The position numbers were made by a program, and so were the translations under genes. From positions 1 through 39,872 of the forward strand of contig JAPPAR010000021.1 in assembly GCA_026705445.1 (NCBI GenBank): 39,872 nt of DNA. Reading direction: 5' to 3'. A model generated the notes under the pieces. It saw only the letters and a program-made list of their open reading frames with translations. It was not told where the DNA came from and made no database searches. Below are positions 1-39,872 of the stretch, one piece after another; the first letter of the stretch is position 1; each line of letters begins with the position of its first letter. The stretch comes from Candidatus Dadabacteria bacterium. Lineage in GTDB: Bacteria > Desulfobacterota_D > UBA1144 > Nemesobacterales > Nemesobacteraceae.

Positions 1-52
1 TAAATTCGATTTTGTTTGTTTCGCTCGATTTAAGCTTTAGAATGGTACTGGT

Positions 53-58
53 TATAAT
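53..58 (+). promoter_or_regulatory. -10 box of the M42 peptidase gene
   Basis: A perfect TATAAT ends 9 nt before the ATG at 68. Transcription would start about 3 nt before the start codon, and no Shine-Dalgarno is visible, so the mRNA is probably near-leaderless. No good -35 box is seen. Confidence 0.55.
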
Positions 59-67
59 CAGCCCGTT

Positions 68-1126
68 ATGGACATAAAACTCTTAAAGAAGCTCTGCGAC
101 ACTCCAGGAATGCCCGGGGACGAGGGCCTAGTTAAGTCGATTCTGCTTGAGGAAATAAAAAAATTCTCAGAAGACATCACCGAAGATGTTCTCGGAAACA
201 TAATCGCCCGTATCCCGGGAGACGGTCCCACTTTTGTTCTTGACGCTCACATGGACGAAGTGGGATTCATGGTACACCATATAGATAACAGAGGGTTTTT
301 GAGGGTAACCCCGCTTGGGGGAATGGACGCCCGGGTTTTTTACGGGCAGCGTCTGGTGGTTTGGGGAAAAGAACCTCTAAAAGGAGTGGTGGCAGCGGTT
401 CCGCCACACGTGACCAGAAGCAGTGGAGGCGCCAAGGAGGTTCCTGAAATTGAGGACTGCGCGGTCGATCTTGGGCTCAGCCCTGAAAAAGTCGCCGGTC
501 TCGTAGAAATAGGGGACATGGTGTCGTTTGACACTTCCCTTGATGAAACCGGAGATTCCGTGATCTCAAAGGCTCTTGACGACAGGATGGGTCTTTTCGT
601 CATAATCGAGGCTCTCAGGAAAACTCCGAATCCGGGCTGCAACCTCATAGTCACCTTTACCGTTCAGGAAGAAGTAGGGCTTCGCGGAGCGCGGGTTATA
701 ACACCGGTTTACGAACCGGATTTCGCCGTCGCTCTTGAAGGCACCGTGGCAATGGACATACCGGGGGTCTCGGAAAGCAAATCCTTTGCCAATATCGGCA
801 AGGGACCCGAAATTAGACTCTCAGACAGGTTCCTGGTGGCACACAGGCCATTTAGCTTTTTTATAAAGGAACTCGCGGAGAAAAACAAGATCCCTTACCA
901 GATAACTGTAAAAAAGGCTGGGAGCACAAACGCAACCGCCATGCAGGTCACGGGAAAGGGAACCAGGGCAGCCGTCCTGTCGGTTCCGACAAGGTATCTT
1001 CACAGCCCGAGTTCCATCGCCTATAAAAGCGATATCGCCCACACAATAGATCTGGTTTCATGCCTGCTCAGGAAGATAGGGAAATTCAGCCCCTCAAACC
1101 AGTATCAAGGTAATCAGCAACAATGA
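68..1126 (+). CDS. M42 family metallo-aminopeptidase (TET/endoglucanase-like)
   Basis: This is a 352-aa cytoplasmic metallopeptidase of the M42 family, whose members form tetrahedral 12-mers and trim peptides released by larger proteases. The metal and catalytic residues can be seen in order: DAHMDE (His61), KALDDRMG (Asp171), TVQEEVG (Glu201 catalytic, Glu202), a VALEGT...MDIPG stretch (Glu224, Asp230), and LHSPSS (His312). The length is normal for the family. The stop overlaps the next gene by 4 nt (ATGA), so the two are translationally coupled. The ATG at 68 lacks a Shine-Dalgarno but sits just after a TATAAT. Substrate preference (glutamyl, leucyl or lysyl) cannot be told from the sequence. 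Confidence 0.9.
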   Translation: MDIKLLKKLCDTPGMPGDEGLVKSILLEEIKKFSEDITEDVLGNIIARIPGDGPTFVLDAHMDEVGFMVHHIDNRGFLRVTPLGGMDARVFYGQRLVVWGKEPLKGVVAAVPPHVTRSSGGAKEVPEIEDCAVDLGLSPEKVAGLVEIGDMVSFDTSLDETGDSVISKALDDRMGLFVIIEALRKTPNPGCNLIVTFTVQEEVGLRGARVITPVYEPDFAVALEGTVAMDIPGVSESKSFANIGKGPEIRLSDRFLVAHRPFSFFIKELAEKNKIPYQITVKKAGSTNATAMQVTGKGTRAAVLSVPTRYLHSPSSIAYKSDIAHTIDLVSCLLRKIGKFSPSNQYQGNQQQ

Positions 1127-1470
1127 TGGAAGAGCTGCTCCGCGTATTCGAGGAAATCGCTAAGGAAAATTTCCCCGAACTTGATCTTGAAAAGTTCTCT
1201 CTAGTGCTTCGTGAAGAGATAAAAAAGAAAAAATACGATCTTCAGGACGAAACCCTGCTCGAAACGGCCCTTCGGGATGAAAGAGAGACTTTCAAAGACT
1301 CTTTTCTGGAAATGCTTGAGGAAAGAGCGGCGCACGAGGGCGGCGGTAAAGCATTTATTCTGTCGGAGAGAGGCCGCGACGAAGCCATCTCAATCCTGAC
1401 AACCAACACCGAGCACACAATCGACTACTATTATAACACGATAATAGGAAAGCACTTCTCGGCAAGCTGA
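1123..1470 (+). CDS. Small helical protein of unknown function, coupled to M42 peptidase
   Basis: This is a 115-aa protein that I do not recognise. It is strongly charged and probably mostly alpha-helical, with Glu/Lys-rich N-terminal helices and an EEIKKKK patch. The C-terminus has a TIDYYYNTIIG stretch. There is no signal peptide, membrane segment or cysteine motif. It starts inside the M42 stop codon (ATGA), so it is almost certainly made with the peptidase and may be a partner or regulator of it; that role is inference. It converges on gltA with 57 nt between the stops, and no clear terminator hairpin is seen there. Confidence 0.75.
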   Translation: MMEELLRVFEEIAKENFPELDLEKFSLVLREEIKKKKYDLQDETLLETALRDERETFKDSFLEMLEERAAHEGGGKAFILSERGRDEAISILTTNTEHTIDYYYNTIIGKHFSAS

Positions 1471-1527
1471 GCGTCTCTCCACCCCCTTTCCCCGTTTTTT
1501 TCTCAACCGTTATTTGCGCCAACAGAA

Positions 1528-2823
1528 TTACTTCTTGCGCCTTCTGCTCATCGCCACGTATTTTCTGTTATCTTCCCCTAGGTAAACCTGCCTGGGCCTC
1601 GCGATTCTGGTTTCGGGGTCGTTCAGCATCTCAAGCCACTGGGCAAGCCATCCTGCCATTCTCGCTATGGCGAAAAGAACAGTAAACATGCTCGTGGGAA
1701 GACCTATGCTCTGGTATATGAGTCCGGAGTAGAAATCAACGTTCGGATAAAGCCTTCTTCTTACGAAATAGTCGTCTTCAAGGGCGATTCTCTCAAGCTC
1801 AAGCGCTATGTCAAGCAGCGGATTTTTCCCGGTAACTTCAAACACATCGTGGGCTATGTCCTTTATTATCGCCGCTCTCGGGTCATAAGCCTTGTACACC
1901 CTGTGTCCGAAGCCCATGAGCCTGAATTCTCCTTTCTTGGCCCTTTCTATATACTGAGGGATCTTGTCAATTGAACCTATGTCGGCAAGCATCTCAAGCA
2001 CCGCCTCGTTCGCTCCACCGTGAAGAGGACCGTACAGGGCGGCAATCGCCGCGGCGGCCGCGGAGTAAGGATCCGGATGAGAGCTTGCGACGTTTCTCAT
2101 CGCGCTTGCGCTGCAGTTCTGTTCGTGGTCGGCATGGAGGATGAAAAGAACATCTATAGCCTTTTCTATCGCCGGATTCGGCTCATACTTGGTCTCGGTC
2201 ATCTTGAACATCATTGAAAGGAAATTCCCGGCGTAGCTGAGTTCGTTGTCGGGATAGACGTAGGGAAGACCCATGATATGCCTGTAGGAAAATCCAGCTA
2301 TGGTCGGCGTCTTCGCTATAAGCCTTCTCATCTCAAGTTTCTGCACGTCGGTATCAAATATGTCTTTTGCATCCGGATAGAAGGTCGAGAGGGCTCCGAC
2401 GGTCGCAAGAAGCATGCCCATCGGGTGCGCGTCGTAGCGGAATCCATCCATGAGCTTCCTTATGTTTTCATGCACGTAGGTGTGATGCGTTATGTCGTGA
2501 ACCCAGCTGTCATATTGCGATTTGTTAGGCAGCTCACCGTGAATAAGGAGATAGGCAACTTCGAGGAAGTTACTTTTTTTCGCCAGCTCTTCTATCGGGT
2601 ACCCCCTGTATCTCAGGATCCCCTTTTCTCCGTCAATGAAGGTAACCTTGCTTTTGCACGAAGCCGTATTCCCGAAAGCCGGGTCGTAACTCATCATGCC
2701 AAAATCTTCGTCCTTAACCCTTATCTGGCGAAGGTCAGTGGCCCTTATGGTGTCGTTGTCTATAGCAAGTTCGTATGTTTTACCTGTCCTGTTATCCTTT
2801 ACAGACAAAGTATTCTTCGACAT
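1528..2823 (-). CDS. gltA: Citrate synthase (type II)
   Basis: Condenses acetyl-CoA and oxaloacetate to citrate, the entry step of the TCA cycle. The 431-aa length and the N-terminal beta-rich region (residues 1-60) match the large Gram-negative hexameric type. Catalytic residues are visible: His268 in GPLHGGANEA, His307 in GFGHRVYKAYDPRA and Asp363 in PNVDFYSG. The ATG is preceded by a good AGGAG site about 8 nt upstream. The 159-nt gap behind it, next to the M50 gene, probably holds its own promoter. It could instead be a 2-methylcitrate synthase, but the long N-terminus favours GltA. Confidence 0.95.
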   Translation of the reverse strand: MSKNTLSVKDNRTGKTYELAIDNDTIRATDLRQIRVKDEDFGMMSYDPAFGNTASCKSKVTFIDGEKGILRYRGYPIEELAKKSNFLEVAYLLIHGELPNKSQYDSWVHDITHHTYVHENIRKLMDGFRYDAHPMGMLLATVGALSTFYPDAKDIFDTDVQKLEMRRLIAKTPTIAGFSYRHIMGLPYVYPDNELSYAGNFLSMMFKMTETKYEPNPAIEKAIDVLFILHADHEQNCSASAMRNVASSHPDPYSAAAAAIAALYGPLHGGANEAVLEMLADIGSIDKIPQYIERAKKGEFRLMGFGHRVYKAYDPRAAIIKDIAHDVFEVTGKNPLLDIALELERIALEDDYFVRRRLYPNVDFYSGLIYQSIGLPTSMFTVLFAIARMAGWLAQWLEMLNDPETRIARPRQVYLGEDNRKYVAMSRRRKK

Positions 2824-2982
2824 TTGTGAATCTCCTCGTAGTAGTGAAGTTGTTTAAATCAAGTTGTCGGTCGGATTGGATTCCCGTATGTGAACCACCC
2901 TCTTTTTCACTCCAACACCCTAAGAGTCAATCCAACCTATCAGGGTGATTGTAACAGATTCTTTAACTAAACGCAAAACGAC

Positions 2983-3909
2983 CTAACCGAACTCCACGAT
3001 ACTGATGGGAACAGGGGTAAAACAGGAAATAAAAATAAGCAGTGAGAGAAAAGCAAGCGCTTTTCTTCCGGCACCGATCTCGGCATCACTCGATATGGTC
3101 GGCGGATGGGATGTGCCGAGCACTAAAAGCAGTATCGCCCAGAAAAGCCAGCCGACCCAACCCTCAAACATAAGCCACTCAGGAAGAATGCCAAGCACCC
3201 ACAAGCCCAGATAATCCGCAAAGTCCATCAGAGGTACCGTTCCCACTCCCATTATTGCAAGGAAAATAACCGTAGCAGCCGATATAGCTTTATGCCACTC
3301 CGCCGGGAAGACGCAGTATACAAGATGCCCTCCGTCAAGCTGCCCAGCGGGCATGAGATTCAAGACGGTTACGAAAAGGCCTATCCACCCCGCAAATGCA
3401 ACGGGGTGCAGCAGAATTTCGTATCCCTGGGCGACTTCCCCGATAGCCATTTTTGAGAAAAGGGCAAATACGAGAGAATTGCCAAGAGACATGGCCGCCT
3501 GCATCTCAGAGATCCTCTCAGAATCCAAAGCGACCACTTCCGAGAAAAGCAGCCCGACAAACAGGACCGGAAGAGCTACTATCACCCCGGCTATGGGACC
3601 AGCGATCCCTATGTCGAAAAGTTCCCTTCGGCCGCGTATCCGAGACTTTATCCTTATAAACGCCCCGAACGTCCCTATGGGGGAGAGGAAGGGAGGAGCA
3701 GGAATAAACCAGGGAAGAGTTATGGAAACGCCGTATTTCCTGCCGTAAAAGTAATGACCCATTTCATGGGCTCCAAGAATGGCGACCAGAGAAAGCGAGA
3801 AAAGAACGCCCCCCGTATAAGTCCCGCTTATCATGTAGCCGGAAAGAAAAGTCGTGGCCGCCGTGAGAATAAAAAGCACCAGCGGAATAAGGATAGATCT
3901 TTTGATCAT
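2983..3909 (-). CDS. Site-2 protease-type M50 membrane metalloprotease
   Basis: This is a 308-aa polytopic membrane zinc protease. The zinc site is visible: HEMGH (His48, Glu49, His52) within the second hydrophobic segment, and the third ligand in NLMPAGQLDGGH (Asp192). Further hydrophobic segments lie near residues 8-28, 100-123, 172-188 and across the C-terminal third. There is no PDZ domain, so it resembles the compact S2P/FtsH-independent group (plant EGY-like) rather than RseP. The start lies 2 nt after the ptsP stop, so the two share a transcript. Such enzymes cut transmembrane proteins such as anti-sigma factors; no substrate is encoded nearby. Confidence 0.88.
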   Translation of the reverse strand: MIKRSILIPLVLFILTAATTFLSGYMISGTYTGGVLFSLSLVAILGAHEMGHYFYGRKYGVSITLPWFIPAPPFLSPIGTFGAFIRIKSRIRGRRELFDIGIAGPIAGVIVALPVLFVGLLFSEVVALDSERISEMQAAMSLGNSLVFALFSKMAIGEVAQGYEILLHPVAFAGWIGLFVTVLNLMPAGQLDGGHLVYCVFPAEWHKAISAATVIFLAIMGVGTVPLMDFADYLGLWVLGILPEWLMFEGWVGWLFWAILLLVLGTSHPPTISSDAEIGAGRKALAFLSLLIFISCFTPVPISIVEFG

Positions 3910-3911
3910 GG

Positions 3912-6206
3912 CTACTCTACTTCGAGCAACATCGGGTTTATGGAGTTAAGGACATCCTTTAAGTATCTCTCTATGTCGGACTCCTTTGAGAGCAGCAACA
4001 GGTCGGACCTTATTTCCTCAAGCATCCGCTCAGAAAGCCTGTCCGAAAGAAATTTCACATAAGGAAACCGAAGCGGAGAAACGCTCAGATGACGGTAACC
4101 AAGAGCCAATATAAGGAGTGTACCGGAAGGAACTCCCGCTATTTCTCCACATATTGAAAGCTCCTTTCCGCTTGAGAGAACCTGCTCTCTTGTAAAATCC
4201 AGCATTCTCACCACGGAAGGATGAAAAGCCGAGTAAAGATGTCCAACCGCGTTTGAATTTCTATCCACCGCAAGCAGGTACTGTATGAGGTCGTTTGTTC
4301 CAATGGAAACAAAATCTATTAAGTCCGCGTAATCACCGAACTGATACACAAGCGCCGGAACTTCCATCATTATTCCAAGCTTCGGTATATCATGTCGGTG
4401 AAGACTGACTTCGGCAGACAGTTCCTCAATTATCTGCGCCGCGGTCTCAACCTCCCAGACATTTGATACCATAGGCAGAAGAATCTTGAAATTCCCCCCT
4501 TTCTTCGCCGCGAGCAAAATGGATTTCACCTGATCCCTGAAAAGATCAAGATACTCCATTGAAAAGCGGATCGAGCGAAGGCCAAGAAGGGGGTTCTCTT
4601 CTTTGGGCATGTTGAGATAGGAAAGTATCTTGTCAGAACCCACGTCCAGGGTCCTAATGGTCACTCCATCCTCAAAATTAGCTGAGATCTCCTTGTATAT
4701 CTTTAGCTGGGACCTTACACTGGGCCACTTCTTAAACCGCGCGAAGGCAAACTCCGTTCTGAAAAGTCCCGCTCTCTTAATGCCGTAACGCTTGGCCACC
4801 TCGGCATCGGCCGGAATTCCGACATTCGCCGTTATTTTGACGTCAAGACCGGTGCTGGTACTTTTTTCGGCTTCAGTCTCTATGAAGCTGCGGAGTTCAA
4901 CGGCTTTTTGGTGCATGGACAGATACTCATCCTTAAGCACCTGGTCGGGGTTTGTGAAAATGAAACCGCTTCTCCCGTCAACTATCATATCCTCCCCGGG
5001 ATGTATCAGATTCACGATGTTGTCTATGCCGACAACTACCGGAATCCCAAGCGATTTCGCTATTATGACCGCGTGCGAGGTCTCTCCGCCTTTTTCAAGG
5101 ACTATTCCCCCCACCTCCCCTTCAGCAGCCGTGACAAAAGAAACGCCTATCTCTCTTGCCACAAGTATCAAGGGCTCTCCGTCGGCGGAAGCGGAAATAT
5201 TCTCGTCCTTTGAACTGGTAAGATCCCGGAGCATTCTCTCACCTATATCTCTGAAATCGTAGGCCCTCTCCCTCATATAAGAATCCGGCAAGGATTCAAA
5301 ACGTGATGCCTGGGTTTCGAGATACTCAACCACCGCAGCCTCGGCCGGAACCCTCTTTTCATCTATGAGTTCGCCAGTCCCTTTCTCCATGTCGCGGCTA
5401 TCCACTATCATCAGATGCGAACGGAAAATATCCACTTCGTTTTTCGAGAGCTTCCCTTCAGAATCCATTTTTTTAATAGTCTTCTTAAGGTCTTGCGATA
5501 TATTCTTTATAGAATTTCTAACTCTTCTCTTCTCGATTCCTGGAGTACGGGCCGTCATCTCCATAGTGGACATCTGGCGGAAAAGCCCGCGGAATGTAAC
5601 CGCCTTGCCCACAGCCACCCCTTCAGAAACTCCTTTTCCCTGGTAGCTCCTCGTCTCGTGCTTTACCATGGACGGGGGTTTCAGCCGGTCCAGGGTGTTT
5701 GCGACTTCAAGAACCCCGGCAAGTCGTAGTGCTATTATCTGAAAAAGAGTCTGCTCGGCCGGGGTTATCTGCATGGGGGTTTTGTTCTGCCCGACAAGCA
5801 CCCCGACACACACGTCGTGAAGCATTATGGGAACGCCCATGTAACTTTCGTATTCCTCTTCGCCTATTTCGGGAAAATATCTGTAATTGGGATGCTTAGA
5901 AGCCGGCATGGCCACCAAAGAAACTTTCGTTTTATGAACCATCCCGGTAAGACCTTCATCCGAGCGCAGAAAGATATCACTTCTCGGTTTAACCTGAAGG
6001 CCCCTGTTAGCCGCGAGCCTGAGAACTTCTCTTGAATCATCCCAGACGTATATGGAAACGACATCGTAGTGAAGGGAGGAAGAAATTTTTCTGACCACCC
6101 TACCCAAAACGGTGTTAAGACCCACGGACTTGTTGATCAAGTCGCTTATCTCATGAACCACCTTGAGATGAAAATGCTCCGGTTCAGTACGCTCTTTAGC
6201 AATCAT
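3912..6206 (-). CDS. ptsP: PtsP: GAF domain plus PTS enzyme I (EI-Ntr)
   Basis: This phosphoenolpyruvate-protein phosphotransferase is the first component of the nitrogen-type (regulatory) PTS, which passes phosphate to NPr/HPr. Domains in order are a GAF sensor (about residues 10-165), an EI N-terminal segment from YQGKGVSEG, the swivelling phosphohistidine domain (GGETSHAVIIAK, His378), and a PEP-binding TIM barrel ending near SICGEIAG with its catalytic Cys. An upstream in-frame GTG at 6224 exists. I chose the ATG at 6206 because it has a GGAG site 8 nt upstream. No HPr or EIIA gene is in the window. It shares a transcript with the M50 protease. Confidence 0.93.
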   Translation of the reverse strand: MIAKERTEPEHFHLKVVHEISDLINKSVGLNTVLGRVVRKISSSLHYDVVSIYVWDDSREVLRLAANRGLQVKPRSDIFLRSDEGLTGMVHKTKVSLVAMPASKHPNYRYFPEIGEEEYESYMGVPIMLHDVCVGVLVGQNKTPMQITPAEQTLFQIIALRLAGVLEVANTLDRLKPPSMVKHETRSYQGKGVSEGVAVGKAVTFRGLFRQMSTMEMTARTPGIEKRRVRNSIKNISQDLKKTIKKMDSEGKLSKNEVDIFRSHLMIVDSRDMEKGTGELIDEKRVPAEAAVVEYLETQASRFESLPDSYMRERAYDFRDIGERMLRDLTSSKDENISASADGEPLILVAREIGVSFVTAAEGEVGGIVLEKGGETSHAVIIAKSLGIPVVVGIDNIVNLIHPGEDMIVDGRSGFIFTNPDQVLKDEYLSMHQKAVELRSFIETEAEKSTSTGLDVKITANVGIPADAEVAKRYGIKRAGLFRTEFAFARFKKWPSVRSQLKIYKEISANFEDGVTIRTLDVGSDKILSYLNMPKEENPLLGLRSIRFSMEYLDLFRDQVKSILLAAKKGGNFKILLPMVSNVWEVETAAQIIEELSAEVSLHRHDIPKLGIMMEVPALVYQFGDYADLIDFVSIGTNDLIQYLLAVDRNSNAVGHLYSAFHPSVVRMLDFTREQVLSSGKELSICGEIAGVPSGTLLILALGYRHLSVSPLRFPYVKFLSDRLSERMLEEIRSDLLLLSKESDIERYLKDVLNSINPMLLEVE

Positions 6207-6238
6207 AGGGTCACTCCGCCACACACAAATAAGTTAGT

Positions 6239-6244
6239 ATTATA
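6239..6244 (-). promoter_or_regulatory. Extended -10 promoter of ptsP
   Basis: On the minus strand TATAAT is preceded by TGG, giving a perfect TGn extended -10. The predicted start near 6232 leaves a leader of about 26 nt that contains the GGAG site of ptsP. No convincing -35 is seen, as is usual for extended -10 promoters. Confidence 0.6.
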
Positions 6245-6357
6245 CCATCATCAGACCCTGTTAGCGGAAAAAGGAGCATCTAAGAATTCCCTACCACGAA
6301 CCTAAAAGATAAAGAAGAAAAAGCTTTCTCGGCAATAGATTTATGAAATATTGTATA

Positions 6358-6363
6358 TATACT
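6358..6363 (+). promoter_or_regulatory. -10 box of the ferredoxin reductase gene
   Basis: TATACT ends 9 nt before the ATG at 6373, the same spacing as for the gene at 68, and there is no Shine-Dalgarno. This supports a near-leaderless mRNA and the choice of 6373 as start. Confidence 0.45.
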
Positions 6364-6372
6364 TCCCACGCC

Positions 6373-7752
6373 ATGAGTCTCGAAACAATAAAAGTTGCCA
6401 TAGTCGGATCGGGACCCGCAGCTTTCTACGCAGCCGACCACCTGCAGAAGAAACTCGGCGACCGCGTGTTCATAGACATGTTCGAAAAACTCCCGACTCC
6501 CCACGGTCTCGTGAGAAGCGGGGTAGCTCCGGACCACCAGAAAATAAAAAGCGTAGCCAGAGTTTATGATAAAATCGCATCCAATCCTCAATTCAGATTT
6601 TTCGGACTTGTAGAGTTCGGAAAACACTTAAGGCTTGAGGACCTGCGCAGTCGTTACCACCAAATAGTTTTCGCAACAGGGGCCCAGACCGACAGAAAAA
6701 TGGGAATACCGGGAGAGGGCATAATCGGAAGCCACACGGCAACGGAGTTTGTAGGCTGGTACAACTCCCACCCGGATCACATGGGCCTTGGTTTTGACTT
6801 TTCAGGGAAAAGAGTCGTCATAGTCGGAGTCGGGAACGTCGCGGTGGATGTTGCGAGAATTCTTTCCCTCACAAGAAGCGAAATGGAAAAAACGGATATC
6901 GCAGACTATGCACTTGAGGAACTGGCCAAAAGCGGAATAAGGGAAATACACATGCTTGGAAGAAGAGGCCCCGCGCAGGCGGCCTTCACTAACCCAGAGC
7001 TGCGGGAACTTGAGAATCTTGAGGATGCGGATCTCCTTACCCTGGCAAACGAAGCGGAGCCCGATTCCCTTACGCTCGAGGAGCTTGAGCGTAAACCGAA
7101 CAGGACAGCCCAGACGAAAATAGAGCTTATAAAAAAAGCTTCCGAAAGAGTTCCCTCCAAATCAAAGAAAATAGTCATAAGATTCTTGGTTTCTCCGATA
7201 GAAATAATTGCCGGAGAAGACAACAGAGTAAAAAGCGTGAAAGTCGTGAAAAACAGGCTTTACAAATCCGATGATGGCTCCCTTCGGCCCAAACCCACGG
7301 ACGAGACCGAAGAGATTCCCACCGATCTGGTTTTTCGCTCCGTCGGGTACCGGGGAATACCTCTTCGGGACGTACCGTTTGATGACAGTTCGGGGGTAAT
7401 CCCCAGCGAAAAAGGAAGAGTACTTGACAAAACGGGCGGCAATCCGATTACGGGACTCTACACCACAGGGTGGATAAAACGCGGACCGACTGGAGTTATC
7501 GGTACGAACAAGGCCGACTCCGGCGAAACCGTAAGCTGCATGATCGAGGACATCGAGAGGGGAAATACGCTGCGTCCCGAACTCGCCTCGGATGAGAGCA
7601 TAAAGGAACTGCTCGAAGAAAAACATATTTCCTACAATGAATGGCTGCGGGTTGACTGGTTTGAGAAGAAAGAAGGCGAAAAAAAGGGGAGGCCAAGAGT
7701 AAAGGTCACGGGGCTTGAAGAAATTCTCGAAATTCTTCAAAAAAAGCACTGA
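6373..7752 (+). CDS. fprA: Ferredoxin-NADP(+) reductase, FprA/adrenodoxin-reductase type
   Basis: This is a 459-aa FAD flavoenzyme moving electrons between NADPH and ferredoxin. The N-terminal FAD-binding Rossmann motif VAIVGSGPAAFYAAD, the family signature HGLVRSGVAPDHQKIK, an NADP-binding Rossmann motif (VVIVGVGNVAVDVARIL) and the C-terminal GWIKRGPTGVIGTNKADS motif match adrenodoxin-reductase-like FprA enzymes in order and length. An upstream in-frame ATG at 6343 would add 10 residues. I prefer 6373, because it places the FAD motif at the usual distance and sits 9 nt after a TATACT. It is divergent from ptsP and convergent with the RNase II-like gene. Confidence 0.88.
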   Translation: MSLETIKVAIVGSGPAAFYAADHLQKKLGDRVFIDMFEKLPTPHGLVRSGVAPDHQKIKSVARVYDKIASNPQFRFFGLVEFGKHLRLEDLRSRYHQIVFATGAQTDRKMGIPGEGIIGSHTATEFVGWYNSHPDHMGLGFDFSGKRVVIVGVGNVAVDVARILSLTRSEMEKTDIADYALEELAKSGIREIHMLGRRGPAQAAFTNPELRELENLEDADLLTLANEAEPDSLTLEELERKPNRTAQTKIELIKKASERVPSKSKKIVIRFLVSPIEIIAGEDNRVKSVKVVKNRLYKSDDGSLRPKPTDETEEIPTDLVFRSVGYRGIPLRDVPFDDSSGVIPSEKGRVLDKTGGNPITGLYTTGWIKRGPTGVIGTNKADSGETVSCMIEDIERGNTLRPELASDESIKELLEEKHISYNEWLRVDWFEKKEGEKKGRPRVKVTGLEEILEILQKKH

Positions 7753-7818
7753 AGAGGGCGGTCTTTCCCACTTCGACGGCATATGCTTGTTTGAACTTGG
7801 GTTCCGGCAAACCGAAAG

Positions 7819-9819
7819 CTACGTCGGACTCACGCGTATCCTTCTTCTAAGAGGATCGGTCCCCCAGATTGAGAGGGAAAGCTCACTCCCTATATCAAAA
7901 ACCCTGCCGCCTGAGTTAGAAAGCGGAAGTTCGATCAGAAACTCCGGGATATAGACGTTAAACCCGCTATATCCCCTGGAACTTACGTAGCCGGTCGCCC
8001 CTTTTATATCCTTTTCCAGAAGATAGCGTATAAGCCAGTACCTGTGTCTGCCTCTCTGCGCGTTTTTTATTTCCCTAGTGGCAAGACTCACATGCGTGTT
8101 TGTGGCTTCAAGCTCGCTTTCTGAGTAGCAAATCCTCTGTTCCTCAAGCCAGGATATAAGCTGACGCTGCATAAGAAGGTCTGTGTACCTTCTTATCGGA
8201 GAAGTCATCTGCACGTAGCAGGAAACTCCCAGGGACTTATGGACTTCGGGAGCAAAGGCAACAAAAGAAGGTTTTAGGTGCTTTGCTACCTTTACCGGGA
8301 AAAGGACGTCTTCGGGGTCAAGTTCCCTGGCTTCAGGCTCAATATCCTGGGTCTGAGAACGGAAGAGTGCCGGAATTCCGTTTTTATCGAAAAAATCTGC
8401 CGAAAGCCGGTTCATAAGTATCATGCATTCGGAAACGACATTGTGGGCGGGAGAATCCATGTAATCTTTGCTGACTGAAATTCCATCTTGGTCTCCAATC
8501 CTGATCTTGAGTTCCGGAAGCTGCACTATCAAGGCTCCCTTGTTGATTCTCTCTGCTCTGAGTGAATCAGTGAGAGACACAAGGAATTCTCCCCATTGTG
8601 TGTTGCGCAACATTTCAGTCGCTTCGGCGTAGGTAAGATTCTTCGAAATCCTTATGACCGTCGCCTCAAAGCTATAATCGATCAAAGTAAAGCCCTCTCT
8701 TTTAAAAGTGGCGAAAAGAGAAAGCGCAGGTTGGAGGTCGTCGGCAGTAAGGCTGAGTTTCTTGTTCACAAGATCCTTGGGAAACATATCCACGCGTCCC
8801 TCAGGAAAATAAACCGTCTCAGCGCGATCAAGGGCCCCCTGATCAATAAAACTTCCCCTGCTCACAATATGGGCGACATTCGAGATGTGGACTCCCAGAA
8901 TGATCTGATCCCCGTGCGTTTCAAACGAAATGGCGTCATCAATGTCTTGGGTTGTCTCACTATCAACTGAAAAAACTTCAAGATCCGTTCTGTCGGTAAG
9001 GCTTGCAAAATCTTCCCCAGCGCTCAAAATAGCTTCCGCCTCTTCAAGCGCTCTTTGGGAGTGTCTGAAATGAAAAGCGATTTTTTTTGATTCCGGGTCA
9101 TCGTCTTTCTTCCAGAAACCCGTTTTTATAAGAAATTCAACCGCCGACTCCACCTCCTTAAGCCCCGCTTCATAAAGAAACCCCTTGGCTTCCTTGGCCC
9201 GTTCATAACCGTCAAGATCAATGACGTACCGTTCGATGAGTTCAAGAAACTCACCGTGGGTCTCATCAACCACCGGAGGAGCTTCTCCACTTATAACAGA
9301 ACGCACCCAGCTTACGGCGGCCTGCGCTTTTTGTTCTCTTTCTTCTCTGAGTTCAAGGACACGAAGTGTCTTGGAAACGTCCTCCCGCGAGCGAACGAGA
9401 TAGCCGTTTTCGCTTCTTGCAAGGTAGACAGTGTTTTTATCCACGGCCCAAAAAAGCAGAAACCTCTGCTCCAAAGAAACCTGCTCTGCCCCCGAATATA
9501 GCTCCAGTATCTCCTCAAAGCTCACGGTTTCCTGCTCCTCCACAACACACTCCCACAGCGTTTCCATATCAACGGAGTCTTTTTTCTCCTCAAGTTCTCT
9601 TCTCCATTTTCTCATTTCGAGTTTCTTCTCAGAGTCGGTGAGGGTTTCGGGAACGGTTATTCCGGTTAACAGTACGACTTTTTTCGGTTCAACCGAGTAA
9701 CGCTTTCCATCTTCTGAGAGAACAGAGAGTTTGTCGGGATGGGCGTAGAGGACCACTCCCAGGGCAGGCTCCCTTCTTTTTCTGTAGGCAATAAGTTCGT
9801 TTATACTGGGGAGATTCAT
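7819..9819 (-). CDS. RNase II family (RNB) 3'-5' exoribonuclease
   Basis: This is a 666-aa processive 3'-5' RNA exonuclease. The N-terminal half carries an OB-like segment (about residues 1-60) and a winged-helix-like region. The RNB catalytic block begins with VDSETTQDIDDAISFE, whose Asp residues bind magnesium, and includes SPIRRYTDLLMQRQL with the catalytic Arg. The C-terminus has only a short, degenerate S1-like segment ending RRRIRVSP. At this length it resembles RNase II and the plastid/cyanobacterial enzymes more than the roughly 750-aa RNase R. It follows pyrG closely. An in-frame TTG at 9831 is an alternative start; neither has a strong ribosome site. Confidence 0.87.
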   Translation of the reverse strand: MNLPSINELIAYRKRREPALGVVLYAHPDKLSVLSEDGKRYSVEPKKVVLLTGITVPETLTDSEKKLEMRKWRRELEEKKDSVDMETLWECVVEEQETVSFEEILELYSGAEQVSLEQRFLLFWAVDKNTVYLARSENGYLVRSREDVSKTLRVLELREEREQKAQAAVSWVRSVISGEAPPVVDETHGEFLELIERYVIDLDGYERAKEAKGFLYEAGLKEVESAVEFLIKTGFWKKDDDPESKKIAFHFRHSQRALEEAEAILSAGEDFASLTDRTDLEVFSVDSETTQDIDDAISFETHGDQIILGVHISNVAHIVSRGSFIDQGALDRAETVYFPEGRVDMFPKDLVNKKLSLTADDLQPALSLFATFKREGFTLIDYSFEATVIRISKNLTYAEATEMLRNTQWGEFLVSLTDSLRAERINKGALIVQLPELKIRIGDQDGISVSKDYMDSPAHNVVSECMILMNRLSADFFDKNGIPALFRSQTQDIEPEARELDPEDVLFPVKVAKHLKPSFVAFAPEVHKSLGVSCYVQMTSPIRRYTDLLMQRQLISWLEEQRICYSESELEATNTHVSLATREIKNAQRGRHRYWLIRYLLEKDIKGATGYVSSRGYSGFNVYIPEFLIELPLSNSGGRVFDIGSELSLSIWGTDPLRRRIRVSPT

Positions 9820-9836
9820 CGAATGGAGCAATTCGA

Positions 9837-11450
9837 TCAGGTAAGAGAATCCTTGTAGCGAAGCGCCCCTCTTATGAAATCTTTGAAAAGCGGGTGGGCA
9901 CTGAGGGGCTTTGACTTGAATTCAGGGTGGAACTGACAGCCGACAAACCAAGGATGATCCTTAAGTTCCATGATTTCAACCAGATTTCCATCTGGCGAGA
10001 GGCCGCAAAGAACCATTCCATTTGACTCAAGAATTTCTCTGTAACCGTTGTTCACTTCAAACCGGTGGCGGTGTCTTTCGGAAATCTCTGAGGTCCCGTA
10101 GATGCTACTAGTCAAGGTCTCGGGCTTTATGACGCAGGGGTAAGCCCCAAGTCTCATTGTCCCGCCCATTTCACTTATGTTCTTTTGCGATTCCATTATG
10201 TCTATAACCGGGTTCTGGGTATCGCCGTTGTTCTCAGTCGTATCCGCGTCATTTATGCCACACACGTTCCTTGAAAATTCAATAACGGCAAGCTGCATGC
10301 CGTAGCAAATTCCGAAAAAGGGAATCTGATTTTCCCTTGCATATTTTGTGGCGTCTACTTTGCCGTCAATCCCCCTCTCCCCGAATCCTCCGGGGACAAG
10401 TATTCCGTGAACATCGGAGAAATAGTTGTCCGGAGACATGCCGTCCATTTTTTCTGAATTCACGTATTTTATTTCAACGGCTGAGTCGTTGGCTAAACCA
10501 CCGTGGTAAAGGGCCTCGTGGAGGCTCTTGTAAGCGTCTCCGTGTGAAACATATTTTCCGACAACGGCTATGCGCACCGTTTCTTTCATGTTCTTTACCC
10601 TTTGAATGAGTTCCTCCCACTCCCCCATGTCTGGTTTCTTGGTCCACATACCAAGATATTCAATGATTATCTCGGCCAATCCTTCTTTCTTATACATAAG
10701 CGGAACTTCATATATGTGCTCAACATCCTTGGCCGTAATCACGGCTTTTTGCTCGATGTTACAGAAAAGGGCTATTTTTCTTTTAACCTCTTCGGGAAGA
10801 AACTTATCCTCGGTGCGGCACAGGAGTATGTCGGGCTGAATCCCTATCTGGAGAAGTTCCTTTACGCTGTGCTGCGTAGGCTTTGTTTTCAATTCTCCGG
10901 CCGCGGCAACATAGGGAACGTATGTAAGATGTATGAAAAGCGTGTTCTTCTTGCCGAGATCCGACCTCAACTGCCTTACCGCCTCAAGAAAAGGAAGACT
11001 CTCTATGTCTCCCACGGTACCGCCGATCTCGACTATAATGACGTCGTTGCCATCCTCAAGGGCAAGCACGCGGGATTTTATCTCATCAGTTATATGAGGG
11101 ATTACCTGGACTGTTTTGCCGAGGAATTTCCCCTCTCTTTCCTTGGAAATAACGGAATCGTAGACTTTGCCGCTTGTGAGATTGTTTTTCTTGCCAAGCT
11201 GAGCTTTGGTAAATCTTTCGTAATGGCCGAGATCAAGATCTGTTTCCGCTCCGTCATCGGTAACAAAGACCTCCCCATGCTCAAAAGGGTTCATCGTGCC
11301 CGGATCGACATTTATGTAGGGATCAAGCTTCTGAAGGGTGACTCGAAGACCACAACATTCAAGAAGGAATCCTATTGAGGAAGCGGAGATACCCTTTCCC
11401 AGGGAAGACATAACTCCGCCGGTAACAAAAATAAATTTTGCGCTTTTCAC
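9837..11450 (-). CDS. pyrG: CTP synthase
   Basis: Makes CTP from UTP, ATP and glutamine. The 537-aa length is standard. The N-terminal synthetase domain begins [16 protein letters not shown] (P-loop) and contains the [19 protein letters not shown] block. The C-terminal class I glutamine amidotransferase shows the nucleophile in FFGICYGMQ, the PGGFGERG loop and the His/Glu of CQFHPEF. The start is GTG, preceded by AGGGG about 8 nt upstream, and no in-frame ATG lies near. The RNase II-like gene follows after 17 nt, so they are probably co-transcribed. The 210-nt gap to rdgB shows nothing firm. Confidence 0.96.
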
Positions 11451-11660
11451 GCAGAAACCCCTTTATCAAGTTAAAGCAGTCGCAATAAACAAAGGTCGGA
11501 ATCTAAATATATTCAATTGGGAAGCAGCTTACAATTAAAAACGAAAATTTCACATAATCTGGCAAGACAAAATTGGAAAAATTCTTATACTCCATAGACC
11601 ATCTAAGCATTCAGAAAGTAAGGAAAGATATGAAGAAACAAAGGCAGGTTGTTAAAACAC

Positions 11661-12254
11661 CTATTTAAAATTCGAAAAATATGACAGAAGCTTTTCTGAG
11701 GCAATAGCCCTGTGACTTATTCTGTTTTTTATGTCGGGGCCGAGTTCAGCCATGGTCTTTCCGTATTGAGAAACATAGAAAACCGGGTCATAACCAAAAC
11801 CACTCTGGCCTCTTTTCTCCTGAATAATCTGTCCGTGGCACTCACCTTCAAAAAATTCCTGTGTACCACCCGCAAGAACTAAAGCAATACAGCAGACAAA
11901 TCTTGCATTCCTGTTTTTCTCTCCTTTAAGTTCATAGAGTAGTTTCTCGTTGTTTTCATTATCCGAGGACCCTTCCCCGGCGTACCTTGCCGAATAAATC
12001 CCCGGAGCTCCCCCAAGAGCGTCTACAACCAAGCCTGAGTCATCCCCCATAGCGTCCATCCCAAGAAAATCAGAGGTTGTTTTCGCCTTGATAAAAGCGT
12101 TCTCCCTGAAAGAAAGACCCGTTTCCTTTATCTCGGGAACCTCATCAAAATCCGCTAGAGAAAGGATCTCATTGTAGCCGTCAGCAAGAATTGATCTGAA
12201 TTCTCTCAGTTTCCCCTTGTTTCTTGTGGCAATTACGATAGTTTTGCGCTTCAT
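11661..12254 (-). CDS. rdgB: XTP/dITP diphosphatase (RdgB/HAM1)
   Basis: A house-cleaning nucleotide pyrophosphatase that hydrolyses XTP, dITP and ITP so that they are not built into DNA or RNA. The 197-aa length is typical. Family motifs are visible: ATRNKGKLREF at the N-terminus, the MGDDSGLVVDALGGAPGIYSA catalytic segment, GFGYDPVF, and the C-terminal SHRAIA. It has no Shine-Dalgarno, and a TATAAA lies 11 nt before the ATG, so the leader is only a few nucleotides. It stands alone in its orientation. Confidence 0.93.
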   Translation of the reverse strand: MKRKTIVIATRNKGKLREFRSILADGYNEILSLADFDEVPEIKETGLSFRENAFIKAKTTSDFLGMDAMGDDSGLVVDALGGAPGIYSARYAGEGSSDNENNEKLLYELKGEKNRNARFVCCIALVLAGGTQEFFEGECHGQIIQEKRGQSGFGYDPVFYVSQYGKTMAELGPDIKNRISHRAIASEKLLSYFSNFK

Positions 12255-12265
12255 TGTTTCACAAA

Positions 12266-12271
12266 TTTATA
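12266..12271 (-). promoter_or_regulatory. -10 box of rdgB
   Basis: TATAAA on the minus strand ends 11 nt before the rdgB ATG. The predicted leader is about 5 nt and there is no ribosome site. Confidence 0.4.
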
Positions 12272-12327
12272 GAAACCATATCTAAAAAGGTAGACATAAT
12301 ACTTATAGATAAGTATGACGACAATTT

Positions 12328-12533
12328 TTAAAACTGGGAATCACATAAAAGGTCGTCAAGACACTCTGTGACCCGACGCACAAATTGGGGTAGATTAGCA
12401 GTCCACTCCTCAGAGATTCCAAGAGTCTTCCCCAGAAAGCACCTGTTTTTAGCATCCAAGAAGACCGTTACGTAACTCCCTGTGTTAATTAGCAATCATC
12501 AACTTTCAGATAATTAAGCATATAGTCTTCCAT
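12328..12533 (-). pseudogene. Small unknown ORF in two frames, possibly frameshifted
   Basis: A 14-codon frame begins with ATG at 12533 (MEDYMLNYLKVDDC, then TAA at 12489). A second frame, open from a TTG at 12495 to the TAA at 12328, continues directly with LINTGSYVTVFLDAKNRCF and goes on for a further 33 residues to a Glu/Asp-rich end. The second frame has protein-like codon usage (LGKTLGISEEW, FVRRVTECLDDLL). Joined by a one-nucleotide shift the two give a protein of about 69 aa. It may be a recently broken gene, a sequencing indel, or a real 55-aa gene with a TTG start. I recognise no family. It fills most of the 323-nt gap between rdgB and the STAS gene. Confidence 0.4.
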
Positions 12534-12577
12534 CTTGATTGCAGTGCTTTAGTCAGATAGATTGCTGTTAGGGAAGA

Positions 12578-12937
12578 ATGGTCATTCAAAACAATCAAGT
12601 CAGGTTGCAGGCCGATCATATCAAAGGGATCTTGGTAATAAGTGCAGCCGGTCAAGTTCACGGCATGAACGCGCGGCAATTCCACGATAACCTGTACAAT
12701 GAAATTATTGCCCTTGGCAATTTTGTAGTTCTGGATCTTGAAAAGCTGTCCTACATCAATAGTGCGGGATTGCGTTCAATTCTGATTGTTGCAAAAACAC
12801 TCCAAGGTAAAAATACGAGATTCGCATTGTGTTCCTTGTCTGATTCCGTAAAAGAGGTCTTCAAGATCGCAGGTTTTGACAAAATCATTGAGGTGTTCGA
12901 ATCTCGTTCCGATGCTATAGCTACAATAACAGATTAA
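12578..12937 (+). CDS. STAS-domain anti-sigma factor antagonist (SpoIIAA-like)
   Basis: A 119-aa single-domain STAS protein. Members bind anti-sigma kinases or similar partners and are switched off when a conserved serine is phosphorylated. That serine is present (Ser62 in LSYINSAGLRS), as is the family's beta-strand pattern (GILVISAAGQV, FVVLDLEKL) and the C-terminal FKIAGFDKIIEVFES. An AGGGA site lies 3 nt before the ATG. No kinase, phosphatase or sigma gene is adjacent, so its partners must be elsewhere. Bordered by an orphan ORF on one side and ssrA on the other. Confidence 0.85.
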   Translation: MVIQNNQVRLQADHIKGILVISAAGQVHGMNARQFHDNLYNEIIALGNFVVLDLEKLSYINSAGLRSILIVAKTLQGKNTRFALCSLSDSVKEVFKIAGFDKIIEVFESRSDAIATITD

Positions 12938-12963
12938 AACGACGCATTACGAAGAAGCAGTCG

Positions 12964-13013
12964 CTAAATCCTCGGAGTTTAGAGGCATATACCCCGTCTG
13001 CGTGTGGGGTATA
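12964..13013. repeat. Two tandem hairpins between the STAS gene and ssrA
   Basis: A short imperfect hairpin (CTAAATCC...GGAGTTTAG, 12964-12982) is followed by a perfect 8-bp stem, TATACCCC and GGGGTATA (12988-12995 and 13006-13013), with a 10-nt loop. The genes on both sides read toward it, so it could end transcription from both, but no U-rich run follows on either strand. It may instead stabilise 3' ends. Confidence 0.5.
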
Positions 13014-13076
13014 AAGGGGCTTAATCTTTATTTATTTCCTAAGAATTCTTTATTTTGAGGTAGTTATAGAAATAAG

Positions 13077-13428
<352 letters not shown>

Positions 13429-13437
13429 GTGTCTAAG

Positions 13438-13893
13438 TTATGAACGTTTCAAAGATCGTCTAACGGCTTTCTGCATATCCCTTTGGGCCTCGCGACGCTT
13501 GATATCCTCTCTTTTATCTCTCGTCTTCTTACCTTTGGCAAGGGCCAGTTCGAGTTTTGCAATACCGTTTTTAAAATAAATCCTTAGAGGAATTAAAGTG
13601 TAACCTCTAATGCTGGTTTTTCCAATCAGCTTCCTTATCTCGTGGGAGTTCAGCAGAAGCTTTCTCTCCCTAGTCGGTTCATGGTTAAGCCCGCTGGCGG
13701 CATCATAAGGAGCTATGTAGCAGTTAACAAGTCTGGCTTCGCCCTCTCTTATGAGAGCAAAGCTTTCCTTGACGCTGGCGTTTCCGTTTCTAAGGGATTT
13801 AACCTCGGAGCCCTTGAGGACCAGACCCGCTTCGTACTTCTCCTCAAATATATAATCCCTGTGAGCGGTAGGGTGATTGCACACGGTCTTCAT
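13438..13893 (-). CDS. smpB: SsrA-binding protein SmpB
   Basis: A 151-aa partner of tmRNA that carries it to the stalled ribosome's A site. Family landmarks are visible: HRDYIFEEKYEAGLVLKGSEVKSLR at the start of the OB fold (His/Tyr block), the central VNCYIAPYD, LPLRIYF-like LIPLRIYFKNG, and a basic C-terminal tail (KGKKTRDKREDIKRRE) that enters the mRNA channel. The start is ATG with a short AGGG site. Its position directly before ssrA, 9 nt away, links protein and RNA of trans-translation in one unit. Confidence 0.96.
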   Translation of the reverse strand: MKTVCNHPTAHRDYIFEEKYEAGLVLKGSEVKSLRNGNASVKESFALIREGEARLVNCYIAPYDAASGLNHEPTRERKLLLNSHEIRKLIGKTSIRGYTLIPLRIYFKNGIAKLELALAKGKKTRDKREDIKRREAQRDMQKAVRRSLKRS

Positions 13894-13937
13894 CTACCCT
13901 AATAATAATCCGCCGCAACAAAATAACCAGTATGCAC

Positions 13938-14387
13938 TCAGAAATCCTTGGAACTGTCAATAAGAAGCGTGACTGGACCGTTGTTCGCTATATGAACATC
14001 CATTGTTGCCCCGAAAACGCCGGTTCTAACCGGAATTCCACGTTCCGTGACCTCAGCAATGAAAAGTTCATAGCACCGCCTTGCAAAATCTCCACCAGCG
14101 GCTCGCGTGTAAGAAGGTCTTCTGCCCTTTCTGCAATCACCGTAGAGGGTAAACTGGGAGATAGCCAAGATTTCTCCTCCCGTATCCTTAATACTCAGAT
14201 TCATTTTGCCCGAGGAATCCTCAAATATTCTTAGACCAGCTATCTTCTCCGCAACATACGCAATGTCTTTTTCCGAGTCATCTTTCTCAACTCCGATAAG
14301 AACTACCATTCCCGGGCCGATGCTGCCGACTACATTTCCGTCTACGCTAACTGATGCTTTGGTTACCCTCTGTATAACGGTTCTCAT
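13938..14387 (-). CDS. dtd: D-aminoacyl-tRNA deacylase
   Basis: A 149-aa enzyme that removes D-amino acids (and glycine from tRNA-Ala) wrongly attached to tRNA. Diagnostic motifs are the N-terminal [17 protein letters not shown], the SQFTLYGD catalytic block, and the C-terminal [11 protein letters not shown], which matches the NxGPxT cis-Pro motif of the family. It lies between alr and smpB on one strand with gaps of 35-44 nt, so an alr-dtd-smpB-ssrA unit is likely. Pairing with alr is sensible: alanine racemase makes the D-alanine that Dtd proofreads. Confidence 0.95.
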
Positions 14388-14422
14388 TGCAGATTTTCTT
14401 CAGACCAACTAATAGAGACGAA

Positions 14423-15511
14423 TCATACGTAACGCCTCGGAACCCTCGGCGAAATCCGTGATAAGAGTTCGTAAGGTATGGTTTGGGCCCAGGAAGAGAC
14501 ATCCTCAACGCTCACGAGCCCATCTCCGAAAAGCACCGCTTCGTCTCCAACACAGATACCTGGAATGTCCGTTACATCGACCATGATAAAATCCATGCAG
14601 ACGGACCCTATAAGCGGAGCGAGTTTCCCGCCGAGAGAAACTTCCGCCTTGTTTGAAAGGGCTCTGGGATAGCCATCCGCATACCCAATCGGAAGGGTTG
14701 CGACCAGTGTTTCTCTGCTGGTAACGAAAGTTCCTCCGTAACTGACCGGAGTGCCCGGGGGAACTTCCCTGAGCTGCACTACCCTTGTTTTGAGTTTCAT
14801 AACGGGCCTTAGGCCAACCTCTCCCATGTCGCCTGAACCGTAAAGCATTATCCCAGGTCTTACGATATCCATGTGAGAATCCGGAAATCTCTGAATGGAG
14901 GCGCTGTTTGCGGAATGGGCGTAGCGGTATTTAACTCCCAGTTCGTCAAGAAAAAAAAGGCCCTCGCGGAAAACCCCGAGCTGATAATCCGTATAGTCGC
15001 TTTGGTGAATCTCAGAGGAAGCAAGATGCGTGAAAACACCCTCAAGCATTACTCCGGGAAGTTTGGCAGCCGAAGCGAAAAAAGATTCTATGTCGCCTAC
15101 TCCCACTCCGAGCCTGGTCATCCCCGTATCGACTTTCAGGTGATAACCGACTGTTTTTCCACACTCAACAGCGGCTCGAGAAATAGCTTCGAGCACATTG
15201 ATGGAATAGCACGCCGGAGTAAGCGTGTTCTCCGCCACTACACCGGCTTCGCTGGGATCAATCCCTCCAAGAAGAAATATTTCGTTTTTTATTCCGGCTT
15301 CCCTAAGTTCCATCGCCTCCGGTACGGTGGCTACCCCTAACATATCCGCTCCATTACTAAGGGCAGCATCGCTTAACCTTACAGCACCGTGCCCGTAAGC
15401 GTTGGCTTTGACAATTGCCATAATACGGACATTCTCCCCCACAATTCTTCTTACTTCGCCAAGATTTGATTTAAAAGAATCGAGACTGATTTCAGCCCAA
15501 GTAGGTCTCAT
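14423..15511 (-). CDS. alr: Alanine racemase
   Basis: A PLP enzyme converting L-alanine to D-alanine for peptidoglycan. The 362-aa length is standard. The PLP lysine is Lys35 in IVKANAYGHGA, the phosphate-contact segment is YAHSANSAS, RPGIMLYG follows, and the second catalytic base is the Tyr of VSYGGTFV. The C-terminal beta domain ends LLSRISPRVPRRYV, typical of Alr. The ATG at 15511 has only a weak ribosome site. The start overlaps by 20 nt the end of the small disrupted ORF upstream, which suggests past coupling. Confidence 0.95.
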   Translation of the reverse strand: MRPTWAEISLDSFKSNLGEVRRIVGENVRIMAIVKANAYGHGAVRLSDAALSNGADMLGVATVPEAMELREAGIKNEIFLLGGIDPSEAGVVAENTLTPACYSINVLEAISRAAVECGKTVGYHLKVDTGMTRLGVGVGDIESFFASAAKLPGVMLEGVFTHLASSEIHQSDYTDYQLGVFREGLFFLDELGVKYRYAHSANSASIQRFPDSHMDIVRPGIMLYGSGDMGEVGLRPVMKLKTRVVQLREVPPGTPVSYGGTFVTSRETLVATLPIGYADGYPRALSNKAEVSLGGKLAPLIGSVCMDFIMVDVTDIPGICVGDEAVLFGDGLVSVEDVSSWAQTIPYELLSRISPRVPRRYV

Positions 15512-15784
15512 CGCCTGGAAATTTCTCCAAAAGCTGAGGGAGGAAGTTCATTCGAACTACCTGTTTGCCGGTTCCGTATTTTCCCCGGTCAGCTAGAATG
15601 GAAATTATACCAGTCCCTGAATCAAGTTTCAGTCCTATCTCACACAAAAAACCAAAAAGACCGTACTTGTGCAAGAGAATTGCCAGAGGACTTGACCGCT
15701 GTTCTTTATAGTACGCAGTGGATATCCGGGGGCCTGCACTTCTAGGAGGTTATCGGTCACCTTAGACCGAAACGCCAGTTTCAT
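15492..15784 (-). pseudogene. Disrupted small ORF just upstream of alr
   Basis: An ATG at 15784, 8 nt after GGAGG, opens a frame (MKLAFRSKVTDNLLEVQAPG...) that ends at TAG 15635. A second frame, open from 15749 to a TGA at 15492, reads SSPLAILLHKYGLFGFL, then EIGLKLDSGTGIISILADRG, and ends ...EKFPGDETYLG, with better codon character in its last two thirds. Together they look like one gene of about 95 codons with a frameshift near 15690-15740. I recognise no family. The transposon target site lies only 19 nt upstream of its ATG, so the insertion may have cut it off from its promoter. Confidence 0.4.
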
Positions 15785-15802
15785 CAGAGGTTCCTCCCTA
15801 AT

Positions 15803-15810
15803 AAACTTTT
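15803..15810. repeat. Left target-site duplication of the transposon
   Basis: AAACTTTT, directly outside the left terminal repeat, is identical to 18619-18626 outside the right repeat. Eight base pairs is the duplication length known for the IS1595 family. Confidence 0.92.
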
Positions 15811-15839
15811 GGGAATTATAAAGATTACTTGACAAAATA
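15811..15839 (+). repeat. Left terminal inverted repeat
   Basis: The 29 bp begin GGGAATTATAAA and end TTACTTGACAAAATA. They match the right repeat except for two adjacent bases (GA here, CT there). The inner part holds the TTGACA -35 box of the transposase promoter. Confidence 0.93.
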
Positions 15840-15857
15840 AATCTCCTTATGTATATT
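15829..15857 (+). promoter_or_regulatory. Transposase promoter, -35 inside the terminal repeat
   Basis: TTGACA (15829-15834), a 17-nt spacer, then TATATT (15852-15857) form a near-consensus sigma-70 promoter. Only 6 nt separate the -10 box from the ATG at 15864, so transcription should start on or next to the A of that ATG: a leaderless transposase mRNA. Confidence 0.75.
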
Positions 15858-15863
15858 ATTACC

Positions 15864-16838
15864 ATGATGAAAAAGAAAACATTTAAAGCTCCCGGTAAGG
15901 CTTACAGGGAGGGAATAGATCTTCTTGAACTTATGAAAATGTTTCCTGACGAAGAAACGGCCACTCGCTGGTTCGAATCCATTATCTGGGGCGATTCCCG
16001 TTTTTGCCCCAAGTGCGGAAGCGTGGAAACAAGGAAAGTTCCTAACGCCAAACCCATGCCCTACTGGTGCAAGGATTGCCGGAGTTATTTCAGCGTCCGT
16101 ACCGGAACCGCTATTGCCCGTTCTAACGTCCCCCTTCAAAAGTGGGCGTTGGCTATCTACCTTTGCCTTACAAGCCTTAAAAGCGTGTCCAGCATGAAAC
16201 TTCACAGAGATATAGGGGTATCCCAACCCACGGCGTGGTTCATGCTTCACCGGATACGGGAAGCATGGCAAACCGAAGGAAACAACAATTTTCAAGGCCC
16301 TGTTGAAGCTGACGAAACCTTTATGGGCGGTAAGGATAGAAACAAGCATGACAATAAGAGAAGCCATGTGCAAGGCCCTTCCGGCAAAACCGTAGTAATT
16401 GGAATAAAGGACAGGAAATCCAATAGAGTTGTTGCCAAGCGAGTTCCCAACAGGGAAAAGGAAACAGTACAGGATTTTATACGAAACAACACTTCCCCTG
16501 ACGCTAAGGTCTATACCGACAACCATAAGAGTTACAGTGGGCTTCCCAATCATAAATCCGTAAACCATAGTGTCGGGGAGTTCGTCAAGGGTATGGCTCA
16601 TACCAACGGTATCGAATCTTTCTGGGCCGGACTGAAAAGGGCGCACAAAGGGACTTTCCACAAGATCAGCCCTAAGCACCTTGATCGGTATATTCAGGAA
16701 TTCGCGGGTAAGCATAATATGCGGGATTCAGGAACCCTCCTTCAAATGCGTTTCACCGTTGCCGGACTTATGGGACGCAACCTTCTCTACAGGGACCTTG
16801 TCCGGGACAACGGGCTTTCTTCCCTGGCAAGGGCGTAA
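15864..16838 (+). CDS. IS1595 family transposase
   Basis: A 324-aa DDE transposase. An N-terminal zinc ribbon (CPKCGS and CKDC: Cys48, 51, 69, 72) and helix-turn-helix-like region (VSSMKLHRDIGVSQPTAWFMLHR) are followed by the ISXO2-like catalytic domain: Asp150 in VEADETFMGG, Asp219 in VYTDNHKSY, then Asn248 and Glu251 in HTNGIESFWAGLKR. All key residues are intact, so it may be active. An in-frame ATG at 15849 would lie inside the promoter; I take 15864 from the promoter geometry. The 3' end overlaps, antisense, the 60-aa passenger ORF. Confidence 0.93.
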   Translation: MMKKKTFKAPGKAYREGIDLLELMKMFPDEETATRWFESIIWGDSRFCPKCGSVETRKVPNAKPMPYWCKDCRSYFSVRTGTAIARSNVPLQKWALAIYLCLTSLKSVSSMKLHRDIGVSQPTAWFMLHRIREAWQTEGNNNFQGPVEADETFMGGKDRNKHDNKRSHVQGPSGKTVVIGIKDRKSNRVVAKRVPNREKETVQDFIRNNTSPDAKVYTDNHKSYSGLPNHKSVNHSVGEFVKGMAHTNGIESFWAGLKRAHKGTFHKISPKHLDRYIQEFAGKHNMRDSGTLLQMRFTVAGLMGRNLLYRDLVRDNGLSSLARA

Positions 16839-16910
16839 CAAGGCTTTAGCCAGCGTTTCCGGGGTTGCTCCTTTAAGGTCTCGTTCTTTGTCTATCATGG
16901 CTTTTTTCAT
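16728..16910 (-). CDS. 60-aa unknown ORF at the end of the passenger set
   Basis: The ATG at 16910 lies inside the stop of the 82-aa gene (ATGA overlap), which suggests translational coupling. The N-terminal half (ERDLKGATPETLAKALLRP) looks like a genuine amphipathic, protein-like segment and lies outside the transposase gene. The second half runs antisense to the conserved transposase C-terminus and could be only a shadow frame. No function can be given. The DLKGATPE-LAKALL pattern reminds me of short orphan proteins in other bacteria, but I cannot confirm this. Confidence 0.45.
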   Translation of the reverse strand: MKKAMIDKERDLKGATPETLAKALLRPCQGRKPVVPDKVPVEKVASHKSGNGETHLKEGS

Positions 16911-17155
16911 TTTGTTTCCTCGTACAAATCGAGAGAAAGCAGAACCTTCCCGCCTGGTTGTGATTCCACTTCTATATGGCTTACTTTGTCTAACTGAAAG
17001 GGATGTATCACTCCTTCAAATTTTTTCTTATCATATTCGCAAGCGGATACCAGAAACCTGTTTTCCTTTATTTGTATCTCAAAATACAGTTTTTCCGCGG
17101 ATATCTCCGCTCGCGTTAAAAATTTGGTTTTTGAATGTTTTGCGAATTTACTCAC
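16907..17155 (-). CDS. 82-aa unknown passenger protein
   Basis: A GTG-started protein 10 nt after the methyltransferase stop. It is basic at the N-terminus (MSKFAKHSKTKF) and then shows alternating hydrophobic residues suggesting beta-strands (KLYFEIQIKENRFLVSACEY, HIEVESQPGGKVLLSLDLYE). There is one Cys, and no membrane segment or known motif. Position in the transposon operon suggests a role with the methyltransferase-HNH protein, such as a control or immunity factor, or with transposition; this is inference from neighbourhood only. Confidence 0.65.
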   Translation of the reverse strand: MSKFAKHSKTKFLTRAEISAEKLYFEIQIKENRFLVSACEYDKKKFEGVIHPFQLDKVSHIEVESQPGGKVLLSLDLYEETK

Positions 17156-17165
17156 CTTTTTAGAT

Positions 17166-18536
17166 TTATTTCCTCACTTGCGAAATCAAGTATTCTTGTG
17201 TTCTGTCGCCTTTTATCCTGTTACAGTATCCGCAAAGCAGTTGTAAATTCTCGTCTGTATCTGAACCACCTTTGCTTTTAGGTACTATGTGATCTACTTC
17301 AAAATCCTTTATTCTGTACCAGTGTCCGCAACCACTACACATTCCTTCCTGTTTACCGTACAGAATATTCTTAATATCTCTTGAACGTTTACCTCCGCGA
17401 TCGGTAGGAATGTCGGTTCGGTGGATTAACTTGAGAATGGTAAATCCCAGTTCGTTTTGCATTCTCGATTTTACAAGTTCAGCAGCTTTAGGGGATATAT
17501 CTATACCTACCCATTTACGATCTAATTTCTCAGCGGCAACACAAGTTGTGGCGCAACCACAGAAAGGATCAAGTATCATATCACCCTCATTACTTGACGC
17601 TTTAATTATCCGCTCTAGCAATTTTAATGGTTTTTGCGTTGGGTATCCGGTGCGTTCTTTTGATCGTGCCCCAAGAAGTAATTCTGTCTCAACCCATAAA
17701 TTGCCGGGTGACACACCAGCATAATATTTCATATACGATCTTCGCTCTAACCCTTCTTCTGTAACAACAATGTTACCTTTTTGATATTCTTCTTCCATTT
17801 TCTCGTATTTCATTCTCCATCCTGTTGAATATGGTGGATAATGGCCCCGAAACTCATAGCATAAGTTAGGGCGATCTCCCATAGACGGCGACCGCCAAGC
17901 TGTTGTTTTAGTGTTGTATCGGTTTCCATATTCGTCGATTTTAGGAAACATATTATTGATTTCCGATTCTGTTAAATTTTTGATTATGCGCGGATCAAAT
18001 TGGAAGTTTTTTCCTTTCGTATAAAACAACAAATGATCTACATTATTACCCCAACGTTTCGACGCGTGTTGACTCCCTTTGGCCCCTGATTCATTTCTTC
18101 TCCATACGATTTCATCTCTGAAAAATTTCCTTCCGAAAACTTCATCCATGAGCAATTTTAAGTAATGAGAAGCAGTGGGGTCACAATGAAGATAGATAGA
18201 ACCTGTAGGTTTCAAAATTCGCTTCATTTCCATAATCCTGATGGCTATGTAAATGAGATAGCTCATCATAGACTTTCCGTGTATCTCTCTTGTAGTTTCC
18301 AAGAGTTTATAAAGACCAGGATATTGACTTTCTATTTCTCCATGCCATGCCAAGTCTATATCTGATAATCCCCATGTATCTTTGAATTCCGCACCCGCGG
18401 CTTGACTACCTATAGGAGCGGCATAATCATGGTTGGAATTAAACGGTGGGTCCAGATAAATGAGATCTATACATTCATCGGCTATACCTCGCATAACTTC
18501 AAGGTTATCACGGATAAAAATGGTTCTGTTTTTCAT
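17166..18536 (-). CDS. Beta-class DNA methyltransferase fused to an HNH nuclease domain
   Basis: A 456-aa protein. The methyltransferase part has the catalytic motif IV DPPF early (residues 29-32, LIYLDPPFNSNHD), then a variable target-recognition region (about 120-290), motif X-like YPTQKPLKLLERI and the SAM-binding motif I DPFCG (323-327). This IV-then-I order defines the beta class of N6-adenine/N4-cytosine enzymes. The last 60 residues form an HNH domain: CSGC (400-403), VDHIVPKSKGG (Asp415, His416), CGYCN (435-439) and KGD. An upstream ATG at 18584 exists; I chose 18536 because the promoter in the right repeat starts RNA after 18584 and GGCGG precedes 18536. It may modify and cut DNA as a one-protein system. 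Confidence 0.9.
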   Translation of the reverse strand: MKNRTIFIRDNLEVMRGIADECIDLIYLDPPFNSNHDYAAPIGSQAAGAEFKDTWGLSDIDLAWHGEIESQYPGLYKLLETTREIHGKSMMSYLIYIAIRIMEMKRILKPTGSIYLHCDPTASHYLKLLMDEVFGRKFFRDEIVWRRNESGAKGSQHASKRWGNNVDHLLFYTKGKNFQFDPRIIKNLTESEINNMFPKIDEYGNRYNTKTTAWRSPSMGDRPNLCYEFRGHYPPYSTGWRMKYEKMEEEYQKGNIVVTEEGLERRSYMKYYAGVSPGNLWVETELLLGARSKERTGYPTQKPLKLLERIIKASSNEGDMILDPFCGCATTCVAAEKLDRKWVGIDISPKAAELVKSRMQNELGFTILKLIHRTDIPTDRGGKRSRDIKNILYGKQEGMCSGCGHWYRIKDFEVDHIVPKSKGGSDTDENLQLLCGYCNRIKGDRTQEYLISQVRK

Positions 18537-18570
18537 TTTTCCGCCTTGTACTAAATTGACAGACGGAATT

Positions 18571-18600
18571 ATTTTATCAAACATGGTTGTATTTTGTCAA
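18571..18600 (-). promoter_or_regulatory. Passenger-operon promoter, -35 inside the right terminal repeat
   Basis: On the minus strand TTGACA (18600-18595), an 18-nt spacer and TAAAAT (18576-18571) form a promoter whose -35 is part of the terminal repeat. The predicted start near 18564 leaves a leader of about 28 nt with GGCGG before the methyltransferase ATG at 18536. Confidence 0.65.
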
Positions 18601-18618
18601 GTAAAGTTTATAATTCCC
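18590..18618 (-). repeat. Right terminal inverted repeat
   Basis: Read on the minus strand it begins GGGAATTATAAA and ends TTACTTGACAAAATA. It is 27/29 identical to the left repeat at 15811-15839. Confidence 0.93.
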
Positions 18619-18626
18619 AAACTTTT
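18619..18626. repeat. Right target-site duplication of the transposon
   Basis: AAACTTTT, identical to 15803-15810 and directly adjoining the right end of the element. Confidence 0.92.
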
Positions 18627-18745
18627 TTATATTTTAAAGGGTTCTGCCATTGTCAAACGTGATAAATACCCTATCTTTCATTGAACCGGTTTTTAAATTT
18701 CCTTGCTAAAAACAAAACCGGAACGGAAAATCCCGGGAAAACGCC

Positions 18746-19912
18746 ATGAAGCTGAACAGATACGAACTTCGCTCCGTTCTAGTAATAGGAACAATAATTG
18801 CACTTAGGCTTCTAGGAATATTCCTGATAATTCCCGTTTTCAGCATATACGCCGTAAACTACGAGGGAGCAACCCTCTCCTCCGCCGGAGTCGCATTCGG
18901 AATATACGCCCTTACCCAGAGCCTGCTGCAGATACCTTTCGGCATGGCAAGCGACAGATTCGGAAGAAAGCCGGTAATAGTAGTAGGACTTCTGATCTTT
19001 TGCGTTGGAAGCGTTCTCTGCGCTTTTGCAGACACCATCTGGGAGCTAATAATAACCAGAGCGATTCAGGGAAGCGGTGCTATAGGCGCAGTTGCCATAG
19101 CTATTCTCGGAGACTGCACAAGAAACGAGGTAAGGGCCCAGTCTTTTATGCTGACTGGAATAATAATCGGAACGGCGTTTATAACTTCGCTCATAGTCGG
19201 TCCAGTACTCGCAGGGAAATTCGGTTTTGAAAGTCTTTTCTTCATCCTCGCAGCCCTAGGATTAGTTGCGGTGCTCGTTACTCTTTTCATGTTCCCGGAA
19301 CTTCCAAAGAAAAAAACAAGGGACAGAAAAGAAATTCTTCTCAAACTCAGGGAACCGGAAGTGAGAAGAATTCTTTCCTCAACCTTCATAACATCCATCT
19401 GTCTTAACCTTATCTTGTTCATCTATCCTCTGGACTGGAAAAATATCGGTACCGGCCCCCAAGATCTGTGGTTCGTCTACCTAGTAATACTCGCCCCCAG
19501 TGCGCTCCTGGCTAACGCCTACATCAGGATTTCAGAAACGAGAAAGAAATTGAAACAGGCAACTAGGTTCGGGCTTTTCTTTTTAGTAGCCGCCTTTTTA
19601 ATCTATCTGCTCCGAGCATCTGACAGTATCACACTCTACCTCGCGGGGGCGGTCTTTTTTCTTGGATACTCCATATTTCAGTCCATACTACCTGCGTTTG
19701 TTACGCAAAGAGTCTCCTCGGAGAACAGGGGTGTGCTCTCCGGTTTTTTCAACCTGGCAAACTTCATGGGAGCCTGCGTGGGGGGAATGTCCGCCGGTAT
19801 ACTCTATGAGACACACCAGTCTTTACCCCTGATATTCGGACTTTTGTTCTTGATACTGTGGAGCTTTGTCGGGCTTCCCGGACCACCGCTGGAACAAGCA
19901 GAAAAAGAATGA
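18746..19912 (+). CDS. Major facilitator superfamily transporter
   Basis: A 388-aa inner-membrane transporter with about 12 hydrophobic segments. The MFS motif A between segments 2 and 3 is clear (GMASDRFGRKPVIV), and a conserved ITRAIQGSGAIGAVAIA segment follows (motif B-like). The C-terminal half contains FVTQRVSSENRGVLSGFFNLANF, as in YajR/drug-efflux-type MFS proteins. The substrate is unknown. There is only a weak ribosome site (GGGA) before the ATG. The transposon lies 119 nt upstream, so its insertion may have altered expression. The stop overlaps the next gene by 4 nt. Confidence 0.85.
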   Translation: MKLNRYELRSVLVIGTIIALRLLGIFLIIPVFSIYAVNYEGATLSSAGVAFGIYALTQSLLQIPFGMASDRFGRKPVIVVGLLIFCVGSVLCAFADTIWELIITRAIQGSGAIGAVAIAILGDCTRNEVRAQSFMLTGIIIGTAFITSLIVGPVLAGKFGFESLFFILAALGLVAVLVTLFMFPELPKKKTRDRKEILLKLREPEVRRILSSTFITSICLNLILFIYPLDWKNIGTGPQDLWFVYLVILAPSALLANAYIRISETRKKLKQATRFGLFFLVAAFLIYLLRASDSITLYLAGAVFFLGYSIFQSILPAFVTQRVSSENRGVLSGFFNLANFMGACVGGMSAGILYETHQSLPLIFGLLFLILWSFVGLPGPPLEQAEKE

Positions 19913-20376
19913 AGATATATACGCTCAAGAGAACAGAATTCCTGCCGGTTCCGATTGAAACAGCTTGGGATTTTTTCTCCAACCCGAACAATCTTCCCAA
20001 GATAACTTCCTCGGGACTCAACCTGCGGATAACATCTGAGGCAGAAGAAAAAATATATCCCGGCATGATAATCACTTACACCGTGACACCCATCCCTTTT
20101 TTCACAAGCACCTGGACAACGGAAATAACTCAGGTCGATCCACCGCACTATTTCGTTGACGAGCAGCGATTCGGGCCCTACAAGTTCTGGCACCATAAGC
20201 ATTTTTTTGCACAGGCCGGGGAGCAGACGCAGGTCCGGGACCTCGTTCACTACTCCCTACCGTTTGACCCGATCGGAAGATTGGCAAATCCGCTTCTGGT
20301 AAGCAGGAAACTGGATTCCATATTCAATTACAGAAGCGCGTGCCTTAGAAAATTGTTTGGAAATCGAGAGGAATAG
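19909..20376 (+). CDS. SRPBCC-fold (START/cyclase-like) ligand-binding protein
   Basis: A 155-aa helix-grip protein. Members bind hydrophobic ligands or act on them. Family features are the N-terminal KRTEFLPVPIETAWDFFSNP, the TSSGLNLRIT strand, FFTSTWTTEITQVDPPHYFVDEQ, GPYKFWHHKHFF, and the C-terminal amphipathic helix SRKLDSIFNYRSACLRKLF. The ATG overlaps the MFS stop (ATGA), so the two are co-translated. Domains of this type occur fused to TIGR01777 epimerase-like proteins, and a stand-alone TIGR01777 gene lies 2.5 kb away. The ligand is unknown. Confidence 0.8.
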   Translation: MKIYTLKRTEFLPVPIETAWDFFSNPNNLPKITSSGLNLRITSEAEEKIYPGMIITYTVTPIPFFTSTWTTEITQVDPPHYFVDEQRFGPYKFWHHKHFFAQAGEQTQVRDLVHYSLPFDPIGRLANPLLVSRKLDSIFNYRSACLRKLFGNREE

Positions 20377-20401
20377 CTTAAACTTTCCCCGCTACAGTAT
20401 C

Positions 20402-20442
20402 AGCTTGATGTGTAATATAACGCAAGGTATATTGAGCAAGCT
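20402..20442. repeat. Nested hairpin in the gap before metF
   Basis: AGCTTG and CAAGCT enclose AATATA and TATATT, giving an interrupted hairpin of two 6-bp stems. It follows the SRPBCC stop by 25 nt, but no T-run follows, so it is not a classic terminator. The rest of the 220-nt gap (20377-20596) shows no gene that I can support. Confidence 0.35.
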
Positions 20443-20596
20443 AGATTTACATGTAAGAGGACACGGAATTCCACGAGGTAGATTATGTCCGTGGGCTTGA
20501 CCCGGCTATTTTGATTACAGCACTTTTGGACTTCGAAAACCCGTTGGAAATTGAAAGAAAGACCACCTTGCAAACTCTGGTTCTCGAGGAAAAACC

Positions 20597-21475
20597 GTGA
20601 ATTTTTCTGAATACAAAAACAAAAAAAGGGATACTCCTCTTATATCTTTTGAGGTCTTTCCTCCGAAAGACGATCCTGAATTCGAAAAACTCAAAGATAC
20701 TCTTGCGAGACTCGCCGAACTTTCGCCCGCCATAATAACGGTAACACATGGTGCCATGGGAAAGGGGCGGAAAAGAACGGCTGAAGTTGCCTCCTACATA
20801 AAAAACGTTATAGGGATGGAGAGCGCCTGTCACCTGACCTGCATAGGATATTCCGAAAAGGAAATAGATCTGATGCTCGAGCAGATTGAACAGGAGAAAA
20901 TACGCAACATAGTGGCCCTCAGGGGAGATATTCCGAAGGAAAATGGCGAGAAACTGCTGTCCGAGGGGGCTTTCCAGCACGCAAATCAGCTCGTGGAACA
21001 CATAAGAAAATACGAAAAAGAAAAACCGCAGCGGTTTTCCATAGCAGTCGCCGGTTATCCGGAAAAACATATCGAATCCCCAAGTTTTGAGGAGGACATA
21101 TCCAATCTCAAGAAAAAGGTGGATGCCGGAGCCGATATCATAATTACTCAGCTCTTTTTCGATAACCGTTACTATTTTGATTATGTCGACAGAGTAAGGG
21201 CAGCAGGAATAGACCTTCCCGTAATCCCGGGTCTTATGCCCGTGCTTTCATCGAAACAGGTGATAAGAATATCGTCTCTTTGCGGAACGGAGATACCTGA
21301 AACCCTGAGAAAGAAACTGGAAGATGCGGGAGACGATAACCGCAAGGCGGTGGAAGTGGGAATCGCACAGTGCAGAGACCAGGTAAGGGAACTTATCGCC
21401 GAAAAAGTACCTGGAATTCATTTCTATGTTCTCAACAGAACCTCCCACATAGAAAGGATTCTGGAATCCGTCTGA
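20597..21475 (+). CDS. metF: Methylenetetrahydrofolate reductase
   Basis: Reduces 5,10-methylene-THF to 5-methyl-THF, the methyl donor for methionine synthesis, using FAD. The 292-aa TIM barrel shows the family marks: ISFEVFPPKD with its catalytic Glu at the N-terminus, ITVTHGAMG, the folate/FAD region IVALRGDIPKE, and GADIIITQLFFDN. The start is GTG with CGAGGA about 7 nt upstream. The stop shares one base with the ubiE start (TGATG), so the two are coupled. It is of the short bacterial type lacking the regulatory domain. Confidence 0.94.
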   Translation: MNFSEYKNKKRDTPLISFEVFPPKDDPEFEKLKDTLARLAELSPAIITVTHGAMGKGRKRTAEVASYIKNVIGMESACHLTCIGYSEKEIDLMLEQIEQEKIRNIVALRGDIPKENGEKLLSEGAFQHANQLVEHIRKYEKEKPQRFSIAVAGYPEKHIESPSFEEDISNLKKKVDAGADIIITQLFFDNRYYFDYVDRVRAAGIDLPVIPGLMPVLSSKQVIRISSLCGTEIPETLRKKLEDAGDDNRKAVEVGIAQCRDQVRELIAEKVPGIHFYVLNRTSHIERILESV

Positions 21476-22152
21476 TGCCTGAAACAAGGAAAATTTTCGA
21501 TGAAGTGGCGAGTCACTACGACTGGCTAAACACTCTGTTCAGCCTTGGAATTCACAAACTCTGGAGAAAGAAGCTCGCAGAAGAGTTGCACGACGTCGAG
21601 CACAATCTGGACATAGCAACCGGGACGGCAGAAGTTGCGATTGAAATCGCAAAAAAATACCCCGCAACCAAAACGGTCGGGATTGATCCCAGCATGAACA
21701 TGCTCCGGATAGCAAAAAAGAAAATTAAGGACCTTGATTTAAGGGGCAAAATAGCCCTTGTATCGGCCGTGGCTGAAAATCTCCCCTTTGCGGAAAAACA
21801 GTTTAACTCCGTCACCATAGCATTCGGTATAAGAAACACAGTAGATTACGAACTTTCCCTGAGAGAGATGAGAAGGGTCCTAAAGGAAAACGGAAAACTC
21901 TTCATACTTGAATTTGCGATTCCGAAAAACCCCGTTTTCAAACCCATATACATGTTTTACTTCAGAGTCTTGATGCCTCTTGTCGGAAGCATCTACGGCA
22001 GGGGCAAGGAATACAGATATCTTGCTGAATCCGCCGCCGCATTTCCTCAAAGAAAGAATTTCATAAGCCATCTTGAAAACGCGGGATTTCGGGATTGCCA
22101 ATACTCGGAACTCACTATGGGAGTAGTAGCGCTCTATCGCGCAACCAGATAA
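21475..22152 (+). CDS. ubiE: Demethylmenaquinone/ubiquinone C-methyltransferase
   Basis: A 226-aa SAM-dependent enzyme that C-methylates the quinone ring in menaquinone or ubiquinone synthesis. Motif I is DIATGTAEVAIEIA. The C-terminal signature (EYRYLAESAAAFPQRKNF, then an ALYRA end) is that of UbiE/MenG. The ATG is embedded in the metF stop; an open frame extends upstream into metF but lacks a good start. Whether it serves ubi- or menaquinone cannot be told here. Pairing with metF links it to methyl-group supply, though that may be chance. Confidence 0.9.
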   Translation: MPETRKIFDEVASHYDWLNTLFSLGIHKLWRKKLAEELHDVEHNLDIATGTAEVAIEIAKKYPATKTVGIDPSMNMLRIAKKKIKDLDLRGKIALVSAVAENLPFAEKQFNSVTIAFGIRNTVDYELSLREMRRVLKENGKLFILEFAIPKNPVFKPIYMFYFRVLMPLVGSIYGRGKEYRYLAESAAAFPQRKNFISHLENAGFRDCQYSELTMGVVALYRATR

Positions 22153-22182
22153 TCAGGAGCTATCGATTCTTCTTTCCGCGGA

Positions 22183-22827
22183 CTATGGGTAAAGCCTGTC
22201 TATACTCCAGCCACCATCTGGGGAAGGAATATATCTGAAACGATCGTGAAGCCTGTTCTTTCTTCCCTGCCAGAACTCAAAGCGCACTGGACTCACTACG
22301 TATCCTTTCCAGAATTCAGGCCGCGCTATACTTTTTCCTTTCCGTTCAGACCGGAACTGGTCGTATTGCTCCTCAAGCAGTTGCCTGCTTGCAACAACCT
22401 CACTCTGCTTCGAAACACATGCTCCTATCCGGCTTTGGCGAGGTCTAGACGTAAAATATTCATCGGCTTCCCGTTCTGGCAGAAGTGAGACTTCGCCGTC
22501 TATCTTCACCTGTCTTTCAAATTCAGACCACCAGAAGCAAAGCGAAGCGACCGGATTCTCAGCTACATCTCGTCCCTTACGACTAAGAGAATTTGAATAG
22601 AAGGAAAAACCCCTTTCGTCATAACCCTTGAGAAGCACCACTCTTGAGGACGGAACGCCATCCGCTCCTACCGTAGAAAGAATAAAAGCGTTTGGAAAAT
22701 CGATTTCCGCTTTAAGAACCTCTCCATACCAGAGGTCAAACTGAACAAACGGGTTTTCGTCAAGATCTTTTCTTTCAAGTTTCAATTTCAGGTACTGGCG
22801 TGAATGGAACTTATTTTTCTTCGACAT
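22183..22827 (-). CDS. pdxH: Pyridoxamine 5'-phosphate oxidase
   Basis: An FMN enzyme that makes pyridoxal phosphate from PNP/PMP. The 214-aa length fits. Characteristic segments are ILSTVGADGVPSSRVVLLKG, FSFYSNSLSRKG (FMN phosphate contact), LCFWWSEFERQVKIDG, and the C-terminal RFEFWQGRKNRLHDRFRY. The ATG lies 1 nt after the stop of the TIGR01777 gene, so they form an operon. It converges on ubiE with 30 nt between stops. Confidence 0.94.
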   Translation of the reverse strand: MSKKNKFHSRQYLKLKLERKDLDENPFVQFDLWYGEVLKAEIDFPNAFILSTVGADGVPSSRVVLLKGYDERGFSFYSNSLSRKGRDVAENPVASLCFWWSEFERQVKIDGEVSLLPEREADEYFTSRPRQSRIGACVSKQSEVVASRQLLEEQYDQFRSERKGKSIARPEFWKGYVVSPVRFEFWQGRKNRLHDRFRYIPSPDGGWSIDRLYP

Positions 22828-22828
22828 T

Positions 22829-23725
22829 TTATCTCAGAACAACATCCTCAAGTGCGCAACCCAGATCTTCGTGCAAAAACTCGTAACCGGAGGAAAGAAG
22901 TTTCTCAGGAAAAACCTTGCAGCCAGCAAGCATCGTGGAGCGGCCCATCTCTCCGAACAAAAGCCTTACGGCAAATGCGGGAGTTGAAAACCATGCGGGT
23001 CTTCGTAGAACTGACGCAAGCGTGGCGGTAAACTGCCTGTTAGTCACCGGATTTGGAGATACCACATTAACGGGACCGGTTACCTCTCCCCGCTCCAGCA
23101 GATAAATAATTATCCGCGAAAGGTCTTCTATCGATATCCAGCTTAGGTACTGATCGCCACTTCCAATAACTCCCCCCAGACCCATTTTAAAAAGAGGCAG
23201 CAAAGAACTCAATATGCCTCCTTGGGGACTTAGTACGACGCCTAAGCGCAGGTTTATGACTCTTGCTCCAAGGTCAGAGGCCCTTTGAGCCTCATTCTCC
23301 CATTCGCAGCAAACATCAGGAAGAAACCCAGAGCCAGCCACGGAACGCTCAGTAAGTCCTTCTTCCCCCCTGTCCCCATAGTAACCGATTGCCGAAGCAC
23401 AGATAAGGGTTTTGGGAGGATGTTGAAGCGCAGAGAAAAGACTCACCAAGTACCGGGTACTGTGCACCCTGCTCTGCCGTATCGAATTCTTTTTCTCTTC
23501 AGTCCATCTGCACACTATATTCTCCCCTGAGAGATGAACAACTGCGTCAAAACCCTCAAGCAAAGATGGATCTTCGATATAGCCCTCCTTTGGATTCCAG
23601 AAAATCAGATTCTCTCCTTCCACCTGCGACCTTACAAGACGCCAGACCTCATAGGAATCCGAGGGAATGGAATTAAGAAGATGGGTTCCCACGGTTCCGG
23701 TCGATCCTGAAACAAGTATTTTCAT
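22829..23725 (-). CDS. TIGR01777 family epimerase-like SDR protein (YfcH type)
   Basis: A 298-aa extended short-chain dehydrogenase of the TIGR01777 group. The nucleotide-binding Rossmann motif GSTGTVGTHLL opens the protein. FDAVVHLSGENI, the SAIGYYGDRGEE segment with its active-site Tyr, and the C-terminal LLSSGYEFLHEDLGCAL (a family end pattern) are present. The biochemical role of the family is not settled. A TAGGAAA site precedes the ATG. It lies 24 nt after the flavin oxidoreductase and 1 nt before pdxH. Confidence 0.9.
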   Translation of the reverse strand: MKILVSGSTGTVGTHLLNSIPSDSYEVWRLVRSQVEGENLIFWNPKEGYIEDPSLLEGFDAVVHLSGENIVCRWTEEKKNSIRQSRVHSTRYLVSLFSALQHPPKTLICASAIGYYGDRGEEGLTERSVAGSGFLPDVCCEWENEAQRASDLGARVINLRLGVVLSPQGGILSSLLPLFKMGLGGVIGSGDQYLSWISIEDLSRIIIYLLERGEVTGPVNVVSPNPVTNRQFTATLASVLRRPAWFSTPAFAVRLLFGEMGRSTMLAGCKVFPEKLLSSGYEFLHEDLGCALEDVVLR

Positions 23726-23749
23726 TTTCCTAGCTAAAAAACCCGGGTC

Positions 23750-24763
23750 TCACGAGGCAAAGGCCTCGATCAATCGCTCCTGGTACTCCCTTACCTCCCT
23801 GAAGTCAAGAAAATAATGAGGGGCACTGAGTACAGGAAGGTCTATATATTTCCTGTACTCCTCCACTCTCTCCCTGCAATGTTCCGCATCCCCCACAACG
23901 GCAAACGCTTCAACCATTTCATCACTGACACCTTTTATCATCGCACGGATATCTTTTCTACGAAAAGCATCCCTTATCCCTTTAACCTCATCCGTAAAAC
24001 CGTGAAGCCTGAAAGGAGGATCATAGGCTTTTACCGTAGCGTAAAAGGCTATGGTCGCCCGAGCGGCTTCTCTCGCCCTCTCCCAGTCATGGGAAACGGC
24101 ACAGGTAATAATCGAGCATTTCGTAAAATCTCCGTTTTTTCCACTTTTCTCAAGCCTTTCTTCAAGCGAAGGTGAAACTACCCTTTTTATATATTCAAGC
24201 GAACAGACTACATGTCCCATGTAACCGTCCGCGATTTCGGCAGCAGCACCAACCATGTTGCTTCCTATACCGGCCACGAATATAGGTATGTTTTGTCTGA
24301 TAGGTTCAAAAGCCCTTTTGTAACCCCTTGTGTTTACTCTGTAGAACTGCCCTTCGAAAACAATATCATTGCCTGTATGAGCCTCGGACAGAATTTCCCT
24401 TATTAACCCAACGCATTCCCTTATCCTCGCAACCGGCCTGTCTCCATAGAAAACACCGTGGAAATTCTCGTTCGTTCTCTTTGCCCCGGTACCAAGACCC
24501 AGTATCAACCTCCCCGAACTAATTTCGTCAAGATCAAGAGAAGTAATGGAAGTAACCAGCGGGCTTCTCACAAAGGCAAGAGCAACTGCGGTGCCGAGCT
24601 TTATTTCAGAGGTGACTGGAGCAATTGCAGAGAGCTGCTGAAAAGGGGTCCTGTAAAGTTCCGTAGCCCAGACAGAGTGGAAATTCGCTTTCTCCGCAGC
24701 AACAGCTAGATCCTTGAGTTCTTCAATTGATCTTGCATCAAGTATAAACCCGACTCTTTTCAT
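23750..24763 (-). CDS. LLM-class (luciferase-like) flavin-dependent oxidoreductase
   Basis: A 337-aa TIM-barrel flavoprotein of the bacterial-luciferase superfamily. It has the beta-strand 1 pattern VGFILDARSIEELKDLA, SVWATELYR, IKLGTAVALAFVRSPLVTS, GRLILGLGTGAKR and a PIFVAGIGSNMVGAAAEIADG segment typical of F420- or FMN-using members. Cofactor and substrate cannot be decided from sequence alone. The ATG has no Shine-Dalgarno but lies 7 nt after a TATAAT, so the mRNA should be leaderless. It heads a three-gene operon with the TIGR01777 gene and pdxH. Confidence 0.85.
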   Translation of the reverse strand: MKRVGFILDARSIEELKDLAVAAEKANFHSVWATELYRTPFQQLSAIAPVTSEIKLGTAVALAFVRSPLVTSITSLDLDEISSGRLILGLGTGAKRTNENFHGVFYGDRPVARIRECVGLIREILSEAHTGNDIVFEGQFYRVNTRGYKRAFEPIRQNIPIFVAGIGSNMVGAAAEIADGYMGHVVCSLEYIKRVVSPSLEERLEKSGKNGDFTKCSIITCAVSHDWERAREAARATIAFYATVKAYDPPFRLHGFTDEVKGIRDAFRRKDIRAMIKGVSDEMVEAFAVVGDAEHCRERVEEYRKYIDLPVLSAPHYFLDFREVREYQERLIEAFAS

Positions 24764-24770
24764 CAGGTCT

Positions 24771-24776
24771 ATTATA
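24771..24776 (-). promoter_or_regulatory. -10 box of the LLM oxidoreductase operon
   Basis: TATAAT on the minus strand ends 7 nt before the ATG at 24763, so RNA would begin within 1 nt of the start codon. It lies just downstream of the rplQ terminator candidate. Confidence 0.5.
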
Positions 24777-24793
24777 AATAATAGGGAAGACGG

Positions 24794-24819
24794 AAAAAAC
24801 CCGCCAGGTATGTACGGGG
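24794..24819 (-). terminator. Candidate intrinsic terminator after rplQ
   Basis: On the minus strand a short CCCG...CGGG stem with an 11-nt loop is followed by six T. It stands 14 nt past the rplQ stop and would end the ribosomal operon. The stem is only 4 bp, so the call is moderate. Confidence 0.45.
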
Positions 24820-24832
24820 AAAAAAGAAGGAA

Positions 24833-25411
24833 TTAATCCTCAGTCTTTTCGGAAGAACCGGATTGCTCTTTGGGTTCTTGGGACTCCGCTTCTGTCATCT
24901 CGGCTTCACCCTGTTCGTCCACCTGTCCCTCGGCGGTTTCTTGTTGCTCAACCAGACCAAGTTCTTCTGCGGATTTCTTCTTCGAACTTTTCTTCGGCGC
25001 ACTCTTGGTTTCAGCCTTGGGTTTTGCTTTCCGTCTTTTTCTCTTGGCCTTGTACTCCTCGGTCACGAGTTCAACAAGAGAAATGGGGGCATTATCTCCC
25101 CTTCTGTAACCAAGCTTCACAATCCTCGTATAGCCACCGGGACGCTCCATATACCTCTGGGCAAGTTCGGAGAAAAGTTTTTCCACAACTGCACGATCCC
25201 TTATATATCCCAGAGCCTTTCTTCTCGCGTGAAGACTGCCGTTTTTACCCAAAGTTACGAGCTTCTCCACAACCCTTCTTATTTCCTTGGCCCTTGTGTC
25301 AGTTGTATTTATCCTTCCGTTACGCAAAAGGTCCGTAGCCATGTTGCGGAACATGGCCTTTCTGTGTTTTGTAGTAACTCCCAGTTTTCTTCCCGATTTT
25401 CTGTGTCTCAT
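24833..25411 (-). CDS. rplQ: Ribosomal protein L17 (bL17) with long charged tail
   Basis: Last gene of the alpha operon; bL17 sits near the peptide exit tunnel. Residues 1-118 are a normal L17 ([45 protein letters not shown]). Residues 119-192 are an extra low-complexity tail, first Lys/Arg-rich ([23 protein letters not shown]) and then Glu-rich ([18 protein letters not shown]). Such tails occur in some lineages, but one of this length is unusual. It starts 30 nt after rpoA and is followed by a candidate terminator. Confidence 0.95.
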
Positions 25412-25441
25412 CTTTCCACCGTATACGGACCCGAACCCCGA

Positions 25442-26467
25442 TCACTCTCCGGAATTCTCAGAACTCCGCTTTTGCTTTTCGTCTTCAAAGACCTCGGTGT
25501 CTATAACCATCCCAAGACTCAGACCCATTTCCTTAAGTCTAGCGTTCACCTCTTCAAGGGAAGTTTTTCCGAAATTCTCAAGATCAAGAAGTTGTTGTTC
25601 TGTCTTCTGAACCACTTCTCCAATATATTTTATTTCCGCCTTTTTAAGACAGTTTATAGATCTCACCGAAAGTTCCACGTCCTCTATAGGGAAAAAAAGC
25701 TTGTCGTCGGTCCCACTTATACCCATGGACTCTTCCTCTTCCACCTTGTCCACGAGTTCCTCATCAAAATCAATGAAGACGTTTAGCTGCTGCTTAATAA
25801 TTTTTGCACTGTAAGCAAGCGCCTCTTCGGGAAGAATCGTACCGTTTGTCCATATTTCAACGGTCAGTTTCTGATAATCGGTCCTCTGCCTTACCCTGGC
25901 GTTGGTAACTGAGTAATTAACTTTTTTGACGGGCGAGAAGAACGCATCAACATGTATCAGGCCTATTGACTTCTCAGTCTCTCTTCTCGATACTGGCTCG
26001 TAACCGCTTCCCATCTTCACTGTCAGTTCCATTTCAAGCTTCGCGTCATCTCCCAAGGTCGCTATGTGCTGTTCGCCGTTAACCACTTCCACCATGTGGG
26101 TCGTTTCTATGTCGGACGCCTTGACTTCTGCCGGGCCCTCCGCTTTCAGAATTACTGTCTGCGGATCGTAAGTATGCATTTTGAGATCCACGTTCTTAAG
26201 GTTCAGTATGATCTCAGTAACATCTTCCATAACTCCCGGTATGGTAGAAAACTCGTGCCGTACTTTGTCTATCTTGACAGCGGTAATAGCAGGACCCTGT
26301 ATCGAGGACAGGAGGACCCTTCTAAGCGCATTACCAAGAGTAATACCGTAGCCCGGTTCAAGAGGCTCGCAGATAAATTTGCTGTAGAAAGGAGTTGATA
26401 CCTGCTCGTCTTTTTCAAGCGCTTTGGGGTATTGCAAATCTCTCCAGTTTTTCTGAAAATTCTCCAA
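25442..26467 (-). CDS. rpoA: RNA polymerase alpha subunit
   Basis: A 341-aa scaffold subunit of RNA polymerase. The N-terminal dimerisation domain shows GYGITLGNALRRVLLSS and the FSTIPGVMEDVTEIILNLK loop. The C-terminal DNA/activator-binding domain shows SVRSINCLKKAEIKYIGE and FGKTSLEEVNARLKEMGLSLG. The start is TTG, with GGAGG 8 nt upstream; no better ATG exists before the conserved region. It lies 30 nt after rpsD in the alpha operon. A short acidic C-terminal end follows the CTD. Confidence 0.97.
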   Translation of the reverse strand: MENFQKNWRDLQYPKALEKDEQVSTPFYSKFICEPLEPGYGITLGNALRRVLLSSIQGPAITAVKIDKVRHEFSTIPGVMEDVTEIILNLKNVDLKMHTYDPQTVILKAEGPAEVKASDIETTHMVEVVNGEQHIATLGDDAKLEMELTVKMGSGYEPVSRRETEKSIGLIHVDAFFSPVKKVNYSVTNARVRQRTDYQKLTVEIWTNGTILPEEALAYSAKIIKQQLNVFIDFDEELVDKVEEEESMGISGTDDKLFFPIEDVELSVRSINCLKKAEIKYIGEVVQKTEQQLLDLENFGKTSLEEVNARLKEMGLSLGMVIDTEVFEDEKQKRSSENSGE

Positions 26468-26497
26468 GTTTCACACCTCCGTGTGTGCCAGGCTTTT

Positions 26498-27136
26498 CTA
26501 GACTCTTGAGTAAAACTCAACGATCAACTGTTCATCTATGGGAACCGTCACGTCCTCTCTCTCGGGAAGTTTGGTTACAACTCCGCTGTAATTTTCCCTG
26601 TCAAGCTCGAGCCACTGGGGGAAACCCCTTCTCTCAAGACCTTCAAGAGACTGGTTAACGTGCGGGTTACTTCTGGTTTTTGTCTTGATTTCTATTTTGT
26701 TTCCTTGCTCAACGCTGAAAGAGGGAATGTTGACTCTCTTGCCGTCCACGAGAACATGTCCAAGCCAGACTAAGTGTCTGGCCTCGTTGCGAGAACTCGC
26801 AAACCCGAGACGGTACACCACATTGTCAAGCCTTCTCTCAAGAAGCAGTATGAGCATTGCGCCAGTCACTCCGCTTCTCCTCGCAGCCTCGGCAAAATAA
26901 CGGCTGAACTGCTTTTCGGTCAACCCGTATATACGCTTAACCTTTTGTTTTTCCCTCAATCTTATTCCGTAGTCGGAGAACTTGGAACGGCCAATCGCGG
27001 CCCCGTGAACTCCAGGTCCGCGGTTAGGCCTTTTCTGTATGGCACATTTTGACGTATAACACCTAGCGCCCTTAAGAAAAAGCTGTTCGCCCTCTCTTCT
27101 GCAAAGCTTGCAAGACGGTCCTCTATACCTAGCCAA
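26498..27136 (-). CDS. rpsD: Ribosomal protein S4 (uS4), zinc-type
   Basis: A 30S assembly protein that binds the 5' domain of 16S rRNA. The 212 aa include a four-cysteine cluster (Cys9, 12, 26, 31), so this is the zinc-containing C+ form, and an S4 RNA-binding domain (RLDNVVYRLGFASSRNEARHLV). The start is TTG, with purine-rich GGAGG and AAGG stretches before it; no ATG is available at the conserved N-terminus. In many bacteria S4 also represses the alpha operon, but I saw no clear pseudoknot. Confidence 0.96.
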   Translation of the reverse strand: MARYRGPSCKLCRREGEQLFLKGARCYTSKCAIQKRPNRGPGVHGAAIGRSKFSDYGIRLREKQKVKRIYGLTEKQFSRYFAEAARRSGVTGAMLILLLERRLDNVVYRLGFASSRNEARHLVWLGHVLVDGKRVNIPSFSVEQGNKIEIKTKTRSNPHVNQSLEGLERRGFPQWLELDRENYSGVVTKLPEREDVTVPIDEQLIVEFYSRV

Positions 27137-27187
27137 TTACCTTCTTCCTCCTCGAAAACAACGTGAACATGATCTCTCCCATAATGC

Positions 27188-27571
27188 CTATACCCTTCTT
27201 CTTCCAGGTGGTCTGCAACCATTATGGGGAATCGGGGTGACATCCTTTATCATCGTCACTTTCACCCCGGCAGCCTGAACGGCTCTTATCGCCGGCTCCC
27301 TTCCGGGACCGGGACCGCTCACGTAAACATTAGCTGACTTCAGCCCAAAGGTCTTTGCCTTTTTCGATGCGTCATCCGCCGCCACCTGGGCCGCAAACGG
27401 CGTCCCCTTCCTAGTGCCCTTAAAGCCCCTGTTGCCACCGCTTGACCAAGCTATGACGTTTCCATTCATATCGCTGATTGTGACTATAGTGTTGTTAAAA
27501 GTAGCCTGTATGTTGACCACTCCATGTTCAACGAATTTCTTTGTTTTCTTTTTTGTGAATTTTCTGCTCAT
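27188..27571 (-). CDS. rpsK: Ribosomal protein S11 (uS11)
   Basis: A 127-aa platform protein of the 30S subunit near the E site. Family sequence is clear: [58 protein letters not shown] and the basic end. It lies 12 nt after rpsM. A 51-nt gap precedes rpsD, the longest spacing within the alpha part. Confidence 0.97.
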
Positions 27572-27583
27572 TTGGAAAAACCC

Positions 27584-27964
27584 TTATTTGCCGGCTTTTT
27601 TCTTCTTCGCTATCGCTGTACCCCTGCGACCCTTTCTGGTTCTTGCGTTCGACTTGGTTTTCTGTCCCCTTACCGGAAGTCCTGTCCTGTGCCTAATACC
27701 CCTGTAGCAACCTATCTCCACTAGGCGCTTTATGTTGAGCTGAACCTCCTTTCTCAGATCTCCCTCAACGGTGTACTCGCCTTCAATTATCGTCCGCAGT
27801 TTTGTTACTTCCTGATCGTCAAGATCCCCTGACTTTTTGTTTACATCTATACCGGCCTTATCGAGTATAACGTTTGAAGTCGCCCTACCTATACCGTAGA
27901 TATACGTAAGACCTACCTCTACTCTTTTGTTAAGCGGTATATCAACACCTGCTATCCTAGGCAT
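27584..27964 (-). CDS. rpsM: Ribosomal protein S13 (uS13)
   Basis: A 126-aa head protein of the 30S subunit that contacts the P-site tRNA and the B1 bridges. Visible: [21 protein letters not shown] at the start, the helix-hairpin-helix region [12 protein letters not shown], then [25 protein letters not shown] and a lysine-rich tail that reaches the tRNA. First gene of the alpha block after rpmJ, 21 nt away. Confidence 0.97.
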
Positions 27965-27985
27965 TAAGGCATATCCTCCTTAGTG

Positions 27986-28099
27986 CTATCCTTGTCTCTG
28001 CTTGTGCCTTTTGTTGACACAGATCACCCGCACGACCCCCTTGCGCTTGATGATCTTGCACTTGTCGCATATTTTTTTTACCGATGCCCTCGTTTTCAC
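27986..28099 (-). CDS. rpmJ: Ribosomal protein L36 (bL36), zinc-binding
   Basis: A 37-aa zinc protein of the 50S subunit. [19 protein letters not shown] and the end RHKQRQG match bL36; the ligands are Cys11, Cys14, Cys27 and His32. The start is GTG at 28099 with a GCGAGAG stretch upstream. The open frame runs further 5', but that part has no L36 similarity. It lies between infA (19 nt) and rpsM. Confidence 0.94.
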
Positions 28100-28118
28100 T
28101 TTGCTCTCGCCCCTGTCT

Positions 28119-28340
28119 TCACTTCTTGAGCCTGTAGGTAATCCTTCCCTTCGTAAGATCGTAGGGAGATATCTCAAGTTTTACCCTGTCTCCAGGAAGT
28201 ATCCTTATGAATCTGGTTCTCATTTTACCGGACACATAAGCCAGCACCTCGTGATTGTTCTCTATCTCGACCATGAACATCGCATTGGGCAAAGCTTTGG
28301 TTATAGTTCCTTCAAACTCTATTTTCTCTTCTTTCTCCAT
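28119..28340 (-). CDS. infA: Translation initiation factor IF-1
   Basis: A 73-aa OB-fold (S1-like) factor that occupies the A site during initiation. Typical sequence: [40 protein letters not shown] and a final RITYRL. A GTG at 28343 directly precedes the ATG. I chose the ATG at 28340, which has AGGA 7 nt upstream. It lies 9 nt after map. Confidence 0.96.
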
Positions 28341-28349
28341 CACCCGTTC

Positions 28350-29114
28350 CTAGTGAATCCTTTCGGTAAGAATTTCAGGGCCGTTATCCGTAAGGGCCAC
28401 AGTATGCTCAAAATGAGCGGAAAGTTTACCATCATAAGTAACCGCCGTCCACCCGTCTTCGAGTATCTTCGTTTTCTCCGACCCCTCGTTTACCATAGGT
28501 TCTATGGCCATGACCATTCCAGAACGAAGTCTTATTCCTCCTCCCTTACCATTCGGAGGAATAAAATTCGGCACTTGCGGCTCCTCGTGAAGTTCCCTGC
28601 CTATTCCGTGACCGACAAAATCTCTGACTATAGAAAAACCCTCATTTTCAACATAGGTCTGTATCTCTTTTGATATATCCAGAACTCTGTTTGAACTTTT
28701 CACCACGTCTATGCCCCTATAGAGGGAATCCCTGGTAACCCGAAGCAGTTTTTCGGCAACAGGACGGATTTCACCGACCGCAACCGTTATTGCCGAGTCG
28801 GCGTAATAACCGTCTAGCAGTACTCCGAAATCTATTCCTACTATGTCCCCGTCCTTAAGCATCTTTTTCTTCGAGGGAATACCGTGCACTATCTCTTCGT
28901 TAAGGGCAAAGCACACCGACGCTGGATAATTTGCGTAACCTTTAAAAGCAGGCTTAAAGCCTCCTGTTGCGCACATTCTTTCCGCAATCTCGTTAAGCTC
29001 CCAGGTGGTCACTCCTTCCTTTGCCTCTTCCTCAAGCCTCATAAGCACTTCGGAAACCACCCTGCCAGCAGCCCTCATGCGTTTAAGCTCTTCTCTGTTC
29101 TTCAAGCGAATCAT
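28350..29114 (-). CDS. map: Methionine aminopeptidase, type I
   Basis: Removes the initiator methionine from new proteins, using two metal ions. The 254 aa show the pita-bread fold ligands: DGDIVGIDFGVLLDGYYADSA (Asp pair), GHGIGRELHEEP (His) and VMAIEPMV (Glu), plus a final Glu in SAHFEHTVAL. It lacks the N-terminal zinc-finger extension. The ATG overlaps the adk stop by 1 nt (TAATG), so the two are coupled. Confidence 0.96.
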   Translation of the reverse strand: MIRLKNREELKRMRAAGRVVSEVLMRLEEEAKEGVTTWELNEIAERMCATGGFKPAFKGYANYPASVCFALNEEIVHGIPSKKKMLKDGDIVGIDFGVLLDGYYADSAITVAVGEIRPVAEKLLRVTRDSLYRGIDVVKSSNRVLDISKEIQTYVENEGFSIVRDFVGHGIGRELHEEPQVPNFIPPNGKGGGIRLRSGMVMAIEPMVNEGSEKTKILEDGWTAVTYDGKLSAHFEHTVALTDNGPEILTERIH

Positions 29115-29680
29115 TATTGCAACCGCTTCAGCACACCGTCTATTCTCTCGGCGATATCCGATATCTGTCCTATTCCCTCAACTGCACGCAGAACGCCGGT
29201 TTTTTCGTAAAAATCCTTAAGAGGAGATGTCTGATCCTTGTAAACTCTAAGTCTGTTCCTTATAACATCCTCCGTGTCGTCCCGCCTGCCCTCTATTTTC
29301 TGGCGTTTGGTTATTCGCTGCACAACTTCCTCGTCGGGAACCTCAAGAGAAATAACTGCGTCAATGCCGATTCCGGCATCAGTGAGAATACCGTTAAGAG
29401 ATCTTGCCTGCTCCAGAGTTCTAGGAAAACCGTCAAGCATAAAACCTCTCTCGCCGATCGCAGATATTTTCTGTCTTATTATTTCCGTCACGACTTCATC
29501 AGGTACAAGCTCTCCCTTGTCCATGAACGACTTAGCGTAAAGCCCAACTTCAGTCTCGTTTTTCATGGCTTCACGCAGCACATCACCAGTCGATATATGC
29601 TCAACCTCGTATTTTTCCCTGATGAAATCAGCCTGCGTTCCCTTTCCAGCCCCTGGCGGCCCAAACAGTATCAATCTCAT
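29114..29680 (-). CDS. adk: Adenylate kinase, short-lid form
   Basis: Interconverts ATP + AMP and 2 ADP. The P-loop GPPGAGKGTQ is at residues 8-17, HISTGDVLREA binds AMP, and GFMLDGFPRTLEQA follows. The 188-aa length and brief lid segment (RITKRQKIEGRRDDTEDVIRNR) show the short-lid variant without zinc cysteines. It lies 23 nt after secY, in the usual secY-adk-map order. Confidence 0.96.
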   Translation of the reverse strand: MRLILFGPPGAGKGTQADFIREKYEVEHISTGDVLREAMKNETEVGLYAKSFMDKGELVPDEVVTEIIRQKISAIGERGFMLDGFPRTLEQARSLNGILTDAGIGIDAVISLEVPDEEVVQRITKRQKIEGRRDDTEDVIRNRLRVYKDQTSPLKDFYEKTGVLRAVEGIGQISDIAERIDGVLKRLQ

Positions 29681-29703
29681 AGTCTTTGGTATTCTCCCTT
29701 GCG

Positions 29704-31032
29704 TCAGAATCTGTACCTCTGGGGTTCCTTCATTCCCCTCTTCTTTATAAATCCTTCATAACTGTGAGTTATCAGAAAAGATTCGATCTGCTGCATGAAA
29801 TCAAGTGTTACTCCTATTACGATAAGAAGTGACACGCCTCCGAAGTAAAACGGCAAATTAAAAGGTTCTCTCTCAAGAAACGCCGGCAACACGCAGACCG
29901 CCGCCACGTATATAGCCCCTATAAAAGTAATTTTTCCGAGCACATTGCCTATGTACTCCGATGTCTTTCTGCCCGGCCTTATTCCCGGTATGTTTCCGCC
30001 GTTTTTCCTCAGGTTATCCGAGAGATCGTCCGGGTCGTAAATTATTGAAGTATAGAAGAAGGCAAAGAATATTATGAGTATTGCAAAGATCAGGTTGTAT
30101 ACGAACACGTTTTGAAACACAAGGTCAGAGAAGGTGCGAATAGCCGGAACATCGGCAAACGTAACAATCGTAGCGGGGAAAATAAGGATCGAAGAAGCGA
30201 AGATCGGAGGAATGACCCCCGAAGGATTGGTTTTAAGAGGCAGATGGGAACTCTGCCCTCCCATTACCTTCCTCCCTACGACCCTTCTGGGGTACTGAAC
30301 CGGTATTTTCCGGTAGGAACGCTCAAAGTAAACTATAAGGCCCATAAGAAACCCTAGAAAAATAAAAATAAGCAAAACCCCCAAAACGGTAATCTCGCCC
30401 GTGCCAACGAGCCTTGAGAGGTTCCAGAACGCCCCGGGAATACTGGCGATTATCGATGCGGCGATAAGAAGAGATACCCCGTTTCCGATTCCATTCTCTG
30501 TTATCTGCTCTCCAAGCCACATAACAAAAAGTCCGCCCGCGGTGAGCGTGAGAACTGCCGTAACCTTGAACATCAGACCGGGGTCCGTAACGGCACTTCC
30601 GACAGTGGCCGCTCCTACCCCGCCGCGCTCAAGGGTAACCGCAAGCATAAAGCCCTGAACGAGACATATAAGAACGGTGCCGTACCTTGTGTACTGATTT
30701 ATTCTTCTCCTTCCGGCGTCGCCTTCTTTCTGCATTGCTTCAAGTGAAGGAAAGGCCTTTACCAGAAGCGACATGATGATTGAGGCGGTAATGTAGGGCA
30801 TAACCCCCAAGGCAAAAATTGACGCCTGCTCAAGTGCTCCCCCGGAAAACATGTTAAGTATGTCGAATATCGTGCCGCGGGTCTGCTCGAACATCTTGGC
30901 AATCTGGTCCGGATCGATTCCTGGAATCGGAACGAAAACCCCTGCCCTGTAAACAATGAGCATTGCGGCTGTAAAAAGCAGCTTCCTGTTAAGCTCCGGA
31001 ATCCTGGGAAGTGACGCGACATTACTGCTCAT
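29704..31032 (-). CDS. secY: Protein translocase subunit SecY
   Basis: The pore of the Sec translocon in the inner membrane. The 442 aa hold about 10 membrane segments. SecY marks include VYRAGVFVPIPGID after the first segment, the plug/segment 2 region, PYITASIIMSLL, GNGVSLLI, IPVQYPRR-VVGRKVMGGQSSHLPLK, and the C-terminal loop TSIIYDPDDLSDNLRKNGG with GIRPGRKTSEYI. The start overlaps the rplO stop by 4 nt. SecE and SecG are not in the window. Confidence 0.97.
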   Translation of the reverse strand: MSSNVASLPRIPELNRKLLFTAAMLIVYRAGVFVPIPGIDPDQIAKMFEQTRGTIFDILNMFSGGALEQASIFALGVMPYITASIIMSLLVKAFPSLEAMQKEGDAGRRRINQYTRYGTVLICLVQGFMLAVTLERGGVGAATVGSAVTDPGLMFKVTAVLTLTAGGLFVMWLGEQITENGIGNGVSLLIAASIIASIPGAFWNLSRLVGTGEITVLGVLLIFIFLGFLMGLIVYFERSYRKIPVQYPRRVVGRKVMGGQSSHLPLKTNPSGVIPPIFASSILIFPATIVTFADVPAIRTFSDLVFQNVFVYNLIFAILIIFFAFFYTSIIYDPDDLSDNLRKNGGNIPGIRPGRKTSEYIGNVLGKITFIGAIYVAAVCVLPAFLEREPFNLPFYFGGVSLLIVIGVTLDFMQQIESFLITHSYEGFIKKRGMKEPQRYRF

Positions 31033-31460
31033 ACTATCTCCACTTTTCCTCCCGCGTCGTTTATCTTGCGCGCGGCCGCCTCACTGCAGGCATTAACCGT
31101 TATGGAGAGCGCCGAGGCAATCTCGCCGGTAGCCAGGAGTTTTACGGGTTTCTTGCCGCTTACTATTCCTGCCTCGGCAAGCGTCTGGATCGTAACCGAC
31201 TCCGCATCCGCAAAACGCTCAAGATCCTTCAAGTTAACTATGTCGTACTGTTTTTTGAATATGTTCGTAAAGCCCCTTTTCGGGCTTCTCATTTTGAGTG
31301 GAGTCTGACCGCCTTCAAACCATCTGGATACCCCTTTCCCCGAACGGGATCCTTGGCCCTTGTGCCCTCTTCCGCTGGTTTTCCCTTGGGAACCCGCACC
31401 TCTTCCTACCCTTTTTCTTTTTGTTTTAGATCCCTTAACCGGTGAAAGTTCGTTTAACAT
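31029..31460 (-). CDS. rplO: Ribosomal protein L15 (uL15)
   Basis: A 143-aa late-assembly protein of the 50S subunit. The Gly/Arg-rich N-terminal arm (KRVGRGAGSQGKTSGRGHKGQ) and RWFEGGQTPLKMRSPKRGF are typical. An in-frame GTG at 31472 would add four residues. I chose the ATG at 31460, which matches the family N-terminus (MLNELSP). It lies 32 nt after rpsE. The rpmD (L30) gene that normally precedes it is missing. Confidence 0.95.
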   Translation of the reverse strand: MLNELSPVKGSKTKRKRVGRGAGSQGKTSGRGHKGQGSRSGKGVSRWFEGGQTPLKMRSPKRGFTNIFKKQYDIVNLKDLERFADAESVTIQTLAEAGIVSGKKPVKLLATGEIASALSITVNACSEAAARKINDAGGKVEIV

Positions 31461-31492
31461 TTCCTTTTGCACTCCACTGTTAAGCGCGCGTT

Positions 31493-32023
31493 CTACTGCG
31501 CCGCATCATAGTAATTGGGAAGATCGAGGTCCTTTATCTCCTTGTTCCTCGTCTTCGCGATTTCTTCGGGAACCTGCAGTTCCGAGAGTCCCTTTACAAC
31601 CGCCATAACAACATTAAGCGGATTCCTTGATCCGACAACTTTCGAGAGAACATCGTGTATGCCGGCAAGTTCGACCACCGCTCGCACTGCACCACCCGCT
31701 ATAACGCCCGTACCCGGGGCAGCAGGCAGGAGCATAACCTTGCTTGACACATATTCCGTGTGAATTCCGTGCGGTATGGTGGCACCGTTGCGCGGCACCC
31801 TTATTAGAGTTTTCTTTGCTTTTTCAACCGCCTTTCTTACGGCATCAGGAACCTCATTCGATTTTCCCAGTCCGGCTCCCACAATTCCGTCGGAGTTTCC
31901 GACCACGGCAAGAACAGTAAAGTGGAATCTTTTCCCACCCTTGGTCACCTTAGCGACCCTCCTTATGTGAACCACTTTTTCTTGCAATTCAAGTTCTGCC
32001 GGATTTATTCTCTCCTCTGCCAA
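31493..32023 (-). CDS. rpsE: Ribosomal protein S5 (uS5)
   Basis: A 30S protein at the mRNA entry and decoding site. The 176 aa show INPAELELQEKVVHIRRVAKV, KGGKRFHFTVLAVVGNSDG (double-stranded-RNA-binding-like domain), GATIPHGIHTEY, and MLLPAAPGTGVIAGGAVRAVVELAG. The start is TTG at 32023, with GGAGG 7 nt upstream; another in-frame TTG at 32029 is too close to the ribosome site. It lies 26 nt after rplR. Confidence 0.96.
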   Translation of the reverse strand: MAEERINPAELELQEKVVHIRRVAKVTKGGKRFHFTVLAVVGNSDGIVGAGLGKSNEVPDAVRKAVEKAKKTLIRVPRNGATIPHGIHTEYVSSKVMLLPAAPGTGVIAGGAVRAVVELAGIHDVLSKVVGSRNPLNVVMAVVKGLSELQVPEEIAKTRNKEIKDLDLPNYYDAAQ

Positions 32024-32049
32024 AACCAAAGCCTCCTTTAATTTTTCTC

Positions 32050-32424
32050 CTAAAACTCCACTCCCGCCTCGCGGATCCCGTCGGCAAGCGACTTTATCCT
32101 TCCGTGGTAAGCGTAACCCCCTCTGTCGAAACGCACCTTGGTTATGCCCTTCTGAACAGCCATCTCCCCGAGATGCTTTCCAACCTCTTTGGCAACCTCG
32201 GTTTTCTTCATGTTCTCAGCAGACAATCTCTTTTTCGTCTCAGAAAACATCGTTGATGCCTGAAGAAGGGTGACTTCTGCGGTATCATCTATTAGTTGGG
32301 CGTATATATGCCTTGCCGAGCGGAAAACGGAAACCCTGGGAATCTCCGCGGTGCCGTTTATCTTTTTCCTCACAGCAAGGTGTCTTCTTTTACGCGCCAG
32401 ATTTCTGCTTTTCTTTTTTATCAT
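32050..32424 (-). CDS. rplR: Ribosomal protein L18 (uL18)
   Basis: A 124-aa 5S rRNA-binding protein. ARKRRHLAVRKKINGTAEIPRVSVFRS, then HIYAQLIDD, VRFDRGGYAYHGRIKSLADGIREAG, match the family to the end. The ATG shares one base with the rplF stop (TAATG). Confidence 0.96.
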   Translation of the reverse strand: MIKKKSRNLARKRRHLAVRKKINGTAEIPRVSVFRSARHIYAQLIDDTAEVTLLQASTMFSETKKRLSAENMKKTEVAKEVGKHLGEMAVQKGITKVRFDRGGYAYHGRIKSLADGIREAGVEF

Positions 32425-32975
32425 TACTTAGTAGCCGCTCCAGCTTTTCCGGGTTTAAGCTTCAACTTCTCACCTTCGTAACGAACACCCTTGCCCTTAT
32501 AGGAATCGGGTGGTCTTATCTTCCTTATGCGTGCCGCGGTCTCTCCCACGAGCTGCTTGTCAATTCCATGAAGCGAGAGCAAGGTGCCCCGTTCCTCCAC
32601 GGTCGCTTCTACGCCCTGGGGAAGTGAAAAATCAACCGGGTGTGAGTAACCGAGTGAAAACCTGAGTCCTGCTTTCCCCAAGAGATCCGCCTTGTAACCC
32701 GTACCGGTTATGCGAAGTACCTTGGTAAATCCTTCACTCACCCCTATTACTGAATTGTTAATAAGGCTTCGCGTAAGACCTTGAAAAGACTTTATTCTTT
32801 TCTCCTCACTTTGCCTGGAAACAACCACGGTTCCGTTCTCAAGTACGGCTTTTATTCCCTCGGGCACCGTAACCTCAAGGCTTCCCTTTGGCCCCTTGAT
32901 TTCGATAGCCCCCTGTCTGGGCGTCGCCGTTACCCCGTCGGGAATAACCACTGGTTTTGTTCCTATTCTTGACAT
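32424..32975 (-). CDS. rplF: Ribosomal protein L6 (uL6)
   Basis: A 183-aa protein near the sarcin-ricin loop and factor-binding site. It starts MSRIGTKPVVIPDGV. The repeated L6 fold includes IEIKGPKGSLEVTVP and KGVRYEGEKLKLKPGKAGA at the end. It lies 10 nt after rpsH and overlaps rplR by one base. Confidence 0.96.
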   Translation of the reverse strand: MSRIGTKPVVIPDGVTATPRQGAIEIKGPKGSLEVTVPEGIKAVLENGTVVVSRQSEEKRIKSFQGLTRSLINNSVIGVSEGFTKVLRITGTGYKADLLGKAGLRFSLGYSHPVDFSLPQGVEATVEERGTLLSLHGIDKQLVGETAARIRKIRPPDSYKGKGVRYEGEKLKLKPGKAGAATK

Positions 32976-32985
32976 TCGTCTGTCC

Positions 32986-33378
32986 TCAGATCACCGTGCA
33001 GAGAATCTCCCCGCCTATCCTTTTGCTCCTTGCAGCAACCCCCGTCATTATTCCGCTTGAAGTAGAAAGTATTGAAATTCCCATTCCGCCCCTGACCCTC
33101 GGAATATCATCTTTGCCAACGTAAACCCTTCTTGATGGCTTGCTTATCCTCTTTATCTCATCTATTGCCGCCTTGCCGTCAGGACCGTACTTCAACTTGA
33201 TGCTTATGGTTTTCTTTACCCCTTCTTCAGTAATTTTATAACTCTCCACGTAGCCTTCCTCAGCAAGAACCCTGGCAATCTCGCCTTTTATAACCGAACC
33301 GGGAATCTCGACATGGTTGTGACCCACCATAAAGGCGTTCCTTATTCTGGTTAACATATCTGCAATCGGATCCGTCAT
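32986..33378 (-). CDS. rpsH: Ribosomal protein S8 (uS8)
   Basis: A 130-aa central-domain assembly protein; in many bacteria it also represses the spc operon. MTDPIADMLTRIRNA at the start and RVYVGKDDIPRVRGGMGISILSTS-SGIMT near the end are typical. It lies 19 nt after rpsN. I saw no obvious copy of its 16S target near rplE. Confidence 0.96.
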   Translation of the reverse strand: MTDPIADMLTRIRNAFMVGHNHVEIPGSVIKGEIARVLAEEGYVESYKITEEGVKKTISIKLKYGPDGKAAIDEIKRISKPSRRVYVGKDDIPRVRGGMGISILSTSSGIMTGVAARSKRIGGEILCTVI

Positions 33379-33397
33379 TTTCTCTCCAACATATTTC

Positions 33398-33583
33398 TTA
33401 AAAACTCGCTTTTCTCACGCCCGGAAGATGTCCCTTGCTGGCAAGATCCCTGAAACAGACCCTGCAGATGCCGAATTTTCTCATAAAACCTCTCGGCCTC
33501 CCGCAGAGTACGCAACGGTTAACCGCACGCACGCGAAACTTCGGCTTTCTCTTCGATTTCTCAAGTAATGCTTTTCTGGCCAT
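33398..33583 (-). CDS. rpsN: Ribosomal protein S14, zinc type (uS14)
   Basis: A 61-aa head protein of the 30S subunit. It is the short form with a zinc ribbon: CVLC (Cys24, 27) and CRVC (Cys40, 43), ending [11 protein letters not shown]. It lies between rplE (12 nt) and rpsH, its usual place. The long zinc-free form is not in the window. Confidence 0.96.
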
Positions 33584-33595
33584 AATTCCTCTCTT

Positions 33596-34150
33596 CTAAT
33601 TATTCGCAAACGGCACTCCGAGACCGGAAAGAAGTTCCATGGCCTCGGCATCGGTTTTTGAAGTAGTAATCAGACTAATATTCATTCCCTTGTTGTACTG
33701 AACCTTGCTGTAATCTATTTCAGGAAAAACCAGGTGCTCCTTTATTCCCAGAGTATAGTTGCCGGAACCGTCAAAAGCCCGCGGCGACAGTCCCTTAAAA
33801 TCCCTGACTCTTGGAAGGGCGAGATTCACTAAACGGTCGAAAAACTCATACATTCTCTCTCCCCGGAGCGTAACCATGCAGCCTATCGGCTGGCCTTCCC
33901 TGAGCTTGAAACCCGCAACTGATTTCCGCGCCTTGGTAACCACCGGCCTTTGTCCTGTTATCCCCGCAAGTTCCGAGACGGCTTCGTCTATTACCTTTGT
34001 CTGCCTCCCGGCTTCACTAAGTCTTCCAAGTCCCATGTTCACTACTATTTTCTCAAGCCTTGGAACCTGCATAGTGTTTCCGTAGGAAAATTTTTCAATC
34101 AGTGCGGGTACGACCTCGCTCTTATATAGGGTCTTTATTCTCGGAACCAT
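33596..34150 (-). CDS. rplE: Ribosomal protein L5 (uL5)
   Basis: A 184-aa protein binding 5S rRNA and bridging to S13. [56 protein letters not shown] and the C-terminal [20 protein letters not shown] are family marks. It has a short ribosome site and lies 4 nt or more after rplX. Confidence 0.96.
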
Positions 34151-34154
34151 TTTC

Positions 34155-34484
34155 TCAGATTTCCTTTCCAGTCCTTCTGTTGTACCTTACTTTCTTACCG
34201 TCCTCGCCGGTTCTATACCCAACTTTTACCGGCCGACTGCTCTCGGAATCGTACAGCATCAGATTCGAGACATGGATTCCGGCCTCTTTCTCGATGATTC
34301 CGCCAGCGGGGTTTTTCTGCGTCGGACGGTTGTGTCTCTTTATGATATTGAGCTTCTCCACAAAGGCCTTTTCGATGTTTCTGTCAATTCTAAGCACCTT
34401 GCCGGTCTTCCCTTTCTCCTTGCCCGCAACCACGTAGACCGTATCCCCGGCCCTTATGTGAAACTTTCTCTTTCCAGCTGACAT
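34155..34484 (-). CDS. rplX: Ribosomal protein L24 (uL24)
   Basis: A 109-aa early-assembly protein near the tunnel exit with an N-terminal KOW motif ([26 protein letters not shown]). [21 protein letters not shown] is typical. I placed the start at the ATG at 34484, with GGAGG about 10 nt upstream. A TTG at 34490 that overlaps the rplN stop is an alternative. Confidence 0.93.
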
Positions 34485-34486
34485 GT

Positions 34487-34855
34487 TCAAACGACCTCCG
34501 GAGCAAGCGAGATAATTTTCATAAAACCCTTAAGCCTCAGTTCACGCGCGATCGGTCCGAAAACCCTCGTACCTATCGGTTCGTTTTCCTTGTCTATTAT
34601 GACGGCGGCATTGTTATCAAAGCGCACATACGTACCATCCGGTCTTCTCTGTTCCTTCCTCACCCTGACTATCACGGCTTTGTAAACAGAACCTTTCTCC
34701 ACTTTGGACTTCGGAATGGCCTGCTTGACCGAAACCACAACAACATCTCCAAGCCGCGCGTACTTTCTTCCGGAACCTCCCAGGACCTTTATGCAGAAAA
34801 GCCTTTTGGCCCCTGTGTTATCCGCCGAGTCCAGATATGTGCTTGACTGAATCAT
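34487..34855 (-). CDS. rplN: Ribosomal protein L14 (uL14)
   Basis: A 122-aa protein at the subunit interface. [41 protein letters not shown] and the end [12 protein letters not shown] are almost diagnostic. It lies 38 nt after rpsQ. Confidence 0.97.
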
Positions 34856-34893
34856 TTTTTTCTCCCGTAGTCCGAAGAATCAAAAACCACGTC

Positions 34894-35154
34894 CTACGCA
34901 CCTGCGGCCTGACTGACCACTTTGCCCAGCCTCCACCTCTTGGTTTTGCTGTGGGGCCTTGACTCTATTATTGTGACCTTATCTCCTATGTTGCACTCGT
35001 TGCGCTCATCATGGACCTTAAATCTCTTGCTGGTTCTTATCTGCTTTTTATACCGACCGTGACTTTTGATCCGCTGTACTTCCACGACCGCGGTCTTGTC
35101 CATCTTGTTACCTACCACAATTCCCGTTCTGGTCTTTAACTTTCCTCTTTCCAT
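34894..35154 (-). CDS. rpsQ: Ribosomal protein S17 (uS17)
   Basis: An 86-aa OB-fold primary binder of 16S rRNA. KTRTGIVVGNKMDKTAVVEV, FKVHDERNECNIGDKVTIIESRP and KTKRWRLGKVV define it. It lies 4 nt after rpmC. Confidence 0.96.
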   Translation of the reverse strand: MERGKLKTRTGIVVGNKMDKTAVVEVQRIKSHGRYKKQIRTSKRFKVHDERNECNIGDKVTIIESRPHSKTKRWRLGKVVSQAAGA

Positions 35155-35158
35155 AGAA

Positions 35159-35365
35159 TTAACTCCCCGAAGCCGTATCCCGCTGTTTTTTTATGGTAAG
35201 TATCCTAGCAATCTCTCTTCTCAACTGCTTTACCCTCGCATTGTTGGAGTTCTGTCCAGTGGCGACCTGTATTCTGACATTGAAAAGCTCTTCATTCGCA
35301 TCACGATGGCGCTTGTTCAGTTCTTCGGGCGTTAGATTTCTTAGTTCTTCCGCGTTGGTTGCCAT
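35159..35365 (-). CDS. rpmC: Ribosomal protein L29 (uL29)
   Basis: A 68-aa two-helix protein at the exit tunnel that contacts SRP and trigger factor. ELRNLTPEELNKRHRDANEEL and RELR-like LRREIARILTIKKQR match the family. Its ATG shares one base with the rplP stop (TGATG). Confidence 0.95.
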   Translation of the reverse strand: MATNAEELRNLTPEELNKRHRDANEELFNVRIQVATGQNSNNARVKQLRREIARILTIKKQRDTASGS

Positions 35366-35787
35366 CAGACAAACTCCTCCTCGCTTCTGGACACTATCCT
35401 GGTTCTAAGAGGAAGCTTATAGGAAGCAAGCCTTAAGGCTGAGCGTGCAAGTTCTTCGCTTACTCCTGATATTTCGTAAAGAAACTGTCCTCTTTTTACC
35501 GGCGCCACATACTTGTCCACATCCCCCTTTCCCTTTCCCATCCTGGTCTCTGCAGGCTTCTTGGTAACGGGTTTATAGGGAAATATCCTTATCCAGAGAT
35601 TTGCTCCCCTTCTCACGTGCCTTGTGATCGCAATACGGGCGGCCTCTATCTGCCTTGAAGTAATCGTCCCGTTTTCCAACGTCTGAAGCGCAAGGTCGCC
35701 GAAGGCGAACGTCGTTCCCCGGGTCGCCGCTCCTCGGTTTCTTCCCTTGAACTGCTTTCTGTACTTTGTCTTCTTAGGCTGAAGCAT
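35365..35787 (-). CDS. rplP: Ribosomal protein L16 (uL16)
   Basis: A 140-aa protein by the A-site tRNA elbow. [46 protein letters not shown] and the Arg/Gly-rich [16 protein letters not shown] loop are visible. The start overlaps the rpsC end by 14 nt, so translation is coupled. Confidence 0.97.
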
Positions 35788-36466
35788 CAGTATCTACACT
35801 CTCAGGAATTTCACCTGCTCTCTCTTTAGTCTTTTTCTGTATTATCTCGCCTTTGAATATCCAGACCTTTACGCCTATCACCCCGTAGGTGGTTGACGCT
35901 TCGGCAACCCCGTAGTCAAGATCCGCACGGAGCGTACCGAGGGGCACTCTTCCCTCCCTGTACCACTCCCTTCTCGCTATTTCGGCTCCGCCGAGACGCC
36001 CGGCAACCATGACTTTTATTCCTAGAACCCCGGCTCGGATGGAGGATGAAAGCACCCTTTTCATGGCCCTTCTGTATGCAACCCTTCTTTCAAGCTGAAG
36101 GGCAAGGTTCTCAGCAACAAGCTGGGCATCGGTTTCGGGTCTCTTTACTTCTCTTATGTCAAGAAATATGCCTTTTCCGGTCATCTGCTGGAGCTTTTTC
36201 TTCAGTTGCTCTATCTCCTGACCCTTTCTTCCTATGATGATCCCGGGCCTTGCCGCATACACTAGAATTCTCACCTTGTCCGCCGCGGCCCTTTCAATCT
36301 CAATGTTCGAGATGGCTGCCTGATAAAAGGTCTTCTTTACGTAGTTGCGGATGTCTATATCCTCTTTGAGCAGAGTCCTGTACATCTGTTTCTCGGCAAA
36401 CCACTTGGAATCCCATGACCTGGTTATTCCAATACGAAGTCCTATAGGATTAATTTTCTGTCCCAA
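35774..36466 (-). CDS. rpsC: Ribosomal protein S3 (uS3)
   Basis: A 230-aa 30S head protein with helicase role at the mRNA entry. [21 protein letters not shown] opens it, the KH domain shows [21 protein letters not shown], and ITSS-like [23 protein letters not shown] and WIFKGE follow. I placed the start at TTG 36466, with AGGGG 8 nt upstream and one base after the rplV stop. A TTG at 36487 would add seven unconserved residues. Confidence 0.95.
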
Positions 36467-36467
36467 T

Positions 36468-36806
36468 TCAGAATCCCCTCTGTTCAAGTACTATCGTTAT
36501 ATGACTCATCCTGGTTTTACGGGCAAAAGCCCTTCCCATCGCTCTGGCCCTGAAACGCTTAAGTGTCGGACCCTGCGTTGCGTAGACTTCCTTTACATAA
36601 AGGGAGTCGATATCGCTGTATCCTTTCTCAGAGGCGTTGGCCACAGCCGATTTAAGCAGCTTAGAGAGCAGTGGTGAGACCCTCCTGCGGGCGGAAAGCA
36701 GAATCGAGGAAGCTTCCTCCACGCTTTTTCCCCTTATGAGGTCAAGAACCACCCTAGCCTTCTTCGGCGACACCCTGGCATGCTTATGTACTGCTTTAGA
36801 AACCAT
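36468..36806 (-). CDS. rplV: Ribosomal protein L22 (uL22)
   Basis: A 112-aa protein lining the exit tunnel. [25 protein letters not shown] at the start and [27 protein letters not shown] (the tunnel hairpin and end) define it. It lies 20 nt after rpsS. Its stop is one base before the rpsC TTG. Confidence 0.96.
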
Positions 36807-36826
36807 CTGCTATCTCTCTGTTTTTG

Positions 36827-37105
36827 CTATCTTTTTCTAGCTTTTCTATCACCCGCATGACCATGGTAAGTCCTCGTGGGAGAAAACTCGCCCAGTTTAT
36901 GTCCTACCATCTGTTCGGACACAAATACGGGAATAAACCTCGTTCCGTTGTGAACCGCGAAAGTCATTCCTATCATCTCGGGTATTATCATTGAAGCTCT
37001 TGACCAGGTCCTGATAATTCTCTGACTCCCGAAACTTTGTGCCTGCTCAACTTTCTTCATAAGCTTTTCGTGCACATACAGTCCCTTTTTACTTGATCTT
37101 GCCAT
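36827..37105 (-). CDS. rpsS: Ribosomal protein S19 (uS19)
   Basis: A 92-aa head protein paired with S13. [53 protein letters not shown] and [16 protein letters not shown] are family marks. It lies 15 nt after rplB. Confidence 0.97.
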
Positions 37106-37120
37106 CTGAAGCTCCCGCGA

Positions 37121-37963
37121 TTAATCCATTCCGTAGCCAACCCTTCTCGGCTTAACTATATATTTGTCCATTCTCTTGTTGTTTCTCGTCTTCTTTCCTA
37201 TCGTAATCCATCCCCAAGGAGAAACAGGATGAGGGTTTCCCTTGGTCGCCTTGCCTTCTCCTCCGCCATGGGGATGATCAACTGGATTCATCGCCACCCC
37301 GCGAACCGTGGGTCTTATGCCCTTGTGACGGGACCTCCCCGCCTTCCCCCAGACTATAAGTTCGTTCTCGGCGTTTCCGATCCTTCCCACAGTAGCCATG
37401 CACCGAAGATGAATCAGCCTTATTTCGCCAGAAGCGAGTTTTATCTGGGCGTAGTTACCATCTTTTGCGACAATCTGCGCTGCCGAACCTGCGGAACGAA
37501 CCAGCTTTCCCCCGCCTCCGGGCCTCATTTCTATGTTGTGAATAACCGTACCCACGGGAATATTCTCTATGGGAAGAGCATTTCCACTTGAAACTTCCAC
37601 CCCGGGTCCGGAATTTAGTTCATCACCCACTTTAAGGCCGGCAGGGGCTATAATATATCTCTTTTCACCGTCAGCATAGGACAGAAGAGCGATTCTAGCC
37701 GAGCGATACGGATCATATTCCAGCGAGACAACTCTGGCAGGTATGCCGTGCTTGTCTCTTTTGAAATCTATTATTCTGTAGCGTTTCTTGTGGCCGCCGC
37801 CTTTTCTGAAGTTGGTAATCCTTCCATTCGAGTTGCGTCCTGAGTTCTTCTTAAGAGAAACCGTAAGGGACTTGTGGGGCTTTTTTGAGGTTATCTCCTC
37901 AAAGTCAAACCCGGACATGAACCTTCTTCCCGGAGATGTGGGGTTATATTTTTTTACTCCCAT
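37121..37963 (-). CDS. rplB: Ribosomal protein L2 (uL2)
   Basis: A 280-aa protein at the peptidyl-transferase centre. [57 protein letters not shown] and the near-invariant [19 protein letters not shown] (with the His important for peptide transfer) are present. The ATG at 37963 has GAGGGAG about 7 nt upstream. A TTG two codons earlier overlaps the rplW stop. Confidence 0.97.
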
Positions 37964-37965
37964 GA

Positions 37966-38253
37966 TCAAACTCCCTCAAACAGGTTGATTTCTCCCTCTC
38001 TGAGCTTAACGTAAGCCTTTTTAACCGCTGACCTCTTTCCTACAACTCTGCCGAATCTTTTCACTCTTTTTCCAGGAAGCACAAGGGTTCTCACCTTCTC
38101 CACCTTGACCCCGAAAATCTTCTCGACGGAATCCTGTATCTCCTTTTTGTTGCATCTTCTGTCTACGGAAAAAACATACCAGCCGTCTTCTCTGGCTTCT
38201 GTGCTTTTCTCGGTAATCACAGGAAGTTTTATGATCGAACGGGGATCTTTCAT
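37966..38253 (-). CDS. rplW: Ribosomal protein L23 (uL23)
   Basis: A 95-aa protein at the tunnel exit, docking site for trigger factor and [42 protein letters not shown] and [15 protein letters not shown] match the family. It overlaps rplD by 4 nt at its start and lies 2 nt before the rplB ATG. Confidence 0.96.
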
Positions 38254-38870
38254 GATAGTCTCTCCTGGATTTTTTCAACCGAACTCCGCACCATGACTAT
38301 GTTCTTGTGTCTGAGAAGATCGTATACGTTAAGCCCGTCGTCCCTGAGCACCTTTACGTCAGGTATGTTCCTTGCCGACTTGTGGAGATTCTCGTTATCC
38401 GAACTGACAATCACAAGAGCTTGGGAGAATTCAAAATCCTTCATGAATTTCGCCACCTGCCTAGTCTTTATCTCCGGAAGCTCAAAACTGTCGAGCACAA
38501 CTATGGCACCTTCGCCGAAACGGCTTGAGAGAGCGGAAACAAGTGCCCCTTTTCTCACCTTTTTCGGAATCGAGTAAGACCAATCTTTCGGTTTCGGTCC
38601 AAAAACTACTCCACCCTTGCGCCAGATCGGGGAACGCCTGGACCCCGCCCTTGCACGTCCTGTGTGTTTCTGTTTCCATGGCTTTGCTCCGCCGCCTCGG
38701 ACTTCAGCTCTTGTCTTGGTGGACGAGGTTCCGGCCCTTTTTTTGGCAAGCTGCCAGTTGACTACTTCGTGGAGCAAGTGCTTTTTTACCGGAGCTTCAA
38801 ATATTTCGGAGCGAAGTTCCATTGTTCCCACCTTTTTCCTGGCGATGTCATATACGTCAACTTGAAGCAT
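38250..38870 (-). CDS. rplD: Ribosomal protein L4 (uL4)
   Basis: A 206-aa protein whose extended loop lines the exit tunnel; in some bacteria it also represses the S10 operon. VVNWQLAKKRAGTSSTKTRAEVRGGGAKPWKQKHTGRARAGS and RRSPIWRKGGVVFGPKPKDWSY are diagnostic. It overlaps rplC by 14 nt at its start and rplW by 4 nt at its end. Confidence 0.97.
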   Translation of the reverse strand: MLQVDVYDIARKKVGTMELRSEIFEAPVKKHLLHEVVNWQLAKKRAGTSSTKTRAEVRGGGAKPWKQKHTGRARAGSRRSPIWRKGGVVFGPKPKDWSYSIPKKVRKGALVSALSSRFGEGAIVVLDSFELPEIKTRQVAKFMKDFEFSQALVIVSSDNENLHKSARNIPDVKVLRDDGLNVYDLLRHKNIVMVRSSVEKIQERLS

Positions 38871-39501
38871 CTTTCGCCCCCTTTGACGTGTGCCGGAGAA
38901 AAAGCGTCCCTCCCACCGGACCCGGAACCGACCCCTTTACGAAAAGAAGATTTCTCTCAACATCTATATCGACCACCCTGACGCCCTGAACCGTTACATT
39001 CTTTCCACCCATTCGCCCCGGCATTTTCAACCCTTTCCACACCTTGGCCGGAGATGATGCCTGCCCTATGGAGCCGGGTCTTCTGTGGGCCATGCCGCCG
39101 TGGGACATTGGCTGCCTTGAGAAATTGTAACGTTTTATGGTCCCGGCGAATCCCTTTCCCTTGCTTTTAGCTGTGACGTCTAGAACATCTCCAACCTTGA
39201 AAATGTCAACTTTTACCACGTCCCCCACCTCGTAATCGTCAACCGTGGCGGAAAATTCTTTAAGCTTCGCAGTAGGGTCCACTCCGGCTTTTGTGAAATG
39301 TCCCTTCATGGGACGCGTGAGCCGCTGGGGTTTTACTTCTCCAAAACCGAGCTGAACAGCGTCGTAGCCGTCTGAGTCTTTGGTTTTTTTCGAAACCACG
39401 AAGCACGGGCCCGCTTCAACTACCGTAGTGATGACCTTGATCATGTCATCGTTGAAAAACTCGGTCATTCCCTTTTTTGTTCCTATAATTCCCTGAATCA
39501 T
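38857..39501 (-). CDS. rplC: Ribosomal protein L3 (uL3)
   Basis: A 214-aa protein close to the peptidyl-transferase centre. GIIGTKKGMTEFF opens it, and the internal SKGKGFAGTIKRYNF, SHGGMAHRRPGSIGQASSPAKVWKGLKMPGRMGG stretch is the conserved loop. It lies 3 nt after rpsJ. Confidence 0.97.
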   Translation of the reverse strand: MIQGIIGTKKGMTEFFNDDMIKVITTVVEAGPCFVVSKKTKDSDGYDAVQLGFGEVKPQRLTRPMKGHFTKAGVDPTAKLKEFSATVDDYEVGDVVKVDIFKVGDVLDVTAKSKGKGFAGTIKRYNFSRQPMSHGGMAHRRPGSIGQASSPAKVWKGLKMPGRMGGKNVTVQGVRVVDIDVERNLLFVKGSVPGPVGGTLFLRHTSKGAKDASS

Positions 39502-39504
39502 TTT

Positions 39505-39825
39505 TTACGAACCCGTTAGTTTTATCTCTACTTCCACACCCGAAGCAAGGTTTAGTTTCATAAGTTCATCTATTGTCTGCTGCGCAGGCTCAAGTATGTC
39601 TACAAGTCTTTTATGCGTTCTTATTTCGAAATGCTCTCTTGAATTCTTGTTCACGTGAGGACCGCGCAGCACGCAGTACCTGTTTATACTGGTAGGAAGC
39701 GGAACCGGGCCGGCTATTCTCGCACCCGTTCTCTTGGCGGTATCGACAATTTCTTCCGTTGAATTATCAAGAAGCCTGTAGTCAAAAGACTTAAGCTTTA
39801 TTCTTATTTTCGAAGCCTTACTCAT
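39505..39825 (-). CDS. rpsJ: Ribosomal protein S10 (uS10)
   Basis: A 106-aa 30S head protein that also serves in antitermination as Nus[60 protein letters not shown] and the final [13 protein letters not shown] are typical. The ATG at 39825 shares one base with the tuf stop. A GTG directly before it (39828) is an alternative. Confidence 0.97.
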
Positions 39826-39872
39826 CACTCAATTATTTCTGTTACTACGCCTGCCCCAACTGTCCTTCCACC
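39825..39872 (-). CDS. tuf: Elongation factor Tu, C-terminal end only
   Basis: The last 15 codons and stop of a gene that runs off the window: [15 protein letters not shown], the conserved C-terminus of EF-Tu, which brings aminoacyl-tRNA to the ribosome. The stop overlaps the rpsJ ATG by one base (TGATG), so tuf and the S10 operon form one continuous unit. An alternative would be another EF-Tu-like GTPase, but the context makes tuf nearly certain. Confidence 0.93.

Follow-up and report, generated by a model that had tools for sequence, protein, structure and literature searches.

In a 39,872-nucleotide stretch of a Candidatus Dadabacteria genome (contig JAPPAR010000021.1), referred to here as the window, positions 15811-18618 (2808 bp) are in all likelihood a complete cargo transposon of the IS1595 family whose main passenger, judging by its sequence, probably acts as a single-chain restriction-modification enzyme. 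The unit is delimited on both sides by matching ends and a target duplication, and such a combination is not readily met by chance: in a scan of the fetched loci that asked for at least 20/25 matches between inverted ends together with identical 8-bp flanks, none of 497 random anchor points matched. IS1595 elements generate 8-bp target duplications, and 8/8 duplications were likewise found in 21 further elements, recovered in a survey of 60 loci that encode a related transposase, of which 22 (the window element included) could be closed by matching ends and identical 8-bp repeats. An earlier note on this DNA had claimed a complete IS1595-type cargo transposon with 29-bp inverted ends, a perfect 8-bp duplication, an intact DDE transposase and three opposing ORFs inside the ends, and each of these features is present (Table 1). 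The transposase frame encodes 329 amino acids without an internal stop and matches DDE_Tnp_IS1595 (PF12762, E=2.9e-38), the N-terminal zinc ribbon PF12760 (1.9e-06) and the NCBIfam IS1595 model NF033547 (E=9e-55), all above the cut-off; the opposing ORFs, of 472, 82 and 60 aa, lie between the ends as do the passenger genes of the IS1595 members known as tIS.

Table 1. Features of the transposon, in window coordinates
Feature	Position	Strand	Basis or remark
Left target-site duplication, AAACTTTT	15803..15810		Same as right copy
Left terminal inverted repeat, transposase side, 29 bp, with inward TTGACA	15811..15839	+	27/29 against right end
Promoter-like pair TTGACA-17-TATATT, towards transposase	15829..15857	+	11/12 consensus; -35 within left inverted repeat
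IS1595-family DDE transposase with zinc ribbon	15849..16838	+	Longest frame; Pfam and NCBIfam domain matches
60-aa backbone ORF, motif DLKGATPE-[TK]-LA-x-ALLR	16728..16910	-	9 elements; codon differences
82-aa ORF, GTG start, matches no family	16907..17155	-	Stop overlaps start of 60-aa ORF
Beta-class N6/N4 DNA methyltransferase (residues 39-372) fused to C-terminal HNH nuclease domain (416-461), 472 aa	17166..18584	-	Pfam domains
Promoter-like pair TTGACA-18-TAAAAT, towards passenger genes	18571..18600	-	11/12 consensus; -35 within right inverted repeat
Right terminal inverted repeat, passenger side, 29 bp	18590..18618	-	27/29 against left end
Right target-site duplication, AAACTTTT	18619..18626		8/8 against left copy

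Mobility is supported by comparison with relatives. A near-identical copy (2769/2770 bases) was found in another species of the same genus (G011) with a different flank; it holds transposase, cargo and right end together, the left end being lost at the contig end, and an element-free place in genome G000 matches its adjoining DNA at about 95-96% identity. Mixing of bins from one metagenome may account for this copy. At 12 of 12 other same-genus loci (12 same-genus genomes) there is no similarity to the element beside the same neighbour gene. The earlier note had proposed a search for empty sites bearing a single AAACTTTT. Element-free sites were found, but the nearest to an empty site, in G008, has one AAACTTTT and 18 bases more than the window, and an exact single-copy empty site was not found among the same-genus genomes. 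The second copy at another locus, of the kind for which the note had suggested searching, together with the element-free sites, favours its view that the element is mobile and has moved recently.

The main passenger had been described as a methyltransferase-HNH module, and while both domains are present they form one fused ORF (Pfam N6_N4_Mtase PF01555, 5.4e-45; HNH, 6.5e-14) rather than two genes. The methyltransferase motifs DPPF and DPFCG are present, and C416, D431, H432, N446, C451 and C454 are, with the DPFCG motif, invariant across 8 aligned sequences, the window's included. A methyltransferase domain with intact motifs is one component of a type II restriction-modification system, and the fused HNH domain, given its conserved residues, is a candidate for the cognate nuclease. 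In 6 of 7 relatives, residues 161-305 are only 19-26% identical, against 64-84% for residues 306-378 (aligned residues only, gaps excluded; 3 of the 7 sequences come from broken or incomplete relatives). The seventh, L091, has little extra variability in the middle (49%, compared with 48% in the N half and 46% in the HNH region), and the HNH region itself is only 32 and 37% identical in L093 and L094. A middle third that varies while the catalytic parts on either side are conserved is as expected of a target-recognition domain. An AlphaFold model built from 8 sequences was poor (mean pLDDT 57.2) and adds nothing.

It could be argued that the protein is instead an orphan or regulatory methyltransferase that modifies the ends or promoters of the element, or else host genes, its HNH domain being vestigial or serving some other step. 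The fusion is matched by models of orphan methyltransferases in addition to those of types II and III, its restriction activity is read from sequence, and several of its relatives are frame-shifted. Indeed, relatives on or near elements are broken in L071, L085, L087 and L186, and that of L005 is without its N-terminal part; selection for activity is therefore not uniform. We nevertheless regard orphan methylation as unlikely, in view of the invariance of the metal-binding and catalytic-type HNH positions in the 8 aligned sequences and of the replacement of HNH, at the same C-terminal position, by other nuclease domains in relatives: the same methyltransferase scaffold carries T5orf172 in L073 and Mrr_cat in L090, and two plasmids and a phage have it joined to an Mrr-type nuclease. 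Seven loci on viral contigs hold weaker relatives of the fusion (38-47% identity), and in genome G018 a gene of the methyltransferase-HNH type (L091) is located outside any detected element.

If the passenger is thus taken to be a restriction-modification enzyme, as we prefer, one might ask whether it acts, as the earlier note suggested, as an addiction module, killing cells from which the element is lost and thereby selecting for its own retention. A single polypeptide is expected to lose methylation and cleavage together, so that post-segregational killing is less expected than with separate restriction and modification genes, and both presumed activities reside here in one chain. Decayed copies also persist, namely L087 in G010 and the remnant L005 on contig C2 of G000, and neither the window element nor the compared loci gave evidence for addiction, or for the note's alternative that the passenger guards the element. 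A precedent exists in Takahashi et al. 2011 (PMC3031569), who report restriction selecting against cells without proper plasmid integration, but for the present element we consider addiction very improbable.

Type IIG enzymes, like the window protein, combine methyltransferase and nuclease domains in one polypeptide, yet they possess an N6_Mtase/Eco57I-type (gamma-class) methyltransferase with an N-terminal PD-(D/E)XK nuclease; the protein described here, whose methyltransferase belongs to the beta class (PF01555) and whose HNH domain is C-terminal, is therefore likened to type IIG and not assigned to it. A clear type IIG gene of the N6_Mtase/Eco57I kind (PADLOC, 1e-150) is carried by L072, a relative of the window element. 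A type III system was likewise set aside: there are Mod-like matches, but the remaining passenger ORFs of the element, of 82 and 60 aa, match no family, leaving it without a Res helicase-nuclease. Homologous methyltransferases with 37.5-41.8% identity up to residue 401 occur in Streptomyces phage Hippo (gene 48), Rhizobium sp. Pop5 and Microbacterium amylolyticum, where an Mrr-type C-terminal domain stands in place of HNH, and the annotation of the 4-7 kb viewed around each of these three fusions shows no IS1595 transposase.

The two smaller ORFs differ in their distribution. The 82-aa ORF is confined, among the loci compared, to the window element and its G011 copy. The 60-aa ORF, whose 3' part lies in antisense over the end of the transposase gene, gave no family match in a domain search; among its codons with a single difference, summed over all pairs of 9 elements, 318 changes are synonymous and 44 non-synonymous, a pattern by which we recognize a conserved coding gene belonging to the transposon.

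Both ends also appear to contribute promoters. At the transposase end the promoter-like pair recurs with at most 2 mismatches in 15 of 18 elements, and its position makes Met6 (15864) or Met7 (15867) a likelier transposase start than that of the longest frame. At the right end the -10 (18576-18571) falls within the 472-aa frame, among its first 16 codons, for which reason the true start is probably Met17 at 18536. A far-end pair with at most 2 of 12 mismatches is present in 7 of 10 elements with opposing cargo versus 1 of 12 with co-directional cargo, direction being labelled automatically for 18 elements and by hand from ORFs for 4; tested on 18 of these elements, the association gave one-sided p=0.004 when direction was labelled by hand and p=0.008 when it was labelled automatically. 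It is exploratory, as it was noticed before it was tested and the repeat used the elements of the first test. A strict rule that the far-end promoter occurs only where cargo reads inward fails, with exceptions in L066, L068, L186 and, conversely, L097. The direction label of L097 is close to a tie (130 vs 128 aa).

The 22 closed elements are distributed over Dadabacteria, Proteobacteria and Bryobacterales. Restriction-modification genes of several unrelated kinds are present in 11 of them, and other or unknown genes in the remaining 11. That relatives have clear restriction-modification pairs between similar ends lends support, alongside the domains and the variable middle third, to the earlier note's description of a restriction-modification-like passenger. 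The cargo could also reflect the chance capture of a methyltransferase gene, trapped once between IS1595 ends and without meaning for the element, as the half of the elements with other cargo might suggest. PADLOC (E up to 1e-10) assigned restriction-modification genes to 10 of 41 passenger ORFs submitted, 8 being identified individually and those of L071 and L090 inferred from domains and member counts; the set did not include the L073 methyltransferase ORF, whose sequence contains N letters. The control consisted of 90 flanking ORFs drawn randomly from the 166 that reach 100 aa at the same 18 loci (the size floor for passengers was 70 aa), and among the 25 of 44 matching families listed it contains at least three restriction-modification families and at least one methyl-directed nuclease family, each with one member, as well as other defence families; since members are unnamed and 25 of the 44 families are listed, an exact restriction-modification count for the control is unavailable. 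Defence genes are thus not rare near these elements. Against a single meaningless capture stand the methyltransferase-HNH genes of four closed elements with different transposases (the window, L071, L178 and L186), the recurrence of unrelated restriction-modification kinds, and at least six switches between two cargo states on a transposase tree of 18 elements; we judge such a capture to be improbable.

The components of this arrangement have precedents. Several IS families include passenger-carrying members termed tIS, according to PMC7986276, which cites Siguier et al. 2009; the window element shares with IS1595 tIS the transposase domain, zinc ribbon, inverted repeats, 8-bp duplications and passengers inside the ends, and differs in its one-chain methyltransferase-nuclease passenger and conserved 60-aa backbone gene. 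Restriction-modification genes moved with IS help are also described by Takahashi et al. 2011 (PMC3031569), where a plasmid with a restriction-modification system joined the chromosome mostly at IS copies; that case involves a plasmid and separate chromosomal IS copies, whereas in the window transposase and passenger share one pair of ends. Among the matches listed in a literature search (titles and abstract openings, with subscription papers mostly outside its coverage), none concerned IS1595 elements carrying restriction-modification. IS1595 passengers and mobile restriction-modification are each known already; their combination here appears to be new.

In the mechanism we consider most probable, the transposase would move the unit between two GGG-starting repeats into AT-rich sites, while an inward promoter at each end would drive the transposase (left) and a three-gene passenger operon (right). 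The beta-class methyltransferase domain would mark host DNA at a sequence set by the variable middle domain, and the fused HNH domain would cleave unmarked incoming DNA, so that the element may spread through hopping and through bringing benefit, or at least no harm, to its host. The 60-aa protein would serve a transposon function, possibly restraining the transposase gene with which its own frame overlaps. A broader reading, which we offer tentatively and consider rather doubtful as a whole, is that one lineage of small IS1595 elements, present across several phyla, is equipped with a dedicated passenger slot, inverted repeats that hold promoters and a conserved antisense 60-aa control protein, its bay recurrently taking self-contained restriction-modification systems, including one methyltransferase scaffold with exchanged recognition and nuclease domains.

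Restriction-modification genes are known to move, but the way in which they do so when no plasmid or prophage is involved can rarely be seen. In this case the transposase and its ends can be examined alongside the target duplication, sites lacking the element, a near-identical second copy and relatives with exchanged cargo. That restriction-modification genes of other kinds often fill this slot in relatives suggests that small IS1595 elements can be vehicles for bacterial defence genes. Two ideas are thereby made testable: the spread of defence genes from phylum to phylum on tiny transposons, and the sufficiency of a single methyltransferase-HNH gene as a complete restriction-modification system. 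If the lineage does have a dedicated passenger slot, its members would count among the smallest autonomous vehicles of defence genes.

The window holds the complete, intact IS1595 cargo transposon described in the earlier note: a 2808-bp member of that family, with ends that pair at 27 of 29 positions, AAACTTTT target duplications, and a 329-aa transposase matching the IS1595 DDE domain and zinc ribbon (Pfam/NCBIfam). It is inserted between two divergent genes, neither of which is interrupted, and in a control scan none of 497 random anchors showed ends of at least 20/25 together with identical 8-bp flanks. Three ORFs, of 472, 82 and 60 aa, oppose the transposase. The largest combines in one frame PF01555 N6_N4_Mtase (39-372) and HNH (416-461), in agreement with the proposed methyltransferase-HNH passenger, and the two smaller ORFs have no match in Pfam or NCBIfam at E up to 1, the 82-aa ORF none in PADLOC or PHROG either. 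The G+C content of the methyltransferase gene (39%, versus 48% for both the transposase gene and the flanks) is in keeping with a foreign origin. Passenger-carrying members of IS families are known (PMC7986276), as is IS-linked movement of restriction-modification (R-M) systems (PMC3031569); passages on thaumarchaeal mobile elements (PMC6563490) do not mention IS1595, and papers on sponge microbiomes appear to deal with both transposases and R-M.

Coordinates of features in the window and in comparison loci (L-numbers)
Feature	Record	Positions	Strand	Remark
Left inverted repeat	window	15811-15839		
Right inverted repeat	window	18590-18618		
Target duplications	window	15803-15810, 18619-18626		one copy each side
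Alanine-racemase-like gene	window	14423-15511	minus	name read by eye from translation
Transporter-like gene	window	18746-19912	plus	name read by eye from translation
IS1595 element, 4.9 kb	L072 (Dadabacteria genome)	4917-9806		1094-aa type IIG protein; matching ends, AATTTTTG duplications
Decayed methyltransferase-HNH gene	L005 (G000 contig C2)	6067-7779		without N-terminal part; one end-like sequence at 7779
Streptomyces phage Hippo gene 48	L137	1465-3108		related methyltransferase + Mrr-type nuclease; two genes from serine integrase
G/C run at frame break	L085	2255-2264		
G/C run at frame break	L087	1754-1762		
G/C run at frame break	L088	4473-4481		
G/C run at frame break	L071	7130-7137		
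A-[IL]-QSFGW-x-CNE protein	L118	6304-6747		
A-[IL]-QSFGW-x-CNE protein	L120	6471-6812		no NCBIfam match (sole one of the three scanned)
A-[IL]-QSFGW-x-CNE protein	L096	4441-4767		
GIY-YIG-looking ORF	L174	4613-4966		
GIY-YIG-looking ORF	L098	6142-6465		no Pfam match (sole one of the three scanned)
GIY-YIG-looking ORF	L188	5889-6575		

The window's own genome (G000; 1.78 Mb, 48 contigs) contains one full copy of the element; on contig C2, a 481-base stretch also matches a portion of the methyltransferase gene at 74% identity. A copy at another locus was found in G011, a genome of another species in the same genus, where it lies at the end of contig C29 and is identical at 2769 of 2770 compared bases, the lone difference being at window position 18108; its right end is present with a different flank, and the contig breaks off before its left end. 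The DNA adjoining this copy matches G000 contig C22, which is element-free there, at 95-96% identity; the match stops 9 bases before the element, short of a clean empty site. As for the insertion site in the window, all 12 other same-genus genomes searched have the adjacent transporter gene, none of them with similarity to the element beside it (within at most 1.5 kb each; 214 bases in G005), and the opposite flank was also seen in 10 of the 12. G008, whose flanks are 96.7 and 97.5% identical to those of the window, is element-free with one AAACTTTT, but it has 18 more bases that are missing from the window. The copy elsewhere in G011 and the element-free sites in the genus together indicate that the element moved after the species split, upholding the recent movement first proposed, with the mixing of bins from one metagenome as the remaining doubt.

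Sequence relatives of the fusion protein with solved structures comprise Mod, CcrM and RsrI-type methyltransferases and, at the C-terminus, HNH domains of Cas9-, IscB- and McrA-type, among other entries. In an alignment of the window protein with seven relatives (eight sequences in all), D339-T346, a methyltransferase motif, never varies, and neither do C416, D431, H432, N446, C451 and C454 in the HNH region. In six of the seven relatives, with L091 as the exception, the middle region varies far more than the catalytic part, a pattern typical of a target-recognition domain. The genes of L005, L085 and L087 are broken, yet their decay alone would not leave both sides of the middle spared.

Identity of seven relatives to the window protein, by residue range
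Locus	306-378	161-305	399-472
L005	82%	26%	88%
L085	84%	20%	84%
L087	77%	24%	72%
L084	70%	23%	50%
L093	64%	19%	32%
L094	64%	23%	37%
L091	70%	49%	46%

The same methyltransferase scaffold carries T5orf172 in L073, Mrr_cat in L090, and an Mrr-type nuclease in phage Hippo gene 48 and two plasmids; several nuclease types in one scaffold position argue that the nuclease of the fusion would be functional. Hippo gene 48 is perhaps a prophage-borne exclusion system. The R-M-like reading of the passenger remains the best one, as a single-chain enzyme whose activity we infer. Type IIG and type III were each considered and rejected as its class, and the general type II label is provisional, cleavage being predicted. 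The gene type also occurs outside these transposons: L091, a full fusion of 486 aa in G018, has chromosomal genes around it, and transposon ends were not detected within 4 kb. Runs of 8-10 G (or C) mark frame breaks in relatives with the methyltransferase-HNH fusion, falling at two sites within the gene, and further runs were seen inside or adjoining IS1595 transposases (L090, L128, L129); just 15 runs of at least 8 were present in 541,057 bases surveyed. They suggest phase variation through slippage, or else errors of sequencing within the tracts, which are absent from the window gene.

The transposase protein search matched 24 of 60 related genomes (G000 counted), and a contig scan gave nine loci, assigned to Dadabacteria, Gammaproteobacteria, Alphaproteobacteria, Rhodobacteraceae, Aestuariivita and Bryobacterales; several host records presumably derive from reef sponges, to judge from their isolate codes. 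Nineteen regions from six of the matching genomes were added to 43, giving 60 distinct transposase loci after repeats (L182 = L073, L183 = L074). The loci sample part of the matches, longer ones being favoured, and the first batch was picked with methyltransferase matches in view, the second by transposase alone. Closed elements, with matching inverted ends and identical 8-bp flanks, account for 22 of the 60, all among loci of the transposase searches; the other 38 are fragments, cut at contig ends, or unresolved. In 19 of the 22, at least 22 of the first 25 end bases pair in register, and in L073, L083 and L100 the ends pair only with a one-base offset at one end. Across the target duplications of all 22 elements, 144 of 176 bases are A or T.

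R-M genes are present in 11 of the 22: methyltransferase-HNH in the window, L071, L178 and L186 (broken in L071 and L186), methyltransferase-T5orf172 in L073, methyltransferase-Mrr in L090, the type IIG protein of L072, a methyltransferase with a ThaI-type nuclease in L086, a D12 methyltransferase with a type II nuclease (PADLOC) in L100, and, each next to a partner that matches no family searched, a type II methyltransferase in L122 (partner of 220 aa) and a C5 methyltransferase in L123 (partner of 242 aa). The remaining 11 carry small ORFs without known identity, an aspartyl-protease-like gene (L101) and others. R-M is likely enriched as cargo, to an approximate degree, some defence genes also occurring among 90 control flanking ORFs. 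Small proteins that begin with a signal-peptide-like stretch and have the pattern A-[IL]-QSFGW-x-CNE in common are found as or beside IS1595 passengers, and ORFs that look by eye like GIY-YIG accompany other IS1595 transposases, either as passengers or next to them.

In a tree of 26 transposases the nearest to that of the window is L083 (G012), at 84% identity and with other cargo. DNA similarity between the two covers window-element bases 2-1102, ending about 74 bases beyond the transposase gene, and does not resume until the final two dozen bases. Over 18 closed elements, cargo state (R-M or not) changes at least six times on the transposase tree. The 60-aa ORF, whose first 24 codons lie beyond the transposase gene and the remainder antisense to it, occurs in nine elements of a clade with differing cargo (window, L066, L068, L069, L071, L073, L074, L083, L087); it was matched in 5 of 60 related genomes (G000, G005, G010, G011, G012), always beside such a transposase. 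Over 22 codons (12 of 66 bases overlapping the transposase gene), all pairs of the nine sequences gave 318 synonymous and 44 non-synonymous single-difference codons in its frame, versus 56/300, 8/327, 57/305, 241/94 and 33/323 in the other five. By this contrast, strong though the pairs are not independent, the ORF is a coding gene belonging to the transposon backbone.

Promoter-like sites over the whole region show no excess (7 versus 6.1 in shuffles). Both ends of the window element contain TTGACA, followed by TATATT at 17 bases in one case and TAAAAT at 18 in the other. Such a pair, with at most two mismatches over 12, is found at the transposase end of 15 of 18 elements, versus in 22 of 2000 random 100-mers, and good promoters occur at the far end in 7 of 10 elements with opposing cargo, versus 1 of 12 others. 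In this exploratory comparison, promoter-like pairs at both ends suggest that the ends plausibly drive both gene sets.
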